Positions 1 through 48,775 of a DNA stretch of 48,775 nucleotides are shown one piece after another. This stretch comes from Olsenella uli (GTDB taxonomy: Bacteria; Actinomycetota; Coriobacteriia; Coriobacteriales; Atopobiaceae), in NCBI RefSeq assembly GCF_016899935.1, contig NZ_JACJJK010000011.1, forward strand, positions 1 to 48,775, given 5' to 3'. The notes under the pieces were generated by a model. It searched no databases and was not told where the DNA came from. It worked only from the letters and a program-made list of their open reading frames with translations. The translations under genes and the position numbers were made by a program. Numbering within the stretch: the stretch's first letter is position 1; each line of letters starts with the position of its first letter.

Positions 1-610
1 TGGAGACGTAGGACTCGATGGCGTGGGTCAGCGCGTCCATGCCGGTGTGCGCGCAGAGCTTGGCGGGCATGGTGTAGGTGAGCTCGGGGTCGACGATGGC
101 CACGTCAGGGGTGATCTGGAAGTCGGCGATCGGGAACTTGATGCCCTTGGAGTAGTCCGTGATGATCGAGAAGGCCGTGACCTCGGTGGCCGTGCCGGAG
201 GTGGAGGAGATGGCGCAGAAGTGGGCCTTGGTGCGCAGCTCGGGCAGGCCGAAGACCTTGCACATGTCCTCGAAGGTGGTCTCAGGGTACTCGTACTTGA
301 TCCACATGGCCTTGGCCGCGTCGATGGGGCTGCCGCCGCCGATGGCGACGATCCAGTCGGGCTTGAACTCGGCCATGACCGCGGCGCCGTTCATGACGGT
401 CTCGACGGAGGGGTCGGACTCGACGCCCTCGATCAGCTTGACCTCGAAGCCGGCCTCCTTGAGGTCGTTCTCGACGTCCTGCAGGAAGCCGCCGCGACGC
501 ATGGAGCCGCCGCCGGTGACGATGACCGCACGCTCGCCCTTGAGGTTCTTCACCTCGTGGCGGGCGCCCTCGCCGAAGTACAGGTCACGCGGATTGGTGA
601 AACGTCCCAT
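1..610 (-). CDS. Iron-containing alcohol dehydrogenase (3' part outside window)
   Basis: Type III iron-dependent dehydrogenase, which interconverts an alcohol and an aldehyde or ketone with NAD(P)H. The first 203 residues are visible. They begin MGRFTNPRDLYFGEGA, carry the nucleotide-binding run GGGSPIDAAKA and the family signature GMDALTHAIESY with metal-binding residues near the cut end. The ATG at 610 follows a GGAGTG ribosome site. The closest kin by eye are the clostridial butanol dehydrogenases. The gene has its own likely -10 box upstream and is not part of another visible operon. The true substrate cannot be told from sequence. Confidence 0.93.
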   Translation of the reverse strand, partial: MGRFTNPRDLYFGEGARHEVKNLKGERAVIVTGGGSMRRGGFLQDVENDLKEAGFEVKLIEGVESDPSVETVMNGAAVMAEFKPDWIVAIGGGSPIDAAKAMWIKYEYPETTFEDMCKVFGLPELRTKAHFCAISSTSGTATEVTAFSIITDYSKGIKFPIADFQITPDVAIVDPELTYTMPAKLCAHTGMDALTHAIESYVS

Positions 611-671
611 AACACTCCTCCAATTCCTTTGCCGTCGCCCCCGCGACGGATCGTGGATGCGGTCGGGAAGA

Positions 672-682
672 CGTTCTTCTCG
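672..682 (-). repeat. Dispersed 11-mer CGAGAAGRACG (copy in dehydrogenase leader)
   Basis: Exact copy of the 11-mer, between the putative -10 box at 692-697 and the dehydrogenase start. Confidence 0.7.
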
Positions 683-691
683 GCCGCCCTC

Positions 692-697
692 AGTATA
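692..697 (-). promoter_or_regulatory. Putative -10 box of the dehydrogenase gene
   Basis: TATACT on the minus strand, about 82 bases upstream of the ATG. No good -35 hexamer is seen at the usual spacing, so this is weak. Confidence 0.35.
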
Positions 698-747
698 GCG
701 AAACGGGGTGGCAACAATCCGTTTTTTCGTGCCCGGCGGCGAGCGGG

Positions 748-758
748 CGAGAAGGACG
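748..758 (+). repeat. Dispersed 11-mer CGAGAAGRACG
   Basis: Exact copy in a longer match (GCGGGCGAGAAGGACGCGCG, 744-763), in the divergent intergenic region 611-843. Confidence 0.75.
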
Positions 759-780
759 CGCGACCCGCATCCCAGCTCTT

Positions 781-809
781 GCCTAAAAGGGGTCTGACCC
801 CTTTTAGGC
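781..809. repeat. 29-bp perfect palindrome, copy 1
   Basis: Arms GCCTAAAAGGGG (781-792) and CCCCTTTTAGGC (798-809) flank TCTGA. The arms match over 12 of 12 bases. It lies 35 bases ahead of the next start codon. A near-identical copy lies at 19150-19178. It can fold as a hairpin with a T-run inside the arm, so it could act as a terminator or be a short repetitive palindrome. Confidence 0.8.
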
Positions 810-843
810 AACTCGGCTAGGATGGTGAGAGAGGGGAGGCGCG

Positions 844-1866
844 ATGGCACACGATTCGAGACGCGAGGACTACCTGCGCATGAGCCTGCGCTTTGCGCTC
901 TCGCTCGACGGCGGCGAGCCGGGCCGTGCGGCGCGCGAGTTCGCCTCGTTCGGGCGGCGCCTCGCGCGCGACCGCGACTCCCTGCCGCAGTCCGACGCCG
1001 ACCGCGCCTTCCACCTGGTCTCCCTTGCGACCGAGCTCGTGGACTACCGGCTGCCCTTCGCCGACGACGAGCTCGCCGGGACCCTCGTCGCGCGCGGGCG
1101 CGCCCTGCTCGACGAGGCCCTCTCGCTCGACCCCGCCTGCCACGACGCCGCACGCATGCGCGTCTCGCTGGAGACGACCTCCCCCGAGGAGCGCTCCCGG
1201 TTCCTGCGCGAGGGGGCCGAGGAGGTCCGCGCGTCGTGCGAGCTCGCGCGCGACCGGCTCTGCGACGCCCTCGACGAGGCACGCCGCCCGCTCGGCGCGA
1301 GCGTGGCGATGCGCCCGTGGTGGCGCTGGCTCGCGGACGCGGCCGAGTGCGCGCTAATCTGCGGCCGCAACCGCGAGGCGGCCGAGGCGGCGGAGCGCCT
1401 GCTCGCCGCCGACCCGCACGACCTCTCCGACGCGCGCTTCACGCTCGCCTACGCCCTCGCCAAGCTCGAGGACGAGCCAGGGCTCGAGCGCCTCGCCGCG
1501 CGCTACCCCGCCCTCGCCGCGCCGCGCGCCGCCGACGACGCCTGGATCCAGCTCGCCCGCATCGCGCTCGCGCACAAGTCCTACCGGCTCGCCGAGGCGC
1601 GCCGCCTGACCGAGCGCCTGCTCGAGACCTACCCCGACTGCGCCGCCACGCTGATCCGCCAGACGGAGATCCCCGACGGGCGCTTCGCGCGCATCCGCGT
1701 GCCGTCCTACGGCGAGGACGAGCTGGTCGTGGCCCTGAGCGAGGGCGTCGTGCTGCTGCAGGAGGGCATGGAGCGCTCGGGCCGGGGCGTCCTGGGGTCG
1801 TGGCTCGCCCACGCGGCCGCCGACCTGTCGGGCGAGAAGGACGACGAGAGGGCGGTGCGGCCGTGA
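844..1866 (+). CDS. Helical-repeat (TPR-like) hypothetical protein
   Basis: 340 residues, no signal peptide or membrane segment. It is rich in Ala, Arg, Glu and Leu, with repeated helix pairs such as LLAADPHDLSDARFTLAYAL and RLTERLLETYPDCAATLIRQ, which look like tetratricopeptide repeats. The ATG at 844 follows an AGGGGAGG ribosome site. The stop overlaps the GTG of the next gene (GTGA), so the two are translationally coupled. The downstream protein has the same character, suggesting paralogues that work together. The 3' end carries a copy of CGAGAAGRACG (1833-1843) encoding GEKDD. Function unknown; TPR proteins usually mediate protein contacts. Confidence 0.8.
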   Translation: MAHDSRREDYLRMSLRFALSLDGGEPGRAAREFASFGRRLARDRDSLPQSDADRAFHLVSLATELVDYRLPFADDELAGTLVARGRALLDEALSLDPACHDAARMRVSLETTSPEERSRFLREGAEEVRASCELARDRLCDALDEARRPLGASVAMRPWWRWLADAAECALICGRNREAAEAAERLLAADPHDLSDARFTLAYALAKLEDEPGLERLAARYPALAAPRAADDAWIQLARIALAHKSYRLAEARRLTERLLETYPDCAATLIRQTEIPDGRFARIRVPSYGEDELVVALSEGVVLLQEGMERSGRGVLGSWLAHAAADLSGEKDDERAVRP

Positions 1867-2822
1867 ACGCCTGGGACGAGCTGGTGGAGCGCTGCGCGCG
1901 CCGCCGCAACGAGAAGATCGGCCCGCTCTCCGACGAGGCCTACGCCGAGCTGCTGCTCGCGGTGCGCCAGAATCCCGCCGACTTTGCCGACGAGGCGCCC
2001 GAGCGGGCGCTGCTCGTGCTCGCAGGCGCGCTCGACGCGTGGCGCGCCAGCCTCTCGCGCGACGACCTGCTCGACGACGAGGCCTTCGAGACGGAGCGCT
2101 CCCGGCGCCTCGCCGCCCTGCGCGCGGAGTGCGGGCGCGCCGTCGCGATCGACCCCGACTGCCTCGACGCGCGCCTCGTGGCCCTGAGCGCCGCCGAGCT
2201 TGACCCGGACCGGCTGGGGGCCGCCCTGCTCGACCTGGGCCACGCCCTCCCCGAGGTCGCGCCACCCGACGGCGACGCCTGGGACGACGTCTTCTTCCGC
2301 CCGCGCGTGCGGCTCGGCGCCGCCGTCGCGCGCGCCTGCCTCGACGGGGCGCGCTACCGCATGGCCTCCGCAGCGGCCGAGTGGGTCACGGGCGTCGCGC
2401 CCTCCGACCCGGTCGGGGCGCGCCACACGCACATGCTCGCGTGCGCGCGGCTCGAGGACGAGGCCGGGCTCGGCGCGCTCGAGGCGCGCTGGGCAGGCCG
2501 CGAGAGCGCCTGGTCGCACCTCGCCCGCGTGCTGCTGCTCTACAAGCTGAACCGTCTGACCGCCGCCCAGCGCGCCCTGCGCGGGTTCGACCGCCTCTGC
2601 GACGGCGGCGCCTACGCGCTGCTGCGGCCCGTCTTCGTGGAGCCCTACCTGCCGGACCGCCCGGAGGCGGCCCCGTGCGGCTTCGAGGAGGCGGTCATGG
2701 CCGTGCGCGAGGCGGAGCCGATCATCGCCGACGTCCCCGAGTTCATACCCTGGTGCCAGGAGCGCGACTGGCTGGTCGAGTCGGCGCGCGCCTTCGCGGA
2801 GCGCAGCGACCTGGACTGGTAG
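1863..2822 (+). CDS. Helical-repeat (TPR-like) hypothetical protein, second of a coupled pair
   Basis: 319 residues starting at GTG 1863, which overlaps the upstream stop. The same frame is open far upstream, but that part overlaps the first gene in another frame and has shadow composition, so the coupled GTG is preferred. Helix-pair repeats are visible, for example ECGRAVAIDPDCLDARLVAL and WSHLARVLLLYKLNRLTAAQ. The C-terminus is less repetitive and ends RSDLDW. Soluble and cytoplasmic by composition. No enzyme motif is seen and function is unknown. It could be a scaffold partner of the upstream protein. Confidence 0.78.
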   Translation: MNAWDELVERCARRRNEKIGPLSDEAYAELLLAVRQNPADFADEAPERALLVLAGALDAWRASLSRDDLLDDEAFETERSRRLAALRAECGRAVAIDPDCLDARLVALSAAELDPDRLGAALLDLGHALPEVAPPDGDAWDDVFFRPRVRLGAAVARACLDGARYRMASAAAEWVTGVAPSDPVGARHTHMLACARLEDEAGLGALEARWAGRESAWSHLARVLLLYKLNRLTAAQRALRGFDRLCDGGAYALLRPVFVEPYLPDRPEAAPCGFEEAVMAVREAEPIIADVPEFIPWCQERDWLVESARAFAERSDLDW

Positions 2823-2830
2823 CGAGCCGG

Positions 2831-2841
2831 CGTCCTTCTCG
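2831..2841 (-). repeat. Dispersed 11-mer CGAGAAGRACG
   Basis: Exact copy 9 bases after the stop of the coupled pair. On the coding strand it reads CGTCCTTCTCGCCCGC. Confidence 0.75.
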
Positions 2842-2854
2842 CCCGCGCCTTGGC

Positions 2855-2929
2855 TTCGCTTCCCGTCTTGGGGCGTTTTCGGAAGTGAAACCCGATTCGC
2901 TTCCGCTATTCTGAATCAAGGGAAGCGAA
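2855..2929 (+). promoter_or_regulatory. Operator-like cluster upstream of the Fic gene
   Basis: Four copies of the 9-mer GGAAGYGAA in alternating orientation: TTCGCTTCC at 2855-2863, GGAAGTGAA at 2881-2889, TTCGCTTCC at 2896-2904 and GGAAGCGAA at 2921-2929. Same-orientation copies are 41 and 40 bases apart, about four helical turns. The middle pair overlaps the putative promoter. The likely reader is a DNA-binding repressor, perhaps the Fic protein itself through its C-terminal winged helix. Confidence 0.6.
2885..2912 (+). promoter_or_regulatory. Putative promoter of the Fic gene
   Basis: GTGAAA (2885-2890) and TATTCT (2907-2912) with a 16-base spacer. The inner operator palindrome covers the -35 box and spacer. 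Confidence 0.4.
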
Positions 2930-2964
2930 CCGCGTCGCGCGCACCAAGACAGAGGAGGCTCGAT

Positions 2965-4155
2965 ATGTGGCCAAGCGTCACCTTCGAGGAGGTCAGCTGG
3001 CACATGGACCCCGACGAGCGCGAGCTCATCCCCAAGAGCGCCCGCCGTCGAATCGCGCCCACGTATCGCGCGGCCGTCCCCGCATCTATCGCCGGACTCT
3101 CCCCCGACGTCCCCGCCGACCTCTCGACCCGTATTCGCAAGCTGCTGGTCAGGCTCGCGCGCTTCGACGAGGCCCAGGCGGCGCGCGGCTACGACCTTCC
3201 GGCGCTCCTGCTGCGCAGCGAGTCTGCGGCGAGCTCGCAGATAGAGCGCCTCACGTCGAGCGTGCGCAACGTCGCGCTGGCGGAAATCTCAAAGGACGCC
3301 CCGGCCAACGCCCGCATCGTGCAGGGCAACGTTGCCGCAATGCGCACGGCGCTCTCACTCGCGCCGGATGCGTTGGTCGAGCAGATTCGCGCCATCCACC
3401 GGGCGCTCATCTCCCCCACCGGGGAGTCCTTTGGCGGGCAGATTCGAGACGAGCAGGTCTGGGTCGGCGGCAGCGCGTACAGCCCGCACGGCGCCCTCTT
3501 CGTCCCGCCCGTGCCGGAACGGGTCGAGGCATACCTGGACGACCTCGTCGCCTTTGCCCGACAGGAGGACGTCGACACCGTCGTCAAGGCCGCCGTCGTT
3601 CACGCGCAGTTCGAGACGATCCACCCGTTCATCGACGGCAACGGTCGCACGGGCAGGGTCCTTCTCCACCGTGCCCTGAGACGCGACGGCGTCCTCTCCC
3701 ATGCGACGCTGCCCATCTCCGCCGGGCTGCTCCACGACGTGAAAGACTACATGGCGGCCGTCACGGCATATCAGGACGGCGATCTCACCCCCATCGTCGA
3801 GTGCGTCGTCGGGGCGCTGGAGCTTGCTCTCGTCGTCGGTCAGAGGGTTGCCGACCGAATCGACGCGACCATGTCGAGCTGGGGGCAGGCCATCACGGAG
3901 CGCGCGGGCTCCGCGATCTGGAGGCTCCCCGCCCTGCTGGCGGAGCAGCCCGTGGTCACCGTCTCGTACGTGGCGCGGGGGCTCGGCATCACGCCGCGCG
4001 CGGCGTCCACGCTGGTCGCGCGCGCATGCGAATACGGCATGCTGCGACCCCTCGGCTCGCGACGGCGCGGGGACTACTATCAGAGCGACGAGCTCATCGG
4101 CGTGCTCGAGGAGATAACGAGCGTGCCCGGCATCCGGCGCACGCTCGCCGGGTAG
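2965..4155 (+). CDS. Fic family protein (AMP/phosphate-transfer enzyme) with C-terminal winged helix
   Basis: 396 residues; ATG after a GAGGAGG site. Fic proteins transfer AMP, or less often another phosphate group, from a nucleotide to a target protein hydroxyl. The catalytic loop HPFIDGNGRTGR is complete at residues 220-231, with the flap region VWVGGSAYSPHGALFVPP before it. An inhibitory-helix motif of the (S/T)xxxE(G/N) type is present as S90-SQI-E94, but an Arg follows the Glu instead of Gly or Asn. Residues from about 310 form a helix-turn-helix (VSYVARGLGITPRAASTLVA), typical of stand-alone Fic proteins with self-regulation. The gene stands alone. The cluster at 2855-2929 suggests tight control. 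No antitoxin gene is adjacent. Confidence 0.93.
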   Translation: MWPSVTFEEVSWHMDPDERELIPKSARRRIAPTYRAAVPASIAGLSPDVPADLSTRIRKLLVRLARFDEAQAARGYDLPALLLRSESAASSQIERLTSSVRNVALAEISKDAPANARIVQGNVAAMRTALSLAPDALVEQIRAIHRALISPTGESFGGQIRDEQVWVGGSAYSPHGALFVPPVPERVEAYLDDLVAFARQEDVDTVVKAAVVHAQFETIHPFIDGNGRTGRVLLHRALRRDGVLSHATLPISAGLLHDVKDYMAAVTAYQDGDLTPIVECVVGALELALVVGQRVADRIDATMSSWGQAITERAGSAIWRLPALLAEQPVVTVSYVARGLGITPRAASTLVARACEYGMLRPLGSRRRGDYYQSDELIGVLEEITSVPGIRRTLAG

Positions 4156-4186
4156 GACGGAACGGTCCTCGCGCGGCCGCGAGCGC

Positions 4187-4223
4187 AAAAACGGGCCCGT
4201 CCGGGGGTTCCGGGCGGGCCCGC
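4187..4223 (-). terminator. Intrinsic terminator of tRNA-Glu
   Basis: On the minus strand a GC stem (arms 4192-4205 and 4210-4222) is followed by a run of five T (4187-4191). It lies directly after the tRNA 3' end. Confidence 0.8.
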
Positions 4224-4232
4224 GCTTCTGCG

Positions 4233-4308
4233 TGGTGCCCCCAACGGGAGTCGAACCCGTGTCGTCGCCTTGAAAGGGCGATGTCCTAGGCCACTAGACG
4301 ATGGGGAC
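4233..4308 (-). tRNA. tRNA-Glu (TTC)
   Basis: 76 bases with encoded CCA. The acceptor stem GTCCCCA pairs with TGGGGGC. The anticodon arm is TCGCC-CTTTCAA-GGCGA, giving anticodon TTC. The T arm GGGTTCGACTCCC is canonical. Confidence 0.96.
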
Positions 4309-4316
4309 GCGCGCCC

Positions 4317-4322
4317 AGTATA
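4317..4322 (-). promoter_or_regulatory. Putative -10 box of tRNA-Glu
   Basis: TATACT ends 9 bases upstream of the tRNA 5' end. A copy of CGAGAAGRACG (4331-4341) sits in the spacer region. Confidence 0.5.
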
Positions 4323-4330
4323 CCAAAGGC

Positions 4331-4341
4331 CGAGAAGGACG
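4331..4341 (+). repeat. Dispersed 11-mer CGAGAAGRACG
   Basis: Exact copy between tRNA-Glu (minus) and the zinc-ribbon gene (plus). Confidence 0.75.
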
Positions 4342-4433
4342 CGGGCTTGCGGCGATGTCGCGGCCATGCCGTACAATTGCCATGGCACACGTTTGCCGCG
4401 CTTACGTCACCCGGTCCAGACAGGAGGCCACCC

Positions 4434-5087
4434 ATGTTCTGTCCCAACTGCGGGAGCCAGGTTCCCGACGACTCGAGGTTCTGCCCGAGCTGTGGTTCCT
4501 CCTTCGGCGGGGCCACGCCGACCCCCGGCGCGTCCGCGCCCCAGGGCGCGCCCGTCACGCCGCCCGTTCCCGGGCAGGTCCCGGTGCCCTACGCCGCCCC
4601 GGCCCCCGAGATGAAGTGGTACAAGTTCCTGATCTACTTCTCCCTCTTCGCGGGCGCCCTTCTCAGCCTCGGCAACGGCCTCATGGCCTTCATGGGCATG
4701 CAGTACCAGGGCGACGCCGAGTTCGTCTATGCGATGTTCTCCCAGGTCAGAATCATCGACATCGTCTACGGCATCGTCCTTATCGCCTTCGCCGCCGCAA
4801 TGATCTACGTGCGGCAGCAGCTCGCCGGCTTCAAGAAGGGCGCGCCGCGGCTCTTCCTGCTCCTCTGTGGAGCCGAGCTCGCCGCAAGCGTCATCTATAA
4901 CGGCGCGCTCGTCATCATCGTGATGGCCCGCGTCTCTCCCCTGCTGCCCTCCTACATCAGCCCCCTCGACTTTGCGTCTGAGTTCATCTCCTTCTATGAA
5001 ATCCTCGGGTACGTCATAGGGGTCATCATCTACATCGTCCTCAACAAGGTCTACTTCGACAAGCGCGCGTCTCTGTTCACCAACTAG
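4434..5087 (+). CDS. Zinc-ribbon membrane protein
   Basis: 217 residues. The ATG at 4434 sits after AGGAGG; longer upstream versions lack this site. The N-terminus holds a zinc ribbon with two CxxC pairs (CPNC at 3-6 and CPSC at 17-20). A proline- and alanine-rich linker to about residue 57 follows, then about four hydrophobic membrane spans separated by short loops. The layout matches the common zinc_ribbon_2 plus membrane-domain proteins of Gram-positive bacteria, which have no settled function. It stands alone. A GGGCGAGAAGCCC variant of the dispersed motif follows the stop. Confidence 0.85.
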   Translation: MFCPNCGSQVPDDSRFCPSCGSSFGGATPTPGASAPQGAPVTPPVPGQVPVPYAAPAPEMKWYKFLIYFSLFAGALLSLGNGLMAFMGMQYQGDAEFVYAMFSQVRIIDIVYGIVLIAFAAAMIYVRQQLAGFKKGAPRLFLLLCGAELAASVIYNGALVIIVMARVSPLLPSYISPLDFASEFISFYEILGYVIGVIIYIVLNKVYFDKRASLFTN

Positions 5088-5120
5088 CCCTCGGGCGAGA
5101 AGCCCTGCCTAGAAACGCGT

Positions 5121-5152
5121 CGAGGCCGCGAGCCCATGGGCCCGCGGCCTCG
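5121..5152. terminator. Hairpin between zinc-ribbon gene and tRNA-Leu (likely bidirectional terminator)
   Basis: Arms CGAGGCCGCG (5121-5130) and CGCGGCCTCG (5143-5152) match over 10 of 10 bases, with GCCCATGGGC in the loop. It lies 8 bases beyond the tRNA-Leu 3' end and 33 bases after the plus-strand stop. T-runs are weak on both sides. Confidence 0.6.
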
Positions 5153-5160
5153 TCTGTGTC

Positions 5161-5245
5161 TGGTAGGGGCGGTGGGACTCGAACCCACAATCCTTGCGGC
5201 CGAAGATTTTAAGTCTCCTGCGTATGCCAGTTCCGCCACGCCCCC
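5161..5245 (-). tRNA. tRNA-Leu (TAA)
   Basis: 85 bases with encoded CCA and a long variable arm. The acceptor GGGGGCG pairs with CGCCCCT and is followed by TGGCGGAA, usual for tRNA-Leu. The anticodon arm GGAGA-CTTAAAA-TCTTC gives TAA. Confidence 0.95.
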
Positions 5246-5249
5246 GCGC

Positions 5250-5280
5250 GTGCCGCCGCGCGCCGCAGCGCCGCCGGCAC
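5250..5280 (-). terminator. Hairpin after the Ppx/GppA gene
   Basis: Arms GTGCCG (5250-5255) and CGGCAC (5275-5280) enclose GC-rich sequence, 8 bases past the stop. There is no T-run. It may shield the mRNA end ahead of tRNA-Leu. Confidence 0.4.
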
Positions 5281-5287
5281 CACCATC

Positions 5288-6301
5288 CTAGCGCAGCACG
5301 CGCATCGTGGGGCCCCAGCCGACGGGCGACTCCACGCGGCGCAGCGTGGTCTCGGCCGCGATCGCCAGGCCGAAGAGCAGGTCGGACTCGCTGACGGTGA
5401 GCCGCTCGAAGCCCGTCTGCCGCATGAGCTCCAGCACCGCGACCACGCCGCCCAGGATCACGGGCGCGCGCTTGGCGACCAGTCCCGGCAGCTCCGCGCG
5501 CTCGGCCACCGTGAGGGCCGCGAGACGCCCCTCGAGCTCCTCGAGGTCGGCCCGGGTGAGCTCGGCGAGGTGGACCTGCGCGGGGTCGTAGGGGTCGAGC
5601 TCCTTCTTCACGGCGACGAGGCTCGTCACCGTGCCGCCGGTCACCACGAGCGTGGCGGGGGCGCCGTCGGTCGCGCCCTCGGAACCTGCGGCGCGCAGGC
5701 CGTCCTCGCGCACCGTCGGCCCAAACGCGGCGGCCGCGAACTCGTGCGCGCGGGCGACGGCGCCGGGGTCGTCGGGCCCCTCCGGCGAGAGGAACTTCTC
5801 GGTCACGCGACGGCAGCCCACGTCAATGGAGCGAACGAAGCGCAGGTCAAGAGGTCCGTCCTCGGGCGCGCACCCGCAGGCGAGCTCCGTGGAGCCGCCC
5901 CCGTTGTCCGCCACGAGCACGCGCCGCCCGGGGAAGTCCCGGGTCACGCCGAGGAAGGTGAGGGCGCCCTCGACCTGCCCGGGGATGATCAGCGGGTCCA
6001 GGCCGAGCGCGTCGAGCTCCGCGCCCAGCACGGCGGCGTTCTCCGCGTCGCGCGCCGCACTCGTGAGCGTGCAGCACGCCGCCACGGCACCGGCCTCGCG
6101 GGCGGACGCCACGTAACCGCGCACGCACGCGACCACGCGCGCCATGGCCTCCTCGTCAAGGCGCCCGGTGGCGTCCACGTCCTGGCCGAGGTTGCAGATC
6201 TCGGAGTGCTTGACCAGGCGCAGGACGCGCCCGCCCTCCACGTCCGCCACGGCCAGCCGCGCGGTCACGGTCCCGATGTCGATGCAGGCCAGACGCGTCA
6301 T
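5288..6301 (-). CDS. Ppx/GppA family phosphatase (exopolyphosphatase or pppGpp phosphatase)
   Basis: 337 residues of the actin-fold Ppx/GppA family, which hydrolyse inorganic polyphosphate or the 5' phosphate of pppGpp. The phosphate-binding loop CIDIGTVTARL is at 6-16 and the second loop DNGGGSTEL at 132-140. GGT in the second half completes the ATP-grasp-like core. The length fits the short two-domain form without the C-terminal HD domain. The ATG overlaps the stop of the upstream FtsB-like gene by four bases (ATGA), so the two are co-translated. Sequence alone does not decide between polyphosphate and pppGpp. This pairing with a divisome gene is common in actinobacteria. Confidence 0.9.
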   Translation of the reverse strand: MTRLACIDIGTVTARLAVADVEGGRVLRLVKHSEICNLGQDVDATGRLDEEAMARVVACVRGYVASAREAGAVAACCTLTSAARDAENAAVLGAELDALGLDPLIIPGQVEGALTFLGVTRDFPGRRVLVADNGGGSTELACGCAPEDGPLDLRFVRSIDVGCRRVTEKFLSPEGPDDPGAVARAHEFAAAAFGPTVREDGLRAAGSEGATDGAPATLVVTGGTVTSLVAVKKELDPYDPAQVHLAELTRADLEELEGRLAALTVAERAELPGLVAKRAPVILGGVVAVLELMRQTGFERLTVSESDLLFGLAIAAETTLRRVESPVGWGPTMRVLR

Positions 6302-6882
6302 CGCTCCCCCTCGTCGCTCGGATGGTACTGGAATATGAAGTCGGTGACGCCCAGGTACCAGGGCGTGTCATCCCCCTGCGCGTCGTCGGCCGGCTCGCCC
6401 TCCGCCGAGCCGCCGTCATCGACGATGATGCGCGTCTCGCCCTCGTCGACGTAGCCGCGGCGGCGCGCCTCGTCCTTGATGCCGTCCTCGGTCATGAGGG
6501 TGTCGATGTCGCCCTCCAGCTCGGCGCTCTCGGCGCTCGCGCGCGCCTCCTCCGCCTGGAGCACGCCGTTCTCGCGCCATGCCTGGTAGAGGCCGCAGGC
6601 CGGACCGTAGAGCGCCACTATGAGGATCAGCACGACGCCGGCGACGAGCACCGGGACGCGGTGGGCGGCCAGCGTCGCGCGCGGGTCGGAAACCCCACCT
6701 TTCACCGCGCCCGCGATCTTCTCGGCTACGCCCTCGGACGGGCCCGTCTGGCGAGAAGAACGCCCGCTCGCGGCGCGCGGCGCGCGGGCGGCGGGTCGTC
6801 GCGCCGTGCTCGGGCGCGAGCCGGCGGCGCGTCTGGCGGGACGGCCGGCGGCCCGCTCGCGTGTGGTCTTGTCTGTGCTCAT
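6298..6882 (-). CDS. FtsB/DivIC-like septum formation initiator
   Basis: 194 residues. A basic, Ala/Arg-rich cytoplasmic tail (1-72) is followed by one membrane span (about 73-95, VPVLVAGVVLILIVALYG). A short coiled coil (ENGVLQAEEARASAESAELE) and the family block DTLMTEDGIKDEARRRGYV follow. An acidic tail ends the protein. FtsB and DivIC link early and late division proteins with FtsL and FtsQ at the septum. The long basic N-tail is typical of actinobacteria. A copy of CGAGAAGRACG (6752-6762) lies antisense within the tail region and encodes part of GRSSRQ. Overlaps the Ppx/GppA start. Confidence 0.87.
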   Translation of the reverse strand: MSTDKTTRERAAGRPARRAAGSRPSTARRPAARAPRAASGRSSRQTGPSEGVAEKIAGAVKGGVSDPRATLAAHRVPVLVAGVVLILIVALYGPACGLYQAWRENGVLQAEEARASAESAELEGDIDTLMTEDGIKDEARRRGYVDEGETRIIVDDGGSAEGEPADDAQGDDTPWYLGVTDFIFQYHPSDEGER

Positions 6883-6981
6883 GCCGTCGCTTCGATTCTG
6901 GTCCGTTGTGGCAGGGCGGTGCCGGGCGCGACCGCCTCGGCATCCCCTTTATAGCAGAGGCCGCGACGGGCGGGCGGCGCG

Positions 6982-7833
6982 TCAGCGTTTCTCCTCCGCC
7001 TTCGCACGGTCCCAGAGCTCGTTCAGACGGGCGGTGCCGAGCTCGTCCGGGGACGTGCCCTCGGCGCGGGCGAGCTCCTCCATGCGTGACCAGCGCGCCC
7101 TGAACTTGCGGTTGGAGGCCGCGAGCGCCTCCTCGGCGTCGATCCCCTCGCGGCGGGCGACGTTGACCAGCGCGAAGAGCAGGTCGCCGAACTCCAGGGC
7201 CCGCGCGTCGCTGCCCGGAGCCTCCCGCTCGAACTCGGCGCGCTCCTCGGCCACCTTGTCCCAGACGTCCGCGACGGTCTCCCACTCAAAGCCCGCCTTG
7301 GCCGCGCGCTTGGAGATCTTCTGGGCCTGCATGAGGGCCGGCAGGCTGCGCGGCACGGAGTCGAGGAGCCCGGGCTCCGCGTCCTTCTCGCCCGCCGCCG
7401 CGCGCTCCGCGGCCTTGACCTCGTCCCAGATGTCCTGGACCTCGCCGCCGTCGCCGGCCGCCGCGTGCTCGCCGAAGACGTGCGGGTGACGGCGCACGAG
7501 CTTCTCGTTCAGGCCGTGGATCACGTCGTCGATCGTGAAGGCGCCCTCGTCGGCCGCGATCTGCGCGTGCAGGACCACCTGCTCCAGGACGTCGCCGAGC
7601 TCCTCCACGAGGTGCGCCGCGTCGTCGGCCTCGATGGCGTCCACCGCCTCGTAGGCCTCCTCGACCATGTTGCGCGTGATCGAGCGGTGCGTCTGCTCGC
7701 GGTCCCACGGGCAGCCGTCCGGCTGGCGCAGGCGCCACATCGTCCGGACCAGGCGGTCGAACTCGGGATGCGTGGCCGGGGCGCCCGGGCGCGCGGCGGT
7801 CTCGGCGTCCACGCGGTCAGCGGCTTGGGACAT
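6982..7833 (-). CDS. mazG: MazG nucleoside triphosphate pyrophosphohydrolase
   Basis: 283 residues. MazG hydrolyses (d)NTPs to NMP and pyrophosphate and cleans aberrant nucleotides. The N-terminal domain begins FDRLVRTMWRLRQPDGCPWD, a family hallmark. The metal-binding helix pair EEAYEAVDAIEADD then HLVEELGDVLEQVVLHA gives the EExxE and ExxD ligands. A second, weaker MazG repeat (about 190-250: AKAGFEWETVADVWDKVAEE, then FGDLLFALVNVARR) completes the tandem form seen in E. coli. An exact dispersed 11-mer at 7380-7390 encodes GEKDA in the linker between the domains. Confidence 0.95.
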   Translation of the reverse strand: MSQAADRVDAETAARPGAPATHPEFDRLVRTMWRLRQPDGCPWDREQTHRSITRNMVEEAYEAVDAIEADDAAHLVEELGDVLEQVVLHAQIAADEGAFTIDDVIHGLNEKLVRRHPHVFGEHAAAGDGGEVQDIWDEVKAAERAAAGEKDAEPGLLDSVPRSLPALMQAQKISKRAAKAGFEWETVADVWDKVAEERAEFEREAPGSDARALEFGDLLFALVNVARREGIDAEEALAASNRKFRARWSRMEELARAEGTSPDELGTARLNELWDRAKAEEKR

Positions 7834-7895
7834 GGCGGCTCCTCTCGTCGCGTTTCTCGCGCCCGATTCTACCGCGCCGGGACCTGGTGCGCGCC

Positions 7896-8111
7896 TCCCG
7901 GAATCGCCGGGGTTGTTCCGGGGACGTCCGGGAAACGCCGCCCTTATCGCAACGGGCCCTAAGAAACGTCGCCCTTGTCACGTCCAACTCTAGAAATCCC
8001 GGAGGTTGCGCGCCCGCGAGACCTCCCAGCCGCGCAACCCCGCCAATTTCTAGACACCCCTGGAACAAGGTCCGCTTTTCTCGGAGCGGGAGGCTGCGGA
8101 CGACGCGGCCG
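7896..8111. repeat. 31-bp repeat array, block 1 (three units, hairpin, linker)
   Basis: Three contiguous degenerate 31-bp units at 7896, 7927 and 7958 share a start like TCYRRGAAAC and a middle like CGCCCTTRTC. Next is a hairpin unit 7989-8054, whose arms begin TCTAGAAAT and end ATTTCTAGA (18 of 24 bases pair). A linker of about 57 bp containing GGCTGCGGACGACGCGGCCG closes the block. The units follow one another without spacers. Nothing codes here: the 31-bp period shifts frame at each unit. Confidence 0.8.
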
Positions 8112-8357
8112 TCCGGGAATCGCCGGGGTTGTTCCAAAGGCGTCTAAGAAATGCCGCCCTTGTCGCGGCGGGTTCTAAGAAAGGTCGTCCTTGTCGCGGC
8201 GGGCTCTAGGAAACAGCGACCTTGTCGCGGTTTATCCCGGAATCCCGGAGGTTGCGCGGCTGGACGGCGCTCCGGGTGCGCAAGGCTGGCGATTCCTAGA
8301 AGCCCCTGGGACAAGGCCCGCTTTTCTCGGAGTGGGAGGCTGCGGACGACGCGGCCG
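8112..8357. repeat. 31-bp repeat array, block 2 (four units, hairpin, linker)
   Basis: Units start at 8112, 8143, 8174 and 8205. The hairpin (about 8235-8300) pairs GAATCCCGGAGGTTGCGC with a later GCGCAAGGCTGGCGATTC. The linker repeats CGCTTTTCTCGGAG and GGCTGCGGACGACGCGGCCG almost exactly from block 1. The block length is 246 bp. Confidence 0.85.
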
Positions 8358-8628
8358 TCCGGGAATTGCCGGGGTTGTTGCAGTGACGTCCGGGAAATGC
8401 CGCCCTTGTCGCAAGGGGCTCTAAGAAACGTCGCCCCTGTCACAGCGGACTCTAGGAAACGTTGGCCTTGTCGCAATTATTTCCGGGAATCCCGGAGGTT
8501 GCGCGGCCGCGCAGCGCTCCGGGTGCGCAAGGTCAACGATTCTTAGAAGGCTCCGGGACAAGGGCGCTCTTTCTTGGATCAAAGGGCGGCGCTCCGGGTG
8601 CGCAACCCCGCCGGTTCCTGGAAACGGC
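8358..8628. repeat. 31-bp repeat array, block 3 (four units, hairpin, diverged linker)
   Basis: Units start at 8358, 8389, 8420 and 8451, then a hairpin from 8482 (GGAATCCCGGAGGTTGCGC against GCGCAAGGTCAACGATTC). The linker is diverged and holds a further half-hairpin GCGCTCCGGGTGCGCAACC. It ends at the terminator of the DHA kinase operon. Confidence 0.8.
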
Positions 8629-8658
8629 GGCGGGGAGGGCAGAAGCGCCCTCCCCGCC
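8622..8658 (-). terminator. Intrinsic terminator of the galactitol-PTS/DHA kinase operon
   Basis: Perfect 12-bp stem GGCGGGGAGGGC (8629-8640) and its complement (8647-8658) with a six-base loop, followed on the minus strand by GCCGTTTCC. It lies 23 bases past the stop of the last gene. Confidence 0.75.
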
Positions 8659-8681
8659 GGTCGCGCATCGTGTCCGCAGAG

Positions 8682-10382
8682 CTACTCGGGAAGCACCGTC
8701 CTGATGCAGAGCGCCATGGAGATGGCGCCGGCGTCCGGGGTGCCGAGGCTGCGCTCGGCGGCCGGGCGGGCGCGGCCGACCTTGGGCACCATGGTGGCGG
8801 TGTCTTCGGCGGCCTTCTGCGCGACCTCGGCCGCGGCGGCCCAGGCCTCCTCGAGCGACTTGCCCTCGCCGGCGGCGGCCTCGAGCGCCTCGCCGAACGG
8901 GATCAGCGCGTCGAGCATGGTCTTGTCGCCCCGGTGGGCGCCGCCGAGCGAGAGCATCTTCTCGTAGGCGGCCCGCACGGCCTCGGCGGCGACGGTGGCG
9001 TCGTAGCCCTCGGCCTGGTCGCCCACCACGGCGCCGGCGGCCTCGAGCGCGGAGCCCCAGAGCACGCCGGAGGTGCCGCCGGCCTTGGCGGCCCAGGCGC
9101 GACCGGCCTCGCGCAGCACGGAGCCGGCGGCCGCGCCGCGCTCGCGGGCGTCGCGCGCGGCCTCGGCGGCGAACGTGGAGCCCTTCACCATGCCGCGGCC
9201 GTGGTCGCCGTCACCGGCCACGCCGTCGATCTTGGCGAGCTCCTCCTCGGCGTCGGCGATCGCAGCCTGCATGCGGGCGAACGCGTCGACGATGTAGTCG
9301 GCCGCCTTCTCGGAGGCCTCGGAGCCCTGCTCGAAGGTGTCGACCTGTTCGGTGAGCTCGGCGTAGACCTTGCGCTCGCCGGCGGCCATGGAGCTCGCCC
9401 CCTTGCGGAACGAGGCCGTGTCGCAAGGCGCGCTCCAGTAGGCCTCCAGCTCGTCGTCGAGGTACTCCACGGCCAGCGCGATGCCCTCCATGTCGAGCGA
9501 GGTCACGTACTCGCCCACGAGCGGCTCGACCAGCGTGTAGCCGCGCTCCTCGAGCAGCGCGCGCACGGTGCCCCACACCACGAAGAGCTCCTCGTACTTG
9601 GTGGAGCCCAGGCCGTCGAGAATGACGGCGATGCGCTTGGAGTCGTCCGCCGGCGCCTCGGCGAGCACGCGCTCCACGAGGAGCTCGGCCACCTCGGACG
9701 CGCTGGCGAGGTCGGTCTCGCCCACGCCCGGCTCGCCGTGGATGCCCTGGCCGACCTCCATCTTGCCCTGGGGCACATGGAAGAGCGGCGCGTCGCCGCC
9801 CGGCAGGGTGCAGCCGCGGAAGCCCATCGACATGGTGCGGGTGCGCGCGTTGGCCTTCTCGGTAATGCGCACCAGCTCGTCAAAGGAGACGCCGGCGGCA
9901 GCGGCCGCGCCGGCGGCCTTGAAGACCATGAAGGTGCCCACGTTGCCGCGGCGCTTCTCGGCCTCCTCGGGCTTGGCGGAGGCCACGTCGTCGGTGATGT
10001 AGAACGTGCGGGCGTCCACGCCCTCCTCGACGAGGCGGTCGCGCGCCATGTTGAAGTTCATCTTGTCGCCGGCGTAGTTGCCGCCCACGATGAAGATGCC
10101 CGTGCCCTGGTCCACGGAACGGGCCACGCCGAGCACGTCCTCGGTCGAGGGCGAGGTGAAGACGTTGCCCACCACGGTGGCGTCCATGAAGCCGTCGCCG
10201 ATAATGCCGCAGAACGCAGGGTAGTGGCCCGAGCCGCCGCCGTTGATGACGGCGATCTTGCCCTCGGCCATCTTGGTCGCGCGCGCGACGCCGCCGGGGA
10301 CCTCGACCACGTAGTCGGGGTAGGCCGCGACGTAGCCCCTGAGCATGTCCTCGCGGAACGTCTTGGGATCGTTGTAGAGCAT
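8682..10382 (-). CDS. Fused DhaK-DhaL dihydroxyacetone kinase (or short-ketose kinase)
   Basis: 566 residues, full length for the ATP-dependent single-chain kinases. DhaK domain about 1-330: NGGGSGHYPA (48-56) and QGIHGEPG with H215, the residue that binds the substrate carbonyl covalently. DhaL domain about 345-566: ATP/Mg site AGDGDHGRGM (389-398) and the AGGTSGVLWG loop. The ribosome site AAGGAGG overlaps the stop of the upstream dhaL, so the genes are coupled. This is the last gene of the operon. A kinase of this build can act on dihydroxyacetone or on erythrulose-like sugars. That a separate DhaK and DhaL pair is also present argues for two substrates. No DhaM is seen, so ATP is the probable donor. 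Confidence 0.93.
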   Translation of the reverse strand: MLYNDPKTFREDMLRGYVAAYPDYVVEVPGGVARATKMAEGKIAVINGGGSGHYPAFCGIIGDGFMDATVVGNVFTSPSTEDVLGVARSVDQGTGIFIVGGNYAGDKMNFNMARDRLVEEGVDARTFYITDDVASAKPEEAEKRRGNVGTFMVFKAAGAAAAAGVSFDELVRITEKANARTRTMSMGFRGCTLPGGDAPLFHVPQGKMEVGQGIHGEPGVGETDLASASEVAELLVERVLAEAPADDSKRIAVILDGLGSTKYEELFVVWGTVRALLEERGYTLVEPLVGEYVTSLDMEGIALAVEYLDDELEAYWSAPCDTASFRKGASSMAAGERKVYAELTEQVDTFEQGSEASEKAADYIVDAFARMQAAIADAEEELAKIDGVAGDGDHGRGMVKGSTFAAEAARDARERGAAAGSVLREAGRAWAAKAGGTSGVLWGSALEAAGAVVGDQAEGYDATVAAEAVRAAYEKMLSLGGAHRGDKTMLDALIPFGEALEAAAGEGKSLEEAWAAAAEVAQKAAEDTATMVPKVGRARPAAERSLGTPDAGAISMALCIRTVLPE

Positions 10383-10391
10383 CGGGCCTCC

Positions 10392-11036
10392 TTAGGCGAC
10401 GAAGTAGTTCTTCAGGCCGAGCAGCATGTAGTAGCCGGCGAGCGCGCCCTGGTCCACGACGCCCTTGGCCTTGGCCGCGTGCACGGCGGCCTTGCCGAAC
10501 TTGGGCATCATGTCCTTGGTGGCCTCGCAGCCCTCGTTCGCGCCGTCCACGGCGGCGGTGATGACCTCGGCGAAGGTCGCGCCGGGGTTGCCCTCCACGA
10601 GCGCGGCGGCCTTCTTGGCGCCGGCGTCCACGGAGTCCAGGATCGTGCGGTCGCCGAGCTCGCACTTGCCGCGCTTCTTGATGCCCTCGGCGAAGGCGGT
10701 GACGTAGGTGGCCAGGTCGGCGGCCACGAGCTCGGTCTTGCCCTTGAACGCCTTGCCGGCCTGCATGATGCCGGAGCTCATGAGGGTGCCCATCGTCGAG
10801 GGGACCTCGTTCTGCATCTTCATGCCGGCCTTCATCATCTGCTTGCCGATCTCGCCCTCGGCGGCCGTCTCGCGCAGGAAGCCCGGCAGCGCGCCGTAAC
10901 CCTTGCTCATCGTGAGGCCGAGGTCGCCGTCGCCCATGGCGGCGTCCATCGCGCACAGCTCGTCCTTCTTCTCGGCGAAGACCTCGGCGACCTTCTCGAA
11001 CATCTCCGGGATCTCGGCAACGGTCAGCTTGTCCAT
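10392..11036 (-). CDS. dhaL: DhaL nucleotide-binding subunit of a DHA-type kinase
   Basis: 214 residues from ATG 11036, which has GGAGGA just upstream; a TTG four codons earlier lacks a site. DhaL carries the nucleotide and passes phosphate to substrate bound on DhaK. The metal-binding block is DAAMGDGDLG (31-40). The usual His of GDGDHG is Leu here, unlike the fused kinase next door. The STMGTLMSSGIMQAGKAF region corresponds to the nucleotide loop. The gene sits between dhaK and the fused kinase, 9 bases from the latter. It is likely the partner of the dhaK just upstream. Confidence 0.88.
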   Translation of the reverse strand: MDKLTVAEIPEMFEKVAEVFAEKKDELCAMDAAMGDGDLGLTMSKGYGALPGFLRETAAEGEIGKQMMKAGMKMQNEVPSTMGTLMSSGIMQAGKAFKGKTELVAADLATYVTAFAEGIKKRGKCELGDRTILDSVDAGAKKAAALVEGNPGATFAEVITAAVDGANEGCEATKDMMPKFGKAAVHAAKAKGVVDQGALAGYYMLLGLKNYFVA

Positions 11037-11069
11037 GCGTTCCTCCAATCGGTGGGTCAGCGCGCCGCG

Positions 11070-12062
11070 CTAGCGCTGGCAGATGAACGGCGTGTTGACG
11101 GGGTAGTCGAAGTAGCCCTTGAGCTCGTCGTCGACCTTGCAGATGGAGATCGAGGCGCCCATCATCTCCATCGAGGTGGCGTACTCGCCCGTCCAGGAGC
11201 GGTAGACCGTGACGCCCTTGGCGGCGAGCTGCTTGCGGACGGCGTTGTTGAGGATGTAGAGCTCCTCGAGCGAGGTGGCGCCCAGGCCGTTGATCAGCAG
11301 CGCAACCTCGTCGCCCTCGGCGAGCGGCATGTCCTTCAGGATCTCGCCCACGGACTCCTCGGCGAGCTCATCGGCGGTCTTGATCGGGCCGTTCCAGACG
11401 CCCGGCTCGCCGTGGATGCCCATGCCGAAGGCCATCTCGTCGTCGGCGAGCTCGAAGTTGGCGTGGCCGACCTCGGGCACGATGCAGGGCGTGAGGGCAA
11501 AGCCGACGGTGCGCACGTTGTCGCCGGCCTTCTTGGCGGCGGCGGCGACCTCCTCGAGGGTGCCCATCTGGTCGGCCTTGGCGCCGGCGGCCTTGTACAT
11601 GAAGAAGATGCCGGCCACGCCGCGGCGGGCCTCCACGTTGGCGTTGGAGAGCACGTCGTCGGCGCCCACGAGGGAGACGGCCTCGATGTCGTCCATCTCG
11701 AGCAGCTCGGTCGCCATGTCGAAGTTCATGATGTCGCCGGTGTAGTTGCCGTAGAGGAACAGCACGCCGGCGCCGGCCTCGACCTCCTTGGCGATGTTGT
11801 AGATCTGCTCGGCGGACGGGGACTGGAACACGCCGCCCACGCCGCAGCCGTCGATCAGGCCCTCGCCCACGTAGCCCAAAAACAGCGGCACGTGGCCCGA
11901 GCCGCCCCCGGTGATGATGGCGACCTTGCCCGGCTTCTTGTTGGCGATGCAGTAGCAGCGCAGGTCGCCCTCCGCGCACTTGACCTTGTCCGGGAAGGAC
12001 GCGTAGATGCCCTCGAGCATCTCGTCGACATAGCTCTCGGGCGCGTTGATGATCTTCTTCAT
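11070..12062 (-). CDS. dhaK: DhaK substrate-binding subunit of a DHA-type kinase
   Basis: 330 residues, the usual DhaK length. TGGGSGHVPL (51-60) holds H57. GMGIHGEPG holds H217, which forms the hemiaminal bond to the ketose. GNYTGDIMNF is also conserved. It is 33 bases from dhaL. With no dhaM in view the pair may use ATP through DhaL or a PTS phosphoryl donor coded elsewhere. Paralogue families of this type phosphorylate erythrulose and related sugars in other actinobacteria, so dihydroxyacetone is only one candidate. Confidence 0.9.
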   Translation of the reverse strand: MKKIINAPESYVDEMLEGIYASFPDKVKCAEGDLRCYCIANKKPGKVAIITGGGSGHVPLFLGYVGEGLIDGCGVGGVFQSPSAEQIYNIAKEVEAGAGVLFLYGNYTGDIMNFDMATELLEMDDIEAVSLVGADDVLSNANVEARRGVAGIFFMYKAAGAKADQMGTLEEVAAAAKKAGDNVRTVGFALTPCIVPEVGHANFELADDEMAFGMGIHGEPGVWNGPIKTADELAEESVGEILKDMPLAEGDEVALLINGLGATSLEELYILNNAVRKQLAAKGVTVYRSWTGEYATSMEMMGASISICKVDDELKGYFDYPVNTPFICQR

Positions 12063-12090
12063 GGGAGCTTCCCTTCGTTAGCGAGAGACG

Positions 12091-12660
12091 TTAGAGAAAG
12101 AAGACGATGTAGTTGCTGATGACGGTGAGGAACAGGAAGACCGTCTCCATGTACTGGAACGGGATCCGCTCCTCCTCCTTGTAGGCGCTCGTCCAAATGA
12201 AGCCCAGGTAGAAGCTGGACGCGATGTTCACGCACGTCATGTCCAGGTTGGGCGAGGGGAACAGCCACCCCAGCACCGTGAACACGGCGAAGAACGACAG
12301 GCCGATCCACAGGGACCACTTCTGGTCGCTCTTGAGCATCTGGCTGTAGTAGAAGACCGCCTCGGAGTCGTGCCGGCCGTAGCGCCGCATGCTCTCGAGC
12401 ACCGCGCGCGTGAAGTACATCGCGAGCGCGCAGAGGAAGTACACCGCGCAGAGCAGGGCCATCGACAGGAGGTCGGTCTTGTCGAACAGCGCGAAGGCGG
12501 CCATGAGCCAGATCGCGCACACGAGCAGCATCTCGACGACCGTGATCACGCGGGCGCCCACGGAGATCGCGGGCGGGTTCTTGCGCTCGGAGACCTTCTT
12601 GAGCTTGAAGCCCTGCCTCTTCTTGTTCTTGCCGCTCTTGTCCTTCTTCTTCGTTGCCAT
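12091..12660 (-). CDS. Unrecognised 4-helix membrane protein in the sugar operon
   Basis: 189 residues from ATG 12660 after GAAGGGAAG. The first 32 residues are strongly basic (many Lys). Four hydrophobic spans follow: about 40-63, 66-90, 116-134 and 168-189. A conserved-looking middle loop reads YGRHDSEAVFYYSQMLKSDQ. I do not recognise a family. It lies between the aldolase and dhaK genes in the same direction, so it is probably co-expressed with the PTS and kinases. It might assist transport or anchor the pathway to the membrane, but nothing in the sequence proves this. Confidence 0.82.
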   Translation of the reverse strand: MATKKKDKSGKNKKRQGFKLKKVSERKNPPAISVGARVITVVEMLLVCAIWLMAAFALFDKTDLLSMALLCAVYFLCALAMYFTRAVLESMRRYGRHDSEAVFYYSQMLKSDQKWSLWIGLSFFAVFTVLGWLFPSPNLDMTCVNIASSFYLGFIWTSAYKEEERIPFQYMETVFLFLTVISNYIVFFL

Positions 12661-12775
12661 GGCTTCCCTTCGGGGCGCGCCGGCCGAGAAGGACCGCGCG
12701 CCAGAAAAACACCTCGGTACAAGAGACGGGTCGCACGACATGGCGCCATGCGACCCGCCTCGAGAGAACCGCGAC

Positions 12776-13444
12776 TTACTTGGTCGGGAACTTGATCTCC
12801 TTGGGGTACTCCCACTTCTGGAGCTCCTCGGGCGGGAAGGAGTAGGGCTCCTGGCCGCCGGCGCCCGTCAGAGCGTGGTGGTACAGCTCGGCAAGCTCCT
12901 CGATGTAGCAGACCTTGAGGTAGGCCTCCTCGATGTTGGTCTCGTCGACGGCGACGGCGCCGTGGCCCTGGAGCAGGAAGACGTCGGCCTCCTGGACCGG
13001 CTCGACGACGGACTCGGCGAGGGCGGGCGTGCCGGGACGGCCGTACGGCGCGACCGGGATGCGGGCCTTCGAGCAGTTGAGGTTGGCGACCTCGTAGACC
13101 ACGGCCGGGATCGGCTTGTTGAGCACGGCGAAGACGGTCGCGTACATGGAGTGCGTGTGGGCGATGGCCTTCACGTCCGGACGGGTCTGGTAGATCTTGA
13201 GGTGCATGAGCGACTCGCTCGTCGGGCGCAGGCCCGTCTGGTTCTCGATGACGTTGGCGTCGAGGTCCATGACGATCATGTCGGGGACGACGAGGTCCTC
13301 GCGGTCCACGCTCGTCGGGGTGATGACCACCAGGCCGGTCTCCTCGTCACGCGCGGAGAAGTTGCCGGACTTGTGCTTGCACATCCCCTCGCGCTGGGCC
13401 TGCTTGGCGATGTTCATGACCTTGAGCTTAAGATCCTCAAGCAT
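12776..13444 (-). CDS. Class II aldolase/adducin family protein (FucA/AraD-like)
   Basis: 222 residues, the normal length. These zinc enzymes cleave or epimerise sugar phosphates, for example fuculose-1-phosphate to DHAP and lactaldehyde. Zinc ligands are visible as H96 and H98 (AHTHSMYA) and H161 (GHGAVAV). The catalytic acid is probably E77 in RPTSESLMH. The glycine-rich phosphate site is SGNFSARD (26-33). It lies 50 bases after the PTS IIC gene and ahead of the membrane protein and DHA kinases. In context it likely splits the phosphorylated import product into a C3 ketose unit and an aldehyde. A copy of the dispersed motif with one mismatch follows the stop. Confidence 0.9.
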   Translation of the reverse strand: MLEDLKLKVMNIAKQAQREGMCKHKSGNFSARDEETGLVVITPTSVDREDLVVPDMIVMDLDANVIENQTGLRPTSESLMHLKIYQTRPDVKAIAHTHSMYATVFAVLNKPIPAVVYEVANLNCSKARIPVAPYGRPGTPALAESVVEPVQEADVFLLQGHGAVAVDETNIEEAYLKVCYIEELAELYHHALTGAGGQEPYSFPPEELQKWEYPKEIKFPTK

Positions 13445-13494
13445 TGAGGGCGCTCCAATCTGTGGTGGGTTCGGTCAGAGACGATACCTGGGCG

Positions 13495-14874
13495 CTACTC
13501 GAGCTCGGCGGCAGCCTCGGCCTTGCGAGCCTTGGACTGCTTCCTGAGGTCGTGGTAGGTGTAGAAGTAGCCGGCGATCCAGATCACCAGGACGCCGAGC
13601 GGCAGGAAGTTGCCGTTCAGGAAGTCCAGGAACGTCGCGAAGGCGTAGGTCTGGACCGGGCCGTCGATGGAGGAGCAGGAGATGAGGGCGCCCTCGGCGA
13701 GCTCCACCGCACCGGTGCTGTGGGCCAGGTCGGAGACGAACGGCGCGAAGACGGTGCCGACGTACAGGAAGATGGGCACGCCGATCGTGGCGAGGATGAG
13801 CATGCGGGGCAGGTTGCCGCGGGTCACGAGGTACGCGGGCACGGCCACGGCGATGTTCACGATGCCGGCGAAGGGCAGGATGCCGTTGCCGGGGAGGATG
13901 AACGAGAAGAGAACCGTGATGGGGATGGCGTAGATGACGGTGAGCCAGATCTCGTTCGAGCCGCCCATGAACGGCCAGTCGAGGCCGACGACCAGGTCGC
14001 GGTCGGCGAACTTCTTGTGCATGAAGTCGGACACGGCCTCGGAGATCGGGGACAGGGCCTCCATGAAGTACTTGGAGATGACCGGGAAGAGCGTGAGGCA
14101 CATGGCGGCCTGGACGCCGAGGGTCAGCATAGCGGGCACGTCGTAGCCGCCGAGCAGGCCGAAGAGCACGCCGATGATGAAGCCCAGGACGTGGTTCTCG
14201 GCGAAGATGCCGACCTTCTCCTTGAGGGCGGCGGCGTCGGCCTTGGTGTTGAGGGCCGGGATCTTGCGCAGGACCTTGTCGATGGGATAGAAGATCGCGG
14301 ACAGGAAGATCATCTTGTGGGTGCAGGTGACACCCGGGATGCCGGTGAGCTCGTTGATCTCGTCCTTGAAGAGGTCGGCGGTCTTGAGCTCGAAGACGAT
14401 CTGGATGGCGGCGATCACGAAGGCCAGCGGCACGGAGCCGGTGATGCCCACGACGCCGATGGCGGTGAAGATCTTGCCCCAGACGTTCCAGAGGTCGGCG
14501 TTGAAGGTCTCGGTCTTGTTGGCGATCAGCATGATGACGTTGATGCCGATGAGCAGCGGGAAGACCAGGATGGCGAAGGGCCACGACCAGGCGATGGCCG
14601 CCATGGTGGTCCAGCCGCCGTCCATGATTGGCAGGTCGATGCCCAGACGGGTGAGCATGGCCTCGCCGACGGGCTGGACGAGACCGGACATGTAGTTGAT
14701 GAGCATGGACATGCCGGAGAAGGCGACGCCGAGCAGGATGCCGGAGCTGATCGCGTCCTTGACCTTCATGCGGACGACGAGGCCCATGACGATCATGATG
14801 ATGGGCACGAAGACGGCGGCGCCCACGCTGTTCAGGAATTCCTGAATCCAAGCAGTTGCTTGTGCGAGGTCCAT
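13495..14874 (-). CDS. PTS galactitol-family transporter subunit IIC
   Basis: 459 residues with about 9-11 membrane spans. The protein matches the GatC/SgcC family: GMSMLINYMSGLVQPVGEAM, GLDWPFMGGSNEIWLTVIY and FILPGNGILPFAGIVNIAVA are typical blocks. The subunit forms the sugar channel and holds the substrate during phosphorylation by IIB. It follows IIB by 50 bases. Galactitol-family permeases are also found in pathways for pentitols, tetritols and unusual ketoses, so galactitol itself is not implied. The missing tagatose-bisphosphate enzymes argue against galactitol. Confidence 0.93.
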   Translation of the reverse strand: MDLAQATAWIQEFLNSVGAAVFVPIIMIVMGLVVRMKVKDAISSGILLGVAFSGMSMLINYMSGLVQPVGEAMLTRLGIDLPIMDGGWTTMAAIAWSWPFAILVFPLLIGINVIMLIANKTETFNADLWNVWGKIFTAIGVVGITGSVPLAFVIAAIQIVFELKTADLFKDEINELTGIPGVTCTHKMIFLSAIFYPIDKVLRKIPALNTKADAAALKEKVGIFAENHVLGFIIGVLFGLLGGYDVPAMLTLGVQAAMCLTLFPVISKYFMEALSPISEAVSDFMHKKFADRDLVVGLDWPFMGGSNEIWLTVIYAIPITVLFSFILPGNGILPFAGIVNIAVAVPAYLVTRGNLPRMLILATIGVPIFLYVGTVFAPFVSDLAHSTGAVELAEGALISCSSIDGPVQTYAFATFLDFLNGNFLPLGVLVIWIAGYFYTYHDLRKQSKARKAEAAAELE

Positions 14875-14912
14875 AGGTTGGACACCCCTTTCAGTCTAGC
14901 TTACAGGCCTTG

Positions 14913-14923
14913 CGAGAAGAACG
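14913..14923 (+). repeat. Dispersed 11-mer CGAGAAGRACG
   Basis: Exact copy directly after the IIB stop codon on the operon strand, which reads TAG then ACGTTCTTCTCGC. Confidence 0.75.
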
Positions 14924-14924
14924 T

Positions 14925-15218
14925 CTAGACGGCCTTGTAGTTCTTGATCGCCTCGACGAGCTTGTCGAACTGCTGCTTCTGACCAACGCCGGTGAGGAAG
15001 GCGATGCCGTCGATGACGGGGACGTCGTACTCCTTCTTGTCACGGATGATGGTGATGTAGGCAGCGGCGTCCTTGAGGTGGCGGTCGACGCTCTTGAGGT
15101 CGACGGCCTCGACCGAGGCGTCGATCTTCTCCTCCTTGAGCATGCGGTTGACCTTCGAGGCGACGGTCTGGGACGTGGCGACGCCACTGCCGCATGCGAC
15201 GACAACCTTAACGGGCAT
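14925..15218 (-). CDS. PTS galactitol-family subunit IIB
   Basis: 97 residues, a single IIB domain. The active-site Cys is C9 in VVVACGSGVATS. It takes phosphate from IIA and hands it to the sugar in IIC. Start ATG after a good GGAGGT site. The small size and the P-loop-like CGSGVATS match GatB/SgcB. Confidence 0.94.
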   Translation of the reverse strand: MPVKVVVACGSGVATSQTVASKVNRMLKEEKIDASVEAVDLKSVDRHLKDAAAYITIIRDKKEYDVPVIDGIAFLTGVGQKQQFDKLVEAIKNYKAV

Positions 15219-15302
15219 TTCTGTTACCTCCTGTTTCTCGTCCTACAGTTCCAACGCTATGTGCAAAAGGCCCCTGTCCAGGCCTGTGTTGCCGTGAGGC
15301 GC

Positions 15303-15776
15303 CTAGTCGTGCCACCACTCCATGTCCATGACCGCGTCGTAGAACTGGTCCTCGGTCTCGGCGGCGAAGAGCGTGTCCACCCAGTCCTTGCGCTGGAAGT
15401 TGTGCATGAGGATCTGGAGCAGCTCGATGTGCGCGCCGGGCTCGTAGAAGCCGAGCATGAAGGCCAGCTTGACGTCGAGCTTGTTGTCCGGGTCGGACAT
15501 GTCGCCCCAGGCGATCGTGTTCTTGAGGCGCACGGGGGCGATGAAGGGCTTGACGATGGCGTCGGCCTCGGTGTGCGGGATGGCGATCGGGTAGGGCTCG
15601 GTGGGGAGCGCCGTGGGGTACATCGACTCGCGCTTCTTGATCGAGGCGATGTAGGTGTCGTTGACGTAGCCGAGCTCCTCGAAGCGCTTGCCCATGATGT
15701 CGAAGATCTGCTCCGGCGTCTGCGCGTCGAGGTCCAGCACCGTCAGCTCACGCATGATCACTTCTTTTCCGAGCAT
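15303..15776 (-). CDS. PTS IIA (galactitol/fructose-type) subunit
   Basis: 157 residues from ATG 15776 with GAAGGGAAG upstream; a second ATG at 15755 is possible. Longer readings would run into the operator region and are unlikely. The active-site His is H68 in IAIPHTEAD, receiving phosphate from HPr. First gene of the PTS/aldolase/DHA kinase operon. The leader of about 180 bases holds a hairpin at 15815-15837 and operator-like boxes. Confidence 0.93.
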   Translation of the reverse strand: MLGKEVIMRELTVLDLDAQTPEQIFDIMGKRFEELGYVNDTYIASIKKRESMYPTALPTEPYPIAIPHTEADAIVKPFIAPVRLKNTIAWGDMSDPDNKLDVKLAFMLGFYEPGAHIELLQILMHNFQRKDWVDTLFAAETEDQFYDAVMDMEWWHD

Positions 15777-15814
15777 GGGGCTTCCCTTCTCCCGTGGCCT
15801 GTTGATGCCTTGAC

Positions 15815-15837
15815 GGCCCCGCCCGTCCGACGGGGCC
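15815..15837 (-). promoter_or_regulatory. Leader hairpin ahead of the PTS IIA gene
   Basis: Arms GGCCCCG (15815-15821) and CGGGGCC (15831-15837) lie about 40 bases before the start codon. No T-run follows on the operon strand, so it is a leader structure and not a clear terminator. Confidence 0.45.
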
Positions 15838-15902
15838 GAAACTTTTCCCGTGCGCAGGCGCCGCCATCGGCGCTGCTTTCTGATACCAGTTTCCGGCACC
15901 CG

Positions 15903-15985
15903 TTCTTCACAAAACAGCCAAAGGTTGTTCACTGCACGTGCAGAATTACCAACTGAAACAGCTTTCTTCACGGCTCCGTGAAGAA
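15903..15985 (-). promoter_or_regulatory. Operator-like TTCTTCAC boxes upstream of the PTS operon
   Basis: TTCTTCAC at 15903-15910, TTGTTCAC at 15925-15932, TTCTTCAC at 15964-15971 and inverted GTGAAGAA at 15978-15985. The last two belong to a perfect 16-bp inverted repeat (15958-15991, two-base loop). The region 15777-16103 holds no gene. It lies between the regulator terminator and the PTS operon, so these are likely binding sites for the MtlR-type activator. Confidence 0.55.
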
Positions 15986-16036
15986 AGCTGTCCTATCTGA
16001 GGGTGCCAACTGGGCTTTGTTTGCGCCGCTTGAGGC

Positions 16037-16072
16037 AAAACGGGGCGTTCCTACCAGTTTCAGGGACGCCCC
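16037..16072 (-). terminator. Intrinsic terminator of the PTS regulator gene
   Basis: On the minus strand GGGGCGTCCCT pairs with AGGAACGCCCC (one mismatch, 9-base loop) and GTTTTG follows. It lies 31 bases past the stop. It separates the regulator transcript from the PTS operon. Confidence 0.8.
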
Positions 16073-16103
16073 GCAAGCTCGAATCGGCGAGCAGATTTAT
16101 GCG

Positions 16104-18200
16104 TTATTGAATTATCTGGTACTCCGCCGTCTCGATCGCGGCGGCCGCCTCCTCGGGCGTGCGGGCGTCCCGCAGCTCCTGGAAGATGCTGAGCTCCGGC
16201 TTGGTCAGCATGCTGAGGAGGTTGAAGAACGCCTTGAGGTGGGACTTGTGGTCCGTCGGCGCGAGGGTGCAGACGAACTCGACCGGGTCGTGGTCGTCGG
16301 CGTCAAACTTGACCGGCGTCCTGAGGCGGATGAGGTTCATCCCCATCTTGTACGTGCCCTTCTCGGGCGCCTCGTGCGGGATGGCGAAGTGCGGGACCAG
16401 GACCACGTAGGGGCCGTGGTCGACGACGTTCTGGATCATCGCGTCGATGTAGCGCGGCTCGATGTAGCCCATCTCCACGAGCGGGCGCGCCGACTTGGCG
16501 ATCGCGTCGCGCCAGTCGCTCGCCTCCACGTCAAGCTGGATGTGGCTCGGGGGGAGCAGCTGGTGGAGGTAGGGCGTGAGGATCTCCTCCTCCATGTGCT
16601 GCGCCTCGTGGAAGTAGCGGCGCACCTCGGTGCGGATCTCCCGGATGACGCGCTCGCCCCCGCCGGTCAGCTCGCGCCGCAGGATCGGCTCGATCTTGTC
16701 GAGAAGCCCCTGGGCCCCCAGCTCGTCGTAGCCGTCCTGGAAGCCGTCCGAGAGGGAGCGGACCTCGTCGATCTTCTCGCGCATCCGCTCGTAGTCGCGG
16801 TCCGAGAAGGGCAGCAGCGCCACGACGTTGTCCACCGGGCACTCGTTGAGCGCGACCGTGGAGATGACGAGGTCGGCGCGATAGGACTCGAGGTAGGGGG
16901 CCTCGTGGGCCGGGATCACCTTGATGACGCGGATGTCAAAGCGCCCCCGCAGGTCCTCCACGACGAGCCGCGAGGTGCCCACGCCCTCGTCGCAGACCAC
17001 GACCACGCGCAGGCGGCGCTCCCGGTTCTTGCGCCGCTCGAGCGCCGCGCAGATGTGCAGCGCCACGTAGATGGTCTCCACCTCGGTGATGCGCCGGCGG
17101 CTGTAGGCCTCGAGGATGGGGAGGTTGTCCTTGACGGCGTCGAGGACCTGGGGCTGGTCGGTCACGACCTCGCGCAGGACGGGGTTCACCGGGAAGCGCG
17201 AGGCGTCCGAGGAGAACATCGTCTCCAGGTGGTTGGAGAGGCACTCGAAGAGGCTGTAGTCCCCGTTGAGGTCCACCCCGCAGGCGAGCGAGACGTTCTG
17301 GACGAAGCGGCGCGTCACGGTCTGGACCTGCACGTCCTCGATCGTGAACTCGGCGTCGCTGCGAAAGCCGCTCGTCTCGAGGACGAGGGAGAGGTTCTCC
17401 GCCTCGCCCTCGCCCATCCCCACGCCGCAGTACTGGGCGAGCAGCGAGATGACGTCGCGCGCGAAGGAGAGGGCCTCCTGGCGCTCGGAGGGGACCACCC
17501 AGTCCCCCTTCATCCGCATGCCGTCGCGGCAGCGCTGCACCGCGATCTGAAGGTAGCGCCGCACGATGCCGAAGGAGCGGTCGTCGAGAACCGCCTTATG
17601 CAGGCGGCACTGCTCGTTGAGAATCTTGTCGATGGTCACCTCGTCCGCCTGGCCGACCTTGCCCGCCGAGACGGCGGCCCACTGCTCGGCGAGGGCGGGC
17701 TTGGTGAGCACGAAGTTCAGCAGGAAGCCGCGCAGCGCGGTCTCGTCGCCCACGACCTTGAGGCCGCGGTTGGGGCGCGAGATCACCTCGAGCCCGGCGT
17801 CGCGCGCCACGGCCTTGATGCCGTCCAGGTCGTTCAGGACGGTGGCGCGGCTCACCGAGAAGCGGTCGGCGATGGCGGCGAGCGTCACGTAACCGGGCTC
17901 GAGGGCCATGATGACCACGGCGAGCGTCTTGCGCTCCTCGCTGGAGAGCTTGTAGGAGTAGAACCCCTGGACCGGCAGCGACGCCAGGACGCGCGAGAAG
18001 TCCGGCGGGACCACGATGGCGCCGCCGGGGCCGTACTCGAGCTGCTCCATGCCCTTCTCGGCGAGGAAGAGGTTGATCGACTTGACGTCGTTTCTGATGG
18101 TGCGCGAGCTCACCTCGTACTCGCCGGCGAGGCCGTCGAGCGTGAGCGTCCGGTCGGAGCGCGCGAGCTCCTGCGCTATGGCGACGATTCGCTCGTTCAT
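16104..18200 (-). CDS. MtlR/LicR-type transcription activator with PRDs and EIIB/EIIA domains
   Basis: 698 residues from ATG 18200, which overlaps the upstream stop (ATGA). Two helix-turn-helix units come first (LDGLAGEYEVSSRTIRNDVK at 21-40 and LAAIADRFSVSRATVLNDL at 107-125). Two PTS regulation domains follow (about 190-300 and 305-410) with His such as H324 and H382. Then an EIIB-like domain with C403 (VVVVCDEGVGTSR) and an EIIA domain with H609 (FAIPHEAPE). Such activators sense sugar supply through phosphorylation by HPr and the cognate EIIB. The DNA-binding form is indicated, not an RNA antiterminator. It most likely drives the downstream galactitol-family operon. Confidence 0.93.
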   Translation of the reverse strand: MNERIVAIAQELARSDRTLTLDGLAGEYEVSSRTIRNDVKSINLFLAEKGMEQLEYGPGGAIVVPPDFSRVLASLPVQGFYSYKLSSEERKTLAVVIMALEPGYVTLAAIADRFSVSRATVLNDLDGIKAVARDAGLEVISRPNRGLKVVGDETALRGFLLNFVLTKPALAEQWAAVSAGKVGQADEVTIDKILNEQCRLHKAVLDDRSFGIVRRYLQIAVQRCRDGMRMKGDWVVPSERQEALSFARDVISLLAQYCGVGMGEGEAENLSLVLETSGFRSDAEFTIEDVQVQTVTRRFVQNVSLACGVDLNGDYSLFECLSNHLETMFSSDASRFPVNPVLREVVTDQPQVLDAVKDNLPILEAYSRRRITEVETIYVALHICAALERRKNRERRLRVVVVCDEGVGTSRLVVEDLRGRFDIRVIKVIPAHEAPYLESYRADLVISTVALNECPVDNVVALLPFSDRDYERMREKIDEVRSLSDGFQDGYDELGAQGLLDKIEPILRRELTGGGERVIREIRTEVRRYFHEAQHMEEEILTPYLHQLLPPSHIQLDVEASDWRDAIAKSARPLVEMGYIEPRYIDAMIQNVVDHGPYVVLVPHFAIPHEAPEKGTYKMGMNLIRLRTPVKFDADDHDPVEFVCTLAPTDHKSHLKAFFNLLSMLTKPELSIFQELRDARTPEEAAAAIETAEYQIIQ

Positions 18201-19093
18201 GCGACCCCTCCCCCGGTCATGAAGCTCGGCAGGCGGCCCTCGCGCCAGGCGGCGGCGATCTCCAGGAGCGCGTCGTCGACGGCGCCGTCCGCGCACGCCC
18301 CGATGTGCCAGCGCGCGGCGCGGGCCACGGCCTCCGTCGCGTTGGCCACGGCGACGGAGTTCTCCACGGCCTCGATCATCGCGAGGTCGTTCTCCGAGTC
18401 GCCGAAGGCCGCGTACTCGTCCGGCGCGAGGCCGAGCGCCTCCGCCAGCACGCGCACGCCGTCGCCCTTGGTCCAGCCGCCGGGCATGACGTCGATCACC
18501 GGCGCCACCGCGCTCGGGAACACGAAGTCCAGCTCGGGCACCTCCGCGCGCAGCAGGTCGCGCAACTCGGCCATGCGCTCGCGGGGGCAGGCGCACTGGA
18601 TGTTGGCCTTCACGTAGGCGGGCTCGCCGCCGGGCACGCCCTGGGAGGGGAAGTCCGTCACGCGCGCCACGATCTTCTCAATCGAGCGCTTGTAGGTCTC
18701 CGGGGGGTTGGCGAGCAGGCGGGCTTCGCGCTCGGTGACGTAGGCGGTCATGCCCGCCGTCCAGGGGTGGTAGAGCGCGAGGTAGGCGTCCGCGTCATGC
18801 TCGTCCAGCACGCGGACGACCCGCTCGAGCGCGGCGGCCGGAATCGTCACGGTGCGCACGACCTCGCCGTCCACGCGCACGATCTGCCCGTTGCAGAACG
18901 CGCCGGTGGCGTAGCAGGCCTCGTCTCCGTCGAACATCCAGCCCATGTCCACGGGCAGCCGACCCGTCACCGGGCCGAAGTGCAGCCCCTCGGCGAGCAG
19001 GGCGTGGATCGCGTCGCGCGAGCGCCTCGTCGCGGACGGCGTCCCGAAGGCGATGAGCGTGTCGTCGAGGTCCGTCAGGGCAAGCTTGATCAA
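18197..19093 (-). CDS. Cof-type HAD-IIB family hydrolase (sugar phosphatase)
   Basis: 298 residues. HAD motif I LTDLDDTLI (6-14), motif II and hinge region GPVTGRLP (40-47), motif III Lys in GGWTKGDGV and motif IV FGDSENDLAMIE. The long cap domain is of the Cof C2b type. Family members dephosphorylate sugar phosphates and other small phosphates. It is translationally coupled to the PTS regulator and could remove toxic sugar phosphates from that pathway. Confidence 0.9.
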   Translation of the reverse strand: MIKLALTDLDDTLIAFGTPSATRRSRDAIHALLAEGLHFGPVTGRLPVDMGWMFDGDEACYATGAFCNGQIVRVDGEVVRTVTIPAAALERVVRVLDEHDADAYLALYHPWTAGMTAYVTEREARLLANPPETYKRSIEKIVARVTDFPSQGVPGGEPAYVKANIQCACPRERMAELRDLLRAEVPELDFVFPSAVAPVIDVMPGGWTKGDGVRVLAEALGLAPDEYAAFGDSENDLAMIEAVENSVAVANATEAVARAARWHIGACADGAVDDALLEIAAAWREGRLPSFMTGGGVA

Positions 19094-19149
19094 GGTAGCA
19101 CCCTCCCCCCAGAGGCAACTGTCCCTCCGCCCATCATAACCCGAGACGT

Positions 19150-19178
19150 GCCTAAAAGGGGTCTGACCCCTTTTGGGC
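19150..19178. repeat. 29-bp palindrome, copy 2
   Basis: Differs from copy 1 (781-809) at one position in the right arm (TTTTGGGC for TTTTAGGC). It lies just upstream of the Cof-type HAD gene start and 17 bases before the second 31-bp array. Confidence 0.8.
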
Positions 19179-19194
19179 GCGGAAGGCCGGGGGC

Positions 19195-19410
19195 TCCGGG
19201 AATCGCCGGGGTTGTCACGGGGGCGTCTAGAAAATGGGGCCCTTGGTGCGCCGGGTTCTAAAAAATCCCATCTTTGTCGCAGCGGCGTCTAGAAAACGCC
19301 GCCCTTGTCGCCCTGCGCCTAGAAATCCGAGGGGTTGCACGCTTGCACGGCGCTCCGAGCGCGCAAGGCCGGCGATTCCTAGAGCCGACCGCGCCAAGGT
19401 CCGGGATTCT
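19195..19410. repeat. 31-bp repeat array, second locus (four units, hairpin, short tail)
   Basis: Units start at 19195, 19226, 19257 and 19288. A hairpin unit 19319-19383 runs from CTAGAAATCCGAGGGGTTGC to GCGCAAGGCCGGCGATTCCT. A short tail CGCCAAGGTCCGGGATTCTT ends at the dispersed 11-mer. Order and spacing match the blocks at 7896-8628. It fills the gene-free stretch 19094-19441. Confidence 0.85.
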
Positions 19411-19418
19411 TAGACGGG

Positions 19419-19429
19419 CGAGAAGGACG
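19419..19429 (+). repeat. Dispersed 11-mer CGAGAAGRACG
   Basis: Exact copy, 12 bases past the stop of the following minus-strand HAD gene and abutting the 31-bp array. A further exact copy (19504-19514) lies inside that HAD gene. Confidence 0.75.
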
Positions 19430-19441
19430 CGCGCCCGCAGA

Positions 19442-20071
19442 TCAGGCGAGCAGGTCCACGAGCTCGCGGAGGTCGTCAATCGCGCGGTCCGCCTCGCTCT
19501 GGTCGAGAAGGACGCCCTCCCCCTGCCGCACCGCGCACACGTGGGCGCCCGCCGCCTTGCCGGCCCGGATCCCGATCGGCGAGTCCTCCACCACGACCGC
19601 CTCCTCCGGCACGACGCCGAGCAGGCCCATCGCGCGGCGGTAGGGCTCCGGGTCCGGCTTGAGCGCGGCGCAGTCGTCGCCCGTCACCAGGGCATCGAGC
19701 AGCCCGCCGATGCCGACCGTCTCCACGAAGTCCTCCACGAAGGCGCGCCTGGACGAGGAGCAGATCGCGGTCGCCGCGCCGCGCCCCCTGAGCCCGGAGA
19801 GCGTCTCGCGCACGCCGGGGGCGAGCAGCTCGCGCCAGGGCGGGCGATGCTCCCGCGCGTAGGCCAGGTACTGGAGCCTGAGCCGCTCGCGCAGCGCCTC
19901 GTCGTCGGGCACGAGCGTCCGCCACACGGCGCGGTCGTTGGAGCCCGTGGCGTCAAAGCCCGCCGGCAGCTCCCGGCCGTGCAGCGCCAGGAAGTCGGAG
20001 CGGCGCTGGTTGTAGAACTGCTCGGAGCGCACGAGCACCCCGTCCATGTCAAATATGACGGCCCTGATCAT
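19442..20071 (-). CDS. HAD family hydrolase, beta-phosphoglucomutase-like
   Basis: 209 residues from ATG 20071 after GGAGGA. Motif I FDMDGVLVRSE (8-18), motif II ICSSSRRAF, Lys in ALKPDPEPYRRAM and motif IV VVEDSPIGIRAG. The small helical cap places it with phosphatases and phosphoglucomutases of subclass IA. It is the last gene of the mannose-family PTS cluster and follows the GntR gene by 50 bases. Role could be dephosphorylation of a pathway intermediate. Near the 3' end GEGVLLDQSE spans an antisense copy of the dispersed motif. Confidence 0.9.
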   Translation of the reverse strand: MIRAVIFDMDGVLVRSEQFYNQRRSDFLALHGRELPAGFDATGSNDRAVWRTLVPDDEALRERLRLQYLAYAREHRPPWRELLAPGVRETLSGLRGRGAATAICSSSRRAFVEDFVETVGIGGLLDALVTGDDCAALKPDPEPYRRAMGLLGVVPEEAVVVEDSPIGIRAGKAAGAHVCAVRQGEGVLLDQSEADRAIDDLRELVDLLA

Positions 20072-20121
20072 GGGTCCTCCCGTCGGCGCGGAACGAGCGG
20101 TGAGAAGGGGCCGCAGCCGCG

Positions 20122-20841
20122 CTACACGTCGAAGGCGTAGCGGCTGCCCACGTAGTACTGGCGCCCGATGGCCACCGGCCGGCCGTCCCGGTCCTCGAAG
20201 TATCCGTTCATGTAGAGCAGCGGCGCGTTCGTGGGCACGCGGAGGCGCCCCGCCTGCTCGGGGGTGGCGGCCACCGCCTCGATCGTGAGGCGGGCGTTGC
20301 GCACCGGCCGGCGGCCGGAGACCGCCTCGATGGTGTCGAACAGCGAGACGTCGTCCAGCGAGGCGCCCATGAGCCCGGCGAACTCCTCGTAGGGCAGGAA
20401 GACGTTCTCCTCGTACACGGGCACGTCGTCGGCGGTCCGGAGGCGCTGGACGTACAGCAGGAGGTCGTTCTCGCCCAGCCCAAAGAACGCGCGCTCGTCC
20501 TCGCGCGACGGCACGATGCGGCGCTCGAGCAGCCGAGCGCCCGCGCGGGCCCCGTTGTCGCGGCAGATGTCCGTGAAGGTCCTGATGGTGTGGCCGCTGC
20601 GCCGCAGCTCGCGGAAGATGCGCGGCCGGCTCACGAAGGTGCCCACACCCTGCCGCTTCACGAGGTAGCCGTTGGTGCAGAGGTCGCTGATCGCCCGACG
20701 GACCGTGATGCGGCTCGCCCCGTACGTCGCACAGAGCTCCTGCTCGGAGGGGATGCGGTCCCCCTCGGCGTAGGCGCCGTCCTCGATCTTGCCCTTGATG
20801 TCCTCGTATATCTGCTGGTAGAGGGGTGCTAGGTCGTTCAT
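20122..20841 (-). CDS. GntR/HutC family transcription regulator
   Basis: 239 residues. N-terminal winged helix (LYQQIYEDIKGKIEDGAYAE, RIPSEQELCATYGASRITVR) and C-terminal UTRA ligand domain (from about 90, ending LYMNGYFEDRDGRPVAIGRQ and YYVGSRYAFDV). HutC-type repressors bind phosphorylated sugars or amino-sugars and leave the DNA. The gene follows the SIS gene in the mannose-family PTS cluster. Its likely targets are the two AGACGTCT-bearing sites at 24900-24920 and 25024-25044. An AGAGAAGGA run upstream of the start probably serves as ribosome site. Confidence 0.93.
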   Translation of the reverse strand: MNDLAPLYQQIYEDIKGKIEDGAYAEGDRIPSEQELCATYGASRITVRRAISDLCTNGYLVKRQGVGTFVSRPRIFRELRRSGHTIRTFTDICRDNGARAGARLLERRIVPSREDERAFFGLGENDLLLYVQRLRTADDVPVYEENVFLPYEEFAGLMGASLDDVSLFDTIEAVSGRRPVRNARLTIEAVAATPEQAGRLRVPTNAPLLYMNGYFEDRDGRPVAIGRQYYVGSRYAFDV

Positions 20842-20947
20842 GCTGGCACCGCGTCCTTCTCTTCGAGCCCTCCCGCGTATTCGGGAGCCGGTAACCTGCA
20901 TAATCGTAACACCTCCCTTTAACAGAGCGTCCATCGCCTCCGCAAAC

Positions 20948-20987
20948 GGCCGTGGCCGCGCAGCCAACACGTCGCGCGACCACGGCC
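20948..20987 (-). terminator. Hairpin between SIS and GntR genes
   Basis: Arms GGCCGTGGCCGCGC (20948-20961) and GCGCGACCACGGCC (20974-20987), 13 of 14 paired, followed on the minus strand by GTTTGCGG. It lies 31 bases past the SIS stop and is probably a partial terminator. A smaller hairpin (20870-20887) lies nearer the GntR start. Confidence 0.55.
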
Positions 20988-21005
20988 ATAGACCTGCGGT
21001 TGAGG

Positions 21006-21016
21006 CGAGAAGAACG
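21006..21016 (+). repeat. Dispersed 11-mer CGAGAAGRACG, part of an inverted pair
   Basis: Exact copy just past the SIS stop. With the near-copy at 21021-21030 (end of the gene, encoding VEKD) it forms a stem-loop across the stop codon. Confidence 0.75.
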
Positions 21017-21017
21017 T

Positions 21018-22130
21018 CTAGTCCTTCTCGACGTAGTTGTCGCGCACGCCGTCGAGCTTCTTGCTGCCGATCCGCTCGTGGAAGAGCGGGTCCTTGGGGA
21101 TGGACGGGTCGATGCCGCGCGCCTCGGCGCCAAAGCACGCCACGACCTGCATTGGGATGATGAACTCCCAGCACGAGAAGAGCGGGTCCTCGGTGAAGGG
21201 CACGATGCAGTCAAAGTCGGTGGGCGCGGGGACGCCGGAGGGCGACGCGATGAGGTAGTTGTGGCTCGTCCACTCGCTCAGAATCTCGATCAGACGCAGC
21301 GTGCGGGGCTTGTAGTCCCCCTCGGAGGCCAGGTAGAACAGGTAGCTGTCCTCGGAGATCGAGTTGTAGATCCCGTGGAAGAACTCCTCGATGTCGTAGC
21401 CCGCGATGCCCACGCGCAGCGTCTCGAGCGTCTTGAGGGCACCCTCGAGGACGTCGCCGTACATGCCGTCGTAGCCGACCACGATCACGCGGCGCGCGGG
21501 GAGCAGGTCGTCCGCGATGCGGCCGTACCAGTCCACCGCGGCGTCGGTCACGGCGGGCAGGTTGGCGATCACCGTGCGCATGCGCGCGAGGTAGCCGTCC
21601 ACGGTGGCCTGGTCCGTGACGCCCTTGGCGAGGGCGAGCTCGCCCACCATGAGCATCAGCGTGGCGATGGAGCCGGCGTAGCCCTTGGTCTTGGCGCCGC
21701 ACTTCTCGTTGCCGACCTCGAGCAGCGTCTTGGTCTGCGCGTGCTCGAAGACGAGCGCCGTGGGGTTCTCGCTCACGGCCGCAGTGAGCAGGCCGCGCTC
21801 GGCGGCGGCGTCGAGGCCCTCCACGGTGGAGAGGCTCTGGCCTCCCTGCGAGATGCCGATGACCAGCGACTTCTTGTCATAGACCCTCTCGTCCCGCGCA
21901 AAGCGCGTGGGGTACATCGGGATGACCTTCCAGCCGGTGAGCTCCTCCAGGTAGAGCTTGGCGGAGACGCCCGCGTGGTAGCTCGTGCCGGAGCCGATGA
22001 CGTAGACGGTCTCGATGTCCTCGCCCTTGAAGCGCTCCACGAACTCGGCGCAGATGCGAGCGCGCTCGTCGATGATGTGGGTCAGGACCTCCGGGGTCTC
22101 GCGGATGTAGTCGTACATGATGCTTGCCAT
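21018..22130 (-). CDS. SIS-domain sugar-phosphate isomerase/deglycase
   Basis: 370 residues; ATG 22130 overlaps the IID stop as TAATG. Two SIS domains: YVIGSGTSYHAGVSAKLYLE and LVIGISQGGQSLSTVEGLDA in the first, VIVVGYDGMYGDVLEGALKT in the second. These fold like the GlmS isomerase half and the FrlB/GfrF deglycases, which split fructoselysine- or glucoselysine-6-phosphate to sugar phosphate and amine. Placement right after a mannose-family PTS fits that role or an amino-sugar isomerase (AgaS type). The DNA does not decide which. Confidence 0.87.
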   Translation of the reverse strand: MASIMYDYIRETPEVLTHIIDERARICAEFVERFKGEDIETVYVIGSGTSYHAGVSAKLYLEELTGWKVIPMYPTRFARDERVYDKKSLVIGISQGGQSLSTVEGLDAAAERGLLTAAVSENPTALVFEHAQTKTLLEVGNEKCGAKTKGYAGSIATLMLMVGELALAKGVTDQATVDGYLARMRTVIANLPAVTDAAVDWYGRIADDLLPARRVIVVGYDGMYGDVLEGALKTLETLRVGIAGYDIEEFFHGIYNSISEDSYLFYLASEGDYKPRTLRLIEILSEWTSHNYLIASPSGVPAPTDFDCIVPFTEDPLFSCWEFIIPMQVVACFGAEARGIDPSIPKDPLFHERIGSKKLDGVRDNYVEKD

Positions 22131-22972
22131 TAGAGCACTCCAAAGAACGCGCCGATGATGCCGACGATGATGAGGGCGAACATGAGGGTCGTGGTCTTCA
22201 CGCCCTTCTTGAGCAGACCGAAGCAGCCAAAGGTGAGCGCGAGCGGAAGCAGGCACGGCAGCACCTGGTCAAAGATGGCCTGGAGCTCGACCGACGCGTC
22301 GCCGATGGTGATGACGAGCGGCGTGGCAAAGGTGACCATGCTGGAGACCATCGCGCCGACCACGCACATGCCCAGCACCTTGGCGCACTCGGTGAGCAGG
22401 CCGATCGTGCCGGAGCCCTGCATGGAGTCGATGAAGCTGACGCCGCCCTTGTAGCTGAGCTTGAGGCCGTAGGCGCGGGCGAGAAGCGCCGGCACGTTGA
22501 AGATCAGCAGGAACAGAATCGCGCCGAGGATGGAGCCCTGCGCGGCGAGGCCGCAGCCCACGCCGGCGGCGATGACGCGGAAGGTGCCCCAGAAGAAGGA
22601 GTCGCCGATGCCCGCGACCGGGCCCATGAGGGCCGCCTTGAGCGCCGCGATGGACTCCATGTCAAAGCTGCCGCCCGCGCGCTCGGCCTGGGCGTTCTCC
22701 TCCTCCATGGCCACGCACGCGCCGGTGATGAGCGTCACGACCTGCGGCGTGGTGTTGAAGAACGAGAGGTGGCGCTTCAGCGCGGCGGCCATGTCATCCT
22801 TGTTGGGATAGAGCTTCTTCAGGACCGGCAGCAGCGAGTAGCAGAAGCCCACGTTCTGCATGCGCTCGTAGTTGAAGGATGCCTGGAGGGGGAACGAGCG
22901 CCAGAAGACCTTGCGCAGGTCGCCCTCGGTGATGATGCCGCCCTCCTTCAGGGGCTCGTCAGTCTTTGCCAT
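22130..22972 (-). CDS. PTS mannose/fructose/sorbose-family subunit IID
   Basis: 280 residues. The N-terminus LRKVFWRSFPLQASFNYERM and the segment TPQVVTLITGACVAMEE are IID hallmarks, followed by GPVAGIGDSFFWGTFRVIAA and membrane spans to the C-terminus. With IIC it forms the sugar channel. Start overlaps the IIC stop as TAATG and its own stop overlaps the SIS start, so translation is coupled. Confidence 0.95.
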   Translation of the reverse strand: MAKTDEPLKEGGIITEGDLRKVFWRSFPLQASFNYERMQNVGFCYSLLPVLKKLYPNKDDMAAALKRHLSFFNTTPQVVTLITGACVAMEEENAQAERAGGSFDMESIAALKAALMGPVAGIGDSFFWGTFRVIAAGVGCGLAAQGSILGAILFLLIFNVPALLARAYGLKLSYKGGVSFIDSMQGSGTIGLLTECAKVLGMCVVGAMVSSMVTFATPLVITIGDASVELQAIFDQVLPCLLPLALTFGCFGLLKKGVKTTTLMFALIIVGIIGAFFGVL

Positions 22973-23766
22973 TACAGCTCACCGTCCAAGTCGTCGGATT
23001 CGTGGGTGGGGGCAACGGTCACGGAGGCCAGCTCCGCCTGGTGGCGCTTCGTGGTCTGGTAGATCACGTAGGCAATCACGGCGCCGACGATGGCCACGCC
23101 GGTGGTGCTCATGCCGAGAAGGGCCGTGAGCACGAAGCCCACGAAGAAGTACGCGGCGTTGGTCTTGTCGAAGATCAGGTTCATGAGGATGGCGATGCCA
23201 AGGGCGGGCAGCATGCCGGAGGCGACCTCAAAGCCGTGCAGGATGAAGTCAGGCAGCCAGTTGACGAAGTCCTCGATGACGGCGGAGCCGAGCAGCACGC
23301 CCAGGAACACGACGAGGAACGAGGTGATCCAGAAGACCGCGGCGCCGCCCCACAGGGCAAAGGTGACCTTCGACGGGTCGCCCTCCTCGGCGCCCTTGTC
23401 GGCGATGCGCGCAAAGGCGAGGTTGACGGTGCGGTCGAAGATGCCGAGCAGCTGGCCGAGGGTGGCCACGGGCAGCGCGAGCGCGACGGCGGTGCCGGTG
23501 TCCAGGCCGGAGAGGATCGCGAAGGCCGTGGAGAGGATGCCGCCGCTCACGACGTCGGGCGGGGTGCTGGCGCCGATACCGGCGATGCCCATCATGACGA
23601 GCTCCACGGAGGCGCCCATGATGATGCCGGTCTGCAGGTCGCCGAGGATGAGGCCCACGATCGGGCCGGTCACGAGCGGGCGCTCGAACATGGTCTGGCC
23701 GGCGACGCGGCCGTCCCACATGGCAAAGCCCGCGAGTATGCCCAGGAGCAGGGCTTGAACAACCAT
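22972..23766 (-). CDS. PTS mannose/fructose/sorbose-family subunit IIC
   Basis: 264 residues. Blocks ALLLGILAGFAMWDGRVAG, RPLVTGPIVGLILGDLQTGI and GIAGIGASTPPDVVSGGILS are typical of the ManY/SorA family. Multiple membrane spans, with a charged C-tail ESDDLDGEL. The gene lies 119 bases after IIB; a short GC-rich inverted repeat lies in that gap. Confidence 0.94.
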   Translation of the reverse strand: MVVQALLLGILAGFAMWDGRVAGQTMFERPLVTGPIVGLILGDLQTGIIMGASVELVMMGIAGIGASTPPDVVSGGILSTAFAILSGLDTGTAVALALPVATLGQLLGIFDRTVNLAFARIADKGAEEGDPSKVTFALWGGAAVFWITSFLVVFLGVLLGSAVIEDFVNWLPDFILHGFEVASGMLPALGIAILMNLIFDKTNAAYFFVGFVLTALLGMSTTGVAIVGAVIAYVIYQTTKRHQAELASVTVAPTHESDDLDGEL

Positions 23767-23885
23767 TTCTACCTCCTAAGTTCCGTACGTCTCTTCCAAC
23801 GTGAGCCGGGTGCGGTTCCGGATCCGCGGGCTCTTCCGAGGCGGCGCGCGCCGGCCGTGCGCGCGCCCCTGATTCGGCGGGTGGG

Positions 23886-24371
23886 CTAGGCGCCGTAGGC
23901 GCGGTGCACGGCGGCGACGTCCATCGGGGACTGGTCGGGCAGGGACTGCAGGCTCACCTGCGCGCCGAGCGCCACCATGCCGTCGACGGCCTCCAGGTCC
24001 TTCTCGTCCAGGTAGACCTGCTGGGTGACGCGCCGGCGCTCGCCGGCCTGGCGGATGCCGCCGAGGCAGACCTTGCGGACGGAGGGGCACTCGCGCACGA
24101 TCTGGAGCGCGTCGGCGGGGCTGGCGCAGACCACGAAGATCTTGCGGGCCTCGTGCTTGGGATTGTTGATCACGAGGATCGCGCCCTTGACGGACTTGAT
24201 GGAGAGCGTGGCCTGGGGCGGCGCGGCGATGCGGAACGCCGACTGCATGAGCTTGTCCGTGGCGGCGCGGTCGTTGGCGACGACGATGGTGTCGGCGCCC
24301 AGCTGAGAGGTCCACGTGACGGCGACCTGCCCGTGGATGAGGCGGTCGTCAACGCGAAGCAGCTCGATCAT
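23886..24371 (-). CDS. PTS mannose/fructose/sorbose-family subunit IIB
   Basis: 161 residues. The phosphorylated His is H13 in RVDDRLIHGQVAVTW, the signature of this family, where His and not Cys carries the phosphate. It passes phosphate to sugar in IIC/IID. Cytoplasmic. Confidence 0.96.
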   Translation of the reverse strand: MIELLRVDDRLIHGQVAVTWTSQLGADTIVVANDRAATDKLMQSAFRIAAPPQATLSIKSVKGAILVINNPKHEARKIFVVCASPADALQIVRECPSVRKVCLGGIRQAGERRRVTQQVYLDEKDLEAVDGMVALGAQVSLQSLPDQSPMDVAAVHRAYGA

Positions 24372-24398
24372 GGTTTCCTCCTTTGGTCTGGGCGGGCC

Positions 24399-24860
24399 CT
24401 ACAGCTCGCCGGATTCCGAGTCGATGTCTGCCGTGGGCACGGCGCCGGCGAGGTCGGCCACGAGGCCGATGCCCGCGCGGGACGCCTCGACCGTCTGGCG
24501 GAGCAGGGCGAGGTTGGCCTCGCGCGCGGCGGGGTCGGGGTCGAGCGGGAGCAGCGCGACCTCGAGCAGCAGGCCGAGGTTGAGGCCCGCCACGTAGTAG
24601 GCATCGGGCCGCTCGGCGGAGACCAGGATCGCGCCCTGCGTGGTGCTTCCGCCCGGGATGTCCGTGAGGACGACGGTGGGGTTGGCGGGGTCCATGGCAT
24701 CGATGGCGCCCTCAATCATGGCGGCGACCGTGGGGATGGTCTCGGCCGCCGTGACGCTCACGACCTTGGTGGGGCAGGGGCTGCCCAGGATGAGCTCGAG
24801 GGACGTGAGAATGCCCTTCGCAAAGTCGGCGTGCGTTACGAGGACAAGGTTGTTGGGCAT
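24399..24860 (-). CDS. PTS mannose-family subunit IIA
   Basis: 153 residues from ATG 24860, after GAGAGAGGGG. The start at MPNNLVLVTHADFAKG puts the active-site His at H10; longer readings cross the operator. LTDIPGGSTTQGAI is a family block. First gene of the operon IIA-IIB-IIC-IID-SIS-GntR-HAD. Confidence 0.93.
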   Translation of the reverse strand: MPNNLVLVTHADFAKGILTSLELILGSPCPTKVVSVTAAETIPTVAAMIEGAIDAMDPANPTVVLTDIPGGSTTQGAILVSAERPDAYYVAGLNLGLLLEVALLPLDPDPAAREANLALLRQTVEASRAGIGLVADLAGAVPTADIDSESGEL

Positions 24861-24899
24861 CTGCGCCCCTCTCTCTTGGCGGTCTGGGCTGTTTGTATG

Positions 24900-24920
24900 T
24901 ATAGACGTTATAGACGTCTT
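24900..24920 (-). promoter_or_regulatory. GntR-type operator, PTS side
   Basis: Two direct copies of TATAGACGT followed by CTT, containing the palindrome AGACGTCT. It lies 30-50 bases downstream of the putative -35 box on the minus strand. Confidence 0.65.
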
Positions 24921-24949
24921 GCGTTTAGATTCCACTTCCGGTTTGTATC

Positions 24950-24955
24950 TGTCAA
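24950..24955 (-). promoter_or_regulatory. Putative -35 box of the mannose-family PTS operon
   Basis: Perfect TTGACA on the minus strand. The -10 region is weak, while TATAAC lies inside the operator. Confidence 0.45.
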
Positions 24956-25011
24956 ATTGCAGCTTCTGAACGCATTGATTTCTACGGTAAACGGCAGTTT
25001 CTGGTCCGTGC

Positions 25012-25017
25012 TTGACA
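25012..25017 (+). promoter_or_regulatory. Putative -35 box of the yitT-like gene
   Basis: Perfect TTGACA seven bases before the second operator; TATAGA inside the operator is the best -10 candidate (15-base spacing). Confidence 0.45.
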
Positions 25018-25023
25018 ACTCAA

Positions 25024-25044
25024 TCTAGACGTTATAGACGTCTT
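25024..25044 (+). promoter_or_regulatory. GntR-type operator, YitT side
   Basis: TCTAGACGT then TATAGACGT then CTT. The core TAGACGTTATAGACGTCTT is identical to the first operator. The matching positions of the two sites lie 124 bases apart. Confidence 0.65.
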
Positions 25045-25067
25045 ATCACTTTTACGAAGGAGGCGGC

Positions 25068-26108
25068 ATGCTCAAGAGGATTCGCAGGACGAGAAGCACG
25101 TGCGCCCGCACGCGCACGGCCGACGAGGAGGAGCTCGACCGGGCGCGCGTCGACCCGGAGCGCGCGAGGCCGGCCTACGAGGGCTCGGCGGTCATCCAGG
25201 CGGCGGACCTCCAGACACCCGAGGAGGCGCGCGAGAGCGAGCGGGCCATCAGCCGGCGCGACGCCCCGGGGACGCTGCGCCTCGTGGCCGCCCTCAACGC
25301 GGGCGTCATTCTCTGCGCCCTGGCCTACGTGCTCTTCCAGGGGCCCAACCATCTCGCCATCGGCGGCGCGTCGGGCCTCTCGATCGTTCTCTCCTCGGCG
25401 ATTCCGGGGCTGCCCAACGACGTCGCGCTCTGGGTCGTGAACGCCGCCCTCGTGGTCGCGGGCCTCGTCTTCGTGGAGCGCCGGGCGGTGGTCTGGAGCG
25501 TCGTGGCGTCGGTCGCGCTCTCGGCGTACGTGTCGCTCTTCCAGTGGCTGATCCCGGTCACGGCGTCGATCACGGGCGACCTCTGGCTGGACCTCTGCTG
25601 CACGGTCCTTCTCGTCGCGCTCGGAAACGCGATCGCCTACAACGCCGGGGCCTCCACGGGCGGCATGGAGATCGTGGTCATGGCGCTCGCGCGTCGCACG
25701 AGCCTGCCGGTCGGGCACGCCGTGACGGTGGCGAACGGCGGGATCGTGTGCGCGGGCGTGGCGCTCTACGGGCCGCGCGTGGGCCTCTACTGCGTGCTCG
25801 GCCTGCTCGTGCAGACCGTCGTGGTGAGCGGCGTGCTCGACGACCTCAAGCAGCACAAGGTCTGCACGGTGATATGTCGCTGGCCGGCGCGCGTGGAGGA
25901 GTTCCTGGTCCGCGAGCTCAGCCGGACCGCCACGATAACCCGCAGTTACGGGGCCTACTCCGGGCGCGAGGTCTCCGTCATCATGACCGTGCTCACGCGC
26001 GCCGAGGCCACCCGCCTCGAGCGGTTCCTGCGCGAGGTGGACCCGGACGCCTTCGTGACCTACGTGAACACGTCGCAGATCACCGGCCACGGCTTCCGCT
26101 GGGTGTAG
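25068..26108 (+). CDS. YitT family membrane protein with C-terminal DUF2179
   Basis: 346 residues. A basic and acidic N-tail of about 65 residues precedes five or six membrane spans (VAALNAGVILCALAYVLF, LWVVNAALVVAGLVFVE and others). The block YNAGASTGGMEIVVMALARR is the YitT signature. A cytoplasmic DUF2179 domain (about 260-346, ending TYVNTSQITGHGF) closes it. ATG after AAGGAGG. Function of YitT proteins is unsettled; some are linked to anion or amino-acid efflux. It is divergent from the mannose-family PTS and carries a matching operator, so it likely shares its regulator. Confidence 0.9.
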   Translation: MLKRIRRTRSTCARTRTADEEELDRARVDPERARPAYEGSAVIQAADLQTPEEARESERAISRRDAPGTLRLVAALNAGVILCALAYVLFQGPNHLAIGGASGLSIVLSSAIPGLPNDVALWVVNAALVVAGLVFVERRAVVWSVVASVALSAYVSLFQWLIPVTASITGDLWLDLCCTVLLVALGNAIAYNAGASTGGMEIVVMALARRTSLPVGHAVTVANGGIVCAGVALYGPRVGLYCVLGLLVQTVVVSGVLDDLKQHKVCTVICRWPARVEEFLVRELSRTATITRSYGAYSGREVSVIMTVLTRAEATRLERFLREVDPDAFVTYVNTSQITGHGFRWV

Positions 26109-26123
26109 GGGGCGTGGGCGGGC

Positions 26124-26266
26124 AGGTTATGCGCACACGCAGAGGTTATGCGCACGCCGCGACGCGAGGTTCTTCTCGCCCGGCGCATCTGCCTGCGGAT
26201 ATGAATACCTCAACTGTGCGCACACCCTTCGGCGGTGCGCACAACCTACGGGATCGCGCATAACCT
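26124..26266. repeat. Inverted repeat cluster between convergent yitT and mfd genes
   Basis: AGGTTATGCGCAC at 26124-26136 and 26143-26155 face GTGCGCACAACCT at 26235-26247 and GCGCATAACCT at 26256-26266, with another GTGCGCAC at 26216-26223. The two pairs can fold into a long hairpin. It likely terminates transcription from both sides, with a near-copy of the 11-mer in the middle (26169-26178). Confidence 0.6.
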
Positions 26267-26296
26267 GCGAGCGGCGCGTCCCCAACCGCCAGCGGG

Positions 26297-26307
26297 CGAG
26301 AAGGACG
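26297..26307 (+). repeat. Dispersed 11-mer CGAGAAGRACG
   Basis: Exact copy nine bases past the mfd stop; the mfd strand reads CGTCCTTCTCGCCCGC. Confidence 0.75.
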
Positions 26308-26315
26308 TCCGCTCG

Positions 26316-29300
26316 CTACTCCACGTCGTCCGTCTCGTCGTCGCCGCCGATCTCCTCGAGCACGCCGAGCGCGGCCGGCATGACCTCCTCCTGCGTGCGG
26401 TGGAACGGGTAGGCCACCTTCTTGGTCTTGGGGTAGACCACGCCGCCGCGCTCCTTGAGGCGAAGCGCCGTCTGGCGCGAGACCTCCACGCCCTGGTAAA
26501 CCAGGCGCCCGTTGGCCAGGCTCACGCTTGCGCACCCCAGCCGCTGCGCGCGGATCCGCACGCGGGCGCGGTCGAAGAGGTTGCGCCCGGCGAGCGGCAG
26601 CGCGCCGAAGTCCTTCTCGCACTCCTGCTGGAGGTCGTCCACCTCGGAAAGGTCCACGGCCGCCGCCAGGCGCCGGTACACGAGCACGCGCTTGTCCACG
26701 TCGGGCAGGTACTCCTCCGCCAGGAAGAAGTCCGCCGGCAGGTTGATCGTGACCTCGGCCTGCTCCACGTCGCGCGTCTCGCCGCGTGCCTCGGCCACGG
26801 CCTCGCCGAGCATCTGCGTGAAGAGGTCAAAGCCCACGCTGGAGAGGTTGCCGTGCTGCTCGGCTCCCATGAGCGAGCCCGCGCCGCGGATCTCCAGGTC
26901 GCGCATCGCGATCTTCATGCCGCTGCCCAGGTCCTGGTACTCGTTGATTGCCGTGAGACGGTCAGTGGCCTCGGGCGTGAGCGGGCGGTCGGCCGGGAAC
27001 ATGAAGTAGGCGTAGGCCTGCGTGCGCCCGCGGCCCACGCGGCCCTTGAGCTGGTAGAGCTGCGCCAGGCCCAGGCGCTGCGAGTCCTCGATGATCAGCG
27101 TGTTGGTGTGCGGGTTGTCGATGCCGCTCTCGATGATCGTGGTCGCCACCAGGACGTCGATCTCGTGCTCCTGGAACTGCAGCATCACGTCCTCGACCTC
27201 GCGCGCGCTCATCTTGCCGTGTGCCACGCCCACGCGGGCCTCGGGCGCCGCCTCGCGCACGCGCTCCACGGCGTCGTCGATCGTGTGGACGCGGTTGCTC
27301 ACGTAGTAGACCTGTCCGCGCCGCGCGAGCTCCTCGCGGATGGCGGCGGAGACCACGTCCGGGTCCCACTCCCCCACCGTCACCTTGACCGGCAGGCGCC
27401 CGGGCGGCGGCGTCATGATGAGGCTCATGTCGCGCACCCCGCTCATGGCCATCTGCATCGTGCGCGGGATGGGCGTGGCGGAGAGGGTGAGCACGTCCAC
27501 CTGCTCGCGCATGTTCTTGAGCTGCTCCTTGTGCTGCACGCCAAAGCGCTGCTCCTCGTCGATGATAACGAGCCCCAGGTCGTAGGGGTTGACGTCTGCG
27601 GAGAGCAGCCGGTGCGTGCCGATGAGCACGTCCACCGAGCCGTCCGCGAACCCCTCGAGCGCCTTGCGCTGCCGGGCCGGCGTCACAAAGCGGCTGAGCA
27701 CCGCCACCTTGAGGTCAAAGGGCGCAAACCGCGAGAAGAACGTCTCGAAGTGCTGCTGCGCCAGGATCGTGGTGGGGCAGAGCACCATGACCTGCTTGGC
27801 GTCCTGGCAGCACTTGAACGCCGCGCGCAGGGCCACCTCCGTCTTGCCGAAGCCCACGTCGCCACAGAGCAGCCGGTCCATGGGGCGGCGGGCCTCCATG
27901 TCCGCCTTGATGTCCGCGATCGAGGCGCGCTGGTCGTGCGTGAGCTCGTAGGGGAAGCTCGCCTCCATCTCCTCCTGGACGGGCGTGTCCGCCGAGAACG
28001 CGTGCCCGGGCACGGAGCTGCGGCGCGTGTAGAGGTCCACCAGGTCGAAGGCCAGCTTCTTGGCGGAGCGGCGCGCCTTGCCGGTGGCGCGGGACCAGTC
28101 GGCGGTGTTGAGGCGGGTGAGGCGCGGGCTGGAGCCGTCCGGGCCCACGTAGCGCGTGATGCGGTCCACCTGCTCGAGCGGCACGAAGAGCTTGTCCTCG
28201 CCCGCGTACTCCAGCAGGAAGTAGTCGCGCTCGCGCCCGGCCACCTCCTGGCGCACGATGTCGGCGAAGAGCGCGATGCCGTGGGTGGCGTGGACCACGT
28301 AGTCGCCGGGCTTGAACGGGAAGGTCACGCTCGTGGGGTCCACGCGGCGGACGCGGCGGCGCGCCTTGGCCGTGCGGGCGGCGAGGTCGGAGACCGAGAG
28401 CACGGCCAGGTGCGCGCCCGGGATCACGATGCCGGCCGGCACGGGCGCGTCGGTGAAGGTGACGCGGCCGCGCTCCAGGGGCGGCACCTGCGGGTCGTTG
28501 TTCTCGGCCGCCGTTCCCAGGGACTCGACGAAGGGGACGTTCTCGTCAGAGAGGCGCAGCTCCAGGGACTCGCGCGCGCCCCGGTCCGGCACGGCAAAGA
28601 TGACGGCGCAGCGGTCCGCCACGAGCTGGCGCACGCGCCCCATGAGCTTGGCGTCCGAGCCGGCGATGCCGGGCTGGCGCACCTCCAGGTCCGCCGTGGA
28701 CGCGCCGGAGCCCGCGCGCATCATGGACGAGAAGGACAGGCGCTGCTGCTTGCCAAAGTCCATGTCGCGCGGGGAGGTGTAGAGGCCGTCGAGGCTCGCG
28801 CGGGCGGCCGAGGCGGCGGCGGAGAGCTCGTCGGTGGCGCGCATGCAGTCGTCGAAGAGGGCGCGCGGCTCGGCGAGCACGACGAGGGCGTCAGCGGAGA
28901 TGTGCTCGAGCGGGGACGCCGTGCCGCCGTAGAGCTGCGGGAGGTAGCGCTCGAGCGCGGGCGCGGCGGCGCGCTGGCGAATGAGCTCCAGGTCGGCGGC
29001 CACCTTGGTGCTGTCCTGCGCCGCCTTGTAGAGGGCGCGCTCGGCGCGGGCGACCGTCTCGTCCGTGAGCGCGAGCTCGCGGCAGGGCGAGACCGTGACC
29101 TCGGTCAGCTCGCCGATCGTCTGGCCCGTGGAGGGGACCATGCGGCGAACGCGGTCGATCTCGTCGCCAAAGAACTCGATGCGCACCGGGCTCGTGGCCT
29201 GCGCGGGGAAGACGTCCACGGCGTCGCCGTGCACGTGGAAGGTGCCGGGGGCGTCCACGTCGCCGGCGTCGTTGTAGCCCATGCCCACGAGCAGCGCCGG

Positions 29301-29759
29301 CACCTCCTCGAAGGGGACCTCGTCCCCCACCGCGAAGGTGCTCGAGGCGAAGTAGCCGCTGCCGACCGGCGGCACGCGGCGCAGCAGCGCGTGCGCGGAG
29401 GCCACGATCACGCAGCGCTCGCCGGCGGCGAGGCGCGCCACGGAGCGGCAGCGCGCACCGATGACGGCGTCGTCGGGGGCGGCGTCCGCCCAGGGGCGGT
29501 CGCGGCGCTCGGGGTAGCGGCCGACGACGTCCTGGCCGAGCCACGCCGCGAGCGAGCGGGCCGTGCGGTCGGCGGCCTCCTCGCCGGAGACGACGAGCAG
29601 GCAGGGGCGCGGGTTTCTCGCCCAGAGCGCGGCGAGCACGAGCGGGCGCGCGGACTGGGCGACGGAGAGGCTGGCGTCATGGCCGGCGTCGAGCTCGCGC
29701 ACGAGCGGGGCGAGCTCCGGGGCGGCGGCCAGCTGACGGGAAACGCGGTCGATGAGCAT
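26316..29759 (-). CDS. mfd: Mfd transcription-repair coupling factor
   Basis: 1147 residues, normal for the family. Mfd displaces stalled RNA polymerase and recruits UvrA. UvrB-like N-domains (1 to about 320), RNA polymerase interaction domain about 480-540 (FKPGDYVVHATHGIALFADI), Walker A GDVGFGKTE at 633-641, DEEQRFG helicase box, TLSATPIPRTM motif III, VGRGRTQAYAYF, and a C-terminal regulatory domain. One exact 11-mer (27732-27742) lies antisense within the helicase part, encoding ETFFSRF. Stands alone with a 292-base repeat-bearing gap upstream. Confidence 0.98.
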   Translation of the reverse strand: MLIDRVSRQLAAAPELAPLVRELDAGHDASLSVAQSARPLVLAALWARNPRPCLLVVSGEEAADRTARSLAAWLGQDVVGRYPERRDRPWADAAPDDAVIGARCRSVARLAAGERCVIVASAHALLRRVPPVGSGYFASSTFAVGDEVPFEEVPALLVGMGYNDAGDVDAPGTFHVHGDAVDVFPAQATSPVRIEFFGDEIDRVRRMVPSTGQTIGELTEVTVSPCRELALTDETVARAERALYKAAQDSTKVAADLELIRQRAAAPALERYLPQLYGGTASPLEHISADALVVLAEPRALFDDCMRATDELSAAASAARASLDGLYTSPRDMDFGKQQRLSFSSMMRAGSGASTADLEVRQPGIAGSDAKLMGRVRQLVADRCAVIFAVPDRGARESLELRLSDENVPFVESLGTAAENNDPQVPPLERGRVTFTDAPVPAGIVIPGAHLAVLSVSDLAARTAKARRRVRRVDPTSVTFPFKPGDYVVHATHGIALFADIVRQEVAGRERDYFLLEYAGEDKLFVPLEQVDRITRYVGPDGSSPRLTRLNTADWSRATGKARRSAKKLAFDLVDLYTRRSSVPGHAFSADTPVQEEMEASFPYELTHDQRASIADIKADMEARRPMDRLLCGDVGFGKTEVALRAAFKCCQDAKQVMVLCPTTILAQQHFETFFSRFAPFDLKVAVLSRFVTPARQRKALEGFADGSVDVLIGTHRLLSADVNPYDLGLVIIDEEQRFGVQHKEQLKNMREQVDVLTLSATPIPRTMQMAMSGVRDMSLIMTPPPGRLPVKVTVGEWDPDVVSAAIREELARRGQVYYVSNRVHTIDDAVERVREAAPEARVGVAHGKMSAREVEDVMLQFQEHEIDVLVATTIIESGIDNPHTNTLIIEDSQRLGLAQLYQLKGRVGRGRTQAYAYFMFPADRPLTPEATDRLTAINEYQDLGSGMKIAMRDLEIRGAGSLMGAEQHGNLSSVGFDLFTQMLGEAVAEARGETRDVEQAEVTINLPADFFLAEEYLPDVDKRVLVYRRLAAAVDLSEVDDLQQECEKDFGALPLAGRNLFDRARVRIRAQRLGCASVSLANGRLVYQGVEVSRQTALRLKERGGVVYPKTKKVAYPFHRTQEEVMPAALGVLEEIGGDDETDDVE

Positions 29760-29877
29760 GGGGTCCCTCTACAGGAAGACGCGCCGGCCCCGGCGTGCGG
29801 GGTCGGTCGCGGCGGGCGGTTCTTCTCGCCCATTGTAGCGGGCCGGGCGGCCGCAGGCTAACGCGCGCCCGGGCCCG

Positions 29878-29888
29878 CGTTCTTCTCG
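29878..29888 (-). repeat. Dispersed 11-mer CGAGAAGRACG
   Basis: Exact copy; a near-copy (one mismatch) lies at 29818-29828. Both are upstream of mfd. Confidence 0.75.
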
Positions 29889-29897
29889 CCCGTGCGC

Positions 29898-30011
29898 AAT
29901 ACGCGTCTTCCAACGTTTCTGGCCCCGATTCTGTTGGTAATCGCGTATCGCCAACTGGCAGTACGCGACTTCCAACGTTTCCGGGCCCGATTTCGTCGGA
30001 AACCGCGTATT
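29898..30011. repeat. Two tandem imperfect palindromes, 62-base period
   Basis: Unit 1 (29898) and unit 2 (29960) share TACGCG, CTTCCAACGTTTC, CCCGATT and CGCGTAT at matching spacing. The whole starts AATACGCG and ends CGCGTATT, so each unit and the pair are near-palindromic. Nothing codes here. Confidence 0.7.
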
Positions 30012-30027
30012 GGGCCAGTCCGTCAGG

Positions 30028-30038
30028 CGAGAAGAACG
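30028..30038 (+). repeat. Dispersed 11-mer CGAGAAGRACG
   Basis: Exact copy 13 bases past the stop of the GH13-GH77 gene, flanked by the tandem palindromes. Confidence 0.75.
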
Positions 30039-30051
30039 CCCGCCCGCAGCG

Positions 30052-33000
30052 CTACCCCAGGATCCTCCCGCTCCGCTCGGCGAGGTCGGCCAGGCGCGGG
30101 CCCGCGGCGGCGACCGCGTCATCGTCCGCGCGCCAGCTCCAGTTGCCGCTCGCGACGCCGGGCACGTTCATGCGCGCCTCGTCGCCGAGGCCGAGCACGT
30201 CCTGCAGCGGCACGATCGCCACGTCGGCGTCGCTCGCGAGCACGCGGCGCAGGATGCCGTCCGCGACCTCGACGGCCTCCTCGCGCTCCAGGCCGTAGCG
30301 CTCCTCGCAGAAGCCGACCAGCGTCTGGTTGTCATGCGTTCCCGTGTAGGCCACGGTCTCGGGGCGCGGCACGTAGCCCTCGCGCACGTCGGAGTCGGAG
30401 AACTGCGCCACGTCCATGCCGGGAAAGCCCGTCGCGGCCACGAGCGCGCGCACGGCCGGCGTGATCGCGCCCAGGTCCTCGGCGATGAACGGCAGCGGCC
30501 CAAACTGGCGGTGCGCCGCCTCGAAGAGCTCGAGCCCCGGCCCGAAGGCGTAGGCGCCGTCGCGCGCGGTCTTACCCGCCGGGATGCCGAAGTACGACAT
30601 GAACCCGATGAAGTGGTCGAGCCGCACCACGTCGTAGAGCGCCAGCATCCGGCTGAAGCGACGCAGCCACCAGCCGAAGTTCTGCTCGCGCAGGATGTCC
30701 CAGCGGAAGGCCGGGTTGCCCCAGTTCTGGCCGTCGGGCGCGAAGGCGTCTCCGGGCGCGCCGGCCTCACGGCGGGCATAGCCCCGCTCGTCAAGGTCAA
30801 AGATGTCGGGCTCGCTCCAGACGTCGGCGGAGTCGGCCGAGACGAACATCGGCATGTCGCCGATGATCCTCACGCCGCGCGCGTGTGCGTACTCGAGCAG
30901 GTCGTCCCACTCTCGCTGGAACTCGAACTGCAGGCGGCGGTGCGCCTCGATCGCATGGCGCAGCTTGCGGTCGGAGGCCAGGCGCGGCGAGTAGGTGCGG
31001 TAGGGCTCCGGCCACTCCTGCCAGGGCTTCTCGCCCAGCAGCTCCTTGCACGCGCGGAAGATCGCGTACGGCGTGAGCCAGTAGTCGTTCTCGTCGCAGA
31101 ATCGCAGGTACTCCGGGTCGTTGCCGATGCGCTCCAGCCGTGCGAGCGCCGCCGGAGCCGGCAGCTCCAGCAGGCCGATGTTGCCCGCGAAGGCGCCGAG
31201 GCCCGCATACGGCGAGCCGAACCTGTCCGTGGGGTTGACCGGCAGGACCTGCCAGTACTTCTGCCCCGCCGCGGCGAGCCAGTCCACGAAGCGGCGCGCC
31301 GGGGCGCCGAGCGTGCCGGGCCAGCCGCCGTTGGGCACGGAGGTGACGTGGCAGAGCACGCCCATGCCACGCTCGAGCGGGGCCTGCAGGCGCGCGGACT
31401 CGTGGAAGTGCAGCACGGCGGTGCCGAGCGGCCAGAGGAAGACCTCCGCCTGGCCGTGGCTCACGCGCGGCGCCGTGCCGGAGACCACGTCGCTCACCTG
31501 GCGGCCGCCCACCGGGACCTTCACCGTGCGCGCGTCGGAGAGGCTCGCGTTGACGAGCACGCAGACGCGCTCGTCCCCCGCGCCGGTGCGCCAGAAGCCA
31601 AAGACGTCCTCGCCGGACGAGAAGGGCTCGAACTCGCCGTCCACCAGCAGGTCCGGCAGCATCCGCCGCAGGGCGATCGCGTTGCGGTAGATGTCGGTGC
31701 AGTCGCGCCGGCCGTCGTCCCACGGGAAGCTCGCGCGGTTGTACGGGTCGCGGAAGCCCTCGGCGCCGCGCTCGTCGCCGTAGTAGACGCACGGGACGCC
31801 GGGCAGCGTCATCTGCAGCAGCGCCATCACCCACAGGCGCGACTTCGCGAGGCTCGCCTGCTCCTCGGAGAGGCGCCAGGTCGCGCGCTCCTCCTCGGGC
31901 ACCGAGTCCGGGTCGGGCGCGCCGCCGAGGACCGTGAACAGGCGCTCGCGGTCGTGGCTGCCCACCAGGTTGAGCGCCGAGTAGAAGTTGTCACGCGGGT
32001 AGTTCTCGCGCAGCTCCTCCAGGCGCATGGCCAGCTCGCCGGCGGTGATGTCGCGCCGGATGTAGGAGAGGAGCGCCGTGCGCACAGGGTAGTTCATCGT
32101 GGCGTCCAGCTCGGCGCCCTCGAAGTACTGGCGCAGCTTGCCGTAGGCCATCTTGTGGGACGCGTCCTCCCACACCTCGCCGATCAGCACGCCGTCGGGC
32201 TTCTCGGCGAGCAGGGCGCGCTTGATCTGCACGATGAACTCGTCGGTGAGCTCGTCGGCCACGTCGAGGCGCCAGCCGCGCGCGCCCTGGCGCAGCCAGT
32301 GGCGAATCACGCCGGCGCGCCCGCACACCAGCTCGTGGAAGGCGTCACAGTCGGGACGTATCGAGGGGAGGTTCTGGTCGCCCCACCAGCCGGCGTAGGT
32401 GCCGTCGTCGTTGAAGGTGAACCAGTCTCGGTAGGGCGAGGCGTCGCCCTGCCAGGCGCCCGGCTCGCGGTAGGTGCCAAAGCGGTTGAGGTAGCGCGAG
32501 TCGGCGCCCACGTGGTTGAAGACGCCGTCCAGGATGATCGAGATCCCGTGCTCCTCGGCGTCCACGCAGAGGGCCCGGAAGCTCTCCTCGTCGCCGAGCA
32601 TCGGGTCGATGCTGAGGTAGTCCGCCGTGTCGTAGCGGTGGTTGCTTGCCGCCTCGAAGATCGGGTTGAGGTAGAGCGCCGTCACGCCCAGGTCCTCCAG
32701 ATAGCCGAGCTTCTCGCGGATACCCTCGAGCGTGCCGCCGTAGAAGTCCCAGCGGGCGATGCCGCCCTCGGGCGTACGGGCGTAGGTGGGCGGCGTGTCC
32801 CAGTCCTCGACCAGGGCGCGCTCCGGCCCGCCGCCGCGGCGCTGCGCGAGGGCGGCCTCCGCCCGCTCGCGCCAGTCCTCCCCGCGCGCAAAGCGGTCCG
32901 GGAAGATCTGGTAGACGATGCCCTCTCGGTACCATCGGGGCTGGCGGGCGCGGGGCGTGAACACCGTGATCTGGAACGACGGCGGGTCCCCGTAGGCAAA

Positions 33001-33318
33001 GGCCCCCTCGCCGGTGACCCAGCCCGGGCGGGCGCCGTAGCGCCACACAGCGCCGTCGCTCGCCTCGATGTCGAAGCTGTACCAGACGACGCCGGTCTCG
33101 GCCGGCTTGTACGTGGCGGTGAAGCGCAGGCCCCCGGCGTGCTCGGCGCCGCGCATCTCGATGAGCTCCTCGCCGTGAGCGTCGGTCCACACGCGCAGCG
33201 TGCAGAAGGTGACGTCGTCCTCCCACACGTCTATGCTCAGCGAAACGGTGCCGCCCAGCTGGACGGCACCGAATGGGGACCGGTACTCACGCTCTGAGGT
33301 GACGTGACGTGCTTTCAA
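30052..33318 (-). CDS. Fused GH13 alpha-glucan hydrolase and GH77 4-alpha-glucanotransferase
   Basis: 1088 residues made of two enzymes. Residues 1-640 are a neopullulanase/cyclomaltodextrinase-like GH13 with an N-terminal beta domain, nucleophile D352 (GWRLDVAD), acid E381 (LIGEVWED) and D456 (LVGSHDRE). From about 647 (RGMGVLCHVTSVPNGG) to the end is a MalQ-type GH77 with VRLDHFIGF, FIAEDLGAI and TGTHDNQT. The first opens linear or branched maltodextrins, the second rearranges them. It is the last gene of the glycogen operon, starting three bases after glgA. The start codon at 33318 is preceded by the end of glgA. Fused forms of this kind are known in gut Gram-positives. Confidence 0.93.
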   Translation of the reverse strand: MKARHVTSEREYRSPFGAVQLGGTVSLSIDVWEDDVTFCTLRVWTDAHGEELIEMRGAEHAGGLRFTATYKPAETGVVWYSFDIEASDGAVWRYGARPGWVTGEGAFAYGDPPSFQITVFTPRARQPRWYREGIVYQIFPDRFARGEDWRERAEAALAQRRGGGPERALVEDWDTPPTYARTPEGGIARWDFYGGTLEGIREKLGYLEDLGVTALYLNPIFEAASNHRYDTADYLSIDPMLGDEESFRALCVDAEEHGISIILDGVFNHVGADSRYLNRFGTYREPGAWQGDASPYRDWFTFNDDGTYAGWWGDQNLPSIRPDCDAFHELVCGRAGVIRHWLRQGARGWRLDVADELTDEFIVQIKRALLAEKPDGVLIGEVWEDASHKMAYGKLRQYFEGAELDATMNYPVRTALLSYIRRDITAGELAMRLEELRENYPRDNFYSALNLVGSHDRERLFTVLGGAPDPDSVPEEERATWRLSEEQASLAKSRLWVMALLQMTLPGVPCVYYGDERGAEGFRDPYNRASFPWDDGRRDCTDIYRNAIALRRMLPDLLVDGEFEPFSSGEDVFGFWRTGAGDERVCVLVNASLSDARTVKVPVGGRQVSDVVSGTAPRVSHGQAEVFLWPLGTAVLHFHESARLQAPLERGMGVLCHVTSVPNGGWPGTLGAPARRFVDWLAAAGQKYWQVLPVNPTDRFGSPYAGLGAFAGNIGLLELPAPAALARLERIGNDPEYLRFCDENDYWLTPYAIFRACKELLGEKPWQEWPEPYRTYSPRLASDRKLRHAIEAHRRLQFEFQREWDDLLEYAHARGVRIIGDMPMFVSADSADVWSEPDIFDLDERGYARREAGAPGDAFAPDGQNWGNPAFRWDILREQNFGWWLRRFSRMLALYDVVRLDHFIGFMSYFGIPAGKTARDGAYAFGPGLELFEAAHRQFGPLPFIAEDLGAITPAVRALVAATGFPGMDVAQFSDSDVREGYVPRPETVAYTGTHDNQTLVGFCEERYGLEREEAVEVADGILRRVLASDADVAIVPLQDVLGLGDEARMNVPGVASGNWSWRADDDAVAAAGPRLADLAERSGRILG

Positions 33319-33321
33319 GCG

Positions 33322-34821
33322 CTACCTGTCTCTCCTCTTGTTGTACCGAATGATCTCCGGGTGGAGGTCATGGTAGATGTCCATGTAGTCGTTCGCGGCG
33401 CGGCGCCAGCTGAAGTCCGTGTCCATGGCCTGGAGCTGGAGCTGGTGCCAGGCCTCGGGCTCGGTCCAGAAGATCTCGCAGGCGCCGAGCAGGGTGTCGG
33501 CCATCTCGTCGGCGTTCATGTTGGCGAACGAGAAGCCCGTGCCCTCGCCGGTGTACTTGTTGTACGGCGTGACGGAGTCGCGCAGGCCGCCGGTCTCGCG
33601 CACCACGGGCAGGGTGCCGTAGCGCATGGCGATCATCTGCGACAGGCCGCACGGCTCGAACTCGGACGGCATGAGCAGCAGGTCGCCGCCCGCGTACATC
33701 CGGTGCGAGAGCGCGTTGTCAAAGGCGATGCGCGCGCACATCTGGTCGCCGTACTTGGCATCGAAGTAGCGGAACGCGTCCTCGTGGTCCTTGTCGCCCG
33801 TGCCGAGAATCGCCACCTGGACGCCGCGCTGCATGAGGTGGTCCATCGCGTAGCGCACGAGGCCCAGGCCCTTCTGGTCCGTGAGGCGGCCGATGGAGAC
33901 GACGAGCGGGCGCGTGGGGTCCTGGGCCAGGCCCAGCTCCTCCTGGAGAGCGCGCTTGCACTCCGCCTTGTTCTCCAGCTCCTTGGCCGTGTAGTTGGCC
34001 GGGATCATGGGGTCGGTCGCGGGGTCCCAGATGGTCTGGTCGATGCCGTTCAGGATGCCGCGCAGCACGTTCTGGCGACGGCGGAAGATGTCGTCGAGGC
34101 CCTCGCCGTAGAAGGGCATCTGCAGCTCGTAGGCGTAGCTCGGGCTCACCGTGGTGAGGAAGTCCGTGTAGCAGAGGGCGCCCTTCATGTAGTTGATGGA
34201 GTCGCGGTCGCAGTAGAGCTGGTCGCGCGCGGCGGGGATGTGGGCGAGGCCCAGCACCTCCTCGAGGACCTTGTCGCTGTACTGGCCCTGGAACTTCACG
34301 TTGTGGATCGTGAAGACGGTCTTGACGCCCGCGCACTGCGGGACCTGCTGGTAGAACTCGCGCAGGAAGACGCAGCAGAGCGCCGTCTGCCAGTCGTTGC
34401 AGTGCAGGACGTCGCACTCGAGCTCCGGCACCTTGGCGATGGCCTCGCAGATGGCCTTGGAGAAGAACGCGAAGCGCTCGCCGTCGTCGAAGTAGCCGTA
34501 GAGGCCGTCACGCTTGAAGTAGGCCTCGTTGTCCACGAAGTAGAAGTCCAGGTCCTGCAGGGTGAGCTTCTCGATGCCGCAGTACTCGTTGCGCCAGGCG
34601 AGCGGCACGTAGAAGTCCGCCACGTGCTTCATCTGGTCCTTGTACTCCTGCGGGATGCTGGCGTACTTGGGCAGGATCACGGCGACGCGGGCGCCGGCGT
34701 GCTTGAGGGCGCGGGGCAGCGATCCCGCCACGTCACCCAGGCCGCCCGTCTTGGCAAAGGGAACGGCCTCGGAGGACGCGAAGAGCACGCGGATCTTCCT
34801 GCGCTTGGCTGTGGTTGCCAT
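33322..34821 (-). CDS. glgA: Glycogen synthase (ADP-glucose), GT5
   Basis: 499 residues. N-terminal ADP-glucose motif PFAKTGGLGDVAGSLPRAL and the HCNDWQTA block, C-terminal acceptor region with SEFEPCGLSQMIAMRYG and RETGGLRD. Adds glucose from ADP-glucose to the glycogen chain. Fourteen bases from glgD. Catalytic Glu lies in MPSEFEPCGL. Confidence 0.97.
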   Translation of the reverse strand: MATTAKRRKIRVLFASSEAVPFAKTGGLGDVAGSLPRALKHAGARVAVILPKYASIPQEYKDQMKHVADFYVPLAWRNEYCGIEKLTLQDLDFYFVDNEAYFKRDGLYGYFDDGERFAFFSKAICEAIAKVPELECDVLHCNDWQTALCCVFLREFYQQVPQCAGVKTVFTIHNVKFQGQYSDKVLEEVLGLAHIPAARDQLYCDRDSINYMKGALCYTDFLTTVSPSYAYELQMPFYGEGLDDIFRRRQNVLRGILNGIDQTIWDPATDPMIPANYTAKELENKAECKRALQEELGLAQDPTRPLVVSIGRLTDQKGLGLVRYAMDHLMQRGVQVAILGTGDKDHEDAFRYFDAKYGDQMCARIAFDNALSHRMYAGGDLLLMPSEFEPCGLSQMIAMRYGTLPVVRETGGLRDSVTPYNKYTGEGTGFSFANMNADEMADTLLGACEIFWTEPEAWHQLQLQAMDTDFSWRRAANDYMDIYHDLHPEIIRYNKRRDR

Positions 34822-34835
34822 ACGTCCCTCCCCGC

Positions 34836-35930
34836 CTACTCGTGGGCCTTCTCGGTGATGAGGACCTCCTCGGGCGTGCCGCGCAGCTCGGTGCCTGCGG
34901 GGACCACGTTGCCGCGGTCCACGATGGCGTTCTCGACGCGCGCGCCGCTCTTGACGACGCAGCCCTGCATCACGATGGAGTTGCGGATCGTGGCGCCCGC
35001 CTCGACGATGACGTTGCGGCCGAGGATGGAGTCGCTCACGCTGCCGTAGATGCGGTCGCCCGAGGCCACGGCGGAGTTGAGCACGCGGGAGCCCACCTCG
35101 AACTTGGCGGGAGGCGTGTCGTGCGTCTTGGTCTTGATCGAGCGGTCGGCGGGGAAGAGCTCGGCGGTGATGCGCGGGTCGAGCAGGTCCATGTTGGCGC
35201 GGAAGTAGGCGCGCTTGTTGAAGATCGGCGCGACGTAGCCGTTGAAGTCGTAGGTGCGCACGTCCACGCGGCCGAAGTCGCCCGTCATGGCCTCGAAGAT
35301 GTCGAGGTAGTCCGTCGGCGCGTACCAGTCGAACATGTCGAGCAGGAGCTGACGGTTAATGACGAAGCAGTCGAGGAACATCGTGTCGCCGAAGTTGACG
35401 CCCTGGCGCACGCCCTGGACGCGGCCGTCGATGACGTCGAAGGCCGTCACGTCGGCGTCCTTCTCGGAGGCCGTCTTGGTGAGGACGGTGATGTCCGCGC
35501 CGGAGGCCTTGTGGGCCGCGTAGACCTCGTCGAGGTCGATGTTGAAGACGAAGTTGGCCGTCGAGCAGATCACGGCGTCGGCGCTGCTGCGCGTGAAGTA
35601 GGCCTTGTTGTGGATGAGGTCGCGCAGCAGGAAGCGGGCGCCGGTGCGCGAGGTGCCGAACGCGGAGCCGGGCAGGATGAACAGGCCGCCGTTCTTGCGG
35701 TCGAGGTCCCAGTCCTTGCCGGAGCCCACGTGGTCGATGATCGAGCGGTAGTTGTACGGCATGACCATGCCCACGGTGCGGATCCCGCAGTTCACGAGGT
35801 TCGACAGGGCAAAGTCGACGAGGCGATAGCGGCTGAAGTACGGCAGCGACGCCACGGGGCGGCTCTCGGTGAGCGCGCTGGACTCCTTGGCGGAGTAGTT
35901 GCAGGTGATGAGGCCGATGACCTTCTCCAT
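34836..35930 (-). CDS. glgD: GlgD, glucose-1-phosphate adenylyltransferase paralogue
   Basis: 364 residues. Resembles GlgC in the fold (nucleotidyltransferase plus left-handed beta helix) but has MEKVIGLITCNYSAKESSAL at the start where GlgC has the GGQGSRLG loop, so it is likely catalytically weak. GlgD pairs with GlgC in Firmicutes-type enzymes to raise activity. Two bases from glgC. C-terminal repeats (SVSDSILGRNVIVEAGATI) are beta-helix. Confidence 0.95.
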   Translation of the reverse strand: MEKVIGLITCNYSAKESSALTESRPVASLPYFSRYRLVDFALSNLVNCGIRTVGMVMPYNYRSIIDHVGSGKDWDLDRKNGGLFILPGSAFGTSRTGARFLLRDLIHNKAYFTRSSADAVICSTANFVFNIDLDEVYAAHKASGADITVLTKTASEKDADVTAFDVIDGRVQGVRQGVNFGDTMFLDCFVINRQLLLDMFDWYAPTDYLDIFEAMTGDFGRVDVRTYDFNGYVAPIFNKRAYFRANMDLLDPRITAELFPADRSIKTKTHDTPPAKFEVGSRVLNSAVASGDRIYGSVSDSILGRNVIVEAGATIRNSIVMQGCVVKSGARVENAIVDRGNVVPAGTELRGTPEEVLITEKAHE

Positions 35931-35932
35931 GA

Positions 35933-37081
35933 CTAGTTCTCCCCCTTCCCGACCACGACGTCGTTGCCGATGACGGCGGTGTCCTTGGTCTGGTCGACGC
36001 TTCCGACGCTGACGTTCTCCTCCACCACGGAGTTCTCGCCGAGGATCGCGCGCACGACGTTGGCGCCGTCCTTGACCACGGCGCCGGGCAGCAGCACCGA
36101 GTCGATGACGGTGGCCCGCTCGCCGACGTAGGCGTCGGTCGAGAGGATCGAGTGTTTGACGGTGCCGTAGACCTGGCAGCCGTTGGCGATCAGGGCGTCG
36201 TCGATCGTGCCGTCCTTGCCCACGAACGCGGGCGGGCGCGTGGAGGAGTTGCTCATGATCGGGAAGTCGGTGCTGAAGATGTCGAAGGCGGGGTTGGGCC
36301 CGAGGAGGTCCATGCTCGTCTCGTGGTAGCTGGAGATGGTGCCGACGTCACGCCAGAAGCCCTCGAACTTGTAGGTGAAGAGTCGCTTGCCGGCGTCCAG
36401 GAGCTTGGGGATGATGTCGCCGCCGAAGTCGTGGGACGAGTTCTGGTCGTTGGCGTCCTCCTTGAGGGTGCTGACGAGAAGGTCGGCATTGAAGATGTAG
36501 ATGCCCATGGAGGCGAGGTTTGAGTCGGGCTTCTTGGGCTTCTCGGAGAACTTGGTGATGCGGCCGTCCGGGTCGGCGGTCAGGATGCCGAAGCGGGAGG
36601 CCTCCTCCCACGGCACCGGCATGACGGCGATCGTGAGGTCGGCGTTGTTGGCCTTGTGGGTGGCCAGCATGTCGGCGTAGTCCATGCGGTAGAGCTGGTC
36701 GCCGGAGAGGATGAGCACGTACTCCGGGTCGTTGGTCTCGATGTAGCCGAGGTTCTGCGTCACGGCGTCAGCGGTGCCCTCGTACCAGGCGCCGCCGGTC
36801 TGCGTGGCAAACGGCGGCAGGATGGCGACGCCACCGCCGCGCTCGTCGAGGTTCCAGGCCTCACCGGTTCCGATGTAGCTGTGCAGCAGGTACGGACGGT
36901 ACTGCGTGAGCACGCCGACCGTGTTGATGCCCGAGTTCGCGCAGTTCGACAGAGCAAAGTCGATAATGCGGAACTTGCCACCGAACGAAACGGCGGGCTT
37001 TGCCACGTTGCTCGTCAGCGCACCGAGGCGACTGCCCTGCCCTCCGGCGAGGAGCATTGCGATGCACTCTTTCTTGCTCAT
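35933..37081 (-). CDS. glgC: Glucose-1-phosphate adenylyltransferase
   Basis: 382 residues from ATG 37081 after AAAGGAG; an in-frame earlier ATG lacks a site. Makes ADP-glucose, the first step of glycogen synthesis. Catalytic loop [15 protein letters not shown] (residues 9-23), [10 protein letters not shown] and the FWRDVGTI glucose-1-phosphate region are intact. The C-terminal left-handed beta helix is present. Operon order glgB-glgP-glgC-glgD-glgA-GH13/GH77. Confidence 0.96.
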
Positions 37082-37110
37082 ACCCCCACTCCTTTCGACA
37101 ACCAAATGCA

Positions 37111-37127
37111 CGGGGGCGCGGCCCCCG
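37111..37127 (-). terminator. Small hairpin between glgP and glgC
   Basis: CGGGGGC-GCG-GCCCCCG, perfect seven-base arms. No T-run; probably mRNA processing or attenuation. Confidence 0.4.
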
Positions 37128-37138
37128 GGACGTACCGC

Positions 37139-39574
37139 CTAAATGTGCCAGATGTCCGCCATGTACTCGCGGATAGTTCGGTCTGAGGAGAAATATCCGG
37201 CCTTGGCGGTATTGTGGAGCGCCGAGCGGTTCCACGCGCGGCGGTCTCCGTAGGCTCCGGTGAGCTCGTCGAAGGCCTGGACGTACGAGTGGAAGTCGCG
37301 CAGGACCAGGTCCGGGTCGTTGTCCACCATGAGGTAGTCGTGGATGCTCTCGAAGTTGCCCGAGAGGCGCGCGAGCGAGCCGTCGGTGAGCATGTCCACG
37401 ATGCGGCCGAGACGGTCGCGGTCGCCGTTGTACATGTCCCACGCGTAGTAGCGGCCCGAGGCGCGCAGGTCCTCGACCTCGTTGGCGCGCAGGCCGAAGA
37501 TCTTGATGTTCTCGGGGCCCACGAGGTCGGAGATCTCGATGTTGGCGCCGTCGAGGGTGCCGAGCGTGATCGCCGCGTTCATCATGAGCTTCATGTTGGA
37601 GGTGCCGGAGGCCTCGGCGCCGGCCACGCTGATCTGCTCGGAGATCTCCGCAGCGGAGTAGATGAGCTGCGCGTTGGAGACCGCGAAGTTGGGCACGAAG
37701 GCCACCTTGATCTTGTCGTTCACGCGCTCGTCGTTGTTGATGACGTCCGCGACGGAGTTGATGAGGCGGATGACCTCCTTGGCGAAGGTGTAGCTCTGGG
37801 CCGCCTTGCCGGAGAAGATGAACGCCGTCGGGCGCGGGCTGTAGCTCGGGTCCGCGAGGATGCGGTTGTAGACGTCGAGCACCTTGAAGACGTTCAGGAG
37901 CTGGCGCTTGTAGGCGTGGAAGCGCTTGACCTGCACGTCAAAGACCATGTTGGTGTCGAGCTCGACGCCCGAGGTCTCCTTGATGTAGGCGGCCAGGCGC
38001 TCCTTGTCGGCCTTCTTGGCGAGCTCCATGCCGTCGAGGAAGCTCGCGTCCTGCTCGAACGGGACGAGCTTCTCGAGCTCCATCGCGTCGCCCATCCAGC
38101 CGTCGCCGATGGCCTCGGTGATGAGCTTGGAGTAGGCCGGGTTGGCCTCGGCGAGGAAGCGACGGTGCGTGACGCCGTTGGTCTTGTTGTTGAAGCGGTG
38201 CGGCATCATCTCGTAGAACTCGTGGAAGACGCTGTCCCTGAGGATCTGCGTGTGCAGCGCGGAGACGCCGTTGATCGAGTGCGAGAAGATGATCGAGAGG
38301 TTGGCCATGCGGACCTGGCCGTCCCAGAGGATGGCGGTGTTCTGCAGGACGTTGGTCCAGTTGCCCTCGTTGGGCGAGAGGTGGTTGGCCAGGTTCTCGC
38401 GGTAGCGGCGGTCGACCTCCTCGATGAACATGTAGAGGCGCGGCAGCAGGTTGCGGAAGGTGTTGATCGGCCACTTCTCGAGCGCCTCGGGCATGACCGT
38501 GTGGTTGGTGAAGGAGATGGTCTCCTTGGCCACCTTGTAGGCGAGGTCAAAGTCCACGCCCTTCTCGTCCACGAGCAGGCGCATGAGCTCGGGGCCGCAC
38601 ATGGCGGGGTGCGTGTCGTTGGTGTGGATGCAGACGTGCTCGCCGAGGTGCTCCCAGTCGGGGCCGAACTCGCGCTCGTAGGTGCGCAGGATGGTCTGCA
38701 GGCCGGCGGAGACGAACAGGTACTCCTGCTTGAGGCGGAGCATCCGGCCGTGCTCGCCGGCGTCGTTGGGGTAGAGGATCGTGGAGATGGCCTCCACGTC
38801 CGAGCGGAACTTGTTGGCGCGCGCGTAGTCGCCGGCGTTGAAGGCGTCGAGGTCGAAGTCCTCGGTGTAGGGCTCGGCCGACCACAGGCGCAGCTTGTTC
38901 ACGACCTTGCCGCCGTAGCCGATGATGGGCACGTCGTACGGCACGGCGCGGACGATCTCGCCGCCCTCCTGGGTGAACCAGAAGTGGCCGTTCTCCTCGT
39001 GGCGCACCACCTGGCCGCCAAAGCGCACGAGCACGGCGCTGCCGTCCTTGCGGGTCTCCCACGGGAAGCCGTTGGCGAGCCAGTTGTCCGTGCGCTCGAC
39101 CTGACGGCCGCCCTCGATGTACTGGCGGAAGAGGCCGTAGCGGTAGCGCATGCCGTTGCCGTAGCCGGCCATGCCCTCGTGGGCCATGGAGTCCAGGAAG
39201 CACGCGGCCAGGCGGCCCAGGCCGCCGTTGCCGAGGCCCGGGTCGACCTCCTGGCGGCAGAGGTCCTCCAGGGTCGAGCCCATGGACTTGACGCCCGCCG
39301 CGACCACGTCACGCACGCCGAAGTTGATCAGGTAGTTGTCGAGCAGGGGACCGAGAAGGAACTCGAGGGAGAAGTAGTAGACCTTCTTGGCGCCCTTGGG
39401 GTGGGACTCGGGGAAGATGGCGCGGCCCTTGTTGGCGATGAGCTCGGCGAGGGCGTAGTAGCGCTCGTGGTCGGCAAGCTCCTCGAAGGGGGTGCCGTAG
39501 CGCGTGAGGCACGCCTCGCGGTACTGCTCGACGAAGTCCTGCTCGTTCTCGAAGATCTTGGTGTTGTCAGTCAA
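37139..39574 (-). CDS. glgP: Glycogen/maltodextrin phosphorylase
   Basis: 811 residues from a TTG start at 39574, with AAGGAG (39580-39585) five bases before. The in-frame ATG at 39589 lies upstream of that site and has none of its own. Releases glucose-1-phosphate from glycogen with pyridoxal phosphate. The PLP block is GTSNMKLMMNAAITLGTLDG with the lysine at about K662. VVAGAEAS-type acceptor residues lie just before it. Present in the same operon as the synthetic genes. Confidence 0.95.
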   Translation of the reverse strand: MTDNTKIFENEQDFVEQYREACLTRYGTPFEELADHERYYALAELIANKGRAIFPESHPKGAKKVYYFSLEFLLGPLLDNYLINFGVRDVVAAGVKSMGSTLEDLCRQEVDPGLGNGGLGRLAACFLDSMAHEGMAGYGNGMRYRYGLFRQYIEGGRQVERTDNWLANGFPWETRKDGSAVLVRFGGQVVRHEENGHFWFTQEGGEIVRAVPYDVPIIGYGGKVVNKLRLWSAEPYTEDFDLDAFNAGDYARANKFRSDVEAISTILYPNDAGEHGRMLRLKQEYLFVSAGLQTILRTYEREFGPDWEHLGEHVCIHTNDTHPAMCGPELMRLLVDEKGVDFDLAYKVAKETISFTNHTVMPEALEKWPINTFRNLLPRLYMFIEEVDRRYRENLANHLSPNEGNWTNVLQNTAILWDGQVRMANLSIIFSHSINGVSALHTQILRDSVFHEFYEMMPHRFNNKTNGVTHRRFLAEANPAYSKLITEAIGDGWMGDAMELEKLVPFEQDASFLDGMELAKKADKERLAAYIKETSGVELDTNMVFDVQVKRFHAYKRQLLNVFKVLDVYNRILADPSYSPRPTAFIFSGKAAQSYTFAKEVIRLINSVADVINNDERVNDKIKVAFVPNFAVSNAQLIYSAAEISEQISVAGAEASGTSNMKLMMNAAITLGTLDGANIEISDLVGPENIKIFGLRANEVEDLRASGRYYAWDMYNGDRDRLGRIVDMLTDGSLARLSGNFESIHDYLMVDNDPDLVLRDFHSYVQAFDELTGAYGDRRAWNRSALHNTAKAGYFSSDRTIREYMADIWHI

Positions 39575-39657
39575 GATAACTCCTTGCATCAGGGCGACGC
39601 GTACTCGGGGGCGCGCGGCTGCGGCCGCGCAGGGAGGCGTCGCGGGTCCTCCCGGTT

Positions 39658-39679
39658 GGGGCCGCCCGAGGGCGGCCCC
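39658..39679 (-). terminator. Hairpin after glgB
   Basis: Perfect ten-base arms GGGGCCGCCC and GGGCGGCCCC with a two-base loop, eight bases past the glgB stop. No T-run on the operon strand, so it may only lower downstream transcription. Confidence 0.5.
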
Positions 39680-39686
39680 TGTAAGC

Positions 39687-41831
39687 TTACTCCGTCGAAG
39701 GCTTCTTCTTCGCGGCGGGCTTCTTTTCTGACGCGCCCTTTGCAGAGGCGCCCTTCTTGGGGGCGGCCTTCTTGGCCGCCGGCTTGGCGTTCTTCTCGCC
39801 CTTCTCGCCCGCCTTCTTGGTCGCGGGCTTCTTGGCGGCGGTCTTCTTGGCCGGACGGCGCAGCGTGCCGGTCTTCTTGAGGATCATGCCGCCCAGCGGC
39901 GGGACGCGCACGACGATGGACTGCTCGCGGCCGTTCCAGGGCTCGTCCTGGCACTTGATCTTGCCGGTGTTGACGACGCCCGAGCCGCCGAAGCGCTCGT
40001 TGTCGGTGTTGAAGAGCTCCTCGTAGACGCCCCACTCGGGCACGCCCATGCGGAAGTCCTCGCGCGCGTTGACGTCGAAGTTGATGAGGATGACCAGGTC
40101 CTCCTTGGGGTCGTCGCCCCGACGGACGAAGCTGATGATGGACTGGTCCGCGTTGTCCGCGTCGATCCACTCGAAGCCCTCGGGGGAGAAGGCGCGCTGC
40201 CACAGCGTGGGGTGCTCGTTGTAGAAGCGGTTGAGGTGCCGGACGAAGCGCTGCTGGTGGCGGTGGGTGTCGTACTGCTCGGCGAGGAAGTACTGGATGG
40301 CCTCGTAGTAGCGCCACTCGATGAACTGGGCGATCTCGTTGCCCATGAAGTTGAGCTTGCCGCCGGGGTGCGTCATCTGGTAGAAGGCGAGCGCCCTCAT
40401 GCCGGCGAACTGGCGCCAGTAGTCGCCGGGCATGCGCGTGATCAGCGAGCACTTGCCGTTGACGACCTCGTCATGGGAGAGCGGCAGGATGAAGTTCTCG
40501 TTGAACTGGTACATGGACGAGAACGTGAGCATCCGGTAGTTGCCGGGGCGCCACGGGAAGTCGGTCTGCATGAAGTGCAGGGTGTCGTTCATCCAGCCCA
40601 TGTCCCACTTGAAGTGGAAGCCGAGGCCGCCGTCCTCGGGCGGGTAGGTCACGAGCGGCCAGGCGGTGGACTCCTCGGCGATCATCATGACGTCGGGGTG
40701 CTCCTTGCCCATGACCGTGTTGGTCTGGCGGATGAACGCGGAGGCGTCCAGGTCCTCCTCGGTGCCCTTCTCGTTGAAGCGCTTCTGGCCCGGGTCGTCG
40801 ATGCCGAAGTTCATGTAGAGCATCGAGGAGACGCCGTCCATGCGGATGCCGTCCGCGTGGAAGAGGTTGGCCCAGAACAGGGCGTTGGAGACGAGGAAGC
40901 TGCGGACCTCGCCGCGACCGTAGTGGAACTGGTGGGTGTTCCAGTTGGGGTGGATCTTGTGCTCGTAGAGCATCTCGCCGTTGAAGTTGGCGAGGCCCTC
41001 GGCGTTGGCGCAGAAGCCGCCGCACACCCAGTCAAAGATCACGCCGATGCCGGCCTCGTGGCAGGCGTCGATGAAGTGCATGAACTGCTTGGGGTTGCCG
41101 TAGCGGGACGTGGCGGCGTAGTAGCCGGTGGGCTGGTAGCCCCAGGAGCCGTCGAAGGGGTGCTCGTTGACGGGCATGATCTCTATGTGGGAGTAGCCCA
41201 TCTCCTTGACGTAGGCCACGAGCTCGTCGGCGAGGTCGTCGTAGCTGTAGACCACGCCACGCTGCGCGGGGAACGGGTCGCCGGGGCCGGGGTAGGTGCC
41301 GTCCGGGCGCGGCTCGCCCTGCGGCTCGTCGCCATGGCGGCGCCAGCTGCCCAGGTGCACCTCGAAGATGTTGAGCGGCTCGGCGAACATGTCGCGCTTG
41401 GCGCGGCGCTTCATATAGTCGCCGTCGCCCCAGTCATAGCCCGCGAGGTCGAAGGTGCGCGACGCGGTGCCGGGGACCTTCTCGGCGTAGAAGCCGTAGG
41501 GGTCGGCCTTGTAGAGCTTGCGGCCGTCCTTGCACTCGATGAGGTACTTGTAGAGCGCGCCCTCCCCGAGGCCGGGAACGAAGCCCTGCCAGATGCCGCC
41601 GGTCTCGGTCTCGGCGAGCGGCGAGGCCGTCTCGTCCCAGCCGTTGAAGTCGCCGATGACGTGGACGCTCCGCACGCCCGGCGCCCAGACCGCGAAGTGG
41701 TAGCCGTTGGTGCCGTCGTCCGCGACGGCGGGGTGCGCTCCCATCTTCTCGTAGCTGCGGTACCACTCGCCGCGGGCAAAGAGGAACAGGTCGTCATTGC
41801 TCAGGTAGAGGGTGCTGTCAGGGGATTCCAT
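39687..41831 (-). CDS. glgB: 1,4-alpha-glucan branching enzyme with Lys/Ala-rich tail
   Basis: 714 residues. N-terminal CBM48 (GTNGYHFAVWAPGVRSVHVI), then the GH13 barrel with nucleophile D332 (DGIRMDGVSS), acid E386 (MIAEES) and D454 (LSHDEVVNGK). Makes alpha-1,6 branches in glycogen. Unusual C-tail (about 657-714) of alternating Lys and Ala, similar to histone-H1-like tails; it includes GEKGEKN coded by two adjacent dispersed-motif copies (39788-39805). The tail is absent from ordinary GlgB. First gene of the operon. Confidence 0.95.
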   Translation of the reverse strand: MESPDSTLYLSNDDLFLFARGEWYRSYEKMGAHPAVADDGTNGYHFAVWAPGVRSVHVIGDFNGWDETASPLAETETGGIWQGFVPGLGEGALYKYLIECKDGRKLYKADPYGFYAEKVPGTASRTFDLAGYDWGDGDYMKRRAKRDMFAEPLNIFEVHLGSWRRHGDEPQGEPRPDGTYPGPGDPFPAQRGVVYSYDDLADELVAYVKEMGYSHIEIMPVNEHPFDGSWGYQPTGYYAATSRYGNPKQFMHFIDACHEAGIGVIFDWVCGGFCANAEGLANFNGEMLYEHKIHPNWNTHQFHYGRGEVRSFLVSNALFWANLFHADGIRMDGVSSMLYMNFGIDDPGQKRFNEKGTEEDLDASAFIRQTNTVMGKEHPDVMMIAEESTAWPLVTYPPEDGGLGFHFKWDMGWMNDTLHFMQTDFPWRPGNYRMLTFSSMYQFNENFILPLSHDEVVNGKCSLITRMPGDYWRQFAGMRALAFYQMTHPGGKLNFMGNEIAQFIEWRYYEAIQYFLAEQYDTHRHQQRFVRHLNRFYNEHPTLWQRAFSPEGFEWIDADNADQSIISFVRRGDDPKEDLVILINFDVNAREDFRMGVPEWGVYEELFNTDNERFGGSGVVNTGKIKCQDEPWNGREQSIVVRVPPLGGMILKKTGTLRRPAKKTAAKKPATKKAGEKGEKNAKPAAKKAAPKKGASAKGASEKKPAAKKKPSTE

Positions 41832-41860
41832 GTCTCACTCCTCGATGGACTGTGCACAGG

Positions 41861-41888
41861 ACAACACTCATTGTGAACGTTCCGTCAA
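41861..41888 (-). promoter_or_regulatory. Putative promoter of the glycogen operon
   Basis: TTGACG (41883-41888) and TGTTGT (41861-41866) on the minus strand with a 16-base spacer; the palindrome GAACGTTC (41875-41882) lies in between and may be an operator. Confidence 0.35.
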
Positions 41889-41960
41889 CGCCCTGTCCAC
41901 GAAAACACGGCGAGCGAGGGGAGCGCGGCGGCGAGAAGGGCCGTCGGGTGGGAACCATCC

Positions 41961-41988
41961 CGCCCCGCCGGCTCTCCGGCACGGGGCG
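41961..41988 (-). terminator. Hairpin at the end of the DUF4143 ATPase gene
   Basis: Outer arms CGCCCCG (41961-41967) and CGGGGCG (41982-41988) with an inner CCGG pairing, two bases past the stop. No T-run. A GGCGAGAAGGGCC variant of the dispersed motif lies further downstream (about 41930). Confidence 0.5.
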
Positions 41989-41990
41989 CC

Positions 41991-43262
41991 TCAAACCCCC
42001 AGCGTTCCGATCGGCACGACGAGAACGCCGTCCTCGCGCGGGTAGCTGTACTCCCCCACGCCCGTGAGCACCATGAGAAATGCCGGCTCGCCCATCCTGC
42101 TCGTGTCGATAGTCTTTCTGAGCTTGAGCAGCGACCGAGCCCCCTCGGCAACGAGCCCGTCTCCGCCCAGCTTGATCTCTATCAGCCCGTACGACCCGTC
42201 GCGCAGGTGCGCCACGGCATCGCACTCAAGTCCCGAGCTGTCGCGATAATGGGACACAAAGCCGCCGAGGCCGTCCATGTACGTCCGCAGATCACGGACG
42301 CACATGCTTTCGAACAGCAGGCCGAAGGTCTCCAGGTCCCTCAGCAACCCGTCGGGACTCGTCCCCAGCGCGGCCACCGCAATGGACGGGTCCGTGAAGT
42401 GACGGGTCTCGGTCGTTCGGATGGCCGCCTTCGAGCGGAGGTTGGGGTTCCACGCCGGAAGCTCCTCTATGACGAACAGGTTCCTGAGCGCCGTGAGATA
42501 GGACCGCACGGTCATGTCGGCAGAGGGATCATCGGACTGAGCCACGTCGGCGACCATCTGGGAGATCTTGCCCTGCGACGCGGTGAAGCGGGCGTAGGAC
42601 CGCATGATACGGCGGGCTCGCGACGGGTCGCGCGCGACCCCGTCAACCTCGGAGATATCGTCCTCGACCACGGCGTCCAGGTAGTCGTATGCCTGCTGGA
42701 GGGCCTCGGCTTCCCCCTGGCCTATCGCGCGTGGCCAGCCCCCGCGCGCCACGAGGAAGGCGAGGCGGTCGATCGTGATGTCTGCAGGCGCAATCGGAAG
42801 TGACTTACCCGCAAAGAGGTCGCCGAGAGAGACCGCGCCTGTGGATTCGCCCGACTCCATAAGCGCCATGGGGCGCATCCGCATCCGTCCGATGCGCCCG
42901 ATGCCCGTGTGACGACGCTCCCCCTTCTTGGGCGGCACCGTCGATCCGGTAAGGATGAACTGACCGAATTCCTGGCGCCTATCCGCTTCGAAGCGCACGG
43001 CGTCCCACAGCTTCGGGGCGAGCTGCCATTCATCGATAAGACGCGGAGCGTCTCCTTGCAGCAGCAGCGAGGGCGAAATCTCCGCGAGGCGAATGTTCTG
43101 CTCGCGCGTCTCGGGCCGCTGCATGTAGAGCACGCTCGCGGCCTGTCGCTCTGCCGTCGAAGTCTTGCCGCACCATTTCGCGCCCTCAATCAGAACCGCG
43201 TCTTTGCTGGCGAGCCGTCGCTCGAGCACGCGGTCGAAGACGCGAGGAAGGTATCGCTCCAT
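41991..43262 (-). CDS. AAA-family ATPase with DUF4143
   Basis: 423 residues from ATG 43262; a TTG ten codons earlier lacks a ribosome site. N-terminal P-loop VLIEGAKWCGKTSTAERQA, Walker B PRLIDEWQLAP, sensor FILTGSTVPP. DUF4143 follows (about 190-420) with SGLECDAVAHLRDGSYGLIE, which resembles a restriction-endonuclease fold. This family is common in gut bacteria; its role is not established. The promoter region carries 23-base iterons. Confidence 0.9.
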   Translation of the reverse strand: MERYLPRVFDRVLERRLASKDAVLIEGAKWCGKTSTAERQAASVLYMQRPETREQNIRLAEISPSLLLQGDAPRLIDEWQLAPKLWDAVRFEADRRQEFGQFILTGSTVPPKKGERRHTGIGRIGRMRMRPMALMESGESTGAVSLGDLFAGKSLPIAPADITIDRLAFLVARGGWPRAIGQGEAEALQQAYDYLDAVVEDDISEVDGVARDPSRARRIMRSYARFTASQGKISQMVADVAQSDDPSADMTVRSYLTALRNLFVIEELPAWNPNLRSKAAIRTTETRHFTDPSIAVAALGTSPDGLLRDLETFGLLFESMCVRDLRTYMDGLGGFVSHYRDSSGLECDAVAHLRDGSYGLIEIKLGGDGLVAEGARSLLKLRKTIDTSRMGEPAFLMVLTGVGEYSYPREDGVLVVPIGTLGV

Positions 43263-43300
43263 GTCCCGGGGACCCCTCTCCGCCTCTGACAATCACCATG

Positions 43301-43392
43301 TTACTAAGAACGGTGGTTTTACATTAGTAGGAATATCGAATTTTTGTTAGTAGAAATATTGGATTTTCGTTAGTAGATTCCGAACACGCCGG
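43301..43392 (-). promoter_or_regulatory. 23-base iterons and AT-rich promoter region
   Basis: Units start at 43301, 43324, 43347 and 43370 with TTAGTAG (first TTACTAA). The middle pair matches TTAGTAGRAATATYGRATTT closely. It is a local AT-rich patch in a GC-rich genome, directly upstream of the DUF4143 gene. Confidence 0.6.
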
Positions 43393-43407
43393 GTTCCGTA
43401 CGTACGC

Positions 43408-43446
43408 AAAGGGCCCGCCGGCCCCGGGAGGGGGGGCCGACGGGCC
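43408..43446 (-). terminator. Intrinsic terminator of rubrerythrin
   Basis: Fourteen-base arms (43412-43425 and 43433-43446) pair with one wobble, followed on the minus strand by CTTTG. Confidence 0.75.
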
Positions 43447-43468
43447 GCTAGCGCCGCGCGAGCCGTGC

Positions 43469-44014
43469 CTAGTAGTTGATCTTCTGCTCCTCGAAGTAGG
43501 CGCGCGGGTGGTTGCACACCGGGCAGACCTCGGGGGCCTCGGCGCCCACGTGCAGGTGGCCGCAGTTGAGGCACTTCCAGACCTTGACGCCCTCGCGGGC
43601 AAAGACCTCGCCCTTCTCCACGCGCTCAGCGAGCTTGTTGTAGCGCTCCTCGTGGTGCTTCTCGATGTCGCCGACCATGCGGAACTTGGCGGCGATCTCC
43701 GTGAAGCCCTCGGCCTCGGCGGTCTCGGCGAAGCCCTTGTACATGTCGGTCCACTCGTAGTTCTCGCCGGCGGCGGCGTCCTTGATGTTAGTCAGGGTGT
43801 CGGGTACCTCGCCGCCGTGGAGGTACTTGAACCAGAGCTTGGCGTGCTCCCTCTCGTTGCCGGAGGTCTCCGTGAAGATGTCGGAGATCTGGACGTAGCC
43901 CTCCTTCTTGGCCTTGCTCGCGTAGTAGGCGTACTTGTTGGTGGCCTGGGACTCGCCGGCGAAGGCGGCCTCGAGGTTCTTCTTCGTCTGCGAGTTCTCA
44001 AAGTCGACGGCCAT
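43469..44014 (-). CDS. rbr: Rubrerythrin
   Basis: 181 residues from ATG 44014 after AAAGGAG. N-terminal diiron four-helix bundle with E21 ([11 protein letters not shown]), [23 protein letters not shown] and EKHHEERY. C-terminal rubredoxin-like ribbon with C148/C151 and C164/C167 ([16 protein letters not shown]). It reduces hydrogen peroxide in anaerobes. Stands alone with its own terminator. Confidence 0.96.
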
Positions 44015-44082
44015 CGGAGCTCCTTTCCCGTCCCCGCAGGGACATCTCTGGCCGGGCCCGTGCCCGGCCGCTGAACCGTGCG

Positions 44083-44952
44083 TCAGACGTGCCACGCGCC
44101 GTCGCCCGCCCGGCAGAAGCCCTCGCGCGAGAGCTCCTCCAGCAGGGCGCCGACCTCGCGGGCGCCTATCGGGCTTCTACCCGCTTTCTCCTCCACGCTT
44201 GCAAGCTCCGCGACGATTGCGTCGAGGCTCACGCCGGACGGCTCGCCGCGATGGGCGAGAAGGACGCGCAGCAGCTCGGCGCGCTTCTGGCGGTGCGATC
44301 CCTCGAAGCGCGACTGGCGCGCGTGCCCGCTCGAGCGCCGCGATGGGTTGGGCACGGTGCGCTTGAGGTAGGCGCCGTAGTCAAGCAGCGCGTAGTACCA
44401 GGTGCGCGGGTCGTCCTCCGGGTCGCGCGCGTCCGCAGGGCAGGTCGCGCGCAGGATTGGCGCGAGCGCGCGGTCGCTCACGCGCTCCTCGTCCGGGAAG
44501 AGCTCGTGGAGCAGGACCGCGCGCACGTTGGTCTCCAGGTAGACGGCCGGCAGGTCGAAGGCGAAGGCGCGGATGCCGGCCGCCGTGGCGGGCCCCACGC
44601 CGGGCAGCGCCTCGAGCGCGGCGGCCTCCGACGGGAGCTCCCCGCCGAGCGCCGCCACCGCCTGCGCCGCGCGGTGCAGCGCGAGGGCGCGTCGGTTGTA
44701 GCCGAGGCCCTGCCACTCCTCCAGGACGTCCGCCGGCTCCGCCGTCGCGAGCGCGGCGGGCGTGGGGAAGCGCTCGAGCCAGCGCTGCCAGCGGCCGTCC
44801 ACGCGGGAGGTCTGCGTCTGCTGGAGCATGACCTCGGAGATCCAGATCTGGTACGGGTCGCGCGTGCGGCGCCACGGCAGGTCGCGGTAGAGCTCGCGGC
44901 CGCGCCCCAGCACGAGGGAACGAAAGGCCTCGAGGTCCTTCTCGCCCGTCAT
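44083..44952 (-). CDS. MutY-like HhH-GPD DNA glycosylase without Fe-S cluster
   Basis: 289 residues. Helix-hairpin-helix [20 protein letters not shown], catalytic-type Glu E40 in [14 protein letters not shown]. Where MutY has the DGNV Asp there is E140 ([10 protein letters not shown]). The C-terminal C-x6-C-x2-C-x5-C iron-sulfur set is absent; the region reads [20 protein letters not shown]. So it belongs to a divergent adenine-glycosylase-like clade. The start ATGA overlaps the Rrf2 stop. The N-terminus MTGEKDLEA and an internal antisense site (44256-44266) both lie on copies of the dispersed motif. Confidence 0.85.
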
Positions 44953-45437
44953 GCGGACGCTTCCCCGGCGGCGCGACGGGCCTCCTCCTCGGGCACGAGC
45001 TCGAAGGTGGCGTGCGGCAGCGGGGAGCGGCGCTCGACCACGAGCTGGTGCAGGGTCACGCTCGAGAAGAACGCGCGCAGCAGGCGCTCGGCGTTGCACC
45101 AGACCGACGTGTAGTGGCAGCGCTCGCGGTTGGGGCACACGGCGCCGTCGCCGTCCGCGTCCAGGCAGCACGCGAGCGCGATGGGGCCCTGCACCGCCTC
45201 CACGACCTGCAGCAGCGTGGTCGTGCGCGGGTCCACGGCCAGCCGCATGCCGCCGCTCGCCCCGCGCGCGTTGGTGACGATGCCCGCCGAGGCGAGGTCG
45301 CGCTGGATCGAGCGCGCGAAGGAGTACGGCACGCCGCCCTCGCGCGCGGCGGTCCGCACCGAGAGCGTGCCGCCGGGGTTCTCCACCAGCTCGGCGACCA
45401 TGCGCAGCGCGTAGTCGGTCTTTCTGGATACGTCCAT
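44949..45437 (-). CDS. Rrf2 family transcription regulator (possible Fe-S sensor)
   Basis: 162 residues. Winged helix (TDYALRMVAELVENPGGTLS, VPYSFARSIQRDLASAGIV, RGASGGMRLA). Five Cys at C90, C91, C101, C107 and C114 may hold an iron-sulfur cluster, as in IscR/NsrR. Translationally coupled to the MutY-like gene. An exact 11-mer lies antisense at 45063-45073. Confidence 0.92.
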   Translation of the reverse strand: MDVSRKTDYALRMVAELVENPGGTLSVRTAAREGGVPYSFARSIQRDLASAGIVTNARGASGGMRLAVDPRTTTLLQVVEAVQGPIALACCLDADGDGAVCPNRERCHYTSVWCNAERLLRAFFSSVTLHQLVVERRSPLPHATFELVPEEEARRAAGEASA

Positions 45438-45467
45438 GCGATGTCCCTTCCTCGCGGCGGCGTCCCG

Positions 45468-46169
45468 CTAGAGCCCCCAGTCGAGCACGGGCCACCCGTG
45501 GCGACGGGCGCTCATCGCGAGCGTCTTGCCGGGGCAGACGGCGCGCGCCTCGCGGGCGGCCTCGAGCAGCGGGGCGTCGGTGTGGTGGTCGGCGTAGGCC
45601 CGCTCGAGCACCCAGGTCCCGGCGCCGAGGTGGGCGTCGCACCAGGTCTCGACCGCGCGGCACTTCTCGGCGCCCGCCACCACCGGGCCGTCGACCCGGC
45701 CCGTGTAGCGGCCGCGCTCGTCGCGCTCCATGCGCGTGGCCACGAAGCCGTCCACGCCCATCCGGCGCGCGGCGACCTCGGCGATCGGCTCGAAGGTCGC
45801 CGAGACGAGCAGCACGACCATGCCCCGCTCGTGGCACCAGGCCACCTCCGCGAGCGCCTGCGGGCGGTAGAGCGGCGCAAGGACCTCGTCGTGGAAGCCG
45901 GCCATGATGGCGTCGACCTCCTCGGAGGTGCGCCCGCCGAGGCAGCCGAAGACCAGCTCGCGCGCCTCGTCCTGCCGGAACGGCAGATGGAGCTTGTAGC
46001 GGATTCCCCACCATGCGAGCTTTGCCAGGCGCAGCGGCGACATCATGCCGTGCGAGAAGAGGTAGCGCGTGAACAGCGAGCCGGACTGGCCGTCGATCGA
46101 CGTGCCGTCGAAGTCGAAGACCGCGACCTGGCGCGGCCGTCTGTCCGAGCTGTCTGCGCTGGCTGCCAT
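45468..46169 (-). CDS. HAD-IB family phosphatase
   Basis: 233 residues from ATG 46169 after GGGAGCGGGGGC. Motif I VFDFDGTSIDGQSG (22-35 approx.), motif II LLVSATFEPIAE, Lys in GAEKCRAVETW and motif IV AYADHHTDAPLLEAA. HAD-IB enzymes of this kind act on phosphoserine-like or phospholipid substrates. An upstream reading with Arg-rich sequence is probably untranslated. Confidence 0.88.
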   Translation of the reverse strand: MAASADSSDRRPRQVAVFDFDGTSIDGQSGSLFTRYLFSHGMMSPLRLAKLAWWGIRYKLHLPFRQDEARELVFGCLGGRTSEEVDAIMAGFHDEVLAPLYRPQALAEVAWCHERGMVVLLVSATFEPIAEVAARRMGVDGFVATRMERDERGRYTGRVDGPVVAGAEKCRAVETWCDAHLGAGTWVLERAYADHHTDAPLLEAAREARAVCPGKTLAMSARRHGWPVLDWGL

Positions 46170-46263
46170 GGCGCCCCCGCTCCCGCGTGTGTGACAGGGA
46201 TATGATAGCGCGCCGCGTGCATTCGCGCGACGGCGGCGGGACGAGCGGGCGCCGTTCGGCATG

Positions 46264-46287
46264 AAAAAGGGCTCCCGAAGGAGCCCT
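46264..46287 (-). terminator. Intrinsic terminator of tRNA-Asp
   Basis: Arms AGGGCTCC (46268-46275) and GGAGCCCT (46280-46287) with loop CGAA; five T on the minus strand. Ten bases past the tRNA 3' end. Confidence 0.9.
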
Positions 46288-46297
46288 CGCGTTGCAA

Positions 46298-46374
46298 TGG
46301 CGGGATGTAAGGGACTCGAACCCTCGACCTCCGACGTGACAGGCCGGCGCTCTAACCAGCTGAGCTAACACCCC
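46298..46374 (-). tRNA. tRNA-Asp (GTC)
   Basis: 77 bases with encoded CCA. Acceptor GGGGTGT pairs with ACATCCC (one G-U). Anticodon arm CCGGC-CTGTCAC-GTCGG gives GTC. Confidence 0.96.
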
Positions 46375-46394
46375 GTGCGCCTTGCGCGGGAGCT

Positions 46395-46423
46395 ATTCTC
46401 TCATAGACTCCGGGGCGTGGCAA
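46395..46423 (-). promoter_or_regulatory. Putative promoter of tRNA-Asp
   Basis: TTGCCA (46418-46423) and GAGAAT (46395-46400) with a 17-base spacer on the minus strand. Confidence 0.5.
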
Positions 46424-46434
46424 GGCCCAATCTC

Positions 46435-46463
46435 AAAAAATTTTAGGGCCGCCCCGAGGCCCC
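46435..46463 (-). terminator. Intrinsic terminator of the membrane-anchored protein gene
   Basis: Arms GGGCC (46446-46450) and GGCCC (46458-46462) then TAAAATTTTTT on the minus strand, 17-45 bases past the stop. Confidence 0.7.
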
Positions 46464-46479
46464 GGACGGGCGCCCGGAG

Positions 46480-47310
46480 CTAGGCGAGCGCGACGTCGGT
46501 CGTGGCGCCGCCCGCCGTCACGCGCAGCGTGGTCCCGTCGAGCTCCACCGCCGTGATGTCGCCGGAGCCGCCGACGGGGTTGCCGTCCGGCCCCATGACG
46601 TAGGTGATGCCGTCCAGGTGCCCGCCGACCACGTAGCTGACCACGTCCCAGCCGCCGTCACGGCTCTCGGGGACGAGCAGGGTGTCGGCGGAGCGCACCA
46701 GGCCGAAGGGCGTGCCCTCGAGCTGGAGCAGCACGTCGCCCGCCGCGTTCACGAGGCCCCAGGAGCCGTCGTCGGCCTGGCGCAGCGCGTAGGTCTCCCC
46801 GCCGTAGCTCACCGAGCCGTCGGTCCCGACCTGCTCCTGGCCCGCGTCGTGCTCCTCCTGCTGCTGTTGGACCTGGAGCTCCTCCTCGGTGGGGCGCAGG
46901 GTCTGCTCCTGGGCGGCCGGCTCCTCCTGCGGCGTCGGGAAGAGCCACGAGGTGACGAGCGTGCCCAGGACAAAGATCACCGCCAGCGCCAGAATGGCCG
47001 CGACGACGAGAAGGACCACGTTGAGCGCGCTGCGCCGGGGGCCCGCCTGCGGGGCGCGCGCCTCGGGGTGGCGCTCGGCGTAGCGGCGCTCGGCGCTCTT
47101 GCGGGCGCGGCCGGCGGCCTCGGCGGCGTTGGCGCGCGTGGTGACGCGGGCGCCCTGGCCGGCGCGGATGGTGGAGATCTGCTCGGAGTCGCTCGCAAGG
47201 CCCGGGCCCTGGCCCTGCCGCCGCGCGCGGCGCGCCGTCGGGCGGCCGGCGGGCGCGGCGTGGCTCGCGTGATGTGCGGGGCGCGCGTTCTTCTCGTCCC
47301 TGAAAGGCAT
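46480..47310 (-). CDS. Single-span membrane-anchored hypothetical protein
   Basis: 276 residues. An Arg/Ala-rich cytoplasmic tail (1-95), one membrane span (about 96-123, VVLLVVAAILALAVIFVLGT), a Gln/Glu-rich linker (EEELQVQQQQEEHDAGQEQ) and an extracytoplasmic beta-rich domain with QADDGSWGLVNAAGDVLLQL. No enzyme motif. It lies 22 bases after recR in the dnaX-ybaB-recR group. The dispersed 11-mer (47286-47296) encodes RDEKNARP at the N-terminus. Confidence 0.82.
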   Translation of the reverse strand: MPFRDEKNARPAHHASHAAPAGRPTARRARRQGQGPGLASDSEQISTIRAGQGARVTTRANAAEAAGRARKSAERRYAERHPEARAPQAGPRRSALNVVLLVVAAILALAVIFVLGTLVTSWLFPTPQEEPAAQEQTLRPTEEELQVQQQQEEHDAGQEQVGTDGSVSYGGETYALRQADDGSWGLVNAAGDVLLQLEGTPFGLVRSADTLLVPESRDGGWDVVSYVVGGHLDGITYVMGPDGNPVGGSGDITAVELDGTTLRVTAGGATTDVALA

Positions 47311-47332
47311 GAAAGTCCCCCGATCCCTCGTG

Positions 47333-47953
47333 CTAGACCTCGCGGCGCTCCTCGATGGCGCGCCCGAGGGTCACCTCGTCAGCGTACTCCAAGTCGCCGC
47401 CCACGGGCAGCCCGCTCGCCAGGCGCGAGACGCGCACGCCGAGCGGCCGGATCGTGCGCGCGAGGTAGGTGGCCGTGGTCTCCCCCTCCACGTCCGGGTT
47501 GGTGGCGAGAATGACCTCGCCCACCTCGCCGCTCGCCAGGCGCGAGAGCAGCTCGCGCACGTGGAGCTGCTCCGGGCCGATCTTGTCCATCGGGCTGATG
47601 ACGCCGCCGAGGACGTGGTAGAGCCCGTGGTAGCTGCCGGTGCGCTCGATCGCGCTCACGTCGCGCGGCTCGGAGACCACGCAGATGGAGGCGCGGTCGC
47701 GCGAGGCGTCGGCGCAGACGTCGCAGGTCTCGCGCGTGGCGTACGAGAAGCACACCGGGCAGAAGTGCACCTGCTGCTTGACCTCCATGATCGCCCGCGC
47801 GAGGCGCCGGGCCTCGTCGACGTCGGCCTCGAGCAGGTGGTAGGCGATGCGCTGGGCCGACTTGGGGCCGATCCCCGGCAGGCGGCCCAGCTCGTCCAGC
47901 AGGCGCTGGAGCGCCCGGCCGTCGTTGATGGCTGCGTCCATGCGGTCGGTCAC
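47333..47953 (-). CDS. recR: Recombination protein RecR
   Basis: 206 residues. The GTG start at 47953 has AGGA just before; the ATG four codons in lacks a site. Helix-hairpin-helix [19 protein letters not shown], Cys4 zinc finger ([16 protein letters not shown]), Toprim [17 protein letters not shown] and Walker-like [17 protein letters not shown]. RecFOR pathway. Six bases from ybaB. Confidence 0.97.
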
Positions 47954-47959
47954 CGCGTC

Positions 47960-48295
47960 CTAGAAGAGGCCCGGGATGTTGAGGCCGCCGGTCACGGCGC
48001 CGAGCTGCTGGCTGGCCATCTGCTCGGCGGACTCCAGGACGTCGTTGACCGCGGCGAGGATCATGTCCTGCAGCATCTCCACGTCCTCCGGGTCCACCGC
48101 GTCCGGGTCGATCGTGAGCGAGGTCAGGCGCAGGCCGCCGTTGGCCGTGACCTTGACGGCGCCGCCGCCCGCGCTCGCGGACACCTCGGTCTCGGCCGCC
48201 TTCTGCTGGGCGGCCATGAGCTGCTCCTGCATCTTGCGGGCCTGCGCCATCATCTGGTTGCGGTTCATGCCGCCCATGTTGAATCCCTTTGCCAT
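47960..48295 (-). CDS. ybaB: YbaB/EbfC nucleoid-associated protein
   Basis: 111 residues. Met/Gln-rich N-helix, then VKVTANGGLRLTSLTIDPDA. DNA-binding dimer coded between dnaX and recR, a conserved order. Confidence 0.96.
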   Translation of the reverse strand: MAKGFNMGGMNRNQMMAQARKMQEQLMAAQQKAAETEVSASAGGGAVKVTANGGLRLTSLTIDPDAVDPEDVEMLQDMILAAVNDVLESAEQMASQQLGAVTGGLNIPGLF

Positions 48296-48337
48296 CTGTG
48301 TTTCCTTTCGTCGTCGTTGTCTGGCGGGCGAGAAGGG

Positions 48338-48775
48338 CTAGTCGTCGTCCCCGTCCTCGCTGTCGTCGGTCGGCTCGTCGATGAAGCCGGGGTCCTCGGC
48401 GGGAGCCTCCTCGTAGGAGAGCTCCTCAGCAGCCTCCTCGTCCGAGGTGGAGGCCGCGGACTCCACGCTCACCGAGAGGGGCTGGCCGAACGCGGCGCTG
48501 AGCTGGGCCGCGATGTCGGCGAACTCCGGCGAGAGGTCCTGCGGGGCGCCGACCCCGCCGGGGCCTCCCCCGATCGCTCGGCGCTCCTCGCTACGCTCGT
48601 CGCTCACTTCGTGACTCGCATCGGGGGAGGCCCCGGCGGGGTCGGCGACCGGAGACGTTGTCGGAGAGTTCGCCGACACGGGAGGCTCCGCGGGCGCCGC
48701 GTTGGCCGGCTCGGGCTCGGCGGATTCCGCGCACGGAGAGAGGTCGGCGTCGGTGTAGGGGACGGGGTCGGGGGC
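48338..48775 (-). CDS. dnaX: DNA polymerase III gamma/tau subunit, C-terminal end (5' outside window)
   Basis: The last 145 residues; the frame is open to the window edge. Acidic, proline-rich tail ending EPTDDSEDGDDD. Identified mainly by its place ahead of ybaB and recR, and by the visible DPVPYTDADLSP and LSPEFADIAAQLSAAFGQPL. A 99-base stretch with a perfect 27-base inverted repeat lies inside the frame. Confidence 0.8.
   Translation of the reverse strand, partial: APDPVPYTDADLSPCAESAEPEPANAAPAEPPVSANSPTTSPVADPAGASPDASHEVSDERSEERRAIGGGPGGVGAPQDLSPEFADIAAQLSAAFGQPLSVSVESAASTSDEEAAEELSYEEAPAEDPGFIDEPTDDSEDGDDD
48548..48646. repeat. 27-base perfect inverted repeat inside dnaX
   Basis: Arms 48548-48574 and 48620-48646 match over 27 of 27 bases with a 45-base loop. 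The element is 99 bases, a multiple of three, so the dnaX frame continues. The loop holds CTCGCTACGCTCGTCGCTC-like sequence. Confidence 0.85.

Follow-up and report, generated by a model that had tools for sequence, protein, structure and literature searches.

The intergenic array of 31-bp units at positions 7894–8624 of the window (the whole 48,775-nucleotide stretch of Olsenella uli DNA that was analysed) is probably, judging from the sequence, a cis array of sites for a sequence-specific protein that binds cooperatively along one face of double-stranded DNA. Three features together argue for this reading: a ladder of spacings near 10.5 bp, the polarity of the units, and the constraint on their motif. 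The repeat of the unit amounts to three helical turns (31 bp) or, in the dialects of other species, four (41–42 bp).

A profile scan of 35 columns, with the fifth-best score on reversed sequence as cut-off, resolves the array into three modules, FFFFrr, FFFFFrr and FFFFFrrr, in each of which a run of 31-bp units gives way to inverted copies of the same unit. Module 1 (7894–8087) has forward units starting at 7894, 7925, 7956 and 7987 and inverted units with their 5′ ends at 8056 and 8087. Module 2 (8110–8333), which begins 23 nt past the 5′ end of the last unit of module 1, has forward units at 8110, 8141, 8172, 8203 and 8233 and inverted units at 8302 and 8333, and module 3 (8356–8624) has forward units at 8356, 8387, 8418, 8449 and 8480 and inverted units at 8549, 8580 and 8624. 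The centre, taken from the start of the last forward unit to that of the first inverted one, is 69 nt in all three; the forward steps are 31 bp with the single exception of a step of 30 in module 2, and the final step of module 3, at 44 nt, lies off the helical ladder. The repeats lie far beyond what chance would give, as TRF scores of 82, 113 and 719 show. The original prediction, of three blocks of contiguous 31-bp units offset by 216 and 246 bases and lacking spacers, is borne out by the scan: the phase of 31 bp is kept, and the units, about 0.6 identical, follow each other directly. Its embedded hairpins of about 66 bases, by contrast, are the last forward unit lying opposite the first inverted one, that is, the meeting point of the arms, where pairing is weakly above the level given by the shared consensus. 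The stretch of about 56 bases described as a linker does exist, but it contains another inverted 31-bp unit.

On the left the array faces the 5′ end of mazG (6982–7833, minus strand), a nucleotide pyrophosphohydrolase gene (Pfam MazG, 1.6e-32), and on the right the 3′ end of a Dak1-Dak2 dihydroxyacetone kinase gene (8682–10382, minus strand; Pfam Dak1, 2.5e-102). A perfect 13-bp GC-rich inverted repeat (8628–8659) between the stop codon of the kinase gene and the array is not part of the array, because a similar one is present at an orthologous locus without an array (L034). A second array in the window (19193–19416) has forward units at 19193, 19224, 19255 and 19286 and inverted units at 19385 and 19416; its measured centre is 99 nt, and a weak fifth forward unit near 19316, seen by eye, would bring this to 69. 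The window also holds a different inverted repeat family (AGGTTGTGCGCAC and its inverse) at 26172–26310, between mfd and a YitT gene, and, in what is a GC-rich genome, an AT-rich tandem repeat of 23 bp at 43324–43377 (TRF).

BLAST of the window stretch against its own genome gave 81 matching pieces on many contigs, and the profile applied to the fetched loci found 383 units in 37 clusters, with 40 two-armed modules. These are the arrays reached by BLAST from the window array, and they number at least 36, two of them in the window, as one array (L026) is counted twice among the clusters; in another (L015:12739) the second arm alone exceeds the cut-off. All 40 modules converge, with forward units first and inverted units second, and the six junctions from an inverted to a forward unit occur only between the modules of three compound arrays (that of the window, L016 and L030). 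The same-strand step is 31 in 261 of 285 cases and the centre 69 or 70 in 33 of 40. The consensus of the unit, TTCYRRGAAW-CGCCG-N-CCTTGTCNC followed by 6–7 free positions, has two parts: a 9-bp near-palindrome, TTCYRRGAA, with a pyrimidine-purine centre that is mostly CG or TA at the step, and, about 1.5 turns away, a polar element CCTTGTC, in which TTGCGC takes the place of TTGTC in many innermost units. Units of the same arm are barely closer to each other than random units (0.63 versus 0.60); motif and phase are retained, and the bases outside the motifs have become almost as dissimilar as those of random units. Such near-saturated units with a kept motif and spacing would be the mark of long purifying selection on a binding site rather than of recent expansion.

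The spacings in related genomes follow the same rule. For the 31-type, in 84 clusters of five genomes, the same-strand step is 31 in 546 of 580 cases. Two genomes (G004 and G016; 18 arrays) carry a 41-type with the same near-palindrome, in which 69 of 86 steps are 41 and 15 are 31, with one 31-bp step near the centre in 15 of the 18 arrays, and in which the centre is again 69 or 70 (15 of 19). Where the centres of these two types depart from the mode, they do so by −11 (three times), −10 (four times), +11, +20 and +21 and by no other amount among the values kept, centres of 10, 28, 29 and 99–102 and same-strand steps of 60–64 having been set aside as overlapping hits or missed units. A more distant dialect is found in four further genomes (G009, G010, G023 and G026; 24 arrays), where a diverged unit, GCCGAGAAA-N9-CTGTACC, recurs every 41–42 bp. 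Here the rarer steps are mostly 31–32 and 51–54, the centres of 65, 74–75, 86–87 and 96–97 form a ladder of single turns, and forward arms precede inverted arms in 23 of 24 arrays, the remaining one (L337) having one arm only.

When all departures from the modal spacing are pooled, 47 of 52 fall no more than 1.5 bp from a multiple of 10.5, and the best period is 10.52; once orthologous and duplicated arrays are collapsed, 36 of 41 remain on the ladder, the best period is 10.6, and none of 200,000 simulations was as phased. The spacings come in whole helical turns, and so do most departures from them, as expected of a cooperative array on one face. Also left out of the fits were the 42-bp dialect's steps of 82–84 and 104, and any step that differed from the mode by 2 or less. 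Arrays were collapsed as orthologous (L027/L208/L225, L205/L234, L330/L331 and L332/L357) or as near-copies (L346/L352, 0.91 alike); for the 31- and 41-types the grouping was made by hand from shared flanks, apart from L020/L021, which were joined for their like step patterns, without a signal of sequence similarity. The same-strand deviations of the 31-type, taken alone, are not significant (six values, 19,209 of 200,000 simulations; four values when collapsed, 60,320 of 200,000). The steps that leave the ladder are +3 and +13 in the 31-type, of which +13 occurs in the window array; the 42-bp dialect has three such values, 29, 38 and 46. With the phase of 31 bp kept and the departures mostly whole turns, the suggestion in the original prediction that protein could bind along one face of the DNA is strongly supported.

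An autocorrelation of the genus loci that makes no use of the motif peaks at 31, 40/41 and 62, in part owing to this family and in part to units that look unrelated; only lags not divisible by 3 were counted, because codon lags confound loci rich in coding sequence. The same scan showed repeat families with inverted arms at L315, L314, L278, L048 and L050, the first two of these being arrays of the 42-bp dialect. Long 31-bp tandem arrays of an unrelated unit (GACTTGTGCGGC) occur in another lineage, at about 2709–3100 and 4377–4590 of a locus from Coriobacteriaceae RUG13628 (L059), and downstream of coaD in one genome (G007, L259) there are near-identical 38-bp tandem units, off the ladder, adjoining units that resemble the present family.

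The arrays have a marked position with respect to genes, as called by a purpose-made codon-usage caller trained on the window. Gene 3′ ends that face an array (n = 118) lie at a median distance of 24 nt, with 70 of the 118 within 30 nt and 10 of them overlapped by an array at the stop codon, compared to a median of 131 nt and none within 30 nt for the 88 gene 5′ ends (p = 1.7e-18). A similar picture emerges for the 42-bp dialect, with a median of 64 nt and 9 of 21 within 30 nt for 3′ ends, and a median of 207.5 nt and 0 of 20 for 5′ ends. None of 104 arrays (a set that counts L026 as two pieces) shares more than 45 nt with a predicted gene, and neither do any of the 24 in the 42-bp dialect, in agreement with the earlier view that the repeats are not protein coding. 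The annotated neighbours, 20 of the 70 genes flanking arrays in the genome itself, are ordinary and mostly metabolic, and neither among these nor among ten genes around the arrays of the window and of genome G008 did Pfam give a recurring class of neighbour that would explain the arrays. Separately, CTTCTCG is, in this genus, the 7-mer most often met in the first 80 nt past a stop codon: it occurs 29 times behind 194 genes in the fetched stretches of this genome and 29 times behind 135 genes of other species, and nearly absent there from outgroups (0 behind 124 genes) and Collinsella (1 behind 103), where the gene calls are less sure. The 7-mer is similar to the second element of the 41-bp units and stands in the window at, for example, 676, 748, 2835, 5096, 26172 and 26297, as well as at other Thermophilibacter loci.

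A location directly behind stop codons is also what one would expect of bidirectional transcription terminators, working through a protein roadblock or a U-tract at gene ends. Convergent gene pairs flank 26 of the 102 arrays for which both flanks are known and, in the genome itself, 11 of 37 clusters compared to 21 of 190 neighbouring pairs, a background that includes pairs internal to operons; a tentative association is seen with terminator-like matches, at 14 of 41 gene ends on the array side and at 6 of 47 others. However, 7 of the 37 clusters (one array being counted twice) lie between divergent genes, and the terminator-like matches in the window are pieces of units and barely exceed those in shuffled sequence (3 versus 1.2). 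Moreover, the kinase gene beside the window array keeps a hairpin of its own and so need not rely on the array alone for termination. On balance we regard plain terminators as an unlikely account of the arrays.

The 31/41 model has matches in 13 of the family's 140 genomes, namely 11 of the 31 in the genus and two weak cases elsewhere; the arrays fetched from nine genomes (G003, G004, G009, G010, G014, G016, G023, G025 and G026) are a part of those present. The 31-type model has no match in 20 of the 31 genus genomes, close relatives included, and the arrays are on this account dispensable. In a tree of mfd, species rich in 31-type arrays, rich in 41-type arrays, nearly array-free and array-free fall together in one well-supported clade; its labels show G009, G010, G023 and G026 as having few or none despite their 42-bp dialect. 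One genome with two arrays by the model, G029, is sister to G000 in this tree and carries a 41-bp-type array at marR.

We found 45 pairs of arrays from different genomes that have both flanking genes in common, several of them arising from one site that three or more genomes share, and these include a 31-type array paired with a 41-type at coaD. At marR, arrays of the 31-type, the 41-type and the 42-bp dialect stand at the same gene in different species, and for 4 of the 24 arrays in the 42-bp dialect, located at three sites, there is a 31- or 41-type array with the same two flanking genes. When 30 pairs picked by hand, mostly from these 45, were aligned, orthologous arrays of G004 and G016 agreed at 0.86–0.91, and most of those between G000 and other genomes were no closer than non-orthologous arrays. 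In G008, two arrays bound a 6.6-kb sugar-uptake segment (L199:5558–12179 versus L214) that is 98% identical to G014, the identity dropping at the arrays; the segment, which holds HAD, mannose-type PTS, GntR and YitT genes with an array at each end, looks like a recent transfer. Arrays thus appear to be inherited in place, sometimes gained by transfer, lost altogether from some species, and rewritten collectively. At the sites downstream of coaD and mfd (L240–L299), some array-free species have other hairpin-like repeats, for example inverted TTGACAATATAACC and GTGCAAAATC.

A family that is dispersed, intergenic, high in copy number and patchy between species could also be a selfish, non-autonomous mobile repeat of the REP/BIME or MITE kind, its units being recognised by a transposase whose complex imposes the phasing, and the segment flanked by two arrays in G008 might be taken in the same way. 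Against this, target-site duplications are absent from 101 arrays, with counts for each length between 2 and 12 falling inside the permuted range, the number of units varies freely, and array positions are common to several species even though the unit sequences are saturated. A RAYT/Y1 transposase (Y1_Tnp) is present in 28 of 31 genomes, G000 included, and none was found in the array-rich G014, which is 98% complete. We consider mobility of this kind quite improbable as an explanation of the arrays, and the specific version in which RAYT drives them as REPs was rejected after the genus-wide test, as RAYT does not follow the arrays.

The recurrence of arrays at marR raises the question of whether they are operators for the MarR-type regulator encoded beside one of them. 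All seven genomes of the array-rich clade with 31- or 41-type arrays have one upstream of marR, even G029 with its two arrays, and the presumed recognition helix, VV(T/A)KLE, has T in these seven and A in the four array-less members of the clade that were checked. However, marR occurs in 31 of 31 genomes, the A form is also that of the species with the 42-bp dialect, the remainder of the helix is identical in array-bearing and array-less members of the clade, and the annotated neighbours of other arrays are unrelated metabolic genes. In addition, a distinct conserved box, GGTACC, lies over the −35 before marR in all 13 species compared, and is likely to be the operator of the MarR protein itself. 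This box and the presence of the gene throughout the genus make binding of the MarR protein to the arrays very unlikely in our view. A second box similar to GGTACC precedes it upstream of marR (L300–L329) in most of the 13 species.

Other candidate binders fared no better. The divergent neighbour of marR (P0004) and three other neighbours without a protein family yielded no candidate, one of them (L014u) recurring in array loci of G003, G026 and G009. Lrp/AsnC was found in 0 of 31 genus genomes, with 11 of 14 controls positive, and ParB/Noc was rejected because ParB_N, present in 29 of the 31 genomes (20 with one match, 9 with two), does not follow the presence of arrays.

That the arms pair into a long hairpin, as a structured RNA (the other possibility raised in the original prediction) or a cruciform, is scarcely credible: the arms are inverted copies and hence able to pair, the innermost units are slightly more alike than chance (0.60 versus 0.564, p = 0.0035) and no more than 32 of 500 shuffles match the whole hairpin in covariation score, but pairing between the arms, at 66.2% versus 65.3% in column shuffles (71 of 500 as high), and the counts of changed pairs are at shuffle level, outer units of equal rank agree no better than random ones (0.596 versus 0.598) with second-rank pairs below chance, steps of whole turns near 10.5 bp have no reason in the length of a loop, the 560 units hold no covariation for a stem within the unit, and Rfam finds nothing in the array at gathering score. 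The strongest couplings between columns are those of neighbouring bases, 4–5 (CG/TA) and 16–17, rather than of columns that could pair.

The broad idea of a repeated protein-binding site is a familiar one, and several known systems resemble the arrays in part. The sites of ParB and Noc are dispersed palindromes with a TTCC..GGAA-like core, bound by a chromosome-organising protein. The arrays are likewise dispersed and have such a core, which differs in being 9 bp long with an odd centre and in having a second element and phased repetition. CRISPR arrays are also tandem repeats of about 30 bp, though the present units are contiguous without spacers, about 60% alike, and inverted in the second arm. 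BIMEs are built of palindromic units in alternating orientation and are tied to RAYT, in the account given in part of PMC2817692, and the same part of that article describes REPs and BIMEs as dispersed intergenic repeats in both orientations, protein-binding and species-specific in sequence, features that the arrays share, protein binding being predicted in their case. The present unit, in contrast, is polar, 31 bp long and carries a 9-bp near-palindrome with no imperfect-palindrome stem-loop (560 units); the arms are uniform in direction with one switch per module where REPs alternate (PMC2817692, in part); and the arrays are locked to whole helical turns, with no RAYT found in the array-rich G014. 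The closest mechanical likeness is to Lrp-type wrapping, for which the portion of PMC2995911 consulted describes Ss-LrpB operators as regular sites two or three turns apart, with dimers on one face and DNA wrapping. Here the arrays differ in numbering tens, in their polar units and two converging arms, in having versions of three or four turns, and in belonging to a genus with Lrp/AsnC in none of its 31 genomes. Because the BIME features (palindromic units, alternation, RAYT) are not those of the arrays, and because none of the open-access literature matches listed names such arrays in its title or the start of its abstract, they would seem to form a class apart from known kinds of repeat.

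Returning to the phased protein-binding array, we envisage that a putative trans factor links adjacent sites to each other and could also wrap the DNA or bridge it, the two arms meeting mid-way. The resulting complex could act as a two-sided boundary, either as a roadblock to transcription or supercoiling or, perhaps, as an anchor that organises the chromosome. Lying immediately after stop codons and away from promoters, the arrays probably serve as a boundary or roadblock where genes end, with the organisation of the chromosome also to be considered. The factor and its sites would have changed together in each lineage, rewriting the length and motif of the unit throughout the genome while the positions of the arrays were kept.

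Put tentatively, at somewhat less than even confidence, the arrays would be a class of nucleoprotein element of the Atopobiaceae, in which converging arms of polar sites, locked to the helix, persist over long times at the same gene ends as a fast-changing trans factor alters motif and spacing (three or four turns) at all arrays of a genome together, a bacterial counterpart of the rapidly evolving recognition systems of centromeres and hotspots. If true, large sequence-specific nucleoprotein structures for which the searches turned up neither a binder nor a role exist in ordinary gut bacteria, with a helical constraint that can be read from their genomes, and each dialect predicts one specific protein. 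The arrays would then document, in nature, the way in which a DNA-binding protein and its many targets may change together. To our knowledge, little is known of gene-end insulation or chromosome organisation in this bacterial class, and the arrays may explain one or the other.
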